Assembly: GCA_036426205.1 (NCBI GenBank)
Contig: CM071573.1
Span: 71,956,580-72,020,579 of the forward strand
DNA: 64,000 bases
From: Ascaphus truei
Lineage: Eukaryota > Chordata > Amphibia > Anura > Ascaphidae
Direction of reading: 5' to 3'
Below, one piece after another: positions 1-64,000 of the stretch (its first letter is position 1; every line of letters starts with the position of its first letter). Both the position numbers and the translations under genes were made by a program. The notes beneath the pieces are model-generated. The model ran no database searches. It was not told the DNA's origin and was given only the letters and a program-made list of their open reading frames with translations.

Positions 1-239
1 CGCTATGCAAGCTCAGATAGAGCTTGTGAGGGCCAAAAAAAAAAAATCCTGGCAGCGTGCCAACACGCACCAGCCAATCAGGAGACAAGGGAGGTTTTTT
101 TTTTTTTGCAGAGACGTGCGCGCTTCCTTGCACATCGTGAGCGCGCTAAATCCTGTCACGCCAGTGCCCTCTGTCCAATGCTGTTGGCGGCCGTGGATCC
201 AGGGGGGGGGCAAGCGCCCCCCCTTCCCCCCTCCTGCGG

Positions 240-700
240 ACGCCCATGAATATCCACTGCTTTACTATGTGCAGCCATGTTCATTAGATTTCACATGTAA
301 CACAGAATGCATTGCATTATTTACGCACTGGCCATTCCATTGCATTTCTCATAGAGCACAAAACATCTTGTGTTCTGTTCTATACCCCATGTGAATCTTG
401 GAATGTTACATCCATTGAGTTACTCATGTTATGTACCACAAAATCTGTTGTGTTATTCACATATAGGAAAATTCACTGCATTACTCACACACTACAAAAT
501 CCATTACTTTACCCGCACACAGCAAAATCCATGCATTACTCATTTAGCACAAAATCCGCTTTCTTACTCACATACTGCACAATTTACTGCATTGCTAATG
601 CAGCAGAAAATCCATCATGCTACTCAAATACTGCCCAATATACTGCATTACTCATGCACCAAAAATGCACAACACTATTTATACAACACAACACAAATTC
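240..700. repeat. Degenerate 28-bp minisatellite
   Basis: About sixteen diverged units of roughly 28 bp, each built around 'cacaaaatccattgcatt' and 'actcacaca'. The aaaatc box recurs near 440, 468, 496, 524, 551, 579 and 607, giving a steady 27-29 bp period; weaker units run back to about 245. The unit length is not a multiple of three, so open frames over it are a by-product of stop-poor units and not evidence for a protein. No flanking target-site duplication was seen. Confidence 0.8.
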
Positions 701-879
701 TATTGTTACTAGAACACCTAGAAATGCCATAGCAGTACTCATACACTTCAAAGTCTGTGTACATTGTAATGGAGGAAACCACTGTATTCATACAATGAAA
801 AATAATTCTGCTACCTATGAACCTCTACATCCGACAGGTGTAAATATTCTTAATGTAAGCCCTCACAAGCATGGCCCTC

Positions 880-1035
880 AGTTCCTTTTGTATCGGTCTG
901 CATCAGTTTGTTCTTTTCTGTGTGTCATTCCAGTTTATGTAACTGCTGCACCCTCCCTCCCTCCCTTCTTCCCCCTCCCCACTGTACCACGGAATATGTT
1001 GGCGCCTTATAAATAAACGATAATAATAATATTAG
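880..1035 (+). mobile_element. 3' tail of a CR1/L2-like LINE or its dependent SINE
   Basis: The segment ends in 'aaataaacgataataataat', the same terminus as the LINE remnant ending near 15575. A pyrimidine-rich stretch and 'ttggcgccttataaataaac' precede it. LINEs of this group end in short tandem microsatellites, here (TAA)n, which mark the reverse-transcription start. Only the tail is present, so LINE and LINE-tailed SINE cannot be told apart. Confidence 0.6.
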
Positions 1036-1083
1036 TAGATGTGGCACACTAGAATAACATCATAATAATATAATGCTTTAGAG

Positions 1084-1384
1084 CAGGGGTCTCCAAACTA
1101 CGGCCCAGGGGCCACATCAGGCCCCCCACAAGATTTTATCCGTCCCTCAGCAACTTGAAATATATATATTTTTGCTCATTATATATAATTTCCCAGTGTA
1201 ATTGTGACATTTCTCTTTTGTTCTGAATCATATGCTGATTACCCCCCAAAAGATCCAAATAAAACTTATTCATTATTTATAAAATATATAAATATATAAA
1301 AATGATAAAAATATGTTTTTTCTTTGGCGAAAATGTATAGAATATACGATGTGTCCCTCGTACTGAAAAGTTTGGAGGCCGCTG
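1084..1384. mobile_element. Non-autonomous hAT transposon (MITE) with perfect TSD
   Basis: A 301-bp element starting 'caggggtctccaaact' and ending 'agtttggaggccgctg', so its terminal inverted repeats (TIRs) read CAGnGGnCTCCAAACT on both sides. It is flanked by identical 8-bp duplications CTTTAGAG at 1076-1083 and 1385-1392, the hallmark length for hAT elements. The duplication has TA at its centre, as reported for the Buster group. The interior is AT-rich and has no transposase reading frame, so it must have been mobilised in trans. Confidence 0.88.
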
Positions 1385-1463
1385 CTTTAGAGCACTCCTT
1401 ATGTTTGAGATAATATATGTGATTCTTCTACTGGTGCACCGGATCTCCAACATCTGCTATATT

Positions 1464-1493
1464 CTTGAGAAAGGCTGCCAGGTAGCCGAAACA
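1464..1493 (+). ncRNA. Hammerhead-like hairpin motif in a retroelement tail
   Basis: The strand reads cttgagaaa, then ggct-gccaggt-agcc (a 4-bp stem), then gaaac. The layout parallels a hammerhead core (CUGANGA, stem II, GAAA), but the first box is imperfect and no convincing stem III or cleavage site is visible. It is one of a set of similar motifs scattered through the window. Confidence 0.35.
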
Positions 1494-1518
1494 TTGAGTT
1501 ATAGTGTGATAATAAATA

Positions 1519-1767
1519 CAAAATGGCAGTAATCCCTGAAACGAAGTAGAAAACTACTTCCAAAAATCTTTTCAAAGATTCAGGAATATTTATTGCAGGA
1601 CTAGTCAATGCAGCGGCAACGTTTCAGGTGCTACATGGACCTTTCATCAGGTGAGACCCGGAACATTGTCTTGACTGTTGACTGTTCCTGCAATAAATAT
1701 TCCTGAATCTTGAAACAGATTTTTGGAAGTTGTTTTCTACTTCGTTTTGGGGATGACTGCCATTTTG
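1519..1767. repeat. Inverted repeat with 82-bp arms (head-to-head tail copies)
   Basis: Arms 1519-1600 and 1686-1767 are reverse complements with minor differences: one begins 'caaaatggcagt' and the other ends 'gactgccattttg'. The 85-bp spacer holds, on the minus strand, the exact box CTGATGA, a 4-bp stem AGGT/ACCT, and GAAACGTT (1618-1651). Two tails of one retroelement joined in inverted orientation would explain this, as is common for Penelope-like elements; that assignment is inference. Confidence 0.7.
1618..1651 (-). ncRNA. Hammerhead-like motif (CUGAUGA / hairpin / GAAAC)
   Basis: On the minus strand the sequence reads ctgatga, one extra a, aggt-ccatgtagc-acct, gaaac. The two invariant hammerhead boxes are exact and a 4-bp stem lies between them. 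An additional unpaired A follows CUGAUGA, and flanking stems I and III are not evident, so self-cleavage is uncertain. Confidence 0.4.
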
Positions 1768-2029
1768 CTTTTGTTTGTGCTGTTGTGTTGGCCCCACAGT
1801 TCTTTTTCTCTCCCCTTTTTGATCCTTCCCCCCACCCCCATGTTTCTTCAAGTGATAATAAATACACCTCACTGAGCAAATCCAAAGTGCAACCTCCTTT
1901 GAGATCCAGATTGTCTTTCTTTCCTTGTGTTTTGCTAGTCTACAAACAACACACAGAACCCCAGTAACCTATTTTTGGGAACCCCTTAAATACACTTTAC
2001 TGTGTATTTTTGTCATATTGGATGTAGCA

Positions 2030-2440
2030 TTGGGCTTCTCTGTTGCTTGTTGTATGCTTTTGCTTGTCCGCCTGACGCAACGGTCTATTGCTATTAGAAA
2101 ATAAGCAGCAGAAGCACACCAACATTACTTTATATAATAAAAACCATATATAGGACCAACTTGCAATCAGTATACGCCGATCTTGCTGGTCATATGGTCC
2201 TAGATTGTTCTTCATCAAACAGATCAAACACCAAGGAGATAGTCGGCGGCTCGCATCACTGCTCTTGAGACCTTATGGGTGGACGCCGTAGTGGGACACA
2301 GGAAGGGACTGAAGATTGTTTCTTACACTACATCTGATCACGCAGAAAAGACGTCAACCTTAACGCGTTTCGCACATCAAGCATATTTCATCAAGGGGAA
2401 ACGTGCGGTGTCTACACAGCAAACTATATATACAGTAGCT
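2030..2440 (-). mobile_element. Retroelement tail, probably Penelope-like
   Basis: The minus strand carries 'cttgatgaaa' followed by 'gcgaaacgcgtt' (2362-2396), then 'ttaaggttgacgtctt' and a purine-rich stretch. This layout recurs at 23.66, 34.35 and 41.01 kb. No coding sequence is attached. The stem between the two boxes is weak in this copy. Confidence 0.4.
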
Positions 2441-2449
2441 TAATTCTTA

Positions 2450-3095
2450 ATTTGACAATTGCATATTTACAACCATGGGAGAAGATCATAATGAATAAAG
2501 GAAACTTCATGCACAAAACATGCAATAACTAATTATATGTGAAAATATTATACTTATATTAAATTAATAAATATGTAGTTGACAAAGTTTACTCATTAAT
2601 TACATTTTTTTTTTTTAATACATTTTTTTTGCATTCGACATCTAATATATAGGACAATATGTGCTATGTGTAAATCCAACAAAATGATAATAATACACTC
2701 TAATTAGTCAGTTGCTGGTGGTATTGCAGCTTTAAGTTTTTCTCACTGCTCTTACACACCACTCAATTAGCTCCAGCCTGCCAAAGAATCCCTTAGTCAT
2801 TGGCCATCTCAGAAAAGTCAGCCCTCCTAAAATCTACCACCTTAGATTTTGTGTGGTATGACTCAGCCTCTGTGTTGTACACTAAGCCACATTGACTGAC
2901 GATCATTCACAGACATTGGAATAGATAACAAGTTGAGAATATTCTGGAAGGAAGGAGATGTGGGAGGGTCAACACACCTGAGGTCTTCGCCTTGGATGTC
3001 CAAATTAACATGGAATTATTATTTTTCATATTTTTCCTGGGTTATGCCTTTATTGTCCCCATTTTTGCAATCACAATATTGTAGTAGACAGTGTA
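2450..3095. other. No gene recognised; AT-rich, partly repeat-like
   Basis: AT-rich sequence with a T-tract near 2607. The stretch 2700-2900 has a more balanced composition that looks like decayed repeat, but I could not assign it to a family. No coding signal. Confidence 0.4.
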
Positions 3096-3099
3096 GCTT

Positions 3100-3890
3100 G
3101 TCTCCGCTTTATTTATTTTATTCATTATTTGTTTCAAATTTTCTATAATGCGCTTCTCACCAAGAAGCTCAGTACTATAGCGCATGTAGGAGCCTAGGCA
3201 GGACAACCATCCGAAACCTACAACCAAAACCTACCAAGAACATATAGGGGAAAGACGAGGAGGACCAACACGGTGAGGAACACAAGTGGGAGGAGGAAAG
3301 TTGGCTCACAGGGATTTAGGATCTGTTTACCAGGCTTTGTTTAAAAAGGAAGGTTTTGTCATTCCTTTCTGAAAGGAAGCAAAGCTTCGTGATTACTTAG
3401 AGCTGTAGGGAGATTATAACATGGTCTTGGGGCAGTCCTTGAAAAAGCTCTCCCTTCAACTATAGTGACCTTAAACCGATGCTCAATCAGTTGAGGGGCA
3501 ATGACAGATCTAATGATCTCATTGGAGGTATTACTGATCAGGCAGTTCTGGAGGTAAAGGAAGGAGGGGGGGGGCAAGTCCATGGGTAGCTTTAAAGGTA
3601 AGGGTTAGGATCTTAAAATGAACCTTTTGCTCCACCGGGAGCCAGTGCAGATCATGTAATGATAGCCAGATATGATCTCTCTATTCCTTGCTTTAAGGTG
3701 GGCAGTGGCGTTTGGCACCAACTGCAAGGCTTTGATATTGTATTTTTGGAGATCTATCAGCAGAGAATGTGCAAAGTCCAATCTGGAGAGGACCAAAGTC
3801 CATTGTCACATATTCATGATACTCTGAACAAGGTCTCAGCCATTCTCCCAAGCCAGCACACAGTACCTTTAACAGATCCAATAGATTAAA
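3100..3890 (-). pseudogene. Non-LTR retrotransposon (CR1/L2/Rex1-like) reverse transcriptase, C-terminal remnant
   Basis: On the minus strand, two adjoining reading frames carry the conserved end of a LINE reverse transcriptase. Residues like SRLDFAHSLL and LQLVPNATAHL match the usual 'SRLDYCNALL...LQ.VQNAAARL' segment, then a frame change leads to 'DLHWLPVEQKVHFKIL', the near-invariant DLHWLPV motif. A further stretch ends near 3359 with 'EALLPFRKE'. Frames break near 3600-3660, the catalytic core is absent, and the copy is 5'-truncated, as is typical of LINEs. The plus-strand start (3100-3180) has the 'ctataatgcgct' type terminus expected of the LINE 3' end. It cannot encode a working protein. 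Confidence 0.75.
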
Positions 3891-4151
3891 AGAAGTCCAG
3901 CAGAACCATTTACTTGACGCTGCAATCAAAATATCCTTAATCACAATTACAAGAAGATTATCACACTCGTAGGCCATTGATGAAATTACAGGCCGTCATA
4001 CAAGTGCCAAACATTGTGCTATTTTAAACAGACACGCGGTATGTATATTCTACATTATTACAGTGACCTAATGGATTACCAACTATGTCATGGGCATGTG
4101 TTCATTTTCTAGGAGCACATCGAGCTGATTACTCCGATGTAGTGGCTATCC

Positions 4152-4349
4152 CAGGGATGGCCAACTCCAGTCCTCAAGGGCCACCAACAAATCAGGTTTT
4201 CAGGATATCCATGCTTCAGCAGCACAGGTGGCTCAATCAGTAGCTCAGTCTCTGACTGAGCCACTGATTGAGCCACCTGTGGTGAAGCTGGGATATTCTT
4301 AAAATCTGACCTGTTGGTAGCTCTTGAGGACTGGAGTTGGCCACCCCTG
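4152..4349. mobile_element. Palindromic hAT MITE, copy 1
   Basis: A near-perfect palindrome running from 'cagggatggccaactccag' to 'ctggagttggccacccctg', with the internal arms 'cacaggtggctcaatcagt' and 'actgattgagccacctgtg'. It is flanked by GGCTATCC (4144-4151) and GGCTAGCC (4350-4357), 7 of 8 bases matching. Eleven full or partial copies occur in the window. The RNA would fold into one long hairpin. There is no coding capacity. Confidence 0.88.
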
Positions 4350-4639
4350 GGCTAGCCCGATCTCAATGGAAGTGGAGGCCCTTCCACTTCCGGCTCCGGG
4401 AGCAATCGCATGACGTGGAAGTGCTGCAGGTTTGGTTGCACTCTGTTGCTGCTGAACCCCAAGCACTGTAACACAATTTGCAGAGAAAACTGCTGTTTCA
4501 TATATATAATGTAACAAATATATAATGTAACATATATATATATAATGTAACATATAAAAGTGCACTCTGAGCATTTTCATTGGTGGCACGATAATGTGGA
4601 AATAAAACGTTCTGTTTTGTATGATAAGATTTAGCAAAT

Positions 4640-4800
4640 AGAAAAATTACTTGTGAGCACATTCACACATATCAGACAGGTCTGCAACCCTGCTTCTCAC
4701 CATTATCTCTTAGCATACCGTGCTTCCACTGCAGCCAGGGATTCTGGGAAATGACATGCAAATGAGCCCACAGTGTCACCTTTTGCTTCATGTCCTTTGT
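4640..4800 (-). repeat. GCTCATTTGCATGTC repeat family, copy (minus)
   Basis: On the minus strand it reads 'gctcatttgcatgtcattt', then 'cagtggaagcacggtatgct', then 'gggttgcagacctgtctg'. The same module occurs near 36.13, 47.19, 47.40, 50.31 and 62.6 kb. The copies at 47.4 and 50.3 kb are physically linked to a hammerhead-like motif, so this is probably a fragment of the same element. Confidence 0.65.
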
Positions 4801-4809
4801 AAGATAGAC

Positions 4810-6110
4810 CCTTATAAGTTCTTAGTATCCTTTTGCTAAATTTTTACTGCCCCCTCCCTCTCTGTTTCTAGTGGATAACACCAGCTACATTATCTTTTTG
4901 CCTAAATAAAGCCGCAGTTACGTCTGACATTAAATGAGGCCCAATGATAAAATGATGATTGTCAATGTTGCATGCGAGCTGTGTTCTATTTTTATGAGTA
5001 ACTGGGGCTCTGGCTGTGTGGATTTCTCTTGGCTGTGACATGTTTTTTTTTTAATTGAATCATGCTTATTTTATGTTGTGTAACACATGTTCTGATTGGT
5101 GTGTTCTCCCCTATACACCCTTACTTGATAAAAACACTACTTGGAATTAGTGACATTAATTAGCTTATATTAAATAAACTTTTTTTTTGTATTGAATGCT
5201 ATTCATATACACAGTTTTTAATTAATTAGGGATATTAAGGTTAGGATAAGAAATGATGAAAATATTATGTATAGGCTGACACTTTATTGTTGTATGCATA
5301 AAGCAAACACTGATCCATATTCCTTTGCACAGCTCTCTTTGCAAACATTAAGAACATAAGACCTATTAATTAAGTAATGGGACCCTGCAGTTTCAGCTCA
5401 CGGTTATGTAAAGCAACGCAAAGTATGTTTGCAACAAATCTGCAGACATTAATTCAGCATTCTGAGTAGCTATTTTTCTCACAAAGCATTTGGAGCCTAA
5501 GTCAGCAAATTGACTAAATTCACTTAGCGGAGTCAATTTACATTTTTCTGGTTTTGATTGAAGTTTCTGAACATTATCAAATGTAATGTTGCATTCTAAA
5601 CAGAACTTTACATGTTCCATAAATCCATATAATCCCTGGCTACGACAATACTAATTATCTCCAATAGACAATTATCCCTGACGCATAGATGTATCCACCT
5701 AGGAGAGGACCAGTAGGAGTTAACTAAAACAAGATACGAGATGATGACAAAGTCAGACTGAGTCTCCCTGGCACATCAGAATCATATTAATACAGACTAT
5801 GTAACTCACAGTAGCTGTATTAAGATCTGAATAAAGAAATGTATTTGATCAGACCTGCTTTTGATTTTTCTAAATAAACATGATAGATTGAGCATGCCAT
5901 ATTTGTCTAATTCTATTTTATTTCATTTAGCCAGTAACGCTCAGATCCACAAAGACACTATATTCACATAGGAGCAATCCCTAGGTGAACTAATTCCAGT
6001 GACATGTTTCAGGGGTCTCAGCTAGGTAATCCTTACCTTTTGTACCCAAATCTGACACCTACAGTATAAGTATCGTGAATTCATTTTTTTTAAATTTATT
6101 TAGAGGGTGT
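4810..6110. other. Apparently unique non-coding DNA
   Basis: AT-rich sequence without recognisable repeats, splice-bounded exons or long frames. The stretch around 4910-5040 has balanced composition and could be under constraint, but nothing in this window tests that. Confidence 0.5.
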
Positions 6111-6129
6111 TTAATTTCCTCTGGCTGCT

Positions 6130-6390
6130 CCCTTTGTGTGATGTCACTGTGTGATGTCACTGTGTGATGTCACAGTGTGATCAGTAAGTGTTTGCACAGC
6201 CAGAGTCCTCCCTCCCCACATCTTTATGTGATGTCACTGTGTGATGTCACAGTGTAATAAGTGAGTGCTTGCACAACCAGAGTCCCCCCTCCCCACCTCC
6301 CCTTATCTTTATGTGATGTCACTGTGTGATGTCACAGTGTGATCAGCAAGTGCTTGTAAAGCCAGTCCCCCTCCCCTTAGCTGTATTGGT
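6130..6390. repeat. Tandem repeat, three units of about 77-95 bp with internal palindromes
   Basis: Three units each contain 'tgatgtcactgtgtgatg' plus 'tgtcacagtgtga', followed by 'gcttgcacagccagagtcc'-like sequence and a C-rich run. The tgatgtcac and gtcacagtg pieces form short inverted repeats within each unit, and the first unit has an extra internal copy. Confidence 0.8.
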
Positions 6391-6522
6391 TCGCTGTCTA
6401 CAACAGTGAAGGGTGAGGGTCTGCAGCGCAATGTCTCCTCCGGCCATCAGGTGGGGCTGCACAGCTCATGCATCTCCTCGCCCTGGCTGTAATGTGCTGT
6501 GCTAATGCTAAAGTGTGTGTAA

Positions 6523-6833
6523 GGTGGAAATTATAGTAGGCGCACGCGATGGAGCGCATGGTGTCGCGTGTGCCGGTCGCCCGAGCAATGGGGGAACTGA
6601 GCTGGAGGTGATTAGGGAGGCGGCCGCGTCACCAGGCTGGTTCTCCATCATTGGCTGGACTGCCCACGTGACGCGGCCGTCACGAGAAAAAACGAAATAG
6701 GTTCTAGTTTGAAAAATTTGTCTGCATCATGCCCACTCTCACGCTCACTATTACCAGCCCTAAGCAGCTGCTGCACTTTGTTCTTGCAGCGCCCGAAATA
6801 GCACGCACTGTCACGCCTACTATAATCGCAGCC
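6523..6833. mobile_element. PIF/Harbinger-like MITE with TAA target duplication
   Basis: A 311-bp GC-rich element whose ends read 'ggtggaaattatagtaggcg' and, reversed, 'ggctgcgattatagtaggcg'. It is flanked by TAA on both sides (6520-6522 and 6834-6836). Three-base TWA duplications and TIRs starting with GG are typical of PIF/Harbinger elements. The interior is CpG-rich and non-coding. Related elements with the TTATAG signature lie at 52.3-52.8 kb. Confidence 0.75.
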
Positions 6834-6884
6834 TAAGCGTGCCTGTTGTGTATGTGTTTGCGTGTTTAAGACTGTGGGTAAGTG

Positions 6885-7350
6885 TGTGTGTGGGGGGGGG
6901 AGAGTGTGTGTGTGTGCATGACAGAAGAGAGAGAAGAGAGAGGGGGAGGGAGAAGAGAGAGAAGAAAAAGGAGAGAGAGAAGAGATGTGGGAGAGAGAAG
7001 AGAGACACGGCAGAGGGAGGAGACAGGGAAGAAGAGACGGGGAGAGAGAAGAGAGGCTAGAGGAGACAGAAGAGACGGGGAGAGAGAGGAGAGATGGGAG
7101 AGAGTGAAGAGAGAAGAGACAGAACAAGAGACAGATGAGAGAGAAGAGACACAGGTGAGAGAGAAGAAACAGAGGAGAGAAGAGATGGGATAGAGAAGAG
7201 ACAGGGGAGAGGCAGAAGACAGGAGAAAAGAGGGAGGGATAGGAGAGGAGGAGAGAGAGAGAAGAGAGAGGAGAGAGAGAGAAAAGACACAGGGGAGTGA
7301 AGAAAGATGGAAGAGAAAAGAGAGACTGTAGAGGACAGGGGAGAGGGAAG
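6885..7350. repeat. GA-rich purine tract (about 450 bp)
   Basis: Irregular (GAGAGA)n with interspersed gacagg and gaagag units on the plus strand, preceded by a short (TG)n run. It is strongly strand-asymmetric (purine on plus, pyrimidine on minus), which can favour triplex formation. Long Ser/Leu-rich frames on the minus strand are artefacts of this composition. Confidence 0.9.
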
Positions 7351-7499
7351 AGAGGGAAACTACATGTTTCGGTTGCAAGCAGGGAGACGCAAGTCCCTTG
7401 ACCTACTGGGCCCGGACAGCAGCCTGAGCTTTCCCCCCTTGTCTGCAACCCTGCAGTCCTTTAGTCATTCTTTCCTTAAACCAGTTTCCAGTTTAATTC

Positions 7500-8340
7500 A
7501 TTTAATGTTTTAAGGAGGCACGATTACACGGCTAGACAAGGCTTTTAACACACCATTAATGAATGAAATAAAAATTATTTTATATGATTATTATTAGTAA
7601 ATAAAAAAAATATTTATAAATATATTTCCAGGCCCCTTTAAAAAAAAAAGTATCTTGAATCAAACAACAATATTGAATGTTGCTGTATTATGTATCCCTA
7701 CATGATCTAAACCTTATCATACACAGCCTGGTATCTGTGCTGATACAGATAGGAACCTTCTGATGTTCTCCTTAAAGTGCTAATAACACACAAAGCCAGC
7801 GAACAGCAGGAAATATCCCATGGGTCATTTTGCTGTCAATATGTACAATTGTAACAGCTCGTTCTCTTTTGTCGGAATGAGGATTTCTTTTTCCATAAGG
7901 TGCCCTGATGCCATTTCATTTTCATTCGTGATAACAGGAGATAGAGTAGGGGAGTACAGACAATTAAAAGAGGGCCATACACGTTGCCCTGGATAGATCC
8001 AATGAATAATAATAGACATCAAGCTGCTAATGTGGTTAAGAACAGCTCAGTCTCAAGTGTCTAAAAAGCCTAAGGGGCTTCAGTAGAGACTTAATTTATT
8101 GTACATGTTAGAATTAATAGGGTAGCATGAAGCATGGAAGGAGGGAAAGCAGACACGTCAAGAGCCTTTCCACTTCAATCTATATTCAGGGCAAAAAAAA
8201 AACTTTTACTGGGATATTTTTTATAGGCGAAGCAGAAAATGAAGGAAAACAAACCACTTCAACGTTAAACATTCGATTTGCCTACAAAATAGGGACAAAT
8301 AGTTATACTGTAGTCAACCTTGAATGTTTGGAAAAGACCA
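7500..8340. other. No gene recognised
   Basis: AT-rich, apparently unique DNA. Only a purine-rich stretch near 8110-8250 and short open frames are seen, none resembling a known protein. Confidence 0.4.
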
Positions 8341-8344
8341 AGGA

Positions 8345-8565
8345 GTAGTTTAGTGGTTAAGGCTTGGCAGTGCAAGAAGGAATGACACAGTAATGGCTTA
8401 GTAATAGCAGCTCCTGTTGTGGCCTTGAGGAAGTCACAGTATACAGTATTTGCCTCTGACTGCGCCGATCTCCTCCCAAACATGGCTAAATGTAACTTAC
8501 AGTGTAAGCTCTTCCTTTTCATATCTGCTTTGCATGACCCTGTATTGTATTATCATTTTCCAACA
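8345..8565 (+). mobile_element. tRNA-derived SINE, degenerate copy
   Basis: It starts with an A-box-like 'tagtggttaagg' (8351-8362), continues through 'ccttgaggaagtcac' and ends in the LINE-like body 'gtgtaagctcttcc'. The layout matches the better-preserved copy at 19.4 kb; the B box has decayed. Such elements depend on a LINE for mobility. Confidence 0.55.
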
Positions 8566-9189
8566 TAAAGCAGCAATCCAGGATGTATTTCTTGCTTTTG
8601 TTATGTTTTAGGTGGGAAGCAAGGGGTCTCCGCAGGTGAACCCCATTAATTTTCACTCCTGGAAACCCCTGCTTCCCAAGATTGTATCTCTATAAAGTCT
8701 AAATGTCCAGGTCATGCAGCCAATGGGACTCCGCACCAGATGACGTCACGGCTTCCTATTGGTCCGCGTGACGCCGCACATTTAAACACCGCTATTATGT
8801 TAAGCACACAAGATCCCTGGCACTCCCTAGGGAGGTAAATACCCCTAGAAGCAGGGGGTTCCGAAAGCGGAAATTAATGAGGTTCACTTATGGAGACTGC
8901 CAGCTTCAATCCTACAAAAACAAAAAAAACAACAAGCAACTAATGTAAGTAATGTTTAAGTAATGTAATAATCTGGATGCGTCATAGTATTGGAAGGAAT
9001 CCTAAATGTGTTAGGCTGGTGATATGGTAAAGGCGATCGCCAATGATGTCTTCCTATGACAGTACATCTAGTGTGGGCGCGCGCACACATGGCAGAGCGT
9101 GATGGCAAAACATGTTGTCTTTTAAAACACAGTCGCGTGACGTCAGCGTCACATGAAGCGGTTCAGCCAATGAGGGTGAACCATCTTTG

Positions 9190-9373
9190 TGATGCTCAGC
9201 TGGAGACTGAACCCCTGATTGAGCCACTTGTGCTGAAGCAGAGACTAAACCACCTGTGCTGAAGCAGCGACTGATTGAGCTACCTTTGCTGAAGCAGGGA
9301 TATCCTAAAAACATGACCTGTTAGAGGGAGGGGGGGGGGGGGGGATCTTGAGGACTGGAGTTGAGAACCCCTG
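9190..9373. mobile_element. Palindromic hAT MITE, copy 2 (right half, rearranged)
   Basis: Only the right arm is present: three tandem variants of 'gattgagccacctgtgctgaagcag', then 'gggatatcct', a G-tract, and the terminus 'ggagttgagaacccctg'. The left terminus is missing, so no target-site duplication can be read. Confidence 0.75.
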
Positions 9374-9613
9374 CAGTAAATAATTATGCACCTGCCACAA
9401 CATACTTACTTTTTAATAAAATCTCTCACTTTGTAGTTACTGTGCTCAAATAATCAGGGGCATGTTTATATTACATTTCATTTGCTTGTCTCTTATGTAG
9501 TGAATTATTGAATATTTAATGAAATTATAATGAATGCAATAATTTCACTGGACTTCACTGTAAACACGAGTCTGACCCAGATTTACTAAGTTCTGTTAGT
9601 CAAATTAGTTTTT

Positions 9614-9615
<2 letters not shown>

Positions 9616-9661
<46 letters not shown>
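9616..9661. repeat. (TA)n microsatellite
   Basis: An uninterrupted TA dinucleotide run of over 40 bp. Confidence 0.95.
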
Positions 9662-9664
<3 letters not shown>

Positions 9665-9676
9665 ACTGAACCCCCC

Positions 9677-9722
9677 GTTATAACGCGGTCCTTGGGTCCA
9701 CGGAATGAGACCGCGTTATAAC
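9677..9722. repeat. Perfect 14-bp hairpin in a GC-rich element
   Basis: Arms gttataacgcggtc (9677-9690) and gaccgcgttataac (9709-9722) are exact reverse complements around an 18-base loop. The arms resemble the terminus of a DNA transposon, but a second matching end was not found nearby. Confidence 0.8.
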
Positions 9723-9859
9723 CGGGATCGTGTAAATTGTGCCACACGAGGACTTACCGGCATCTGCATTTCTCTCCTCTCTGCAGCTCTCCGCTCTCTC
9801 CGCTCTCTCTGCTCTCTCCTCTCCCTGGCGTAGACTTGTCGAGCGCAGAGGAGAGTCAT

Positions 9860-9862
9860 GTG

Positions 9863-9920
<58 letters not shown>
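9860..9920. repeat. (CA)n(TA)n microsatellite
   Basis: A CA run passing directly into a TA run and ending 'tacatacatg'. Confidence 0.95.
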
Positions 9921-9921
<1 letters not shown>

Positions 9922-9929
9922 CATGCTCA

Positions 9930-10425
9930 TCCCCTCTTCACTAAGCGCCATGAAGTTTAACGCCAGGAAATAAGGTTATGTAATGTAAGTTGAACCTAGA
10001 TCTGGTGTTATTCCCGGATCCTGACCCTGAAATAGGACTTGAAAGGGAGTAAGAATAACATGACTAGATGATAACAGTTAATGAGATAAACTTTTATCAC
10101 CTTTTTAATAAAATAACCCCGTAGTAGCCAGGTAGACGTGGGCCGCCCATGGCTACCAATAAATTTAGGCAACAAAGGAGTTCAAATATATCTAGCACTT
10201 GACTACCTTCCCCCATTGGATACAAAAGAGTCTAGTAGATAACATAGCGTTATCCTGAAATAACGTAATATTAAGACAACGCCAAAGGGGTCACGTATTG
10301 ACGTTGTTTTTTGTTAGAATTATCTTAATTGGCGTTAACTCAGAAAAAATAACGTCTGTTGCTGTTTTAGGCAATATCAATTTACTTACCCTGATATAAC
10401 AGCTCTTAATGAATCTAGCCCAATG
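9930..10425. mobile_element. Probable DNA-transposon remnant (MITE)
   Basis: The left end 'ttcactaagcgccatga' and the reversed right end 'ttcattaagagctgttat' match imperfectly. Internally, 'aacg' and 'aataacg' motifs occur in both orientations. No clear target-site duplication, so the boundaries are approximate. Confidence 0.45.
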
Positions 10426-10429
10426 AGAG

Positions 10430-11155
10430 TAACAAAGCCCTTAGCCATTAAATAGTCAAATTAATTCCCCGTTAATTTCCGCTTTGTTTAATATATTCTT
10501 CCCTCTGGCCTTGGATGTACAATGTCACTCTTCATTGCACAATCCTATAACATTCACCATGCATATTCTAACATATAATTACAAATTACGCGAATGTATT
10601 CATTCTGTAAATAAGTATGTTTTTCTGAAAGACGCCTTCACATTATAATGGGGTGACAAATGTGACTACAGAAATGCAAGGCTGAAAAGAGCCAGGTACT
10701 TGTATTCACAGATACAATCAAATCATTTAACCCTCCTCACTGCTGACAGTACAATGAAGAACAGGTTGTACTGTACTGACTTGCGACTTATGTATATTTA
10801 AGGGTGGGCTATCACAAGTTGTATGCAGCTGATATTATCCAGCATAGAAGGAAGCAAAGCCGACCAGTTACAGAACGGAACTCATTAATGTAATGTTCTT
10901 TAGTTTAGCACAGGCTGGCGATTTTGATTTCAAATATTTCCAAAGATGTGGAAGGTGTTTCAGAGATGATCACTGACATAGCGGGAAATCTGTAGTTTGC
11001 TTGTTGATCCGGTCATGTCGTTGTAAATTCCCGATTTCCTTTTATTTTATATATAATTCAAAAACGTTATCCTTGTTGCTGCCAGGTAATCCTGAAAGAG
11101 TTAATTATGTCATAGTTAGTCCACTCATAGGGAGCGATTGAGGTTAGTTTGAAGC
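10430..11155. other. Apparently unique non-coding DNA
   Basis: AT-rich sequence with no repeat family or coding signal that I recognise. Confidence 0.45.
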
Positions 11156-11165
11156 ATATCTAAGT

Positions 11166-11320
11166 CAGGGGTGCTCAACTCCAGTCCTCAAGACCCCCCA
11201 ATAGTTCCGATTTTAAGGATATCCCAGCTTCAGTAGAGATGGCTCAATCTCTGCTGAAGCTGGGATATCCTTAAAACCTGAACTGTCGGGGTTCTTGAGG
11301 ACTGGAGTTGAGTACCACTG
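11166..11320. mobile_element. Palindromic hAT MITE, copy 3 (short variant)
   Basis: It runs from 'caggggtgctcaactccag' to 'ctggagttgagtaccactg', with 'ggatatcccagcttcag' mirrored on the other side. It is flanked by ATCTAAGT (11158-11165) and CTGTAAGT (11321-11328), 6 of 8 matching, both with central TA. Confidence 0.82.
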
Positions 11321-11529
11321 CTGTAAGTGGTAGGGAATACTGGTTAAGAAACACTGGATTAGAACATGTTGACAATCTTCTCCTTGATGCACACTGCAGT
11401 TTGTGCGTTTTTGTACTGGACACCACTTCTCTAAAGATGCTCCCTTCTTATAGGCTTCACAGTAGAAAAATGCACATACTTTATGCACAAATGGAAAACG
11501 TAGATATTCTCCACTGTGCGACTGAGGCC

Positions 11530-12425
11530 ACTCCATAGAACATATAACGTCTCTTTGTCCAGTTCACAAATACAAAGGAGGCACCAGAGCGATGCACTCT
11601 GCTACTCCAGATGCAATTATCTACTTTAACCACCAAAATGTAAAGGTCCAGTTGTTCTCTACACGTAGATCAGCCATACGAAAGAAGGAGAAACAATAGA
11701 AAAAATGACAATCTGTCCATGCATTTCGTAAGTAAAATCTCTTTTCTTCTTTGCTGCCTCCTTCACTTTTAGTTCTATCATTCTTTTTCCCCCCTCCAAT
11801 GCCCTTGTCATTTTCCAACAACAATATCATGCTGATGTTACTGACAGGATAGATACACGAGCAGCCTTAGATCAATATTTGTGCAAAGCAGAAAGCCTGT
11901 GCATCTCAAAGCCACAAATTGACCTTTCTTCCCACATTTGCACAGGCCCATCACAGGACTTCTTCCAACACTATGGTCCCAGGAGTGCATTCATTTTATT
12001 AAACAGGAAAGGGAATAAGAAGACCAAGTCACAAAGACATCTTTCCTTTGTGTTTTCTCAGGTTAGATATAAACTGCTTATTAATTAGCATCTTAACCTT
12101 TTTTTTAAACAGGTTCAGGGGCCCTTGTCACTTTCAAGAAGAAAAAAAAAAAAAAAGAAGTGTGAAGGCTACAATGAATAAGGAAAGGGATTTAACAGGT
12201 GTAAGAGGATATGCTTTCTTTCAGGGAATACTACAGTATAAGTGTTGCGGTAATGAGGAATATGACAAATGTTCAAGGGTAAAGGGGTTTTTTTTTCCAA
12301 TTAATTTGAGATGTTACTTAGATATTTGGAAACATGTTTTCCAGCAGGGAATTTTACTGAGTGGATTTTTATTTGCTTGGATTTTTAAAACCCGTATGTC
12401 TTAACATCAGGATACTATTAACCAG
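11530..12425. other. No gene recognised
   Basis: Mostly AT-rich DNA with an A-tract at 12140-12156. The short frames on either strand show no family signature. Confidence 0.4.
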
Positions 12426-12604
12426 CTCTGTGTGGTAGAGTTGGAAACTACTTTTCCCCCACTACACATTTCACATTATACTCCCCCTTTCCCTTCCTCT
12501 CCTTCTTATCCTTCGAAGTTCATGCTGTCCGTCTCTTTTCTCCCCTTCACCTTCATCTTGCTGTCATCTATGACCCCCCTGGACCTGCTGTACCTCTCAA
12601 TTTC

Positions 12605-13030
12605 TTGACAACTTTGCCACCTGGCTTCCTCACATGCTGTCTTCTGACAGCACCTACTGTCATCCTGGGAGACTTTAACATACCTATTGACAATCATAAT
12701 GCCACTTCAGCCGCCCATCTCATCTCTCTAGGCTCCTCCTATGGTCTCTCCCAGTGGACCACCTCTGCTACTCACTGCAATGTAAACTCTCTTGACCTGG
12801 TTTTCTCCCACTTCTGCTCCATCTCAAAATCCTCTAACATGCCTTTCCCTCTCTCTGATCATCACCTCCAAACCTTTAGCCTCACTCTACCCTCTGCACC
12901 CTCCACAGCACCTACTTCCACAAGCACATACAGAAAACTACATGCTCTAGACCCCCTTCAATTTTCAACATTTTTACAACCTCTCCCCTCCCATCTCTAC
13001 CTTTTCCTGCCTTCACCTAGGAATCTCTAT
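12605..13030 (+). pseudogene. LINE apurinic endonuclease domain remnant
   Basis: The open frame contains VILGDFNIPID, the conserved GDFN endonuclease motif, about 23 residues in, and later PLSDHHL, the conserved SDH active-site motif. Between them 'NSLDLVFSH' fits the usual 'S.LDLIFT' segment. In autonomous LINEs this domain nicks target DNA to start reverse transcription. The upstream part of the domain is frame-shifted or missing, and the frame is cut by the MITE at 13033. Confidence 0.8.
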
Positions 13031-13032
13031 AC

Positions 13033-13214
13033 CAGGGGTGGGCAAACTGGGGGGCGTGGTGGTTGCAGAGGCCTTGGGCTCTTCCTCAAGGCATTTAAAT
13101 GCCAGGGGACCGCGTGAGGCCTCTGTAACTCACTTACCATGATTCAGCCGGCATTCAAGTCAAATGATGCAGCGGGGTCACGTGACATTGCATAATTTGA
13201 CACCGGCACCCCTG
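13033..13214. mobile_element. hAT MITE nested in the LINE, perfect TSD
   Basis: A 182-bp element from 'caggggtgggcaaactgg' to 'accggcacccctg', flanked by identical CTCTATAC at 13025-13032 and 13215-13222. The central TA fits the Buster-type preference. The GC-rich interior is non-coding and the LINE sequence resumes directly after it. Confidence 0.9.
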
Positions 13215-13579
13215 CTCTATACGTCAGTATACCTTCATCGGCCTTAGACAAGATGGATCCTGCCACAATGTTGCCCGTAACAATTTAAGCTACAATCATG
13301 AAACACACACTTTGCCTGTTACCTGTAGACGTGCTCACACACTGCATAACATTACTGGAGGAAATCCCGCTCTAAAGCTGATTTTCCCCAATTATAAATT
13401 CATATTATCGTCTTATAACATTGCCCTTTCCTTTGCCAAGCAAACCTACTTTTCTTCACTCATATAAACTGTCCATTAAACCTCAACGTCTATTCGCCAC
13501 CTTTTAACTTTCTTCTTTGTCCAACTACACCTGCACTCACTTTAACCCCCATGGCCCGAGACCTTGCTACCTACTTCAC

Positions 13580-13858
13580 CTGGAAGAAAGAAAAAACTGA
13601 CATAGATCTGGAACGATCTACAGAGGGTTAAAACAGAGCTGCTTTTCATTTTTTATCTGATGTATATTTGCTCAATACTGAGGTGGTGAGTTGGCATTTA
13701 TATTTCAGTTTGATGTGGGATTTTTGCATACGCACTTAATCATGTGATAACAATTGTTTAAATAAGAGTTCACAAATTAATTTGCACTTAGTAGTTTATA
13801 TTGGTTCTCCTCACATCACCATTTTAGGAGCGCCTGATTAAACCTTTTGTGGATATTT
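13580..13858. mobile_element. Unclassified insertion with 12-bp target duplication
   Basis: A 279-bp AT-rich segment interrupts the LINE between two copies of 'tacctacttcac' (13568-13579 and 13859-13870). A 12-bp duplication suggests retroposition or a similar staggered-cut mechanism. The interior has no TIRs and no family I can name. Confidence 0.65.
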
Positions 13859-14119
13859 ACCTACTTCACAGTCAAGATTAAGTCAGTCAGACATGACATC
13901 TCTTCATGTCAAGTTTCGTGTCAAGCTCCATACGCAACACCTATCTCCCTTCACATACCTAAATCTACCCTCAACTCATTTTCGTCTGTGACTGAGGATG
14001 ATGTCTCCATGCTCCTCTCATTATCTTACTCTACAAACTACCCCCTGGATCCTATTCCCTCACATATCCGCAACTCCTCCACTCCCTTGCCCCCTTGCCC
14101 CACCCTATCTCACCTAATT

Positions 14120-15240
14120 AACTAAAGATCACTTCTTCTTACTAATTTTCCTGGACCTTTCTGCTGCCTTTGACACTATTGATCATCCCCTTCTTCTGCA
14201 CACTATCCACTCCATTGGTCTCTGTGATCCAGCCCTCTCCTAGTTCAAGTTCTACCATTCCTTCAGCATTTACTTCTCTGTTGGCTCTCCTCTTCACTCC
14301 CTCTTTCTGTTGGGGTTCCACTCAACACCTCCTCTCTTCATGAACTAATACAATCTTTTAGTTTTCAGTATCATCTCTATGCCGAAAACACCCACATTTG
14401 CCTCTCTTCCCCTGACCTCACTCCCTCTCTCTTGTCCCGTGTCACCTACTGTCTCTCTGCATTCTCCTCCTTCATGTCTCACCATTACATGAAGGTTAAC
14501 ATGTCCAAAACAGAACTAAAACTCTTTCCCCCTTCCACTGCAACCGCTACACCAAGTCCCAAACTCTCCCTCACTACCAATAATACCTCAATCTTATCAA
14601 CACCCCAAGCTTGCTCTCTATGGGTCATCTTTGACTTTGGTCTCTCCTTCATTCCGCACATTCAGACCCTCACTATGTTCAGCCATCTCCACCTCTAAAA
14701 TAGCACCAGGATACACATTTTTCAGGGATGATGCAACAAAAATCCTAACCTACTCATCTTATCCCGCCTTGTCTACTGCAACCTTCTCCTAGTTGGCATT
14801 CCCCTTATCCGCCTATCCCAACTTCAATCCACCTAAAATGCTGCTGCAGACTCATCTACCTCACTCACCGCTCCAATTCTGCTGCTCCATTACATCAATC
14901 CCTGCACTTGCTTCCCATATCCTCTAGAATCAAATTAAAACTCTAGCTCTGAATTACAAAGTTCTCAACAATGCTACCACCCCCTTACATCTCAGCCCTC
15001 ATCCCCAAATATATCCCAAAACACTCTATGTTCTGCCCATGACTTCCACCTTTCCCACTGCCTTATTACTTCCTCTCACTACCGCCTACAATACTTCTCC
15101 CGCACTACACTTTTTCTCTGGAATTTACTGTCACGTACCATCAGACTCTCCCCCAGCTTTCAGACATTTAAAAACTCCCTGACAACTCACCTTTTCAAGG
15201 AAGTTTATCTGCCTTACCTCTAACATCCAACTCCTCCCTT
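14120..15240 (+). pseudogene. LINE reverse transcriptase domain remnant
   Basis: Conserved segments appear in several frames: FLDLSAAFDTIDHPLLL (reverse-transcriptase motif A, with the expected aspartates), then HLYAENTHICLSSPDL where active elements have YADDTQ, so the catalytic Asp pair has become Glu-Asn. The segment 14432-14698 continues with 'MKVNMSKTELKLF', the usual 'MKLNPSKTE' region. The C-terminal end (14750-15240) retains 'LVYCNLLLVGIP' and 'LFLWNLLSRTIRLSPSFQTFK'. Multiple stops and the lost catalytic residues make it inactive. Confidence 0.82.
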
Positions 15241-15599
15241 CCAACTCCTTTGGGAGCAGCTGTGTGGCTGGACCAATCTCCACACTATCTAATACCCCCT
15301 AACAGCCATACCCTCAAACCTTAATGGAATGAGCTGTGAGGCTGGACCATACCGCATCCTGAGGCGTACTGCATCTCACAATGAGTAGCCACTTTACCTT
15401 TTGTTTCAACATTGTTCCGCATTCCCTCTACACTGTAAGCTCTCATGAGCAGGGTCCTCATTACCTTCTGTATCTGTTTGTACTTATTTGGTATGTAACT
15501 CTGTACCCCCATTGTACCGTGCTGTGTAAGATGTTGTCATTTTTAAATAAACGATAATAATTATTATTATTGTTTGAATGTGTTGCAAATAAATCCATT

Positions 15600-15930
15600 G
15601 CAGGTATCAGTTACAATATGTGTGTAGGCAGTAGCCGATTTCCTATTAGGCCTGATAGGCCCAGGCCAAGGGTGGCAAAATTTGGGAGGGGCAAAAATGT
15701 CCACCCCCATATATATTTGCCCCGCTCTCGGGTCTAATGGGCCTGATGGGAAGGCACTTACCTGGGGCAGCCACCTACTTGTTACATCCTTCCCATTCCG
15801 AATCACAGCGTCAAATAACCGTTGCGTTACCATGACAACGCGATGCTGTGTGACGTGATGTCCTGCGATTCGGAAGGAGGAGGGTGGCAGCAAGGAGGCG
15901 GCCGCCACATGTAAGTGCCTAAGGGCGGCG
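15600..15930. mobile_element. GC-rich repeat, probable hAT-like remnant
   Basis: The segment includes 'taggcccaggccaagggtgg', paired CpG-rich stretches 'taccatgacaacgcgatg' and 'ctgcgattcggaaggagg', and 'taagtgcctaagggcggcgg'. A similar segment lies at 53.57-53.83 kb ('cgcccttaggcgcttacc'). Boundaries and class are uncertain. Confidence 0.4.
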
Positions 15931-16417
15931 GATCTTCACATCCGCAGCTGTGTGTAGGTGACTTGTATGTTTGTCTACTGCTCTTCCTCTCTAAACTTTC
16001 TAATATTATGCACATCAGCAAAACAATGAAGTACATTTTGCAAGTAGTATCTTATACTATGTATTACTATACTATTTATAGTGCCAGTACACTATGAGAG
16101 TCGTTCTATTTTTTCTGTAGATAATCTAATGCACTGAACAGATTGCCTTTTTGCAAAAATGTTGGCTACTCCCTTGGAAGGAGATATTTGTTTATCTTTT
16201 CTTTATTTTTTTAGCATTTCTGACCAATAAACTATTTTGAGCGTTTTATATCTAAGGTAGTTTTAGCATTTTGAATTTAGACTCAGAGAGGCAAAACTAA
16301 TCTTGGAATATAGAACCAACATCCTTTCAATTAGATATTTTGTAACCTCTATCTTGAGAAGACTAGAGTGCATCACAGATATGTATTGATCTATCTAATA
16401 CTTGAAGTGTAGTTTCC

Positions 16418-17635
16418 CCCACCCTATGGGAGATATGGCGGCTACTGTATGTGTGGTGCTTTACCTGTGGCTCACTGGAGGCCTGAACCTCGGTCGCTGG
16501 GAGCTTGGGGTGTACCTGGATCGTATGGTGACAGCGCCTTCACCCGTGAGGGATCCTGTCAGTGTGGGATAATCCCGTCACAGGACACAATGTAAGAAAT
16601 ACACACTGGTACGGTTTAACAAGTTTACTGAACACATAATAATAATAATAATAATAATAATAACAGAACCACTCAGGCCTCACAGGGCTGTACCCCCACA
16701 CAGTGCCCCCAATCTCTGTGTCCACACCCCAGTGGGGTTTACCCCAAAGTACTGAGGTGTCTTGGGCACCTAACCACCCAGTGTCCCGAGGAGCCAAACC
16801 GCCCAATGTATGTGTGACAGCGCTGCCCACAAGAAGTGTTACTGTTGGTGCACTTGTAAATGGGGATACCTGCCAGGCACTCCAGTACCTGGTATCACCG
16901 ACAGAAGAGAACAGTCTGTTCCACGCTGTTGTCGTCAGCGAAGGCATCCGCCTCCACACGTGGGGTGGTATCCGGCGGGAGTGTCCTACCATGATGAGAG
17001 TCTCTACCCTTGTGGTGGTGGTCCGGTCCCTGCTGTGTGGCATTCTGCTGTGTCCTTGACACTAATGATGCTAAGTGGGGCAGCGTCCCTGTCTAGGGGG
17101 CCTGTCCTTAAAGCAGCCACAAGCTGATTTGGGGCTCAGGGCCCAGCTGGGGCCTAAGGGGGTCTGGCCTAGTGCAGGGGTCACAGACACCCTGCACACA
17201 TACCCTACCCTCTTCTTGTCCCAGCTCTGACTGGCGTGGTCTCCTCAGTACATCAAATGTATCCACTAAATTGCAGGGGGATCTGGCTGTGCGATTGGCA
17301 GCTGCAGCCCATGTGTCTAGCAGCCCCAGAGGCTGCTGGGGGTTGTAGTTCCCTGCGGAGTACTTGTTGTAATGGTCGCCGCTGTGTGACTGCTCTGCGC
17401 ATGCACGGGGTGTGCCAAGATGGCCGCTGCAACCTAAACCTGCACTGCACATGCGCGACTGTACTGGCCACATTGAAAATGGCGGCACCCTGCAAAGGGA
17501 GCTGCCGGGAGCCTCCGGCGACTCGCCCTGTACAACCTCCCTGCTCCTGTCAGTGCTCTGACCGCAACCTCCGGCGTCCGCACCACCTGCAGAGGTAAGG
17601 GGGCCAAGGGGGAGCCCAGCAGGAGGCCTGGCCAC
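16418..17635 (-). mobile_element. LTR, family 1, copy A (minus)
   Basis: On the minus strand it begins TGTGGCCAGGCC and ends GGGGGAAACTACA, fitting the 5'-TG...CA-3' rule for LTRs. The plus-strand start 'tttcccccaccctatgggag' is shared with the LTRs at 51.75, 59.98 and 63.36 kb. It includes a (TAA)n run near 16640 and a CpG-rich stretch at 17.3-17.6 kb. No gag-pol interior is attached, so it is probably a solo LTR. No exact TSD was found. Confidence 0.6.
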
Positions 17636-17917
17636 ATAATATTTAATATATACTATTTGTTAATCCACTGCTGATGCTCACTGTACTGTATATACAGGCA
17701 CCATGAACATAGCCATGAAATAAAGGGTTGCCTAAAACCACAGAGCGGGACATTAGTTTTTGAATAGTGTTGGAAGAGAAAAAAAAACTCTTGCTTAGCA
17801 AAATTCTGCTTTCTCCTGTGGCAGAAAATAAAGAAAGGAGTAGTGACACAGTGGTGTCTTTACTTAACACATAATTTCTTTTGCGTTGCATTTTTTCCAG
17901 ACTAAAAATATATATAC

Positions 17918-18235
17918 CAGTGTTTTTCAACGGGTTCAACGGGCATCCCTTAACGGTTCCAATGCATTTTTCAGGTCATTTGAAAATTGTACTAAATACA
18001 GAAGAATTTACAATACATCTGATCTCAGACGCGCTATTAGAGATGGTTAGGGTTCCTTAAACAGCATCTAATCTCAGACGCGCTATTAGAGAGGGCTGGG
18101 GTTTCTTACAATGCATCTGATCTCAGACGCGCTATTAGAGAGGGTTGGGGTTTCTTACAATGCATCTGATCTCAGGCGCGCTATTAGAGAGGGTTGGGGT
18201 TTCTTACAATACATCTGATCGCTACATCAAAATGT
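17918..18235 (+). mobile_element. hAT-like non-autonomous element with internal tandem repeat
   Basis: The left terminus 'cagtgtttttcaacgggttc' is typical of hAT elements whose ends read CAGTGTTTTTCAA. Its interior is dominated by the 49-bp tandem array. The right terminus was not recognised. Confidence 0.6.
18022..18217. repeat. 49-bp tandem repeat, four units
   Basis: Units start at 18022, 18071, 18120 and 18169 with 'atctcagacgcgctattag'. The last three are nearly identical and the first is diverged, suggesting array growth from the right. Confidence 0.95.
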
Positions 18236-18639
18236 ATCATGCAATGTTGGAGTTAAATTGATGCAAGAGTGTCATTTTCCTCCCATGTCTCTTAGGATCA
18301 ATGTATCAAGGTATGAAATGTGTGCATCACCTTGCAATTTGGCTGTTGAAACAAGAGTTGTATAGTGCACGTATTGGTATCGGATTCAATCAAATCCACA
18401 TCCGTCATTTCCTCTCCCTTTTTCCTGCATCCAAACATTGCCAGGTCTGGGGTGGTATAAATATCCTTGGCCAATTATTTGTTTGCTAACTATAACTAAC
18501 CTATTTATTTCTTACATTTCATTGAAGTACAGACAGAAAATAGTGGTGTGTCAAATGAAATGTTTCTAAGAACTAATCAGTCACAGACCCCTTGACTGAT
18601 GAAACTGAATGTATGTTCTTACATAAGTCACGTGAGAAA

Positions 18640-19380
18640 TTCTAGAGACATAGAAATGGTTGGCAGGTAAGGACCACCTAGCCCACCTGGTTTGCCCAAT
18701 TTACTACCTGCTCTGAAAAATCCCAATTTATATTTATGAAAGTTAACCTATGATTTCAAGGTTCCATTTCTCTTCATAAAAGGCCTAGCACAAGTTGTAA
18801 ATCATTCTGCATGTCACTTAATGTGTGCCAGATCTGAGTTATGAGACAGCTGGTGAATAAGAAGCACTAATTATCATGTGCAGTTGAAAAAAAAAAGCTC
18901 AGGCAAACTATTGTTTGCATTTATGTTTTTTTCTTTTTAACTCTGTACCCAAATTATAGGCATTCTGCCATTGCTCCTCTCAACTCTGCTTATCTCCAGC
19001 TTTGGCAGAGCAACAATCTCATCCCCTCTGGGCTGAAAATTATTCTGGCAGAAACCCACTATTTTTCCTGCTAAACCTCCTGGTGCAGTGTACCATACAG
19101 GTGTTGCTTTCAGTGGAGGTATTATAAATCATAACAGAAGCGTCAACAAATTGGATCTTTCTATTAGGTTGTGCATGAGACACTGCACTCTCAGAGGTAC
19201 ACAGTCTCATATGTGCTATCTAATTACTATATTGTCACACTGGACAAATTGCCTATTTGTCAAATATGCGGCTCTTAACCACTTCACTGTTACAGGGAAT
19301 TGTAGGCAGGTTCAGAAGTTCAGGCACCAGTGGCATAGAAGAGTTAATATATCATGTTCAGAGTCATAACATGAAAATCC
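18640..19380. other. Apparently unique non-coding DNA
   Basis: The first 150 bases contain an old interspersed-repeat-like segment ('agcccacctggtttgccc'). The rest is AT-rich and unassigned. Confidence 0.35.
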
Positions 19381-19394
19381 AGCTTGCTGATGGA

Positions 19395-19595
19395 GCTGGA
19401 AGGAGTATGTTAGTGGTTACTGCCTTTGAAGTGGGTGACCATGGTTCAGATCCTAGTGTCAGCATGTGACGTTGGTAAGTCCCCTTATCTCCATGTGTCC
19501 CAGGTACAGTATCAACATTAGGTTGTACGCTTTTTGGGACAGGAACTCGGCTATATGTACATTGTCAGCACTATACAAGAACAATTTTTATTATG
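19395..19595 (+). mobile_element. tRNA-derived SINE, best copy
   Basis: An internal RNA polymerase III promoter is visible: A box 'tagtggttactg' (19411-19422) and B box 'ggttcagatcc' (19443-19453), about 33 bp apart as in tRNA genes. The body reads 'gtgacgttggtaagtcccc', then 'ggttgtacgctttttggg', and ends 'gtcagcactatacaagaaca'. The tail matches the minus-strand copy at 28.6-28.77 kb. No tRNA cloverleaf survives. Confidence 0.78.
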
Positions 19596-19953
19596 GTAAT
19601 CTATTTTATTAACCATATTTCTGAATATTTTGCCTGCTAGAGGAAACGCCCTATACTACGGTCAGAGAGAAGGCTTGCTGGGTCCCCAAGATTCCAGGCA
19701 CCATGACCTGGGGCCCTTCTTCACTATTTCAGAAGGAGTCAGTGAACAATATCTCGTAAAGCTAAGATGTAAACAATACAAAAATGTGAATATTATGACA
19801 ACATACTGTACTACTATTGCACATGGGGTTTGAATTGGCTACTGAGTTGGATTGATTAGGATGATGATGCTTAGTCAGATAATTCACTAGGGATAAAGAT
19901 CTGTATATACTCTGCATCTAGCATCTCTGTGCTTTGTGCATCACAGTTTAGAC

Positions 19954-20108
19954 CAGGGGTCTCCAACTCTGTCCTCAAGGGCCACTACCAGGCCAGCTTA
20001 TATGGATATTCCTGCTCCAGCACAGGTGGCTCAATCAGTGGCTAACTGTTCTGAAGCAGGGATTCCCATAAAAGCTGGCCTGATGGTGGTCCTTGTTTGA
20101 TACCCCTG
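19954..20108. mobile_element. Palindromic hAT MITE, copy 4
   Basis: It runs from 'caggggtctccaactctg' to 'tgtttgatacccctg', with 'cacaggtggctcaatcagtgg' only partly mirrored. It is flanked by GTTTAGAC (19946-19953) and GATTAGAG (20109-20116), 6 of 8 matching with central TA. Confidence 0.82.
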
Positions 20109-20119
20109 GATTAGAGGCT

Positions 20120-21520
20120 TTGGCCCTTTGTGTCCTTAAACAAGTACAATGTTCTCTTTATTCTTCATCCAGTCACTGTTACTAAACCTGCAATAGTCTG
20201 TACTGTACAGTGCTACAGGCACAATCAATCCTCTATTAGAAGAAATTGTAACTTTTATTATTAACATTTTTAAAATAGCAGTTCACTAGGGAAATTCGGA
20301 TCAGAAATCAGATCTCTCGTCATTTATTGCAAATCTACCTTTAGCTGGATATGTTACAGTGCAAATGCAAGTAACACACTTAAACCAAACAGGGTGATAC
20401 AATCTTTGTTACCCAAAGCTGTTAAAAAGCAACAGTGCCACCTACTTGGTCACATTTGGACAATGGGACAAGTATATGGCTCTACTGATGGGCATCAGAA
20501 ACTCAGTACACCCGTAGTATTTTATTACTTGGTTTCCCTTCATTCTGCTGGTGATCTTACCTCTCCCGGTCCCATATATAAGGGATCTTGGTTGTGATGA
20601 GGCAATGCATCTAGGTTTCACAAGTACTGTGCATGCGCCGTTATAAAAACCTATGGGCCTCAGATCCAGTTCCGAATAAAACGTTGCCCAACTCATTTTA
20701 CAATAGTGACTACAATGGAATGAATGCGCTCAATATCCATATAAAAATTAATTGGAATGTAGTGATAGCCAATCCAGGTTTAATGTCAATATAACCCGGT
20801 GCTAAAGAGGTTTATACGTTTTGGGAAAAATCAATAAGGTAATTGTTTGTTAAGGAACTACAGTATTTTGTATTTTTCTTTTCCTTATGATCGGCTCTGC
20901 AAATGACTCTTTGCAATAGATCTTCTGTGTTAGCATTGGCATTTTCTTTTCCGATTTGTAAATGCTGAGAATGACATTGAGGTATTGTCTATACAACCCG
21001 TTCAGTACTGGAATGCGCAGAACATAAGCACTGCAGGCCATTGTCAGCACTTGAGTAGTTAAGAAATCCTGTGGAATTTAGGAAGTGCTCCCTTGAGATG
21101 TCTTTGCTCTCCTCTATACTGTGCTGGCTATTGCAACTCATTGGTTCCTATTAGGTGAGCCAGGATGCCATAAAAATGATGTAGAAGAATAGTTTTCCCA
21201 CAGTAATCCAGAAATCAATTTTTGAAATATCTGCTGGTTGGTTTTGAACGCAGAGACGTGCCAATTAATCTACATTAAGTCCAAATTAGCCTAATATAAA
21301 AACAATAGAATGGAGACAAGAAAGGAGAACAGCCCATAATGTTCTCATTAGCCAGCACTGCTTTTGATGGGTGTCCCATCAGGTGATACTAACTGTCTGG
21401 CTTCACTTCATTAGCCCCAGGGTTAATTACAACAGACAAAGGCAGGTGAATCTGCTGTTTATACACCATGCTTCCCAGAGGGACATATTTTCTGCTCAGA
21501 AATGGGAGTATAGATCGTCT
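20120..21520. other. No gene recognised
   Basis: AT-rich DNA. A segment near 20.4-20.7 kb has balanced composition and an AATAAA-like site but no convincing frame or splice structure. Confidence 0.35.
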
Positions 21521-21532
21521 TACCACCTAAGG

Positions 21533-21762
21533 CAGGGGTTCTCAAGACCCACCAACAGTTCAGGTTTTCACGATATCCCTGCTTCAGCACAGGTGGCTCA
21601 ATCAGTCCCTGCATCAGCACAGGTTGCTCAATCCATCCATGTTTCAGCACAGGTGGCTCAATCAGTGGCTCAGTGAAAGGTTGAGCCACCTGTGCTGAAG
21701 CAGGGATATCCTGAAAACCTGACCTGTTGGGGGGTTTTAAGGACTAGAGTTTAGAACCCCTG
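21533..21762. mobile_element. Palindromic hAT MITE, copy 5 (expanded arm)
   Basis: It runs from 'caggggttctcaagaccc' to 'gagtttagaacccctg'. The left arm carries three tandem variants of the 'cagcacaggtggctcaatc' unit and the right arm one, so the palindrome is asymmetric. It is flanked by ACCTAAGG (21525-21532) and ACCTATGG (21763-21770), 7 of 8 matching. Confidence 0.85.
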
Positions 21763-21779
21763 ACCTATGGGTTTTTAAT

Positions 21780-21865
21780 TCTACCCAGTTTCTAATGACC
21801 ACAGGTTGAACTTGATAGACGCATGTCTTTTTTTCAACCTCATCTACTACGTAACCATGTAACAT
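21780..21865 (-). mobile_element. Interspersed repeat fragment (GTTGAAAAAAGACA family)
   Basis: The minus strand reads 'gaggttgaaaaaaagacatg' then 'tatcaagttcaacctg', matching the longer plus-strand copy at 26.08-26.39 kb. The class is unknown. Confidence 0.6.
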
Positions 21866-22019
21866 TTCGAGTAGAACAAACATTTTTACATCTGATCAAC
21901 CCCTTATAAACTCCATCTCAGGGGGACAATGTAAGAAAATCATGTACACCGACTGCATCGGGAGTGTGACGTCACTAAAGGACCTACATGGGGGCATCCA
22001 TAAAATGTGGGTAAAAGCA

Positions 22020-22990
22020 ACTGGCTGCTGTATATAAGATACAAGCTGCAACAAACAAACGTGTATGCAATTAAACATGCTAATATAGTCCGTGGCACAA
22101 ATCTGAGAAATAAATGTAGCCGAGCTCCCTCTTACCTCCGTGCAGGCAGGGAGGTTTCCAGGGCAGCAGACACGGAGTGCGGGGGCCACCATTTTGGATA
22201 TCGCGCATGCGCAGAAGAAATGTTGCGCATGTGCAGTGAGATCGAGGCTGCGGCGGCCATCTTAGGTAGCTCCGCATAGCATACTGCGGGACAACAAGTT
22301 CCAGGGTCGTTAGGGAGGTAGGGATCATGTGGGGCCAGCCCACCAATGAGAGGAGGAGGAAAAAGGAATAACTCTTGACGCGGGACCGCGAGACAGTCTT
22401 GACGGTTGCAGCAAGGGGAGAGGATGTGTCCAGGGAGCAAGAAAGCCCCTGGACTAGGCCAGAGCTTTACCCTAAGGCCTCAGTTAGGCCCCGATCCCTC
22501 CACACAGATGAGTGCTGCAGGGAAGGCCCTAGATAGGGGCCCTCCGTCTTAGAGAATCCTGATTCAAGTCACCGCGTTGTCGGAGGGACACCACGCAGTG
22601 ACCTGCGGTCTGGAAGCAGATATTAGGTGAGACACTCCAGCTGAAGCTCGCCTCTCAAGGCGGACCGGGACAAGGCGTGAGGGGATTTTGCAGACCCCGC
22701 ATCGTTGGACCATGGATGCGGCTCTGCTAAGAGAAGATCTCCACTATACCCTCGACATAGCCGGGAAGATACCACCATGCACCATCACCACACAAGGGGG
22801 TAGCGCTACCTCACATTCTGGGTGGGGACTGTTCTATGGACACCGGGTGTTTAGGTGCCTAGGTTACCCTCAGTACATTGGGGGAACCACACTTGGGTGT
22901 TGGGTATTGTGTGGGTCTTGCATTGGGCATTGTGATTGTTACTGTTATTATATGTGCGTGTGGCAACATAAACAGCATAAACAACATGAA
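22020..22990. mobile_element. GC-rich transposon or LTR-like segment, unclassified
   Basis: A GC-rich block in AT-rich surroundings with 'gcgcatgcgcag', 'ggcggccatcttagg' and an upstream TATA-like 'ctgtatataagat'. Similar CpG-rich motifs lie inside the LTR at 16.4-17.6 kb. No coding potential and no clear termini. Confidence 0.35.
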
Positions 22991-23279
22991 AAAAAGGAAA
23001 TACAGGGAAAAGGGTAGGCCAAGGAGAGAGGGAGTAGAGGTGTTATGTTCATCTTACCATAGCAACCAAAAAAAACAGACATATGTATCAGAGAAACAAG
23101 CAGCCAAGAAAGTAAACAAATATATATATGCAGAAACAAACCCATGGGAAAAGAGACATGTCTGATAAATGTGGGCCAACTAGATATATAAGAGGAAAGA
23201 GATTCTAGTGATAGAGTGACAGTCACAGATTGATAACAATAACTATAAGGCAAATAAATCCATATAAATATATGCTATG

Positions 23280-23720
23280 TGGCACAATCAGATACTTTAC
23301 TGTAGTGGATTAAGAGAGCACAAACACTACTATAATGGTGCAGATAATTTTATTTCAACAGTAACAAATTAAACCGTGAAAAATTCCCACTCACAAGTTA
23401 AATTGCTGTCATCCAGCACACAGACACAGCGTCTCGCACCACAAGTGGATATGTCACTTACTGCTGTCTACGCTGCCGCTGTACTCCTGGGTAGAGCCCC
23501 CCCCACGCTGGAGGCTGGCGAGTTGTGCACAAGCTCATTCGCGTGCTTGTTCACTTCTGGATTCGCCGGGTTGACTCTCCAATGTGATGGAGTAAAAGCA
23601 GGGAATGTCGGCAGATAGTCAGGATCATTGGGTGTACTGATCTGCAGCAGGAAATCGCCCTACGCGTTTTGCAAAGCCTCTCGTTGCTTCCTCAGGGGCT
23701 GCAGTGTGATCAGTTAGTTG
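23280..23720 (-). mobile_element. Retroelement tail with hammerhead-like motif, probably Penelope-like
   Basis: On the minus strand: ctgagga, one a, gcaa-cgagaggc-ttgc region (4-bp stem), then aaaacgcgtaggg (23662-23695). CUGAGGA fits the CUGANGA box; the expected GAAA is AAAA. Downstream on the same strand the composition matches other tails in the window. Confidence 0.5.
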
Positions 23721-23789
23721 GTTACACAATAGCAGGAGTGTAAAGAAACAAAGTATTCAGGTGGAACAGGGTGACAGACCAGACATTAA

Positions 23790-24140
23790 TAGGGCGAGTC
23801 CTCAGGTCGATTACACCATCCATAGTCCCAGCATTGAACAAGGCCGGCTTGATGGCGACACCCCTGCCCAGAGCCCCGCGCATACAAAGGCCCTATGCTC
23901 TTCCTCACAACATTTAAAGGGATTGCCGGGGGGGGGAGGGGGGTCTCTGTAAGCTCTGGCATCTCCTCCTACTCCTAGTCTCCGGCATCTTCTTCTTGTG
24001 ATGATGCATCACCATGACAACGCTACGTTACATGACGCCGCAACGTAACTAGAGGAGGTGCCGGAGATGCCAGAGAGGGTAAGAGGTCCCGCACTCTCCC
24101 CCCCGGCCCCGAGCACCGCCAAACCCCCAGCCGGACCAGA
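23790..24140. repeat. GC-rich segment with inverted repeat
   Basis: 'ctctggcatctcctcctact' near 23956 pairs with 'gaggaggtgccggagatgcc' near 24051, about 90 bp away. CpG-rich with a G-tract at 23928. Likely a DNA-transposon remnant; the termini are not defined. Confidence 0.45.
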
Positions 24141-24199
24141 AAATACAGAAATTGACATTTAACTAGTCCACTCTGATTAGTCAGAACTAAATAAAAGCA

Positions 24200-24880
24200 C
24201 ATTCACCTAAGGGTGGGCACTTTTCACTCGTGTTTTGTTTTGCTTCTGAAAATATGTTGCATTTTGGATGTGGACCTAGTTATTTGCTACGTTGTTGGTT
24301 CTGGTTTTTGCCAACATTCTATTTGTCTGGTTTTGGTTTTAGATTTCTCCAAGTTATGTTCATTCAAAATAAAATTTGAAAATGGTATAATAAAACATTG
24401 AAAATGCTGGAAATAAGTGTAAAAACAGGATAACCATCAAAGAACTCAAATAAAGTAACTGGAAAATGTAGAATAGTTTTTTTTTTTTTTTTTTAAAGAT
24501 AGGGTGAGAGTACAAGGGTGGTTGGGGGGGGCAGTACAAAAAATAATAGGGATGGGGAAGGGGGAAATGAGAGGAACACGGTACAGTTTTCGTTGATCAT
24601 CAGGGTACAATACAGTTAATCCGTGCATAAAAATCTTCATGTGCGATTATACTTGGGCTCAGAAATAAAAGTGAGAGCAATACAAATAAAATGGTAAAGC
24701 CTTCAACAAATGTACAGCGCTAATCCCGTTCTGACATAATGTGAGTACACCCAGGGGAGCCAAATCCCATAGCATTTATCAAGAGATCCATTCAGGAAAC
24801 TTGTGAGACGTTCCATGAGATTAACCTCCCTTCATTTCTGTAATATCATAGTCCTAGGGGAGGTTCCTGTTTCCCTAAGT
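24200..24880. other. No gene recognised
   Basis: AT-rich DNA with a 20-base T-tract at 24476-24495. Nothing else assignable. Confidence 0.4.
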
Positions 24881-24896
24881 TTGCGATTCTTTAAGT

Positions 24897-25065
24897 CAGG
24901 GGTCTCAAACTCAGTCCTCAAGGGCCACCACAGGCCAGCGTTTATGGATATCCCTGCTTCAGCACAGGTGGCTCAGTCGAAGACACCTGTGCTGATCAGA
25001 GATATCCATAAAAACTGTCCTCTTGGGGGGGGGAGGGGCCTTGATGACAGAGTTTGAGACCCCTG
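24897..25065. mobile_element. Palindromic hAT MITE, copy 6, perfect TSD
   Basis: It runs from 'caggggtctcaaactcagtc' to 'agagtttgagacccctg', flanked by identical CTTTAAGT at 24889-24896 and 25066-25073. Perfect duplications point to a comparatively recent insertion. The central TA agrees with the other copies. Confidence 0.92.
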
Positions 25066-25079
25066 CTTTAAGTGGTTTC

Positions 25080-26075
25080 TATTGAATGATTTTATTTAGG
25101 AATACAATGTATCTATTGTACAATGCAACACCTTTCACCACAATCACTGAATGTATGCTGCATATCTTAACGAATCGCTCATTCAGAAATGCAGCATGCA
25201 TTAAATAAAAAGATATTATCTCCCCTTTTTTAATTTTTTTTACTGTGTTTATGATATTATTCTATTTTATTGTAGTGAGAATCACATTTGAGTTTACGGT
25301 AGAGTCACAATTAGACCCAGGTGAGCAACTGAGTCAGGGTCACACATGCCAAGGGGTTCCATCGGGATCAACTTGTCTGCTAGTAAAAGAGCCCGCAGAA
25401 TCGCTTGGAAACCCACTAACCGTCATTCATCAGAAAGCCCCCGGGCTAGAAATAAGGAAGCAGATACTGTACCTCGACTGCAAACAGGGCTACAGCCAAC
25501 AATGTCATGGCAGAGCACAGCAGAGACTAAAACATTTCCAATCCGTGCAGCGGATGTCATATTTCTGAAGCAATTAGTTGTGGTCCGTATTAGGCCCTGA
25601 AAGCTCAACTTTAAAATGTGCATTTGAGAAGCACAATACAGTAGCTAATGTTTTTTTACAGAGTAGGAACCGTACAAATAGGAGCTTCTCTATGGTAAGA
25701 CATTTGTTAATGCTGAATCTCCATGCAGCTGTCAAATTGTACATTGCCAAAACTGATTAGGGGGAGAAAGTTTTGTCTTTGCGGATTGTTAAACTCTAAA
25801 CAAATAAAGCAAGTTTTACTGAGTAGAGTCACAGCTATTAAAGTGGCAGTCCCTCAAAAAAACAAAACCGCGAACTAATGGCAGTGACATGTTCTCTAGG
25901 GTAAATGTGGGTAATTGACACATACAATTAAGACAGGTAGAAGTATTATTCTATACTTTTTTTTTTTTATACCTTCAATATCTCCATCGGGACATGGAGT
26001 GTTTTCATGATCTTTACCTAATCTCTTTTGTGATAAGACAGTTTGTGAACATTCAGGAAGATTGTTCATCCAAAG
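25080..26075. other. Apparently unique DNA with one balanced-composition segment
   Basis: The 25260-25600 part is less AT-rich than its surroundings, begins after a pyrimidine tract ending 'ttattgtag', and stays open for 107 codons on plus. The translation resembles no family I know and there is no donor site that I trust. It may be unique non-coding DNA. Confidence 0.3.
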
Positions 26076-26082
26076 TGTTACA

Positions 26083-26390
26083 AAGTTGCATAGTATATGA
26101 GGTTGAAAAAAGACATGTGTCCATCAAGTTCAACTTACAGTAGTACTAAATTTAGACGACAGATACTTTATCCTATATCCGGAAGGCAAACAAAAAAAAC
26201 CTGTGAAATATCATCTAATGATATCTCATACGGGGAAAATAAATTCCTTTCTGACTCCAAGAATTGGATTTCTCCCTGGGTCAAAATCCTTCCCATGTTT
26301 ACTTATTTGGTATATCCCTGTATTCCTTTCCTTTCTAAAAAGATGTTCAACCTTTATTTGAACATGTTCTTTTGGTGTTTTGTTTAGCTA
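26083..26390 (+). mobile_element. Interspersed repeat (GTTGAAAAAAGACA family)
   Basis: It starts 'gaggttgaaaaaagacatg', then 'ccatcaagttcaactta', and later 'cctttctgactccaagaatt' and 'gatgttcaacctttatttg'. A shorter inverted copy is at 21.78-21.86 kb. I recognise the style as common amphibian interspersed repeat but cannot name its class. Confidence 0.6.
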
Positions 26391-26399
26391 ATGATGGCA

Positions 26400-28600
26400 G
26401 CATAATTGGTTTACAGAGAAAATAAGAAAGAACCACAATTAGCAAATAACATTCAAATTAAACAGACCCAAAAACTATATTTGTAAAGTATGGATGTATT
26501 GTATCTATAGTATGTAAAGTACTGACTAATATGTACACAAGAACCACATACAGTAAGTAAAAATGTTTTATGGGGAATTAAATATTTCTAAGAAAGTCCT
26601 TTACACTGAGCTGGTACATAAAAAAAGGTGGGGTTTATTGCTCACTATGTGGGGACTGCCCCTTTAAATCATTGTAACTAAATGGAATTACAAAGGTTGT
26701 ACGTAGTGACACGTTTCATTGAACGGCTAAAGTCGGTATTTCTGGTGTTCTTCTAGAATCCGGAGCACCTTTCAGATACACTTTCAGAGTAACTCACGGT
26801 ATACAGATGTGCAGTCCCACACACAACCTATATATTCACTGTTCTCCGTCCTTGTGTCCTCTGGGAATATAGCAGCGTCCCTTTCTCCTCCTCTGGCACT
26901 GTTCTCACTTAACAATAGGCCTACCCTCTTATGCAAGGTGATAATGAGTAAGGCTAAATTAGTTAATATATATGTATGAAACCAAGTCAATGAATGTTAC
27001 ATGGTAATTATATTGGCCATATATGTAACATGGTCTTTATGTAGATTTTGGTTTAATGACTAAATGAACAATAAGATTCACTGAGGTACAGCTGAAGACA
27101 TGTAAGATGTTGCATTTTGCTATAAGATCTTTCCCCCTGAATACTGCAGTCAAACTACAGTATACCACATAGTTCTCTTGTAGAGGTAAAGGGATGCGGT
27201 AACTTATATAAATCATTGCATCCGCCTTTAAAACCACTATACTAATCTGTAGGAACTGCGTATCGTTTCTGAGTTGCAGTTAGTGGGCATGTTCAGATTG
27301 TAATGTTTATACCTGAAAAAGAGCTACATAAACATGTGCAAACTTTTCGCCTAAGCAAATCGAATCATTTATATTCCATGTGGAGAGATACCTGAGATAC
27401 TTGAGAAATGATCCTATTTTCCGAGAGAAATGCATACAAAAATGTAAGCAAAAAATGGGCAAACTTAACTTGGAGAACTATGCTCATGTCTAAATCTAAA
27501 ACAAATCACCCAGTGACAATTTCCTTTTTAAGATAAGTGCTGTCAAACATATCCCACAGACCTTCCTCTGAAAAGATCAATATTTCAATGGCTAACAAAG
27601 TGGCACATTCCTAAAGAGCCTGAAAAGAATTCACATCATGTAGGTATCAGTCTTCGTGTCAAGGAAAACAGGTTTCTTTGTGTGTGTGTGTGTGATCTGT
27701 TTCTGAAGCACAAGGCAAACATAATGTTGCATGAAAAAAAAAGAGAACATCGGAAGACATTTACATCACAAATCTTATTTTTTTTTATGATGCAAATGGG
27801 AATTGTGTGCTTTTCACAGTTGTACTTAACACAGTGGAACAGATGGTGTGAGCCTATTTTAAAGAGATGTGTCCACTAATGGCAAAGCAATGCAGTAAGG
27901 CGCTGAATAAATATGTCTAGCTTGTTTTTGGAGTCCTAGGCTTATTAAACGCTAGCTTTTTTATGATCGGTATCATATCTGCTTGGCTTATTGCTGAGAC
28001 CTTGCAACAGCTGAGAACTCTCATTAAGGCAAAGTACGAAGGCAATTTTTTAGTGGAATTGGAGCACATTGCACCATTTTTTTGTTGCGCCTCTTTGCAG
28101 GAGTTTGTGCGCCATCTGCGTCAGCTTTTTTTCTTGGAGTGTCAAAATAAGAAGTTACATGGCACACAGTTTATAATAAGATGTGTCAAGTTGTGCACCT
28201 CGATACGTCACTTTTCTACTTTAAAACTGCCAGCTATGAGGTGACATTCGCTATCTTGCTTATGTAATAAACTGGAGCAGCACGTTTTGTACGTATGACA
28301 CAATTTTGGAGCAAAAGAAGTGCAGTAAATACATAAATACAAAAATCATTGATAAATATGTTTTATTTACGTGAAATGCAGACGCTTATAATGCATTCCC
28401 TAAATGTAATCTATTTATTGTTAAAGTTATATACCACATTTTATTACTATGATGTATGAAAACATGATTCTTTCATTGGCAATTGCTTAGTAATATAACA
28501 AGATACTTATCAATAAGTTTGGGATCTGATTCACTCACCTCGAAAGTACATTTCCCATACTACTCTTGCTTGTCAGTAAAGCTATTCTGTATTTCGCTCA
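26400..28600. other. Apparently unique AT-rich DNA
   Basis: A long stretch without recognisable transposons apart from a short (TG)n run near 27678. Short frames exist (for example 27963-28244 plus) without family signatures. Confidence 0.4.
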
Positions 28601-28617
28601 TCTTTTTAAAGTGTATA

Positions 28618-28770
28618 TATTAATAATAATATTTTCGTCTCATATAGTGCTGACAGTGTACACAGCATAGTACAAAGAATGTGGCAGCCGCAATGGGTCG
28701 CTGCTCCAACGAGCTTGCAATCTAATTTTTGCGCACAAGGTACCGGGAGATAAGTGACTTTATCACGGAG
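28618..28770 (-). mobile_element. SINE body and tail (minus)
   Basis: The minus strand reads 'aagtcacttatctcccggta', then 'ttagattgcaagctcgttgg', and ends 'gtcagcactatatgagacg' plus an (ATT)n-like tail. It matches the body of the 19.4-kb SINE; the tRNA-like head is missing. Confidence 0.65.
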
Positions 28771-28799
28771 CTGTCCCTCAGACCACTTTTATAACAATA

Positions 28800-29240
28800 T
28801 ACTCTATGCTGTTGCCAAAACTAACCAAGAGTACTGCCTATGTCTATTTGAAGAGCCAGAATAAGACATGCTGGACAAATATGCCAAGCTGAGAGTATGC
28901 CAAGACTGGATTACAATTGCTTTGAAAGACTGGGCAATTTGGCACACATTCATTGTTAATGTAGCGTCAAATAATCCAGAATCCATGGCTTTTATAATGG
29001 CATTTCCACAAAGGATGACCCAAGGATGCTGGAGCAGTATGAGATGTAGACCCAAGAAAGCGGAACAGGGACACTTGGGAAATACATACCTTTCTCTGTC
29101 ACACGCAATTGGGAGACATTGTGGCAATTTAGTTATGCTGAGAGCTAGAATGATGGATGGCATCCCTGTCACCTCTGTGTGACTTTCACCTTTTCCTATT
29201 ACAGTATCTCTGCAAAACTTCCTTGTCATAAGCATCCTTC
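28800..29240. other. Unrecognised low-repeat segment open on both strands
   Basis: A block of balanced composition with frames of 104 codons on plus (28868-29182) and 143 codons on minus (28804-29235). Neither translation resembles a known domain, and there is no periodic codon bias I can judge by eye. It could be unique non-coding DNA or an old repeat. Confidence 0.25.
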
Positions 29241-29469
29241 ACTTATTTCCACATGCAGATTGTCAAGAACACACCTGGATAAAGAAGTTACTTCATTAGA
29301 CACATTTCCTTCCTAACAGTGTTTGTGCAAATCTGCAAATACCCCCTTTATTGCATAATATAATATAATTATATCAAACATTCAGTAAATGAATTACAGA
29401 TTTCCATGGCCATTCTATGCACACACAACCCCCCTGTAATTTCAAAACCCAGACCCACCGCTACATGGT

Positions 29470-29550
29470 TTGTATGTATGTATGTATATATATATATATA
29501 TATATATGTGTGTATGTATGTATGTATGTATGTATATATATATATGTATA
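29470..29550. repeat. (TATG)n/(TA)n compound microsatellite
   Basis: Alternating tatg and ta runs. Confidence 0.95.
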
Positions 29551-29554
29551 TATT

Positions 29555-29910
29555 TAGAAACACAAAAGAACAGGCGCACTCCTAGTGTATTAAAGTATAA
29601 CAATTTAATAGGACTGGACAGATACAAAATGCTCACTCACTCGCGACGCTAGAAATAAAGCAGTTTTTGAGACAATCTCAAGCTTCGTCTCAGCAAAGGA
29701 ATCCACTCGGTTGCTGCTGTGCTATCCGGCACTCCAGGCTGACCGCAACCGGATGTGGGATGTATACACCGTGTCGCCTCCAATTCGGCTCCTCCGGCAA
29801 CAAAAACTCCTCCACAAAGTTTCCTGGCTCACGTTCTTTTTTGTTTCTGTAGATATCTTCCAAGGAATTGGTGATTCCTGTGTCCAGGCTGCAAAGACTC
29901 TGGAGGACGG
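29555..29910 (-). mobile_element. Retroelement tail, probably Penelope-like
   Basis: The minus strand has 'ctgagacgaagcttgagat', then a segment matching the 'gtgcgcctgttcttttgtg' end style seen in other tails. The hammerhead-like boxes are badly decayed. Confidence 0.35.
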
Positions 29911-30209
29911 TGTTAGTGGGACTGTTTTTTTTTACAATTTTTATAATTTTTTTATACTTTTCTGTATTTAAACTGTCTATTTTTAGCTTATATTGTTTAA
30001 TATTAGCACATGTTTATTGGCAGAGGTATCACTATTATTATTTAGGTCATTGTACCCATTGAATTCTAGATTATTGTTATTATACTTTATTGATCCTAGG
30101 GGCATAGCCATCACAGGTGTACCAAAACATATTGTTATCATATTGGGTTCAGTGTAGAGTTTTTACATATGCTATATAATTAGGCCTTGTTTCATTCTCT
30201 GTTTTGTCG

Positions 30210-30690
30210 TATGTATATCTTTATTTATATAGCGCCATTAATGTACATAGCGCTTCACAGTAATAATACACGTGACAATCATAAATAACAAATAATACAA
30301 ATAACACGATGGGAATATGCTCTTCAGACATAAAAGTGGCACTTAGGAAAAGGAGTCCCTGCCCCAAAGAGCTCACAATCTAATTGGTAAGTAGGAAGAA
30401 TGTACAGAGACAGTAGGAAGGTATAAGTGGGTCTGCAAGGGGTCGAGGTCGATGTATGAGGTGTATAGTATCAGCCACAGAGCAGCTCATATGCTTCGAT
30501 AAGGAGGTGTGTTTTAAGATGGTTCTTAATGGTGGATAGAGAGGGTGCTAGTCGGATATTGAGGGGAAGGGCATTCCAGAGGTGTGGGGCAGTCAGTGAG
30601 AAAGGTTTAAGGTGGGAGAGGGCTTCAGACACAAAAGGGGTAGAGAGAACACATCCTTGAGCAGAACGCTAGTCGGAATGGTGTATAGTG
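30210..30690 (-). mobile_element. LINE/SINE 3' region with GCGCTATATAAATAAAGATATAC-type tail (minus)
   Basis: The minus strand ends 'ggcgctatataaataaagat', the same terminus as the plus-strand LINE tail at 57.7 kb, and carries 'agattgtgagctctttgggg' upstream. The body (30400-30680) is a long non-coding region with 'ctggaatgcccttcccctca', a LINE reverse-transcriptase C-terminal type segment. The frame is broken. Confidence 0.6.
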
Positions 30691-30839
30691 ATAGTGTTTG
30701 TGAAAATGTTTTCAACAAAAGACAGCCCCAATGCTACATCCAACATGACAAATCATATGGTTAAATACTTATGAGAGAAAAACAGATAAGTGAGGGTCAC
30801 TTATTTAAATTCTTTGGCCAAAGCATTGTAATCTTTGAG

Positions 30840-31130
30840 ATCACGGAGAAAGGTGCCCCTCCTTTGCAAATCCAAACACTAGCTCTGTGAATGTTCTCTT
30901 TACCTCTCTGATATGCACAACTAGAAAAGGAAAATGATCAACATACAATTCAAAACAACCTTTACACCACCAAAGCAAATCTGTCCAAAAATGGTGTATA
31001 GCAAATACTGCTTCACCTGACTTTAAAAATGAAAGGTATCTCAGAAGGCAATTTAACACTTTGAGAGTCTGAAAAGCCACAGCACCAGAGTGCCATAGTT
31101 CCTGGCACATTGCGATCTCTTCCAATCCTC
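30840..31130 (-). other. Unrecognised 94-codon frame
   Basis: An aromatic-rich translation (FWTDLLWWCKGCFELYVDH) with no methionine codon at its upstream edge. I do not recognise it and see no splice or promoter evidence. It may be a chance frame. Confidence 0.2.
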
Positions 31131-31139
31131 TTCTATTCC

Positions 31140-31650
31140 AGACCTTGTGACGTGATCAATCCCCAAAGGGTTAATACTATGAATGCTTCATATTTTAAGT
31201 TAGAATGCATACTTCATCTTCATATGTGTTTGTGATGAACACTCATAGGTGCACACATACAGGACATGTACGGTATGTGCAGTCTGCAGATGACAAATGA
31301 CAGAAATGTAATGTGAGCATGAGCAGAATAAAAGAATGAAAACGATACGATTTGTAATAAGCGTACGTATAGAAATGAACCAATTAATCAAACTGCTGTC
31401 AAATTCATTATGCAGGTCTGGAAAGCGCGATGACTAACATTGCTCGTGTCAAGGAAGAAAAATAAGCTCTCAGCTCTTTGGAAACGCCTCTAATTAAAAA
31501 AAAAATTTCAGCTGATCTGCTATCAGTCTGAACTATGTTATGTTTCAGATTAATTGCTTGGCTCATTTGTCTTTTCTTAAAGAATGGTGATCATTTTTAT
31601 TCTATTTACCTTTATCATGACAAACATGTCATATAGCGATGAATTTCCAT
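31140..31650. other. No gene recognised
   Basis: AT-rich DNA with an A-tract near 31495. Nothing assignable. Confidence 0.4.
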
Positions 31651-31658
31651 ACTGTAAA

Positions 31659-32035
31659 TAGAGGTGGGCGAATCTGCCTCATCCGTTTCCTGGATTTCCC
31701 ACCCCCACCTCCCCCCCCACAAATCCATTTCGCGGTGTAAAATCCGCGGACGGATTTGGTCGTTTTTAATCCGCGCGCATTCCTCAAAATCCGCCATTGG
31801 ATACAACCGTTGGCGGATTTGTAGAATCCAATCCGCGGACTCAGTAATCCATTGGCGGATTCTGTAAACATGTTCACGGGATGCAGAATCCACAGAGTGT
31901 ATTAGTAATAATAATAAAGAATCCGCCAAACACGGATCGCCTTTTTTGAAAATTGATCCGCTGAAATCCACGGACCAAAGGAACGGGACGATCTGCTGCG
32001 GATCCAAATCCGCCCCCAAAATTTGCCCATCTCTA
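31659..32035. mobile_element. MITE rich in AATCCGC motifs, copy 1
   Basis: TIRs 'tagaggtgggcgaatc' and, reversed, 'tagagatgggcaaattt'. The interior carries about ten copies of aatccgc or its complement, giving it many mutual inverted pairings. The flanking TA could be the target duplication. A second copy is at 33.79-34.12 kb. Confidence 0.68.
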
Positions 32036-32269
32036 TCCATCATTACTGAATATTTGCATATTTCAATGGGTGAAAAGGCAAGCCACAAAAAGGGCAGAGG
32101 CCCATGGGGCTGTAGCCACCATAAGGGTCGTGGCCAAGTAGCCCACAGACCCAAAAGGACAAATACACTTTTGAATATTAATCAACTGGGAAAACACCCA
32201 AATGGTCACTTTTCAAGTTTCCCTCAGCCAGGTGGCCAGATGTCTGTGGCACATACAGTATGAGGGGAC

Positions 32270-33320
32270 AAGGGAAGGGAGTAAGGGGTTGAAAAATCCT
32301 GGTCGAAGAGCAAGCATCAGAAGGGAGAAAGAGAACATTATCCATCCAACCAATTAAGTGTAATTAGGAGCACAAGCAGCAGAATAGGCTGGTTTTATAC
32401 ACATGTTCTCCCAACGTTTTGTCAGTTGCAGGAGGAATTATCACGGTGAAACAGTGTGGCCAGCTGGGATAGGGATACAGCAGTCATTCTGGTATATGCA
32501 TGCCCAGCTAAAAAGAATGGCGGACAATAGGTTCCAGCTACACGCCGGGACCTAGTAAGACAAAAGCTCGCCCAAGTAAAAAAAAATCAGTTTTCTGTTT
32601 TTGGTTTAATAAAGCCGTGACCCTAAATTAACTTATGACTCTGAGATATGCAGCTCCTGTGCTAAGTTTCATACGCATTTTATCATTAACTAGCTATTTT
32701 TTTTTTACCTTTAAAGAAATAGCTTTCCTGCTCACATATCATTTATTTCAATCCCAAGCGAGTATATTTTTATATTCCCAGTCTAACCTTCAGTGGATAT
32801 AATCCAGAGATATAATGCGCTCACTAATGAGAGCAGAACATCTATCCTCACGGTGTCCAATCACAGTTTATAGTTGTCAAATCAGCAACCTTCTAATCAG
32901 TGACAATATCACATAAATCTTGGTCGTGAGGGACGTATAAAGCTTTTATAATTGCCATGAATTTTGGCACAGGTATTCCAAATGGGAGTTATAAAAATCC
33001 GGAGTGTTACCTGTTTTAAATGACATCGAGGATTCTTACTGTGTAACCCCATACAATTTCCACTCAATAGTTCTAAAATATGCAGAGAAAGTTCTGTTGA
33101 ATAATGCAATGCTACAGTTGATTACACATTGTATATATTTTTTAGCTCTCTATGAAAGCGAGATAAATTTTTCTCTTGGTTGTCCTGCTATTCTCTGCTC
33201 AGGGCCCAGCAATAATAATATTTATGCAATGCTGCCCTTCTAGTCAAGCACAGCATCGTTCACTAAATCATACGGCAACAGGTAAGAACTTTCGCTGCAC
33301 ACGGTTGGTACATTTTGCTG
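32270..33320. other. No gene; one possible tail motif
   Basis: Mostly AT-rich. On the minus strand, 32410-32450 reads 'cctcctgcaactgacaaaac', then 'gttggg', similar in style to the retroelement tails but lacking clear boxes. Confidence 0.3.
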
Positions 33321-33324
33321 GGGT

Positions 33325-33490
33325 TCAGGTAGTGACAAAGCACACACATGCGCAAAACGCATCAGAGGTTCCACTCACAGTCTGTGTGATACGATGTCGC
33401 GGAGGATTCAATAAATATTTTTTTCATCTGTTGAAGCGATCCAGCCTCCGTCATTTTTCCTCAGGTTTACAAGCAGTGCACTGTCTAAAT
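33325..33490 (+). mobile_element. Retroelement tail with degenerate hammerhead-like motif
   Basis: tgacaaa, gc-acacacat-gc, gcaaaacgcatcag (33330-33365), then 'caataaatatttttttc' and 'cctccgtcatttttcctc'. The order motif, AATAAA, T-run, cat-ttttcc matches the tail at 34.35-34.50 kb. Confidence 0.45.
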
Positions 33491-33791
33491 GTTTCCCCAT
33501 GGGATGTTACTTCTGGTGTTCCTGTAGTGCCTTTCACTCTCTGTGTTTACCATTTTTAAGCAAGTATCTTTTGTTTGCCTGATTCCTGGGGAGGGAGTGG
33601 CACTCCGGCGCTGTCCCAGAATCTGCAAGCAATGGGGTGTTGCTGGATAGTGTCTTCGCAGGAGAACCACGCAGAGAAGAGTAGAAAAACACCCACAGTA
33701 GACACAAAAAGAAATCCAGAACATAGTCGCTTTTGTAAAAAAGTAGAAAAGTGTAGCATTAGTTTAAGAAGGAAATGCATGGGAACAACTG

Positions 33792-34116
33792 GGGTGGGCG
33801 TGGGACCGTTTCGCGGTGTAAAATCCGCAAATGCATACAGTAGTACGGATTTGTAGAATCCAATCCGCGGATTCAGCAATTCTAAAGAATCCGCCAACGC
33901 ATTGCTGAATCCGCAGGTTGGATTCTACAAATCCGTCAACGGGTTGTGAAATCCGCGGAGTGCATTTTAATAATACAAACATTGTTTTTTAATAATTAAA
34001 AAAAATCCGCAAAACTCGAATCGCCCTTTTTAACACTGATCCGCTGAATCCGTGGACCAAAGTAACTGGCCGATCAGCTGTGGATCCAAATTCTCAAAAA
34101 AAATGTGCCCATCTCT
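33792..34116. mobile_element. MITE rich in AATCCGC motifs, copy 2
   Basis: Ends 'ggtgggcgtgggacc' and, reversed, 'agagatgggcacatttt'. The interior shares 'tttcgcggtgtaaaatccgc' and 'tttgtagaatccaatccgcg' with copy 1. A central inverted repeat (gattctacaaatccg / cggatttgtagaatc) is present. Confidence 0.68.
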
Positions 34117-34344
34117 TTCCGTAACTGACCTGTAATTTATTGTTTCATTTAATACCATTTTTCTAGTTTTTCACAAAAACGATTGTGTTTTGGGTTTCTT
34201 TTTCTGGCTCTTGTGTGCTGTTTTGTACACTTCTGTTTGATTCTCCTGCACCAAATTACAATTAAAAACCCCAAGCAATTTATATGACACATACTTTAAC
34301 TTTTTCATTATTGTTTCAAAATACAGTAACACTGGTTTATTCTA

Positions 34345-34570
34345 TTTCTCTTTGACAAAGCCCCATAGGGGTGAAACGCGTTAGAGCGCTGAGGGGGGAC
34401 TTTCACTCCCTTTTTAAATCTGTATCTGCCATGATTTAATAAAGGCTTTTTTTGCGCAGCCAAGACTTTATCCATTTTTCCCGCAGTGCCCACTGATTCA
34501 CTCTCTTCATTGGGAGGACGTTCTACATCACATTGCCAGCAGCCTGGAGCACGCCGATTCGAACGGACCA
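34345..34570 (+). mobile_element. Retroelement tail with hammerhead-like motif
   Basis: tttgacaaag, cccc-ata-gggg (a perfect 4-bp stem), tgaaacgcgttagagcg, then 'tttaataaaggcttttttt' and 'gcgcagccaagactttat'. The first box is diverged from CUGANGA. No coding sequence attached. Confidence 0.5.
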
Positions 34571-34599
34571 GTAACACTTGAGTAAGTGATTACTTTGTT

Positions 34600-36110
34600 A
34601 TATATATTGTTTATAAGCTACCCCAGGGGACCAGACATTTATGTGTGGGATATACATATTAGAGGGGTCCGCAGTTGGTTGCAAAACCAGCCGGTCAACC
34701 TTCTGTATACCGCCAGGCTGCTCCCACACTAGGGGGGAGTCAGGAGACTCAGCTTGCAATCATTAACCTCTGAATGTCCGTCATCGTTTTGCATCATTTA
34801 TAAATGGACTATATATTCCTGGAATGACAATCTGTAGCACATGAAGAGTTGTGGGGGCTCGTCCCTTTCAACATTGTTTCTATTCTATTTGCTAAATCAG
34901 GTTAAAGCTGCATAAATCTCAGTGACAAATATCACAGATTACGTAACACAGGATGTGTGTGCATTCTGTCTTCAATAAAGTGTATCAGCAAAAATGATAC
35001 GTTTGCGGTGATCATGATAGAGAGGAAATAAAGATATTCTATACGACTGCTCCCTTAAACGAGCAATACAAGCAATATTTTACATGCGTTTTTAAAATAA
35101 ATAAATCTGTTCTGAAGTATTTGATAATACTTACTACCTTTTTTAAATTATTTTTTTTATTCAACTTTCAGTGCCATTTTTTTTGGTTACTTACGTTTTA
35201 ATTAATCATTTTGCAGAGTTTGGGGAAGGGGATACATGCCATTTTGAATGAGTTTTACTATACTGATAATCCTTTGCGTTCTACAGAAGGTTGTAAACAC
35301 TTTCCCAGCAGTGCAAGATCTTTGTAACACTTTCCTGTTTGTGATAATTTGTTGCCAATATTCCCAGCAGTTTGAGCTGCAAACTGTAACAATAGATAAT
35401 GTTACCGTAGTAATATAAGAATACATTGTAGCTGTTGAGTAACATTGACTGAAGGATTGATTTGAAACTGAAAGGCAGCCATTTAGTGAACCCTGGGAAG
35501 CAGGATTTTGCTGATCGACCACAGGAGAACTAGTCGATCGGCAGATTAGGTAATTCGTTTTCAATAAAGATAATCAAAGTCTGCATACATTAAAACAAAA
35601 ACAAATATTTTTTTAAAGATGCTTGGATTGCCTTTTTAAGAGAAGAATTCTTTTAAAAGGAGGTTCAGTTTGATAGTAATGAAAACTAGTAGTGCTCCAT
35701 CTGTACATTATTTTTGATCAGCCATGTACTGTAGGATTTGTCCTTTAAATGTCTTGGTCCTGATTGTTATACAGGTTACAATATGCAATTCCTTAACTGT
35801 AAATCAGTATCTTAGAGACTCTGCTCCTCTCTCCTTCATTGCTCTGACCATCTGATTCAGCTGCCTTCCACAAGATCCGCATCAATAACTGGTTTAATTT
35901 ATTGAGCAATAAATGTTCATTAATGCAGTAGTTACAAAGCCATTACAATGTAATTATTGTTTAATTAGATTATAACTTATGGGATATCCTACAAAGTGCT
36001 TATTGCTTATGTAATAAGCTAAAACATAAAATGTACAAAGTAATTGATTGTCAAAATCCTCAAGCAGATGTGTTTTTAAAGACAGGATTTGGAAGTTTTA
36101 AGTGTATGGC
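34600..36110. other. Apparently unique AT-rich DNA, possible conserved element
   Basis: No repeats recognised. The stretch 35820-36010 is rich in TAAT/ATTA cores ('gtttaattagattataac', 'tgttcattaatgcagtag'), the composition often seen in developmental enhancers. Conservation cannot be judged here. Confidence 0.3.
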
Positions 36111-36119
36111 AAACAAAAA

Positions 36120-36250
36120 TGTCACTTGTGAGCACGTTTGCATGTCTCAAACAGGTCTGCAACCCTGTATTTCCCTATCCTCTCTTAGCATACAATGCTT
36201 CCACTGCACCCAGGGATTCTGGGTAATGACATGCAAATGAGCACTCGCAG
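36120..36250 (-). repeat. GCTCATTTGCATGTC repeat family, copy (minus)
   Basis: The plus strand reads 'aggtctgcaaccctgt' ... 'gcttccactgcacccaggga' ... 'gacatgcaaatgagcac', the reverse of the 50.31-kb copy. Confidence 0.7.
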
Positions 36251-36494
36251 TCTTTTTTGTTTTCTTAAAAAAATATTTTCTTTTCTTATAAGTTTAAGGC
36301 CCAGATCCACAAAAGGTACTAAACTTTAGCACGCCTTTACTCCCATTCATATGAAGGGGGCTGAGGCTACATAGTTACATTAAGTGAACAGGGCTATACA
36401 TTATATACAAGACATTGCATGCACAGTTAAAGATAATATATATTATAGGCGTATGTAACAGTTACAGACCAGATTAAAATGTGAGAGAGCTTTA

Positions 36495-37570
36495 GTTTTG
36501 AAAGAATTTAGACTGAACTTAATCTTTCCTGGAACACCCTTATTATCATACAGACAACTTCATAATCTCAAGAAAATGATGGTGAGGAGTAAAGTATTCA
36601 ACAATACAACTGAATGCGGGACAAGACCATGCCAGGACGCAAGATGCAAAACCTGCGCAATGCTCCACACAGCGGGCACAATACAAATACCACACAGGCA
36701 TCTGGAGTACAAAATGAGAGGAAGGTTCACCTGTTCCTCCAGCAAAGTCTTGTAACTCATCATGTGCATGAAATGCCCAGGGGGCTGCTACAACATAGGT
36801 GAGATGGGACAGGGGCTAAACAAGAGAATGAATCTGCATCGCCACGGAATCACACGCGGACAAGAGACAGTCCTGTCGGCGAACATTTCTCTGACTCTGG
36901 CCATAAGATGAACGATCTGAAGGTGGCCATACTCAAAAGTAATCTTAGAAAACCGAAAGAGGGTGAATACAAATGTATGCAACTGTTTGGGACACTTAGC
37001 GGAGGCCTAAACCGATATCGCAGTTTAATGAGTCACTACTGACACAAGAACTCTCTTCCTATGAGTGCTAAAGGCCATGCCTATACATACTGCTCTATAT
37101 GCATGCACACACAGCTGTCTCTTACACATACAAATACTTTATGTAATTCCATCCCTCTACACCAATATGGACCACATACTATCTACACACACTTTTAGTA
37201 ATGCAACAGCCTTTTACATTTCCACACCTACCCACACCATTTATATACACTACAACTCCACACACCTTTTGTAGAACGCTGTATACACTGTGAGCTCTTT
37301 ATAAATTTTTATTTACATACACACACACACTGTTACATCACTGACATTCAGGAACTATTTAACAGCTCAAGTCATAAATCACATACTACACAGGGGGGGG
37401 GCAGGTTTCAGTCACAGATAACATTCCAAGATGGATGTTTTTAAGTAAAAACCTTGCTTGCTTTATTCAATGTAACATTGCCGGATGAAGAGATCAGTGT
37501 ATCTTGTAAGCTCGCGCGAATAAAAGCATTTCGTTAGCCACAGAACTGTATCGTCTATTCATTTTTGTTT
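36495..37570 (+). pseudogene. Penelope-like element, GIY-YIG region and 3' end (plus)
   Basis: The frame from 36498 reads PLLSYRQLHNLKK, then CGTRPCQDARCKTC, a cysteine-rich linker typical of Penelope-like retroelements just before the endonuclease. A stop interrupts where the minus-strand sister copy has VVYLI; beyond it, LIMCMKCPGGCYNIGEMGQGL keeps a degraded YIG motif. More frameshifts follow. In active elements this endonuclease nicks target DNA and the upstream reverse transcriptase, missing here, copies the RNA. The 3' region to about 37560 ('gaagagatcagtgtatctt', 'aaagcatttcgttagccac') matches the sister copy at 43.03-44.00 kb. Confidence 0.8.
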
Positions 37571-37603
37571 ATTAATGCTTGGCTAACACGGTACCGATAC
37601 CTC

Positions 37604-37605
<2 letters not shown>

Positions 37606-37680
<75 letters not shown>
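37606..37680. repeat. (CA)n microsatellite
   Basis: An uninterrupted CA run of about 75 bp. Confidence 0.97.
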
Positions 37681-37683
<3 letters not shown>

Positions 37684-37899
37684 AGCGTTGTGCGCTGTGT
37701 TTTTTTGTCTATTTGTCTAACGTTCTAGGGGGTGCTCTGAGCCATCCCTGGTACCACAGCTGCAGACGCTTCATTCAAAATTGATAAAAATAGGTCACGT
37801 ATTTCACTTATTTTTTATCACCTTTTAATCACTTCACGTGTGTGTTAGAATTTAATAGTTGCGCACTTTCAATTCACCTTGTCACTTCATTTGATAGAC

Positions 37900-38400
37900 T
37901 GGTCGTCGCCCCTGATTTAATTATTGGGCTACCCATAGAGTCCCAGTACACATGGGCTAATTAGCTGGGGGGCATGGGTTAATCTGTGTCTCCATGTTAG
38001 GGATTGGATACAAATAATTGTTCACCAATAGTCTGTATTCAATGTTAAGAATAGGGTTACACAGGTATATAAACTGTGTCAACCCTACAGTTTTTAGTTG
38101 TGCTTCTGATTCCACCTGGAATGTCACCGGATTGCTGGAGAATTGCTGGCTGATACTTCTCCATCCCTGTGACGATGGGGAGGATTTGGCCCGGGATTAA
38201 AGGGGTTGCACCCCAATTGGCCACCCTCTAACCTCACCAGGGAGACAAGGGGTTAACTGGGCTGAGGCCCAGAAATGTGATTTAACCCTTGTCATAACCT
38301 GAAAATGTATATTCCACTGTTCCCCTGTTTTATTGTTATATCAGTGTCTGCATCACACACACACTAGGATCCATCCGGGAGCACAAGGGTTAATAGTTGT
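37900..38400 (+). mobile_element. LTR-like segment with TATA box
   Basis: 'acaggtatataaactgtgt' lies at 38060 and 'gtcaaccctacagtt' follows it. A similar TATA context occurs at 39.87 kb ('ggtatataatctgtggtc'). No matching termini were defined, so LTR identity is tentative. Confidence 0.35.
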
Positions 38401-39480
38401 TTAGTGATTATAGCCCTTTGTGTAATTTTCCCGCCTTTTCAGGCACCATTTTGCAGGCTCCCATAGGCCGCCATTGAGCTCCATGTGTTTCAATGGTGAA
38501 TCTTGCAGTTTGGGTCCTGTTTCCTGAGAAGACCAGCAGATGGCGTCCGAGAGGAGGAGCGGCGATTTCCCATTGTAAGTCAATGGGCTCATTGACTTCA
38601 GTGGAAATCCTCGAAGGAGCTTTCCAGGAACGAATTGGCTGCCGTCCAAACCGCTTAACCGCAAAGCGGATACATTTTCAATAGGAGAGCTTTGATCACT
38701 GATTAGCCAAGTTCAACGACAAGTGGCGTGGGAATAAACAGTTCTAGAGCACCTAGAAATAAAATTCTTTCTGCCCCTAGTTCCTAGACCCCCCTCTCAC
38801 TCGATCACAACCGGGTGCCCGTATCCTGAACCCCCGATAAGGGTCGAACCGAGAAGAGCGGGTCGCGCCATAGGTTCCAATGGCGGCGGCAGAAATGGCT
38901 CAGGAAAACGGCTAAGTGTCAAAAGCTGAAATTTGGTAATCCATAGCTCCGGTTCCGGAGGGCCCAGAGGATCAGGGTTTGGGGTATCTGTAGGCACTGC
39001 TCCGGCATCGCTGCAGAACCATCCTTGACCCTCTTGGACCAACCCGACGGAGTATGGACCCCCTTGAAAGTTCGGGACTTTTCCCCTAGACTCCAATGGC
39101 GGCCAAACCCCATTGACCGGCTATGGCGGAAAACCCCCATTGACTTCAACGGCGGCGTCGCCCCGTTGAAAGTCTATGGCGGCGGATTCCCATAGCCGCC
39201 AACGGCGGCGGTTTGCCATTGAAAGTCTATGGCGGCGGAGCCGGTTGTTTTCAATGGGGATTTAGTGAAAAACCGTGATTTAATTTACAGCGGAGATTTT
39301 TGTATTAAAATGTGGAACGGTTTTAAGTGTATTTGTGTATCTCCGGTTCCGAAGGTCATAGCAAGTCTAAAATTGGACCATAGGGTGTCCCAGTTCCGGT
39401 ATTGAGAACTGGGAAGTTTGGACCTGCTGGACCCAACGGAACCAGATATGTTAATATGTTTATGTTTTATCTTTCATACT
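38400..39480. repeat. GC-rich block with repeated CCATTGA / GGCGGC motifs
   Basis: A 1-kb GC-rich island containing repeated 'aatggcggc', 'cccattgac' and 'gaaagtctatggcggcgg', densest at 39100-39250. The motifs occur in both orientations and can pair with each other. The class is unknown; it may be the interior of a transposon flanked by the TATA-bearing segments on each side. Confidence 0.5.
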
Positions 39481-39484
39481 GTGT

Positions 39485-40410
39485 TCCAAGGTATGCGTAA
39501 AACCCAGAGGAAATTCCTTTGCATACCAGGGTAGCATATGGCCATAAAGGCGACCCAATGTCTAGGACTTAAGTATGGTTCAAAGGACTTTGTCACCTCT
39601 ACTGTTTACATGAGGGCGGAGATTACTCAAACCAGAGCAGTCTTCAAGTGTTCCAGTTCACACCTCACAACAAAGAATTTCCTGCCAGGAATCCAATCTG
39701 GTAGACTAGCTGGCATTCCTGATGCAGAGGAGGGGTTACAGAAATGAGACCCCAGAGCTCTACTGCGCATGTACCAGCTAGCAGGGGGGCATGTATCAAA
39801 TTGTGTTCCCACGTTAATGAGTGGCTAGAGTTACTTGAAAACCAATCCACTGTACTTAAGGTTAAGGATAGGGCCACAAAAGGTATATAATCTGTGGTCA
39901 ACCCTTTATCCTTTGTCTGTTCTATACCATCTTGATTGCTGAGAGAAACGCTATGCAATGTCTTCATGCCAGAGGTCTTTCATGTCTTTGGTGTCTTGAT
40001 GACTATGAAGAGTGCTGTATGAACTGCCAGTCCAGATATGACTGCTTCATCATTTCCATTTTAAGTAAGTGTCTATATTTTGCCTGTTATTTGTATATCT
40101 GATGTGTTCACCTTTATCAAGGAATAAATTATATTTTATCATATCTTAAGTCTCGTCCCAGTTCAGACCCAGTTATAAATATATATTATCTTTTTATATA
40201 TATTTGTGTGTAAATTACAGCCTGCCATAAAGTCACCGTGACAATCCCCCAACCCTAAGTAAGTGTTACCTTCTTGCCTGTTAATTGTACTATATTGCTG
40301 TATTCACCTTTTTAAGGAATACATTATATTTTATTATATCTAAGCCTCGTTCAGTTCAACCCAGATATTTGGTGTTCATTATATCTTGTCATAAGCTACC
40401 GTGACAATAT
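39485..40410 (+). mobile_element. LTR-like region with duplicated polyadenylation-side module
   Basis: A TATA-like 'aaaggtatataatctgtgg' (39870) is followed by two diverged tandem modules, 40063-40243 and 40257-40408. Each runs from 'aagtaagtgt' through 'ttcacctttttaaggaataca' to 'ccgtgacaat'. This resembles an LTR R-U5 region duplicated by unequal exchange. No gag-pol is attached. Confidence 0.45.
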
Positions 40411-40439
40411 ATATATATATATATATATGAGCTGACTAG

Positions 40440-40760
40440 CAATGCTTCATTACCCCGATGAAGTTCTCATACTAGGAACGAAACGTGTAGGGTTTTAACT
40501 TGTGTAGACCTGAAGCGCGTTCACCAATTCTAACTGCCCCAGTACCATTGACCTAAGAGTAGGAAAAATAGCGGTGGGACCGGAATAAAAACAACAGCTG
40601 ACCGATTTCCCCACCACCACCTGACGTCACAAAAACGGGACTTTGGGCTCCTATCACGAGATCCAACTGCTGGAGTGGTAGCACCGCTGATGGACGCATT
40701 GGACGTGAGTGGAGGACGTTGTTATTTCCTTTCAATTGCCCGTGCAGTGGTTAAGGGACT
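40440..40760 (+). mobile_element. Retroelement tail with hammerhead-like motif
   Basis: ccgatga, a, gttc-tcatactag-gaac (a 4-bp stem), gaaacgtgtaggg (40454-40490). Only U4 of the CUGAUGA box is changed. It follows a (TA)n run and continues into GC-rich sequence. Confidence 0.5.
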
Positions 40761-40944
40761 TTGAGCTTTGATATATGCACGCATGGGCAAGGCCATTGTT
40801 TGAAAGAACTTAAGACACCTGCCAATCACAGATTATCCCATGGTCCAATCAATCAATCACATAGAGTCAAACTAAACAATGAATGGAGATTCCACGAAGT
40901 GAAAAACCGGTGCACAGCCAAAAGAAGCAGCAAGAGTTGGACTA

Positions 40945-41060
40945 AGTGACCATAGAAAAAGTTTTATTGATTAAAAAAGCATGATGGTAGAGTCCTGGCG
41001 GATCCTCTTACGCGTTTCACGCACGAAGCACTTTATCAAAAATAAACTAAACAATGAGAA
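40945..41060 (-). mobile_element. Retroelement tail with hammerhead-like motif (minus)
   Basis: The minus strand reads ttgataaa, gtgc-ttcgt-gcgt (a stem with G-U pairs), gaaacgcgtaagagg (41010-41045), then 'aatcaataaaactttttct' and 'atggtcacttagtcc'. It lies just upstream of, and opposite to, the Penelope-like coding remnant at 41.5 kb. Confidence 0.5.
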
Positions 41061-41499
41061 ATAAAAACATAAAGGTATAAAATTATACAAATAATCATAA
41101 AAGGCTAACAATTTAATAGAATGAGAGTATAAAACAATACCATAAATGTATTGCTCAATATTAAATGAAGATTAAGCATTGAGGGAGGCACCGCTCAGCT
41201 TGCAAATTAATATGTTATGTACTAGAGGGGTGCTTAAGGGAATGTGCACTATATGAAGACAGAGGAGAAAAGAATCCCTGTTGTAAGCACTCTACCTCTA
41301 CTGATATAAATAATAATTAGTAATATACTTTTAATATTTTAAAGAAACAGCCTGAGATGACTAATAGGTATAAAGGGATATTCCCTCCTTTCATGCATAT
41401 TCTGCAGAGAAGCCTTCTATCCGCATAGCTGTCTGCAGATATAAAAAATATCAAGTTAGGACAGTTTCATTGTCTAAAAATAAACTGTTCTAGGGAGAG

Positions 41500-42364
41500 C
41501 AACTTTCTTTGTCAATCGAAGACTCTCGGTGATAAATTCACTGCTAAAGGTTACGAACCAAAACTTATTACAGATTCTCTAAACAAAGTTTGGGCTTTAG
41601 ATAGGTCCTCTTAGCTTATTAAGTCCAAGCAAAATAGAAAATCGCATTTTGGTTATGGTGAACCTAGGAATTTGGCGGATAACAATTCCATAGCTCCGAA
41701 GTTCATAACCACTTACAATCAATACTCCAGGTCCATTCGAAGTATTCTGAATGGTCACTGGAATATATTAAAGTGTGATCCTCATTTAGGACCTATACTT
41801 CCGGAGAAAGCTCCTATCATTTATAGGAAAGCCAGGAACATTAAGAGTACCCTGGCTCCCAGTAAAATTAGATCCACTGATTCATCGGCAACTGCCGCCT
41901 CTGTGAGCCAATTGGGTAATCACAGGTGCGGCAGAGGTCGCTGCATCACTTGCAAGCATTTAGTCACCAAATCCAACTGTGTTTCTTTCCAGAAAGGTAA
42001 TACACACCAGGTCATGGGCAATATTAATTGTCTGAGTACTTATATTGTATATTTGATATTTTGTGGTTGCGGCCAGCAATGTGTCAGTCGCACCACACAA
42101 CCTCTCAGTACTCGCTTCTTAGAGCATAGGAGGAATGTTGTGAATGGTAATATTTCCCATAGTGTGTCTAGACATTTTAAATTAATACATAATAAAGATC
42201 CTATATCTATGACCATTACGGCTTTGGAACACATTTCACCTTATGATCTGGGAGGTGGCTGCTTTACAGCCCTTTGCCGAAGGGAAACGTTCTGGATCTA
42301 CCAGTTGGGTACTTTAACCCCTGGTGGTCTGAATGAATGTTTGGATACCAGTTCCATAGTGTAG
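41500..42364 (+). pseudogene. Penelope-like element, linker and GIY-YIG endonuclease remnant
   Basis: The frame is open from about 41615 to the stop after 'LDTSSIV'; an in-frame TAG at 41612 separates it from upstream coding (KGYEPKLITDSLNKVWALDRS) that belongs to the same protein. Segments in order: FITTYNQYSRSI, the end of the reverse transcriptase; HWNILKCDPHL and APSKIRSTD; a cysteine linker CGRGRCITC; and the endonuclease YIVYLIFCGCGQQCVSRTT...RFLEHRRNV, ending ETFWIYQLGTLTPGGLNE. The YIG of the second motif is CVS here, so catalysis is probably lost. It differs from the two other Penelope copies and represents a separate lineage. No methionine starts the 230-residue open part, consistent with 5' truncation. 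Confidence 0.85.
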
Positions 42365-42369
42365 TTATC

Positions 42370-43020
42370 CTTCTTCCTCTGCTGGTCCCTGTAGTTGATT
42401 GTACTTGTCACAGTTATCCTCTGTATCCTCATATCTCTCTCATTCTCTGACCAATTGTTTATATATAATTGATTACATTTGTTTGTGTATATGGAGCATT
42501 TATGTGTGTATAGTTTTTTTTTTTTTTTTTTAATAGAATAACACTATACAGGGTTTTTATTGTTCCACCATGAGAAAATAATAGAAACTAGGATGATGAT
42601 AATATTAATAATACAAATAATAATAATAACAATAAAATGATTATCATTATAAATACAAAACACATAGCCTTCTTTTATACTTTGTATACTGTTTATGTGT
42701 GGGTGTCTAGATCCCCGAATTGAGTTTCATCTCTTTCAGAAGCTTCTTTATTCTTTTATCTGTTTTGCACATGGGATGTTATAGTATGATTAAATGTATA
42801 AGGAATATATAGTTTGTAATTGCAGTGTTATAATCATTTAGTATATTATTATTATTGTACCAGGTTATATATCTTTCCAATGAGTATTTGTTCAATTGTA
42901 TTCCCTATGTGTAATTTTATTGATTTTAATTTTAATTTTATCAGTACTTTTATTAAGATCAATTTGTAGTATTTGTTTTATTATCACCCGTTATGCTATA
43001 TATATATATATATATATATA
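42370..43020. other. AT-rich 3' flank of the Penelope-like remnant
   Basis: Includes an 18-base T-tract (42514-42531), AT-rich sequence with ATAATA runs, and a (TA)n run at 43000-43020. No gene seen. Confidence 0.4.
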
Positions 43021-43024
43021 AAAT

Positions 43025-44002
43025 CAAAAAATAAATAGATGATACCGTTCTGTGGCTAACGAAATGCTTTTATTTGTGCGAGCTTTCGAGATACACTGAT
43101 CTCTTCTTCCGGCGATGTTACAATGAATGAAGCAAGGATAACTTAAAAACAGTGTCTCTTGGAATGTTATCTGTTCTTGTCCTTCCCCCGTGTGGATGTG
43201 TTTTATGGCTAGAGGTGTCAAAGGGTAACTGAAAGCAAGTGAAGAAAGAGTGTGTATGTGTATCAGTGTGAATAAAAATGAATGGAGAGCCACAGTATAA
43301 ACAGTGCTCTACACAAGGTGTGTGTGGAGTGAGAGGGATATAAATGGTGTGGGTGGGTGTGGAAATGTGAGAGTTTGTAGCACAACTAAAAGTGTGTGTG
43401 GATACTATGTGGTCCCTATTGGTGTATATGGATGGAAAAATAAGGAGTATTAGTATGTGTGAGAGACAGCTGTGTGTGCATACATATAGCACAGTATGTA
43501 CAGACATGGCCTTTAGCGCTCATGGGAAGAGAGTTCGCTAGTGTCAGTAATGACTCATAAAATTTCGATCTCTGTTTAGGCCACTGCTAAGTGTCCCGAA
43601 CAGTTGCATAAATTTGTATTCATGCAACCGTCTCTCTTTCGGGGTTTTAAGATTACCTTTGAGTATGGCAACCCTCAGATCGTTCATCTTATGGCCAGAG
43701 TCAGAGAAATGTTCGCCAACAGGACTGTCTCTTGTTCCGCGTGTGATGCTGTGGCGATGCAGGTTCATTCTCTTGTTTAGCCCCTGTCCTGTCTCACCTA
43801 TGTAGTAGCAGCCCCCTGGGCATTTCATGCACATGATGAGGTACACGACATTGCTGGAGGAACAGGTGAACCCTCCTCTGATTTTGTATTCCCGATTCTT
43901 GTGTGGTATTTGTATTGTGTCCGCTGTGTAGAGCATTGCGCAGGTTTTGCATCTTGGGTCCTGGCATGGTTTTGTCCCGCATTGTACTGCTGTATATATA
44001 TA
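43025..44002 (-). pseudogene. Penelope-like element, intact GIY-YIG domain, 5'-truncated (minus)
   Basis: The minus-strand frame (43544-44020) encodes CQDPRCKTCAML, the cysteine linker, then SSNVVYLIMCMKC and CYYIGETGQGL, which keep both halves of the GIY-YIG signature. Next come KRMNLHRHSI with the conserved Arg and His, GEHFSDSGHKM, and ERRLHEYKFMQLFGT with the catalytic-type Glu, ending in GLNRDRNF. The endonuclease half is therefore intact, while the reverse transcriptase is missing because the copy stops at a TA-rich junction next to the hAT element at 44003. The 3' region (43030-43500) contains 'gcgagctttcgagatacac' and pairs with the plus copy at 36.5-37.56 kb, forming a 6-kb-spaced inverted pair. 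Confidence 0.85.
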
Positions 44003-44206
44003 CAGTGTTCGACAAATCACCCAAAAATCTACTCGCCCACCCCAAAAATCTACTCGCCACCTAGTCTCGCCCCCAACCCCGCCCCTAGTCCCGCCCCCAA
44101 CCCCACCCCTAGTCCCGCCACCAACCTTGCTTTAAATTAAAATTCATTTAATAAATTCCTAGTCAGAACAACATTCGTTTTTGACATACATGTATTTATT
44201 GTATTA

Positions 44207-44527
44207 CAGGCATACCCCGCTTTAAGTACACTCACTTTAAGTACACTCGCGAGTAAGTACATATCGCCCAATAGGCAAACGGCAGCTCACGCATGCGCCT
44301 GTCATCACGTCCTGAACAGCAATACCGGCTCCCTACCTGTACCGAAGCTGTGCGCAAGCGGGGAGACTATAGAGCCTGTTACAAATGCGTTATTTACATC
44401 GTATATAACGATTGCAGTACAGTACATGCATCGATAAGTGGGAAAAGGTAGTGCTTCACTTTAAGTACATTTTCGCTTTACATACATGCTCCGGTCCCAT
44501 TGCGTACGTTAATGCGGGGTATGCCTG
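44207..44527. mobile_element. Tigger/pogo-like MITE nested in the hAT element
   Basis: A 321-bp element from 'caggcataccccgctttaag' to 'taatgcggggtatgcctg', flanked by TA dinucleotides (44205-44206 and 44528-44529). TIRs beginning CAGGCATACC and TA duplications are characteristic of Tigger (pogo) elements. Internal 'ctttaagtaca' motifs recur near both ends. No transposase. Confidence 0.85.
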
Positions 44528-44909
44528 TACATTATACTACAATTAGTCCTTGTTACGTGTGTGTGTGTATGTGTGTGTAAATGTCGGATATAGAAATAAA
44601 AGCCAGATGTGAATGACTAGTTTCCTGAACCCCTTAACCAGTGTCTGGATGCCCCCGCTTCACAATATCTAAAGCAGAAACCCCACCTGGGATCTTACCT
44701 GATCCGTAGTCCCTCAATGTCCAGGTGCCCTCATTCCCGCAATGTTATACATTGAGGGGATGTGTTCCCTACCTGCCTTCTGGGTTAGGGGGGTTACGAT
44801 GTCTTCCGTGTGAAGCTTGAGTCAGATCTGGAAGAAAGCAGTATAGGTTATTTCGGTGTAGTATAGGGAAGTTAAGCTATATAGGGTAAATAAGAGATCC
44901 AGAATGTGA

Positions 44910-44964
44910 GAGAGTGTGGGGGGGAGAGAGAGAGAGAGTGTGGGGGGAGAGAGAGAGAGTGAGG

Positions 44965-45050
<86 letters not shown>

Positions 45051-45255
45051 AGAGAGGGGCGAGAGAGAGGGGAGAGAGTCAGAGAGAGGGGAGAGAGACA
45101 GGGAGAGGGGAGAGAGAGGGGAGAGAGACCGAGAGGGGAGAGAGACCGAGAGGGAGAGAGACCGAGAGGGGAGAGAGACCGAGAGAGGGGAGAGAGACCG
45201 AGAGAGGGGAGAGAGACAGAGAGAGGGGAGAGAGACAGAGAGAGGGGAGAGAGGG
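44910..45255. repeat. GA-rich tract with (GA)n core
   Basis: A (GA)n core at about 44967-45046, with gaggggagagagac-type units on either side. Confidence 0.95.
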
Positions 45256-45770
45256 TGACTGACTGGGTGGGTGACTGACTGACTGGGTGACTGACTGGGT
45301 GGGTGGGTGACTGACTGACTGGGTAACTGACTGGGTGGGTGACTGACTGACTGGTGGGTGACTGACTGGTGGGTGACTGACTGGGTGGGTGACTGACTGG
45401 GTGGGTGACTGACTGTGTGACTGACTGGGTGGGTGACTGACTGGGTGGGTGACTGACTGACTGGGTGACTGACTGGGTGGGTGACTGACTGGGTGGGTGA
45501 CTGACTGGGTGGGTGACTATCTGGGTGGTGACTGACTGGGCGACTGACTGACTGGGTGGGTGACTGACTGACTGACTGACTTGGTGGGTGACTGACTGAC
45601 TGAGTGGGTGGGTGGGTAACTGACTGACTGGGTGGGTGACTGACTGGGTGACTGACTGACTGGGTGGGTGACTGACTGACTGGGTGACTGACTGGGTGGG
45701 TGACTGACTGGGTGGGTGACTGACTGGGGCAGGGGTGACTGACTGACTGGGGCAGGGGTGACTGACTGAA
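45250..45770. repeat. GACTGACTGGGTGGGT minisatellite
   Basis: About 35 variants of a 12-16 bp unit (gactgactgggtgggt, gactgactgggt, gactgactggtgggt). The plus strand repeatedly offers GGGTGGG pairs, enough G3 runs for long-loop quadruplexes. The Pro/Ser/Gln/Val-rich minus-strand frames are artefacts of the repeat. Confidence 0.95.
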
Positions 45771-45794
45771 TGGGGGGGGACCTCTGGTGTCACA

Positions 45795-46650
45795 CACATT
45801 CTGACACACACACACACACAACCCCATCCTAATCCCCACTACACACCACAACACACACACCACACACCCACACACACACACCCCTCCCATATCACCACAC
45901 ACCACAACCACACACACACACCGCCACGAGCAGGCTGGCCCATATACACACACACTCGACTGACCGCTCCTTGACCTGCACCATACCACACACACACACT
46001 CTCCCATACACATCACATCTCCCCATCACACTACAGACCAGTACTCTCCACCCCCACCATCACACCACACTACACACACACTCACACCACCAAAACACCA
46101 CCACACTCACCACACACCCAACCCCACACCCCCCACACCCACCACACACCCACCACCCCCAACCACCCACCCACCACAACCCCATCACTCCCCTATAACC
46201 ACTCCCCACCCCATATCACGCCCACGTCCACCAACACACACTCTCCCAACCCTCCCATCCCACTCCCAGCCACACCACCCCCCCCCCCGACTACTCGCCA
46301 CTATACTACACACACTTACACTCTCCATATACTACACACACACTCTCCCATATAAACACACACCCCTCCCACCAACTCCCATATACACATCAACACACGA
46401 CACAACACACCATCACACACACTCTACACACAATCACCCTACTCTCCCATATACCACACACCACACCTCTCCTCATACTATCACACAACCCCCTCTTCCC
46501 AATCAACCACACACCACAACACAAATCTCCCATATATACCTCCCCACACAACACCACACTCTACCATATATAACACACACTCATCCCATATACACCACCC
46601 ACACACTAACACAAGTAACTGCCACTACTATATATACACACACACACACA
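45795..46650. repeat. CA/C-rich, G-depleted tract (about 850 bp)
   Basis: Irregular ACACAC, CCACACC and CCCACC runs with short tctcccatat interruptions; G is very rare on the plus strand over most of the tract. It adjoins the minisatellite and appears to have grown from mixed CA and CCA slippage. Confidence 0.9.
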
Positions 46651-47157
46651 CACAGGAGGGGGGCGGAAGGCCGCGACCAGCACCTCCACGCTCCCCCCCA
46701 ACCCCCCCGTGCCCATCTCCCACTCGCGGGGACCTTGGGGGATATCCCCGCTTCCATCTTCCACCACGCGGTCTGACACGGGAAGCGGGGACCTGAGGGG
46801 ACACGACGGAGGCAGAGGGCCTGCGGGGGTGAGTGCAGAGGGCATGGAGAGGCAGCAGGACGGAGGCAGAGGATACTTACCGTGTCCAACGATCTGGAAA
46901 AAGAATGGCTGCACATTGGGGGCCGGGTCATATAGAGCCTGGCCGCGCACCCACAAAGCCTGGGAGCACCCGCCAATCAGCTGTCAGGCAGGGGGAGGTT
47001 TTTTTTGTTTTTTTTCAGTGCGCGCATGGAAAATTTCAGCGCGAGCAGGGAAAATTTACAAAAACAAACACGTGTGCTGCTTGGGCCAATATTTACTCGC
47101 CCGGAGGTTAAATCCACCCGCCCCAGGCATGTAAATGTATAGGATTGTCGAACACTG

Positions 47158-47182
47158 TATATATATATATATATATATATAT
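47158..47182. repeat. (TA)n microsatellite
   Basis: A TA run directly abutting the hAT terminus. Confidence 0.9.
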
Positions 47183-47189
47183 CAAATGG

Positions 47190-47345
47190 AAATATTACTG
47201 TGTGCTTATTTGCATGTCAGACAGGTCTGCAACCCTGCCTTTCACCATTATCACCCAGCATGCAGTGCTTCCACTGCAGCAAGTTATTCTGGGAAATAAC
47301 ATGCAAATGAGCACTCAGTGCCACCTTTAGCTTCAAAACCATATC
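47190..47345 (-). repeat. GCTCATTTGCATGTC repeat, inverted copy
   Basis: The plus strand reads 'acaggtctgcaaccctgcct' ... 'acatgcaaatgagcactcag'. It faces the copy at 47401, making an inverted pair with a spacer of about 60 bp that holds 'gcacagctatatatagc'. Confidence 0.8.
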
Positions 47346-47400
47346 ACATGGTCCCCTATAAGCTTATGCTTGCTGCATTGCACAGCTATATATAGCACAG

Positions 47401-47680
47401 CACTGAGTGCTCATTTGCATGTCATTTCCCAGAACCCCCTGCTGCAGTGGAAGCGCTGTATGCAGGGCGATAATGGGGAAAGACAGGGTTGCAGACCTGT
47501 CTAAGACATGTAAATGAACATACAGGAATATTTACAGTTGCTTTATGCTTTACTGTGGAGGGTTTTAGTCACTTTTTTTACCCACCATATCCTTAATAAT
47601 TGTGGTGATTACCTAGTCTATAGTCTCAAAACCAGCTTAGCCATTACAACCAACCCCACACTGATGAGACCCATAAAGGT
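47401..47680 (+). repeat. Hammerhead-bearing repeat, left copy (interrupted)
   Basis: Positions 47401-47601 match 50308-50507 closely, starting 'cactgagtgctcatttgcat' and ending 'ccttaataatt'. The left copy continues through 'gtggtgattacctagtcta' to the ribozyme half at 47652-47680, where a retroposon has inserted. Left and right copies together imply a tandem unit of about 410 bp. Confidence 0.8.
47652..47680 (+). ncRNA. Type I hammerhead ribozyme, 5' half (split by insertion)
   Basis: aaccccaca (stem I 5' strand), ctgatga (47661-47667, the exact core box), gacc (stem II 5' strand), cataaa (loop II), then ggt, the start of the stem II 3' strand. The remainder lies at 50171-50199 beyond a 2.5-kb insertion. 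Folding of the two halves is described under the 3' half. Confidence 0.7.
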
Positions 47681-47862
47681 CGAAGACTGCTTTTGGGGGG
47701 GCACTCCATCTCGAGCTGAGAGGAGTGATCCTGAGTGAGCGGTTCTGAGCGAGCAGATACGGAAGTGAGGGGCTGGCGCCTTTGCCTGGTGGGATCGCCC
47801 GAAAGGGCTTAACCCACATGCTGCAATGAGGGTGCTGCACCTGAGCTTATTCAAGGCGGACG

Positions 47863-48947
47863 ATGGCTTTCGGTGGGATGAGGAATACAGTCCGGTTCCT
47901 AGTCGAGGAAGCCGAGAGAGACCGCGTGAGACTGCAACATGTGGTGGAGAAAGTCCTTGGAGAGATGCTGGACGAGACGAAGGTGTACTGCCTCCAAGAC
48001 TTCCCGAGGCAGGGCATTTATGACCTGACTCTGAATACAGATGCGGATTGCTGGAACATCTATGAAATGTGCCGTGAGAGGAACGAGGATCCAAGGCTGT
48101 TGGGAATCAGCGTGGCCCCAAGCTTTATGCTGGAGGACAAGATCCAAGGCTGTTGGGAATCAGCGTGGCCCCGAGCTTTATGCTGGAGGACAAGCCGCTT
48201 ATTGTACATATGTATAACCCTTTTGTACAGAAGGAAGACATTGTGTGTTTCCTGAGGAGATATTGTTTTCTGGTAAGGGGAGGAGAAATGTTAAGAAACG
48301 CTTATGGCTTTTTTAACGGAAAACAGCGTTTTTGGGTGCGTTTTAAGCCTGACCCAGAACGAGGAGGAGGAGTAATGCAACCGCCTGCAAGTTTTGCCAT
48401 TGGTGGGGAAAGGGGTTTCTTAAACTACCCTGGCCAGCCGGTTTATTGCTGGAATTGTCACAAATATGGACATATCAAGGAGGAGTGTGACAAAGTTGGG
48501 ACAGTATGCCGCAATTGCGGAGAAGAAGGACACACAGCAATGGCTTGTCGAGTCCCAAAAAAGTGCGACTTGTGTGGGGAACGTGGACATTTTGCACGGC
48601 AGTGCACAAAAAGGAAATCTTACGCCCAAGCGGCAAGGGGTAGTGAGCCTGGAGATACCGCAGAGTTTGTTGGACTGATCTTTGGGAAGGGACAGACGGA
48701 AGAGGGAAGGATGGACTTACAGGAGGGGGGGATCTCAGAAGTGGAGGAAACCCCTGAGTTTCTACAAGGAGAAACTTCAGGAGAAGAAATTGAAGAAACT
48801 TTGGCGGGTTCTACAAGTGATAGCTTGGAGAAAAAAGAGGAAGATCTATCCCTGGACTCCTTGGCCCAGAAACCGGAGGTGGGGGGAGGGGGGAGACGGG
48901 AGCAGTCCATCAGAAAGATGCGGGGGAGGGGGAAATACGGTCATTAA
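47863..48947 (+). pseudogene. ZCCHC3-like / LINE ORF1-like protein with three CCHC zinc knuckles, frameshifted
   Basis: The upstream part (47863-48140) starts MAFGGMRNTVRF, a plausible initiator, and reads through QHVVEKVLGEML and DADCWNIYEMC. A 53-bp tandem duplication (48088-48140 and 48141-48193) then shifts the frame; without it the two parts would be in one frame. The downstream part to 48947 carries RRYCFLVRGGEML and KQRFWVRFKPDP, then three CX2CX4HX4C knuckles: CWNCHKYGHIKEEC, CRNCGEEGHTAMAC and CDLCGERGHFARQC, about 18 residues apart, followed by an acidic tail. Such proteins bind nucleic acid. The layout resembles amphibian proteins named ZCCHC3-like and ORF1 of Tx1-type LINEs; I cannot decide between them. 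Inactive because of the frameshift. Confidence 0.8.
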
Positions 48948-48949
48948 GT

Positions 48950-49900
48950 GTGGTGGAACCTAGCTGGGCGGAAAGTATGGAGATTCAAGATGCACAGAGG
49001 GTGAGGGAAGGTCCCCAAGATGTCTTGGAGAAGGAAATGGAAATAGGAGGGAAAAAAGCTCAAAAGCGTAAAAATCTGCAAGGGATAGAAACAAAGGAAG
49101 ATAAGGATAGCCAGAGTAAAGTGGAGCCTAGAGAGAAAGGTGTAGAGGGTAAAGTTGGAAAAGTATCAGGTAAAGTAATCTAAAAGAGAAAATGGTACAT
49201 TTTGAGGACGCAGTGGGAGATGTTCTATTTTGGGTTGGTATTTTTCGGAAGCAGCATGGGGGGAGTAGTGAGGAACAGATAGTAGAAAGATTAGAAAAAA
49301 TGATGTACCAAAGAAAACAGCTGACAAAAGAGCAATATGAAGAACTAAAAAAGGAGCATGTGCAGTGGGTTAAAATAAAAGAGGCTAGGGGAGAGGTGAG
49401 GGAGAAGGAGAGTAGCGAGAGCAATAGCTCGTCCCCACAAAAAAAAACAGATAAGCGTGGAGGGAACTAAAGCTAAAACAGTAGAAAAGAGGGAAAAGGG
49501 GAAAAGTGAGAATGACAGCTTGTCCTCACAAAAAAAGTCAGATAAGCGTGGAGGGAACTAAAATACCGAGAAGTGTAAGTGGAGTAAGTGGGAACGAAAG
49601 TGAAGAAAAGGCAGGCAAAAAAGGGATTGTACAGGCAAAAGAGGAAAATTCTGCGGGAGGAGCACCCAGGGAAAGGATGAAGTAGGGCTTACAAAGGTAG
49701 AGGTTTTGCACAATCGACTGGCGAGGGGATTTGGGCGGAGATATTGGGACGTGAAAGAGGCAAGGGACGGGTATGAAAAAAGTGTGAGGTCTGGAGTCCA
49801 GCTAGAGGAAAATAAGAGAGGTTTGGAATGTATGGAGGAAGAATTAAAACAGATGATCGTATCACTTGAGACTAGAGAAAGGGTTTTTGTTTTTAAATGA
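48950..49900 (+). pseudogene. Downstream Lys/Glu-rich coding remnant of the zinc-knuckle element
   Basis: Three consecutive frames (48950-49183, 49192-49470, 49706-49900) encode highly charged, probably coiled-coil sequence such as EEQIVERLEKMMYQRKQL and EEELKQMIVSLETRE. A partial duplication of roughly 88 bp around 'cagataagcgtggagggaac' occurs at 49450 and 49538. It is most simply the decayed C-terminal half of the same protein. Confidence 0.5.
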
Positions 49901-50170
49901 AAGAATCTTGAAGTATATGGTTCTTATCTTTGTATGATGGTTTGGTTATAGGGTTTTTTCGTAAAGTTATGTTTTTTTTTTCCCCCTTCTGAAAAGTTAA
50001 TATATGTTTTGGAGAATGTACGAAAAGCTTAGTGTAGGACTTGGGAAGTAATTCATGCTTAGGTATTATGGTGTTTTTTTTTTTTTGCAATGTAAGGAAT
50101 GTATAGTGATATTTTCTGTTTATTACTGGTTGTAATTAAGTGAATCGTTAATAATACTTAAAAAAAAAAA

Positions 50171-50199
50171 AAAGGTTGAAACATGTCTGTGAGTGGGTT
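50171..50199 (+). ncRNA. Type I hammerhead ribozyme, 3' half (split by insertion)
   Basis: aaaggt duplicates the end of the left half, then t, gaaac (50178-50182), at, gtc (50185-50187), tgtg-agt-gggtt (50188-50199). Read against the left half: stem I pairs acac with gtgt-type partners (tgtg) for 4 bp, then a 3-base bulge (agt), then 5 bp (aaccc with gggtt). Stem II pairs gacc with ggtt (one G-U). Stem III is only AC/GU with a 2-base loop. GUC is the standard cleavage triplet. Core boxes CUGAUGA and GAAA are exact. The very short stem III may require a dimeric form, as described for newt satellite ribozymes. The present genomic copy is interrupted. Confidence 0.7.
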
Positions 50200-50501
50200 T
50201 AATGGCTTTGCATCTCATTCCAGCCTCTGTCTAAAAGCTGTGTTTAAAACAGCATGCATTGGCTTGAGGATCTGCTTGTGTAATACGAGCTTGAGACAAA
50301 AGATGGCACTGAGTGCTCATTTGCGTGTCATTTCCCAGAATCCCTTGCTGCAGTGGAAGCGCTGTATGCTGGGCGATAATGGGGAAAGACAGGGTTGCAG
50401 ACCTATCTAAGATATGCAAATGAACATACAGTAATATTTACAGTTGCTTTATGCTTTACTGTGGAGGGTTTTTGTCACTTTTTTTACCCACCATAACCTT
50501 A

Positions 50502-50507
<6 letters not shown>
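50200..50507 (+). repeat. Hammerhead-bearing repeat, right copy
   Basis: It continues from the ribozyme 3' half through 'aatggctttgcatctcattc' and 'gcatgcattggcttgaggat' to a second copy of the GCTCATTTGCRTGTC module (50308-50507). It stops at a (TA)n run exactly where the left copy would continue into the next ribozyme. Confidence 0.8.
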
Positions 50508-50559
<52 letters not shown>

Positions 50560-50560
50560 G
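50508..50560. repeat. (TA)n(CA)n microsatellite
   Basis: A TA run followed by a CA run. Confidence 0.95.
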
Positions 50561-50764
50561 GGTCGACAAATACACTTTCCTAAAAATATATGGCAAATCA
50601 ATTTTCATTTGAGCTATATATCAATCATAAGTGTGCGTTTTTAGTATAATGTTGATTTAAGTACACTCTGGAGTTAATATGAGATTGATTAAAGAATAAT
50701 TATATCGGTAGCAGGTTGCTAGGCAACTATATAGGGGGTATATATACACTGGATTTGATAGACC

Positions 50765-51185
50765 ATCTCCTTTGAAAAAGTCACCCGTGTGCGACGAAAC
50801 GTGTCAGGATACGTCATCACGACACAACATCATCGCGCAGGCCGGATCGCACCCAGAGCAGTGCTAAGGCCAGGAAACATCAGAGGCTTTACTGAAGCAG
50901 GTTTGGAGTTTTGTGGCATTTTGTCCAAGCATTCCAGGCTTCCAGCTGACCGCTGTTCTACTCCCGCTGTGAGATCACCATTGAGGACCACGATCGCGGA
51001 TGTATCTGGCTGGCGGTGATATTATTCATAAATTGCCCATTTTTAACCTACAGTATACTTGTTAGTGACCCTGTTTCCCCCTTCCGTGGCTTCTCATCCG
51101 CTCTTTACAAAATAAATGTCATATTTTACGCTATGGGGCGTGCGCTCCTATAGAGCTGCCTATACCCCTCTTCTAGAAGAGTGTA
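50765..51185 (+). mobile_element. Retroelement tail with hammerhead-like motif
   Basis: tttgaaaaa, gtc-acccgtgtgc-gac (a stem), gaaacgtgtcagg (50771-50806). The tail continues to 'caaaataaatgtcatatttt' and 'gggcgtgcgctcctatagag', an ending style shared with Penelope-type tails in this window. Confidence 0.5.
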
Positions 51186-51216
51186 TATACCTCAGGCACT
51201 GTTATACAGACATTCT

Positions 51217-51311
51217 GACAGAGCCACTGATTGAGCCACCTGTGCTGAAGCAGGGGAATCCTTAAAACCTGACCTGTCGGTGATCCTTGAGGACTGAAAT
51301 TGGCCACCCTG
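51217..51311. mobile_element. Palindromic hAT MITE, copy 7 (right half)
   Basis: 'gccactgattgagccacctg' to 'gaaattggccaccctg'; the left arm is absent. Its end overlaps the target duplication of the neighbouring hAT element. Confidence 0.75.
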
Positions 51312-51314
51312 CCC

Positions 51315-51555
51315 CAGGTCCGTCTTAACAGCATTATAGGCCCCCGAGCAAAGCAGTGCACTTGGCCCTGCCAACTCTCCGCTACAAGTCGTAATTTTTC
51401 TCCTTCTACCGAGTTAGCAGGAGATTTGAATGTTGAGGCGGGTGATCGGAAAATTAGTGTTAAATTCTGGTCTGTGCATAGATTAGCATGGGGCCCCTAT
51501 GCTCGTGGGGCCCCCGGGCAACTGCCCAGCGTGCCCACGCTTTAAGATGGCACTG
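51315..51555. mobile_element. hAT MITE with perfect TSD
   Basis: A 241-bp element from 'caggtccgtcttaacagc' to 'cgctttaagatggcactg', flanked by identical CCCTGCCC (51307-51314 and 51556-51563). It contains 'gggcccctatgctcgtgggg'. Its duplication lacks the central TA seen in the palindromic family, so it may belong to another hAT lineage. Confidence 0.85.
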
Positions 51556-51659
51556 CCCTGCCCTAGGTTCCCATTCTTTTGTCTAGTTTGAAACAAGAGT
51601 GCTTTATGAAACTGCTAGATATTGTTTTTATTATGAGCTAGTATAGCAGTCAGAACATT

Positions 51660-51740
51660 CTCTGCAGCCACCTGTGCTGAAGCAGGGACTGATTGAGCCA
51701 CCTAGGTTGAAGTTGGAAATGATTGAGCAACCTGTGAAAA
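51660..51740. mobile_element. Palindromic hAT MITE, copy 8 (fragment)
   Basis: Tandem variants of 'gccacctgtgctgaagcagg' and 'gattgagccacctaggttga', ending at a C-tract. Neither terminus is preserved. Confidence 0.65.
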
Positions 51741-52300
51741 TCACCCCCCCCCCCCCCCCCCCACCCCGGGGAGATTTACCCTGGCTACAGTCCTGTGTGG
51801 TGCTCGGTACCTGTTTGGCTCAGGAGATGATGAGAGTTCCGCGATGACATGGGGAAACAGGACAGGCTCATGGTGATCCATGATGTTCTTTCTTGGTGCC
51901 AGCGCCTCCAGCCATAGTGGGCTCCAGTAGAAATGAAGGCAATCCCCACCATAACAGTCTTTTATCCCCATATATCTGTCTAATAGATTGCGACTCAGTC
52001 ATATATATAACAGCAGCCACTGCATGATGTTCTTACACCGATTGCAATCACTTGGCAGGATAGCTTCCAGGCCTGCTGGTAATGATGAGGCCTCACTAGA
52101 GTAATGGAATGCACCCAGCCCATGAGGGACTGAGCACATGTCTTCCTCCCAGCCGGGAGGAGACTTGGCTTACATCCTCATCCCTCAAGGAGGAAGAGGG
52201 AATGCCCGCCATCCCACCCTGTGAGGGCGGGTTTCCATCTTATAATTTAGGACACCTCCTCTATAGTGCAAAAGGGGAGGGCACAGGCTCTGCATCCTAA

Positions 52301-52592
52301 GGCCATGCCTATAGTGCCGTCGATGGCGACGGCGACACGGCGGGTGACATTACCCGTCACCACTGGCAAAAGTTATGTTTCGCCGGGCGGCGGGGTCGCG
52401 GGATTCCAGCAATTTGATTTGTTCTAGGGCCGTCACGTGACGCGACAGCCCTTGAAAAATCTAATTTTGCCGCCTTCCAGTTTCCGCGACGGCGACGTCG
52501 CTTTGTCGCCTTCGCGCACTATAAGCACACGCGGCGGCGGCAATGTACTTGTTTTCAGGCGACGTCACGTCGCCGGCACTATAAGAGCGGCC
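52301..52592. mobile_element. PIF/Harbinger-like CpG-rich MITE A
   Basis: Ends 'ggccatgcctatagtgccg' and, reversed, 'ggccgctcttatagtgccgg'. The left flank is TAA and the right flank TTA, so the duplication is imperfect. The interior is full of cgacg and cgtcg motifs. It shares its right boundary with MITE B. Confidence 0.7.
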
Positions 52593-52595
52593 TTA

Positions 52596-52800
52596 GGCTG
52601 CACTTATAGAGCCGGCAATGGCGATAGCGACGCATCGTTGCTTGAAAACAAATGCATTGCCGTCGTCGCGTGCGCTTATAGTAAGCACGAAGTGATGGAG
52701 CGACGGCTTGGTCGCGATCGCTGGAAGTCATCTCAATTTGATTTTTCCAGGGACCGTAGCCTGACGTCGCTGTCGCGTCGCCGGCACTATAAGCGCAGCC
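52596..52800. mobile_element. PIF/Harbinger-like CpG-rich MITE B, perfect TTA duplication
   Basis: TIRs 'ggctgcacttatagagccgg' and, reversed, 'ggctgcgcttatagtgccgg' match at 18 of 20 positions. TTA flanks both sides (52593-52595 and 52801-52803). 205 bp, non-coding. Confidence 0.82.
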
Positions 52801-52979
52801 TTATTGGACAGACGCAGACTCCCATGTCATCTCCACTTCTTCCACTCACAGAGGCTGCAGGAGGGGGAAAAAGCCCCATAGAAGAGCCTGTCACTGTCTG
52901 GATCTTACTAGAACTTACGTGACAGGGAAGGCAGAAAGATAGCTGGCCCAGGCATGGCTATACAAGCTTCAGGGAATCC

Positions 52980-53560
52980 CTGAATCACAGGGAATATCAC
53001 TTAACCTTTTTGAGTCCGACCACAGCTTTCAACCTAGACCCAACAATGCGCCAGTGGGAAAAAAATTACTGAAACTGAATTTCATTACTGCTTCAAAACA
53101 ACTCGGTAACGTTATTTCAACTCAATTTTTTTTTACTGTGTTATCTTTTTATGGTGTATAACATTTGGGTTGCATCTGTTTAAGTGCATGTACAGTTCTA
53201 TTTATATAAAGCTGACAGGTAACACATGGCTGTGTACTGTACATAAAGCACATTCTGCCACACTGGCTGTAACATTGGTTAATAAAAAAAGACGTTTATT
53301 TATTGTTGTTTGAGATGTTTGCTTTGGAATAATCCAGACTCAAGGGCCATATGGACTAAGTGATGCTCTTCAAGTGAATGGGCTGTAAGGTCTCTCCATG
53401 TTAGAAAGTTTCTATGGAATAGCACGGCTTAGTAAACATGGCTCTCAGGGGGTTTATACAAGTAGCTCCAAGGTGGCCAATTTTACAGCCTTCAACTGGA
53501 AATTCCCATTCGTCAATGGGAGAAGTCAACTGCTCGTACACTTCCGGCTTTCCCTGAGCC
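52980..53560. other. No gene recognised
   Basis: AT-rich sequence with T- and A-tracts. No frame or repeat that I can assign. Confidence 0.4.
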
Positions 53561-53564
53561 CTAT

Positions 53565-53830
53565 GCAGTGCCAGATTTAAAAAAAAATCCGCCCTTAGGC
53601 GCTTACCTGGTGCCGCCCTCCTCTTTCAGCACCGCGTCATCCCATAGCCACGGCAACGTGACATCAAGTAGCCCCTTGCTCATGCACGATCGGCGCCTGC
53701 TGGCCGTGCATGCGCACGCGAGGCTGGCAAGCGCCGATCATGCACCCACGAGCGGCAAGCACCGGTCGCACATGCCGCCTCCAAATTCTGCCATCTTCTG
53801 CCTAATGGAAAATCGGCCATTGGCCTTACG
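53565..53830. mobile_element. GC-rich repeat, probable hAT-like remnant
   Basis: Begins 'cagtgccagatttaaaa', continues 'cgcccttaggcgcttacctg' and 'tagccacggcaacgtgac', and parallels the segment at 15.6-15.93 kb in reverse. The right end is unclear. Confidence 0.45.
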
Positions 53831-53839
53831 TCTTTCCCA

Positions 53840-54370
53840 TTTATTTCCTCCGGCAGTGAAGGACTATAGAAAATATTTACTAAGCAGCATTATTCTATAA
53901 TAAACGCTCTGATGCCGGAAGATACCTTACCTACAAGTAAATGGGTCGTAAGGTGTCACCCAGTGCTGGGTGGTGTTTTTTTGGCAAGGCACTGCTTAGT
54001 AATTTTTGATCCTGTCAGACGTTACTTCCTGCTGACTGATAACAAACTTTGGAATGAAGGTGAACAGAAGATGTAACTGAAGCCTGCATTGCGGCAGGGG
54101 GAACATTATTTTGCTGGGTTGTTACTTTCATACATGGTGACATTCTATTTATAAACATCAGCTGAACTTGTTATTTAAGCCGTCATGGGTACTGGAGTAG
54201 AGAGGCATCATAGGAGCTCTTGGTTTCAGGCATATTAAGAAAAAACAGGTACCCAAGCTGAGATAATTCCAGAGAATGTTCTGCCTGCTATACTAGCTCA
54301 TACTAAAAAGAATATCTAGCACTTTCTAAAGCACTCTTGTTTCAAACTAGAAAAAAAAAAGAATAGGTAC
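53840..54370. other. No gene recognised
   Basis: Unassigned DNA leading up to the palindromic MITE at 54383. Confidence 0.35.
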
Positions 54371-54382
54371 ATTTACCTAGGG

Positions 54383-54561
54383 CAGGGGTGCCAAACTGCA
54401 GTCAGCAAGGGTCACCAACAGGTCAGGTTTTACGAATACCCCTGCTTCGGCACAGGTGGCTCAATCAGTGGCTCAGTCAGTCAGAATGACTGAGCCACCT
54501 ATGCTGAAGCAGGGATATCCACCTGTTGGTGGCCCTTAAGGACTGGAGTTGGCCAACCCTA
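54383..54561. mobile_element. Palindromic hAT MITE, copy 9, perfect TSD
   Basis: It runs from 'caggggtgccaaactgcag' to 'ggagttggccaacccta', flanked by identical ACCTAGGG (54375-54382 and 54562-54569). The central loop contains 'tcagtcagtcagaatgactg'. Confidence 0.9.
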
Positions 54562-54569
54562 ACCTAGGG

Positions 54570-55290
54570 GGAAAACACATGTTTAAAATGAATAGGAAGT
54601 GTGCGTCTTCTACTACCCAGAATCCTTCTGTTTCATATGTAAAAATGCAAATGCACTCAGGCATTCCTTGTCTTTCTATGCTACAGTTCACCATTTTTTG
54701 GTGACTTTTTATCCACTGTATGTCTAGTTGCAACGACTATCAGCTTTGCAATACTGACAGTACCCAAGCTAAAACAACTGTATTTCAGCAGGTTTTTGTA
54801 ATCGCTATTTCCTTAACCCTGGTTGTGCTATAAAAGCAGAGCTGTGTAGCAGGTGGAAGCTCTGGGGAGTGATCAATGTTTAAAATGAATAGGAAGCTAA
54901 ATACACATTCAATGTGAGCATTTCCATATCATTACCCACAATCCTAGCCTGCGCTGTAATCACTGGCATTACATTGAAGACTGGAATTGCTCACTTTTTT
55001 TTATAGCAAAATGTACTTAATCTTTCATCTTTCCAAGTAAGAGGAAGTGAGTTGCAAGAAAAGTGACTAATAATAACTGTAATCATGTATTACCTAATTG
55101 TATAGGTTCTTCAAAATGAAAATAATAATACAGGACAAAAGCTGGGGCTTTGCCAATAAAAGAAAACGATTGAATGAAAACATGAATGCACATTGCAATG
55201 TATTCAGCATGTTAAATTCACACATTACATATATGTGTGATTCATGAGTTCAAGAGAAAGCTCATTCTCTGTTGCATACTGTACATATCA
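54570..55290. other. Mostly unassigned; possible old repeat fragments
   Basis: Fragments near 54590-54690 and 54890-54960 ('catttccatatcattaccca') resemble decayed GCTCATTTGCATGTC repeats. The rest is AT-rich. Confidence 0.35.
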
Positions 55291-55297
55291 AGTCTTA

Positions 55298-55643
55298 GGC
55301 TGCGGGCATGGACAGCGCTTAGGCGCTGACTCGTGCTGAGCCACGCTCACGCTTGGCAGTGAGCCCCTGAAGATGCAATGAGAGCGGCTTTAGCAGGGGC
55401 TTGCGCACGCTTCCGCACGCGTGCGGAAGCGTAGCCGACATGTCAGTTTAAAGTTTCGGCACTCAAGGGAGCGCAGGGCCGGTCACGTGAGTGGTTCACC
55501 CAATGAGGGTGAACCAGCTCCGTGACATCACTGCTCCCCCCCGACACGCCCCGGATGGTGCGCGAACTAAGGCCAGGGAAAGCACCCGCTTTCCCTCAGC
55601 CTCAGCGCGCCTCAGCACGGCTAAAGTCACTATGGACTTAGCC
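55298..55643. mobile_element. PIF/Harbinger-like CpG-rich MITE, TTA duplication
   Basis: Starts 'ggctgcgggcatggacagcg' and ends, reversed, 'ggctaagtccatagtgac'; the terminal match is modest. TTA flanks both sides (55295-55297 and 55644-55646). Interior CpG-rich. Confidence 0.6.
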
Positions 55644-55646
55644 TTA

Positions 55647-56102
55647 GACTAGGTCCCCATGCGCGCGCCTCTCACCAGCCCCATACCTGCTCCCTGGCTG
55701 TCCCAGTCCCTCCTCACTCCCAGGCTCACTTCGCACTGTGATGCGTCAGCCGGCAGGGGCTACAGCCAGTTTGCGATCCCGTGCAGTGACGCGTCACGTG
55801 GTGTGGCATGGAGCCAATCGGAGAGGTGCGGGAGCGAAGGGTCGGGGGGGGGGGAGCGAGAGGTGGGGGGAGACGTGTGTTGAGCTCTGTGTGTGTCATA
55901 GAAGTGTGTGTGTTTTTTTAATTTAGTTTGGCCGGCGTCGTGGCCCCGCCCCCTCGTCATGGCCGCGCCCACACAGCCCATTTTGGCAACACCCCGCGCG
56001 CCTCAGAACACCGGCTGCAGACCGCAGCTCGCGGTATAGCGCTCTGCACGCAACGCCATGTTGCAAGTCAAGAGTGCAGGCATGTACAGTGGGACCTCAG
56101 CC
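55647..56102. mobile_element. Adjacent PIF/Harbinger-like CpG-rich MITE, TTA duplication
   Basis: Starts 'gactaggtccccatgcgcgc' and ends, reversed, 'ggctgaggtcccactgtaca'. TTA lies on both sides (55644-55646, shared with the neighbour, and 56103-56105). A G-tract lies at 55844-55853. The two elements sit end to end on one TTA. Confidence 0.62.
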
Positions 56103-56203
56103 TTAGATATTTAGCAAACCCCAGAGAACCACACTGATTTTGCAATGGCGTCTCTTATCAGAATGCAGATATCAACTTTGCAAACACAATATATAACTTA
56201 GAT

Positions 56204-56386
56204 CAGGGATGGGCAACTCCAGTCCTCAAGGGTCACCAACAGGTCAGGTTTTCAGGTTATCCCTGTTTCAGCACAGGTGGCTCAGTCTTTGACTGAGCCA
56301 CTGATTGAGCCAACTGTGCTGAAGCAGGGATAACCTGAAAACCTGACCTGTTGGTTGCCCTTAAGGACTGGGGTTTCCCACCTCTG
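56204..56386. mobile_element. Palindromic hAT MITE, copy 10
   Basis: It runs from 'cagggatgggcaactccag' to 'ggggtttcccacctctg', flanked by ACTTAGAT (56196-56203) and ACTTACAT (56387-56394), 7 of 8 matching with central TA. Confidence 0.87.
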
Positions 56387-56399
56387 ACTTACATCCCAG

Positions 56400-57285
56400 T
56401 CAATAACTGCAGCTTCTTATAAAATCATATCATTTCAACTGTAATAACCTCCATTCATACCCCTGGTCTGATTTGTGGAATGGAGCTTTTTCCTCGTTCA
56501 ATTTCATTTATTCCCATTATCAATGACATCAGAATTCAATGAAGACTGCCACATCAGGATTCTTCTATTGCATTAACATGTCTAATGCAGGTTTTTCCTC
56601 CTCATCCATTACACTCTTTGGACCTAAACAGTCTTGTTATTGAGCAGAGGCTAATTTCAATTATAAAGTGAGACCACAACATATTTAATTGTAGGCCTGT
56701 GTATTAATGATCAATCAGCATCACCATGTGTACTCTCATTTGTGAAGTAAAAATGTCTTATTCTGCAAACAAAGCTGTGTTGGAATTTGAGGCTAGAGTT
56801 TAAAAGCAATTAGTTTAATGGAGGAATCTGAGGCCTCTTACCTTACCTGGCCCCTCCCGTGCTCATCAGGTCATTTGCTCAATGTGACTCCTGTTATTGA
56901 TTTGACATAGTCAATAAATGGCTTAAGAATAAAGTTACTTCTCCTTTCTTTAGTTTAATTATCTGAGATAGATAAGCAGCTGCAGGCCAATTAGAAAACA
57001 ATTACAACCTGAAATCAATGTTGTCCAAGCAGATGAGGAAGATAGGAGAGACGATGACACATAAATGCCTTACTGTCCTATAGTGCAAGTACCCGTTCCT
57101 ATTGATTATCAATTCATTTTCAGAAATGTTAGCTCTGAGCGTCAATTATTGGCAAAGCTGACTATATTACTTATATATTTTTTAATCTGTAGACCATTGA
57201 CTATCTCTGGATCCCGAAAATATGCACAGCAAAGAGAGAGTAAATATGTACTTCATAACTATTAACTGATCTGATCTCTCGCTAT
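56400..57285. promoter_or_regulatory. Candidate conserved non-coding element
   Basis: A repeat-free AT-rich block with many homeodomain-type cores: 'ggctaatttcaattataaag', 'ttagtttaattatctgag', 'ggccaattagaaaacaatta'. No frame or splice site stands out. Its texture (unique, AT-rich, TAAT/ATTA clusters) resembles vertebrate developmental enhancers, but constraint is inferred, not shown. Confidence 0.3.
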
Positions 57286-57289
57286 GCCC

Positions 57290-57735
57290 CTGCTAGTCTC
57301 CTGCGTTCTATCCACAACTGTCTCCTTTCACCTCCACTCCTCTCTCTCGCCTTAGACCTATTTCCCTCACTGCCACTTACTTGTGGAAGTCCCTAACCCA
57401 GTATACACCAAACACCTTCTCTCCCCACCTTTTAGACAAACCTTCAAACTCTCCACTTAAATGAAGCATTTTATTAGCCCAGACTCGTGGCTACTGTCCC
57501 ACACCCATAGTCTCTTCTACCAATGACTCCCATCTACTGCACTTATTCCCTCACCTGCTCTCTCTGTAAGTTTCCCATCATAACTCTTAGATTGTAAGCT
57601 CTCCGGGGCAGGGATTTCCTTTCCTGTTATCTAATCTTATTTGTTACACTTATTGTACTATAATACCCTGTACTGTATTGTCTCGTAAAGCTCTAAGTAC
57701 AGTAGTGGGCGCTATATAAATAGAGATATACACAC
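57290..57735 (+). pseudogene. LINE reverse-transcriptase C-terminus and 3' tail, copy 1
   Basis: The translated remnant keeps 'LWKSLTQYTPNTFSPHLL', the usual 'LWNSLP...' ending of CR1/L2-like reverse transcriptases. Then comes 'agattgtaagctctccgggg' and the terminus 'gggcgctatataaatagaga'. The last 240 bp recur at 58.68-58.91 kb. Confidence 0.7.
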
Positions 57736-57764
57736 ATACATTAACAGAGAAAAATGCAACCACG

Positions 57765-57887
57765 ATACTGAAGAGGCAGAGGCCCCAGCATGGGGTCGTA
57801 GGCTCCTTAAGGGCTGCGACGTCCTGATTGGCGAGAGCTGGTAGGGGGGGGGTCGGCTAACCCCCCTCCCCCTTCCCACACGGAGTG

Positions 57888-57888
<1 letters not shown>
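57765..57888 (+). repeat. 119-bp direct repeat, copy 1 (LTR-like)
   Basis: 'gaagaggcagaggccccagc' through 'ccttcccacacggagtggga' is nearly identical to 59394-59512. Here it breaks off into a (TC)n tract. Confidence 0.85.

Positions 57889-57937
<49 letters not shown>
57889..57937. repeat. (TC)n microsatellite
   Basis: A TC run of about 48 bp, continuing into a longer irregular CT-rich tract to about 58115. Confidence 0.95.
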
Positions 57938-57939
<2 letters not shown>

Positions 57940-58144
57940 CCTTCTCACTCCCCATTCCTTAACTCTTTCCCCCCTCCATCCCTTCTCTCTCCCGTCTATC
58001 CCTTCTCTCTCTCTCTCCCATCCCTTCTCTTTCTTCACATTCTTTCTCTCTCCCGCCCATCCCTTCCCTCTTGCCCCATCCCTTCTCTCTCCCTCTCCCC
58101 ATTCAAATAAGTCTCTAGAAAATATAAAACAGAATCCCCATAAG

Positions 58145-58440
58145 TGGGGGGGGGGGGGGGGGGGGAGGTACTGTCTCTCTCCACCCTCTCTCTCATCACT
58201 CTTTCCCCTCTTAATCACTCTTTTCCCCTCAATCACTCTTCACTCTCTCTATCACAATTCCTCTCTCCTCCCTCTTGCTTCTTCCCCCAACTTACACACA
58301 CACATACACACAAATACACAAATACACATACATACAATACCCCTGCTCCCCACAATACACACATACACACATACACACACATACAATACCACCTTCCCCC
58401 ACAGTTCACACTCACACTCACACACACAATATTCCCCACA
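58145..58440. repeat. G-tract, CT-rich and CA-rich simple sequence
   Basis: An 18-20 base G-tract, then CTCT-rich and (ACAC/ATAC)n sequence. The open frames here are compositional. Confidence 0.9.
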
Positions 58441-58599
58441 ATATCCCTATAATAACCCACTCCTGCCACAATAGCCTCACCTTCCCCACACAAGTCCAGC
58501 AATAGCCCCACCCCCAGAAGGGGGAGGAGACCTAGCACCTGGATGGAAATTTCAGCACCACCGTCTGGGCCCCCTGCTTTCACTGGGCATGGGACTCCT

Positions 58600-58673
58600 A
58601 TCCCAGCTATCCCCTCTGACGGACACCTTGTGGGCTGCATGCGGCCCATGGGCTGCGAGTTTCACAGGCCTGA
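58600..58673. mobile_element. hAT terminus (right end)
   Basis: Reversed, it reads 'caggcctgtgaaactcgcag' then 'cccatgggccgcatgcagcc', the ending style of the hAT element at 1084. The left end was not found; the simple repeats before it may be its interior. Confidence 0.5.
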
Positions 58674-58679
58674 CTTATT

Positions 58680-58912
58680 GGTACTGTCACTACACCCACA
58701 GTCACTCCTATGAATGACTGCCATCTACTGCACTTATCCCCTCACCTGCTGTCTCTAAGTTTCCCATCATACCACTTAGATTGTAAGCTCTCCAGGGCAG
58801 GGATTTCCTTTCCTATTGCCTGATCTTATTTGTTGCACTTATTGTACTATAATTTCCTATAGTGTATTATCTCTCTTATAAAGTACAGCTCTGGGTCCTA
58901 TATATACATACA
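58680..58912 (+). mobile_element. LINE 3' tail, copy 2
   Basis: 'gactgccatctactgcactt' through 'agattgtaagctctccaggg' to 'gggtcctatatatacatac' parallels 57490-57730 with scattered differences. Confidence 0.7.
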
Positions 58913-58914
58913 TA

Positions 58915-59390
58915 AAAGTCTCCATGTGAGGTATCGCTCCTCAATGTGAAGGTACCTGCCAAATACCCCATATAGCGGCCTCATGAATCTTGCCACTTGT
59001 GTCTTAATTCTCCATTCTACAGACAAACCAAGAAATGAAATATTAACTGTAGCCTATGTTTTTTCATTTAGTTCTGGTTTCTATGTTAGTGCAAACCTGT
59101 TGGATATCAGGGATGTCCCTGCTCTCATGGACTTTGTGTTTGTGTTAAAATACAGATGTAGCCGTAACAAACGCACCTGCTGGCACTAGCGGGTGCAATC
59201 ATGAATTGGCCCCGCCCTTTTTAACACACGCCTAATTCAAACACAATAGTGTCTGCTCCTGCTGACTGCAATAAAGGCTGCTAAATTTTACCCGGTGTTC
59301 ACATTTTTTCTCTTGAATCCAAGTAAAACTAAATATATTTAATAACAAAAAGTCAAACACAAAAACGTCAATGGTTTGGAAGGGCACAAA
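58915..59390. other. No gene recognised
   Basis: AT-rich sequence between the LINE tail and the LTR-like segment; absent between the equivalent modules at 57.73-57.77 kb. Confidence 0.4.
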
Positions 59391-59393
59391 TCT

Positions 59394-59630
59394 GAAGAGG
59401 CAGAGGCCCCAGCATGGGGTCGTAGGCTCCTTAAGGGCTGCGACGTCCTGATTGGCGAGAGCTGGTAGGGTGGGGGTCGGCTAACCCCCCTCCCCCTTCC
59501 CACACGGAGTGGGAAGGCTGCTTGTCCCCTCCCATGCAGGGGGAGGGGGGAGAGGGTATAAAGAGTGGGGCCCCAGGGGAGAGAGTCAGAGATAACGGAA
59601 TTTTCCCCTTACCTTACAGGAACGCTTGCT

Positions 59631-59635
<5 letters not shown>
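59394..59635 (+). mobile_element. LTR-like segment with TATA box, direct repeat copy 2
   Basis: Begins with the 119-bp repeat, then 'gagggtataaagagtgggg' (TATA box near 59557) and 'ggaacgcttgctg' before a CA run. The TATA context resembles an LTR promoter. Termini not defined. Confidence 0.5.

Positions 59636-59695
<60 letters not shown>
59631..59695. repeat. (CA)n microsatellite
   Basis: A CA run of about 55 bp ending in TATATATG. Confidence 0.97.
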
Positions 59696-59977
59696 GTACA
59701 GTATATCAGTTATTTAAGCCAAACGAAATGCTAAAAAGGGACAAGTTATAGAAGATACTGATGCATGTGTTTGAAGTCTCTGACAGAACTGGTTGCTGCC
59801 TGAGTTTGATGGTGTATCCTGTGACTATTGCCCATATTTTTAAAAATATTTTTTAATAGGAATATTTTATTACTTTTTACCCTACAGGGTACATCATGCC
59901 AATCCCCTCTTCATAAATGGAGGCATTCTGTTTTAGACAAGCCTTGGGCCAATGGCTAGGATACTTACTTTATTACA

Positions 59978-60735
59978 TGTAACGGTATTTCCCCCACCCT
60001 CTGGGAGATTCCCCTATTACCAGGTGTATGGTGCATGCTACCTGTTGGCTCACAGAATGCTGAGTTGTCCGCTGGTGGTATTGGGGACGTCTGGACAGGC
60101 TTCTGGGGTACATCACTGGTCTTTATCTCTGCTGGTACAGCGCCTCCATCTGCAGCAGGCTCCAGTAGTGCAAAGGCAATCTCCTACAGAAGAACGTATT
60201 CCACTCCTCCCAGAAAGATTGCACACCAGGCAGGCGTTATTGTTAACTGGAACCGGTTTATTCCTCTGCATCCACAGTATAACACAGGCTTCTGCCAACA
60301 CAGCTCAATACAGGCCTCCAAACTCAGGATGGTCCCTGAACCTCCACTCCAGGCCAAGGGCACCTGAAGCAGTCCTTACTCTTCCCAGACCCTCTAGTAG
60401 AGCCAGGGGAATGGTAATCATTCACTCTTCCCCAAGGGGAAAAGGAACAGGAGATGCCAATGCACAGATACCCCTGTGTGTTACCTGTCTCTCTCAAGGG
60501 TAGAGACAACAGAGTTAAATTTAGTAGTGCAGCCCCTTAAGTACAAGGAGGAAGGTACCAGATCTGAACCCAGGGTTGGACAGAACACAGGCCTAGTCCC
60601 ACCTCCTATTCTGTCACTCTAGGAAGCTGCTTCAGTGGGGGAAAACCCAGGATTGGTCCTGTCACTGCCTGCACTGTTACCAGGGCTTATATGATAGGGA
60701 GGGCAGACTGGTAGCCAAAACCAGGCATGGCTACA
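59978..60735 (-). mobile_element. LTR, family 1, copy C (minus), complete
   Basis: On the minus strand it begins TGTAGCCATGCCTGG and ends GGGGGAAATACCGTTACA, fitting TG...CA. A polyadenylation signal AATAAA lies in 'gcagaggaataaaccggtt' (reverse of 60242-60260). Shares body sequence with copies B and D. No interior domain next to it, so probably a solo LTR; target duplication unclear (ttaca versus tacgt). Confidence 0.7.
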
Positions 60736-60739
60736 TACG

Positions 60740-61890
60740 TGTCTGATATTTTAAAGCCTTCAATTATACGGAATAGATTCCTTTTCTTCACTCCGATGCA
60801 TCATTTAGGAATCACTTGTGTAGTTACTCAATACATGGTGCTGTTTGAACAGCTCTGTCACCAGCATTCAGCAGTTATTTACTAAACTACCCCTGCTGTA
60901 AAACCTTACATTGAAAAAGAGTTAGTAAAAAGTCATATTTGGTTTTAATGAGATGTCTTCCTTTGACCAATGTGCTGCTGTTTTCTGCACCTGTATTTTT
61001 CCAAATTGTTTCTTTCTTGCTTGGTTTTATCATCACCATCATCACCATCATTTTTAAGTAAAAGCACGTCTCCAGTTAAGGGGGCACCGCAATAATTTAC
61101 AGTCAGTTGAAGAACAAACTAAAATGCTATGCAATTATTTTGTTAGACAAGGAAAGTCAGAAGGAAGAAATAAGTCTTACACCGAGCCTGAAACAGTGGT
61201 GAAGTCGATATACTGTACACCTAAGCTCTGGTGGTAGCGAGATCCAGACCTCTGAAGCTGCACACGAGAAGGCCCACCCAGCGTAGGGTGCAGTACCCTT
61301 GGCACAGAGGCAGACCCCCCCCTCCCCCCCCCCCCACACCTGAGTACCTGAGATCATAGCCAGTATCCCTCCGAGGCACCAAAAGAAACTGCAGGTAGGC
61401 AAACCCTGGGCCTTGCAAAGTTTTAAAACAGCAGTCCAAGCTGCCTTCTCCCCCCCCCTCCCCCTTTACTATGTGCATATGTGCATCAATACAATCCACA
61501 CAATGATAAGTCATTAGCTAAATTGCTGATCGATCTGTTCTCCTGTGATCGATCGGTAAAGATTCGGCTTAGAGGTTCACTAAATGGCTGTCAGTGCAGC
61601 AGAATAGGACCAAAGATGCAAAGTTCTGTGTGGAAGATCATGTGACCAGGCAGTCACTAGATACAATTGGTGCACTGCTAGAGATAGGGCAGGGCTCACA
61701 AAGGGGTGTGCCAGAGCCTGTTTCAGAAGAGGAAGGGGATGTGACTTTGTAAATGGTTGCTATAGAAACCAAAAATGCTTGTTACATTATAATACATTAA
61801 AAATGTAATTTAGAGTTGTTAAAAAAAAAATACTAGAAGTATTTTCTCATAGTACAGAACTGATTTATTTTTAACTAAAAAAACATGTAT
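60740..61890. other. No gene recognised
   Basis: Mixed AT-rich DNA with a (ATC)n run near 61030 and C-tracts at 61316 and 61449. No supported gene. Confidence 0.4.
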
Positions 61891-61894
61891 TATA

Positions 61895-62170
61895 TTGCTT
61901 GGTCTGCAGCTTTAAAAGCCATAACGTCCAACGTGAACCGACCCGGGTGATCACCGGAAGCCAGTGCAAATCGCGCAGGATGGGAATAATATACTCAAAA
62001 CAGGAAACACGTCTCGGCATCGGAGCAGCAACGTTCTGCACAAGCTGGAGCCCCCGCGTCAGGCACAACGTTAGTCTTACATATACGGCATTCCCGTTGT
62101 CCAACCGCGTCGACACAAAGAAACAACGGTGTATTACTTTTTCCTCTTTTCCTTTTCTGCCTCTCATTTC
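61895..62170 (-). pseudogene. LINE reverse transcriptase fragment (CR1/Rex1-like)
   Basis: The minus strand encodes STRLDNGNAVYVRLTL, then LQLVQNVAAPMPRR and PILRDLHWLPVITRV, matching the conserved 'SRLDYGNALY...LQ.VQNAAAR...DLHWLPV' C-terminal thumb region. About 70 recognisable residues with no catalytic motifs. GC-rich for its surroundings. A different and more CpG-rich copy than that at 3.6 kb. Confidence 0.78.
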
Positions 62171-62555
62171 ACTGTTATGAGGATATTTTTCCTAACTTCA
62201 GCCCAGTCCCCATGCATGAATAATTTTTAAAAAAAAAGGCAAATGTATTTACTTTTATATAAGTCAATTTTACATTATAAGAGCATCAACCAAGCAAAAT
62301 AAGTACCTTTTGGTTTTCTATTGTCAGTAGAACAATGGTGAATAGAAATTAATCTTGTTGTAAGTAACCCTGGATTAGATTTTTCAGGTAGTATGATGGG
62401 CAATTTAGCAATTAGCAGTTAGCACACCATTCAATTTCAATATGCAATTAAAGAAGAAAACAATCAGTAATAACCATTGCTGAAAAACACACATTATCTA
62501 AGTTATGGTTGGTAAAAAAGGGAGAAAAACCTTCCCCCATACAGTGTACAGTAAA
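62170..62555. other. No gene recognised
   Basis: AT-rich sequence; nothing assignable. Confidence 0.45.
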
Positions 62556-62559
62556 TAAA

Positions 62560-62730
62560 AATATAACTTGTGAGCACATTCACATGTTTAGGACAGGTGC
62601 TCATTCACACGTCTCAAGAAGGTGACACTGTGTGCTCATTTGCATGTAATTACCCAGAATCCCGGGCTGCAGTGAACACATGGTATGCGAAGAGGTAATG
62701 GTGAAAAGCCGCATTGCTGATAAATTCTTC
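62560..62730 (+). repeat. GCTCATTTGCATGTC repeat family, copy
   Basis: 'actgtgtgctcatttgcatg', then 'tacccagaatcccgggctgc' and 'aatggtgaaaagccgcattg'. Diverged from the 50.31-kb copy. Confidence 0.65.
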
Positions 62731-62739
62731 TCCACATGT

Positions 62740-63065
62740 GTATGAGATGTAATAAAATAGCACAGAACGGAGTGATAAAATGTAAACAGCTTACTTGGGG
62801 CCTCCTCATTTAATACACCTCATTAATTGTTTAGGGTACTCTATTTCCATTCAATTCAGTAGGGTGAGTAGCATATCCTAACCCACTGGAACCACTAGCA
62901 TGGTTTAGTGAATATGGCCCAACATTACCTTGATCTTGAGGAAAGCAAGGGATAGAATAGGGAAGTAGAGTGGATTGGCTATCTCGCTGCTGCATGGTAA
63001 CACACTGTCGGTTTCTCAATCAAGAACATTCAACTTTACTTGCTAAAGTGCTAAAATGATTGTCA
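62740..63065. other. No gene recognised
   Basis: Balanced to AT-rich sequence leading to the last palindromic MITE; no frame or repeat assigned. Confidence 0.4.
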
Positions 63066-63080
63066 TTCTGCCCTCTAGAG

Positions 63081-63270
63081 CATGGGGTGGACAACTCCAG
63101 TCCTCAAGGGCCACCAATAGGTCAGGTTTTCAGGATATCCCTGCTTCAGCACAGGTGGCTCAATCAATGGCTCAATCAAAGACCACTGATTAAGCCACCT
63201 GTACTGAAGCAGGGATATCCGGAAAACCTAAACTGTTGGTGACACCAGGACTGGAGTTTGCCACCCCATG
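63081..63270. mobile_element. Palindromic hAT MITE, copy 11
   Basis: It runs from 'catggggtggacaactccag' to 'ctggagtttgccaccccatg', flanked by CTCTAGAG (63073-63080) and CTCTAGAC (63271-63278), 7 of 8 matching. It is inserted at the edge of a LINE tail, whose 'ctgtaatctctcaagagcag' follows at once. Confidence 0.88.
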
Positions 63271-63276
63271 CTCTAG

Positions 63277-63352
63277 ACTGTAATCTCTCAAGAGCAGGGC
63301 CCTCATTACCCCTTTGTATCTGTTTGTGCACACCTGTCCTTATTTCTATGTA
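63277..63352 (+). mobile_element. LINE 3' tail fragment
   Basis: 'ctgtaatctctcaagagcag' and 'ttacccctttgtatctgttt' match the LINE end near 15435-15480. Confidence 0.6.
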
Positions 63353-63354
63353 GC

Positions 63355-64000
63355 ACATGTGTCCACCCCCCCTTCCCCTGGGAGATTTAGTCATGGCTAT
63401 TGCTAGGTGTAGTGCTGGTTACCTGTTTGGCACAGGAGAGCTGAGGTACCTGTGATGGTGTGGGGGAAGACAGGCAGACTTTTATGGATTCCTCTGGTTC
63501 TTCTTGGTGTCAGTGCCTGCAGACTTAGGGGGCTTCAGCAAGGCTGAAGGGGTCCCTGCTATGACAGTCCTTACTCACAACACTCCCTCCACACAGACTG
63601 CCGTGGAGCCAGAAGTATAAATGAAGATGGTCTTTATTATAGCAGCCACTGCGATGTTGCTACAGCGAATGCTTTAGTGATAAGTTCGATCCCTGGCTTC
63701 TGCATAGTACTGACCTGCTGGTAATAGTGAGGCCTCTCTGGCTTGAATTAATGCCTCAGCCCATGAGGGACTGAGCACTTCTCTGTCTCCCAGCCGGGAG
63801 GAGAGGTCAGAGCTCCTACCCCATGAAGGGATAGTTGGAACCCCAATCACAGACTGAAGGACTCACCCCTAAGGGGCTGAACTTCCTACTATAATTTAGG
63901 CACTTCCTTTCTGCAGCTCAAAGAGGGAGGGCCCAACCACATGCACCACCACTCCAGTCCCTCAGGAAGTCCGCATGCGGAGGGGAAAACCAAACAGCCT
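63355..64000 (-). mobile_element. LTR, family 1, copy D (minus), cut by window end
   Basis: Shares 'tgctggttacctgtttggca', 'cagcccatgagggactgagc' and 'ctataatttaggcacttcc' with copy B. The minus strand carries AATAAA in 'gctataataaagaccatc' (reverse of about 63626-63643). The remaining end lies beyond the window. Confidence 0.65.

Follow-up and report, generated by a model that had tools for sequence, protein, structure and literature searches.

A host repeat in the 64,000-nt window of Ascaphus truei DNA that we analysed is probably, at a rough probability of 0.78, what remains of a non-LTR retrozyme of the amphibian type, truncated, partly dimeric and split by an L1/Tx1-like poly(A) retroposon whose insertion would have ended its activity. 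The locus appears to be the well-preserved wreck of an element whose kind is known, and not a new system.

Rejoining the retroposon flanks recovers a type I hammerhead motif

Removal of positions 47681-50176 from the window gives a 71-nt joined site in which the core of a type I hammerhead can be read, comprising CUGAUGA, a stem II formed by GACC and GGUU with the loop CAUAAA, GAAA, ACAUGU and the predicted cleavage point GUC^. The parts of this site and the insert between them are located as follows:

47640..47660, + strand: stem I 5' strand, GCCATTA, 5-nt bulge, AACCC, CACA (from the letters and the pairing script)
47661..47680, + strand: left half of the hammerhead core, including the left copy of the target-site duplication (TSD) at 47675-47680 (from the letters and the descriptor); CTGATGA 47661-47667, stem II 5' arm GACC 47668-47671, loop CATAAA 47672-47677, GGT 47678-47680
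47681..50176, + strand: poly(A) retroposon; with one TSD copy included, 2,496 bp
50174..50187, + strand: GGTTGAAACATGTC, with the stem II 3' arm GGTT, GAAA and ACATGT, a palindrome that would form stem III or the dimer helix; cleavage is predicted to follow GTC at 50187
50188..50206, + strand: stem I 3' strand, TGTG 50188-50191, bulge AGT 50192-50194, GGGTT 50195-50199, TAATGGC

In the joined site, stem I consists of 4 bp, a 3-nt bulge (AGU), 5 bp, a 5-nt bulge on the opposite strand and 7 bp; in this outer helix, beyond the 5-nt bulge, GCCATTA (47640-47646) pairs with TAATGGC (50200-50206). A script verified every one of the 20 pairs in stems I and II. The site has the core that defines RF00163 (CUGANGA...GAAA...NUH, stems I-III, stem I open), with a stem III of 1-2 bp. 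From the letters alone, the first-pass annotation had described a type I hammerhead whose stem II is split by a poly(A) retroposon, a reading that the anatomy, a match to our descriptor and the ORF1 domains of the insert all support. Each of the hammerhead letters it placed is present in the sequence, and the stem I that it paired across the insertion (4 bp, a 3-base bulge and 5 bp) is correct and can be extended by the outer 7 bp.

The duplication and tail that it reported are likewise present, as a 6-bp TSD and A14. AAAGGT, found at 47675-47680 and again at 50171-50176, is the longest exact duplication at the junctions when lengths up to 12 are tried, and 14 A precede GGT at the right junction, 3 of them belonging to the AAAGGT of the TSD. 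A longer, decayed TSD (CGAAGACTG.. versus TGAAACATG..) was rejected; since its score was equalled by 954 of 5000 random pairs, only the 6-bp duplication was retained.

In the joined site, a single A-U pair closing a CAUG loop makes up stem III, and the sequence ACATGT is identical to its reverse complement. Stem III had been singled out as the weak point of the hammerhead. Its shortness is real and has a counterpart in the axolotl hammerhead HHR_Amex1, which is published with a single-pair helix III and a palindromic tetraloop (PMC7229834, from the available text). By this analogy, a stem III this short is no defect, being the dimer-type form published for amphibians. According to the same text, 6% of a monomer with a helix III of the HHR_Amex1 type was cleaved in 1 h, and dimeric constructs were cleaved far more. 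The joined hammerhead may have been able to cleave itself.

The insert is a probable L1/Tx1-like remnant

The insert is laid out on the + strand as a G-rich 5' end, ORF1-like pieces, A14 (50160-50173) and the right TSD copy (50171-50176). Two of its pieces encode ORF1 domains:

47881..48099, + strand: ORF1 N-terminal piece, RBD_ZCCHC3_1st, 45.7 bits (cut-off 27), the match covering residues 7-79 of query 47863-48252
48078..48944, + strand: open frame with the second ORF1 piece, RBD_ZCCHC3_2nd, 87.2 bits (cut-off 27), and three zf-CCHC stretches

The frame change between them falls at a 53-bp tandem duplication (48088-48194). In a protein search with ORF1, a single candidate of 696 passed E 0.001, a shark ZCCHC3-like protein with 40% identity over 56% of the query. 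Above cut-off, the five translated + strand pieces of the insert that we scanned matched only ZCCHC3 RNA-binding and zinc-knuckle domains, and no ORF2 domain (APE endonuclease or RT) was found in them.

As is typical of L1/Tx1-like elements, the insert is flanked by a TSD (AAAGGT twice) and ends in a poly(A) tail (A14); it also shares with the L1/Tx1 non-LTR retrotransposons a zinc-knuckle ORF1, which we take to mark that group. Because no ORF2 domain occurs in the pieces scanned, we term the insert an L1/Tx1-like remnant and not an L1/Tx1 element and, as neither an RT nor an endonuclease is among these pieces, we read its putative clade from ORF1 and the tail. The insert fits a remnant of an L1/Tx1-like retroposon with a ZCCHC3-type zinc-knuckle ORF1, and its putative clade is to be understood in that sense. 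The Tx group is described as target-specific in the available part of PMC3747384, but a single insertion such as this one cannot show target specificity. We consider it very unlikely that the insert stems from a target-specific Tx1-group lineage which lands at CAT/AAAGGT in loop II/stem II of a multicopy retrozyme and in this way systematically disarms its ribozymes. Recurrent use of this landing site, if it occurred, would represent a new kind of mobile-element conflict.

The host repeat resembles an amphibian retrozyme

With the insert removed, the host repeat is 829 bp long. It is a partial direct dimer with a 410-bp period, bounded by (TA)n on either side, in which a single hammerhead lies between two direct arms spaced 410 bp apart:

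47158..47182, no strand: (TA)n microsatellite, left edge of the host repeat
47183..47328, - strand: inverted partial arm copy, 87% to 50299-50446
47400..47601, + strand: first direct arm, 202 bp, 95% identical to 50306-50507
50306..50507, + strand: second direct arm, which stops before a second hammerhead
50509..50536, no strand: (TA)n microsatellite, right edge of the host repeat

This copy amounts to about 1.5 units plus the inverted arm, and its left end (47183-47540) is an imperfect palindrome of 358 bp at 77%. Within 47600-50260, reading frames that lie wholly outside the insert reach at most 76 aa. Since the second direct unit ends at (TA)n before its hammerhead, the copy probably held only one hammerhead even before the insertion, and would therefore at best have cleaved weakly alone already at that time. 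The earlier proposal that the host repeat could once encode a hammerhead motif fits this anatomy.

We used the build of metazoan non-LTR retrozymes, as given in the available text of PMC7229834, PMC7761336 and PMC4918200, as the model for the host repeat. Such retrozymes are ORF-less tandem repeats of ~150-400 bp; the host repeat, with its 410-bp period, lies at the upper edge of this size, its unit of 410 nt being slightly longer than the ~170-400 nt of published retrozymes. It departs from them in having an inverted arm and one hammerhead only, where a complete tandem copy has a hammerhead per unit and at least two in all. We speak of a truncated remnant of a retrozyme, and not of an intact member, because the second unit stops before its hammerhead. 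When the 410-nt unit was folded as a circle, its energy was -129.6 kcal/mol, against -102.6 (sd 5.8) kcal/mol for shuffles (z -4.7), and none of 200 shuffles was as stable. The paired fraction of the circle was 64%, compared with 62% in shuffles, and is below the 'above 70%' stated in the part of PMC4918200 available.

Among known systems, the ~330-bp axolotl retrozymes with HHR_Amex1, of the newt satellite DNA lineage, have the same type I hammerhead with a one-pair helix III and palindromic tetraloop. Both they and the host repeat are tandem and a few hundred bp long (PMC7229834, available text), a likeness of architecture. In contrast to the axolotl elements, the host repeat has a 410-bp unit, carries one hammerhead in ~1.5 units plus an inverted arm, and is interrupted by a retroposon. 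Hammerheads in interspersed repeats of a frog, as here, are also reported for Xenopus tropicalis in the available text of PMC3088659, which we liken to the host repeat by description.

As a retrozyme, the host element would have been a non-autonomous retroelement of ~410 bp per unit whose RNA bore a type I hammerhead of canonical form. Where copies with several units were intact, hammerheads would pair via the palindrome ACAUGU into an extended helix III, and the paired hammerheads would cut after GUC, freeing unit-length RNA that could then be ligated into circles and reverse-transcribed, plausibly by Penelope-like enzymes; apparent Penelope-like remnants elsewhere in the window fit this view. 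The L1/Tx1-like poly(A) retroposon would later have inserted at CAT/AAAGGT, within loop II and stem II, and by placing the hammerhead halves 2.5 kb apart would have ended the activity.

Relatives of the arms occur elsewhere in the window at 4633-4818, 36100-36246 and 62493-62720; they match the arms and a short stretch next to them, and none covers the hammerhead stretch. Pattern scans for relatives in viral and genome contig collections, where such a repeat is not expected, found 0.

Alternative explanations for the hammerhead

As the joined site is a post hoc construct, the motif could in principle be a chance resemblance produced by joining two flanks. Its folding is consistent with such a view, in that the energies do not single out the hammerhead: the 71-mer has a z of -1.54, 19 of 200 shuffles fold equally well, and hammerhead pairing without stem III (-17.1 kcal/mol) lies 2.6 kcal/mol above the MFE of -19.7 kcal/mol. 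There is also no Rfam match at the gathering score anywhere in the uninterrupted window. However, the join was set by the TSD and not picked, and the joined site matches a descriptor, itself written post hoc (CTGANGA, GAAA and H17, with 4 bp in stem I and minima of 3 and 1 bp in stems II and III), that found only 12 matches in 282.88 Mb of simulated sequence (one-strand, first-order Markov), or a chance rate of ~9 in a million per 205-nt site. As the descriptor did not require the additional 5-bp and 7-bp helices of stem I, the true rarity is greater than this simulated figure. For comparison, among 20000 dinucleotide shuffles of the joined site (205 nt), 140 contain bare CTGANGA..GAAA. We regard chance resemblance as extremely improbable, and equally so a ribozyme that is still active in discontinuous form, in which loop II would span 2.5 kb and the cut would fall immediately downstream of the poly(A) of the retroposon. 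Such a ribozyme would have all of its catalytic letters, because through the duplication the right side also keeps a GGT, and the mammalian Clec2 hammerhead is discontinuous, with 150 to 1500 nt in helix I (PMC6155905, available text). Against this, when the interrupted transcript (2,701 nt) is modelled, 13 of the 20 long-range hammerhead pairs (4 + 5 in stem I, 4 in stem II) have a probability of 0.0 to four decimals, the left TSD copy competes by closing a local stem II with a probability of 0.87-0.88, and even the uninterrupted form would be expected to act as no more than a weak monomer. Given the zero probability of these 13 pairs in the model, the ribozyme of the interrupted copy is most likely dead.

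Less remote, and still unlikely, is that the hammerhead is part of the pseudo-LTR of a truncated Penelope-like element and that there is no separate retrozyme family. Apparent Penelope-like remnants lie ~3-7 kb away, also between (TA)n tracts (40407-40428 and 42997-43020), and 23 bp of the left flank of the host repeat (47145-47167) recur, identical and inverted, at 43993-44015 beside a Penelope-like remnant, with (TA)n ending both. Penelope elements form tandem or partial tandem copies, one of them with a hammerhead at the pLTR-ORF junction, and their hammerheads, as here, are of type I and sit within partial tandem retroelements (PMC11167929, available text). Unlike that of the host repeat, however, Penelope-like hammerheads are minimal forms attached to an RT/GIY-YIG ORF, described in the available parts of PMC6155905 and PMC7761336 as missing helix III or tertiary contacts. 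The joined-site hammerhead has the canonical long, bulged stem I, the 829-bp repeat has no BLAST match in 40-44 kb, and a 410-bp unit is too small for an RT-endonuclease ORF. The shared 23 bp may instead indicate that the host repeat and the Penelope-like remnant landed in similar target sequence.

Relation to published amphibian hammerheads

Hammerheads in amphibian repeats, including those of Xenopus tropicalis, have already been published (PMC3088659 and PMC7229834, in the text available). A retroposon-split amphibian hammerhead was not among the titles and abstract openings returned by our literature searches, which were not aimed exactly at this point and left subscription papers mostly outside; within these limits, the present copy and its interruption seem to be unreported. 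With this locus, the known amphibian-type retrozymes gain a probable further member whose unit is longer. It also illustrates that TSD-guided rejoining of flanks can recover a hammerhead from a nested insertion, which scans of uninterrupted sequence with Rfam or a descriptor miss; our strict descriptor had no match on either strand of the uninterrupted window.

Other features of the window

On the left half of the interrupted copy, Hammerhead_1 scored 17.1 bits (E 1.7; gathering 34), and two unrelated Rfam families score about equally on the same 2,661-base stretch. This match prompted us to consider a new hammerhead formed with the 5' end of the insert (GGT-CGAA), which was rejected: in its alignment, four pairs of stems I and III are non-standard, and the score is below threshold.

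Two apparent Penelope-like remnants precede the host repeat. One (40407-43020, + strand) lies between two (TA)n tracts; its piece 41615-42361 is Penelope-like by a weak Pfam match, below cut-off, and its two best protein matches are uncharacterized Ascaphus truei proteins at 59% and 52% identity (of 147 candidates, 3 passed). Inspection by eye shows a minimal motif resembling a hammerhead at 40453-40492 (CCCCGATGA..GTTC..GAAC-GAAACGTGTA-GGG). It was not reported by Rfam, which gave 5 matches in 40400-44200, no hammerhead among them. The other remnant (43040-44131, - strand) includes an ORF at 43547-44131 that weakly matches GIY-YIG, below cut-off (E 0.0016). On the minus strand, hammerhead-like strings were also seen by eye at 43080-43109 and, separately, at 41010-41037. 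Elsewhere in the window, an ORF at 12422-13114 resembles a non-LTR endonuclease (Exo_endo_phos, E 0.0081, below cut-off), and 44924-46608 consists of ~1.7 kb of low-complexity tandem arrays that are GA, TGAC and CA-rich.
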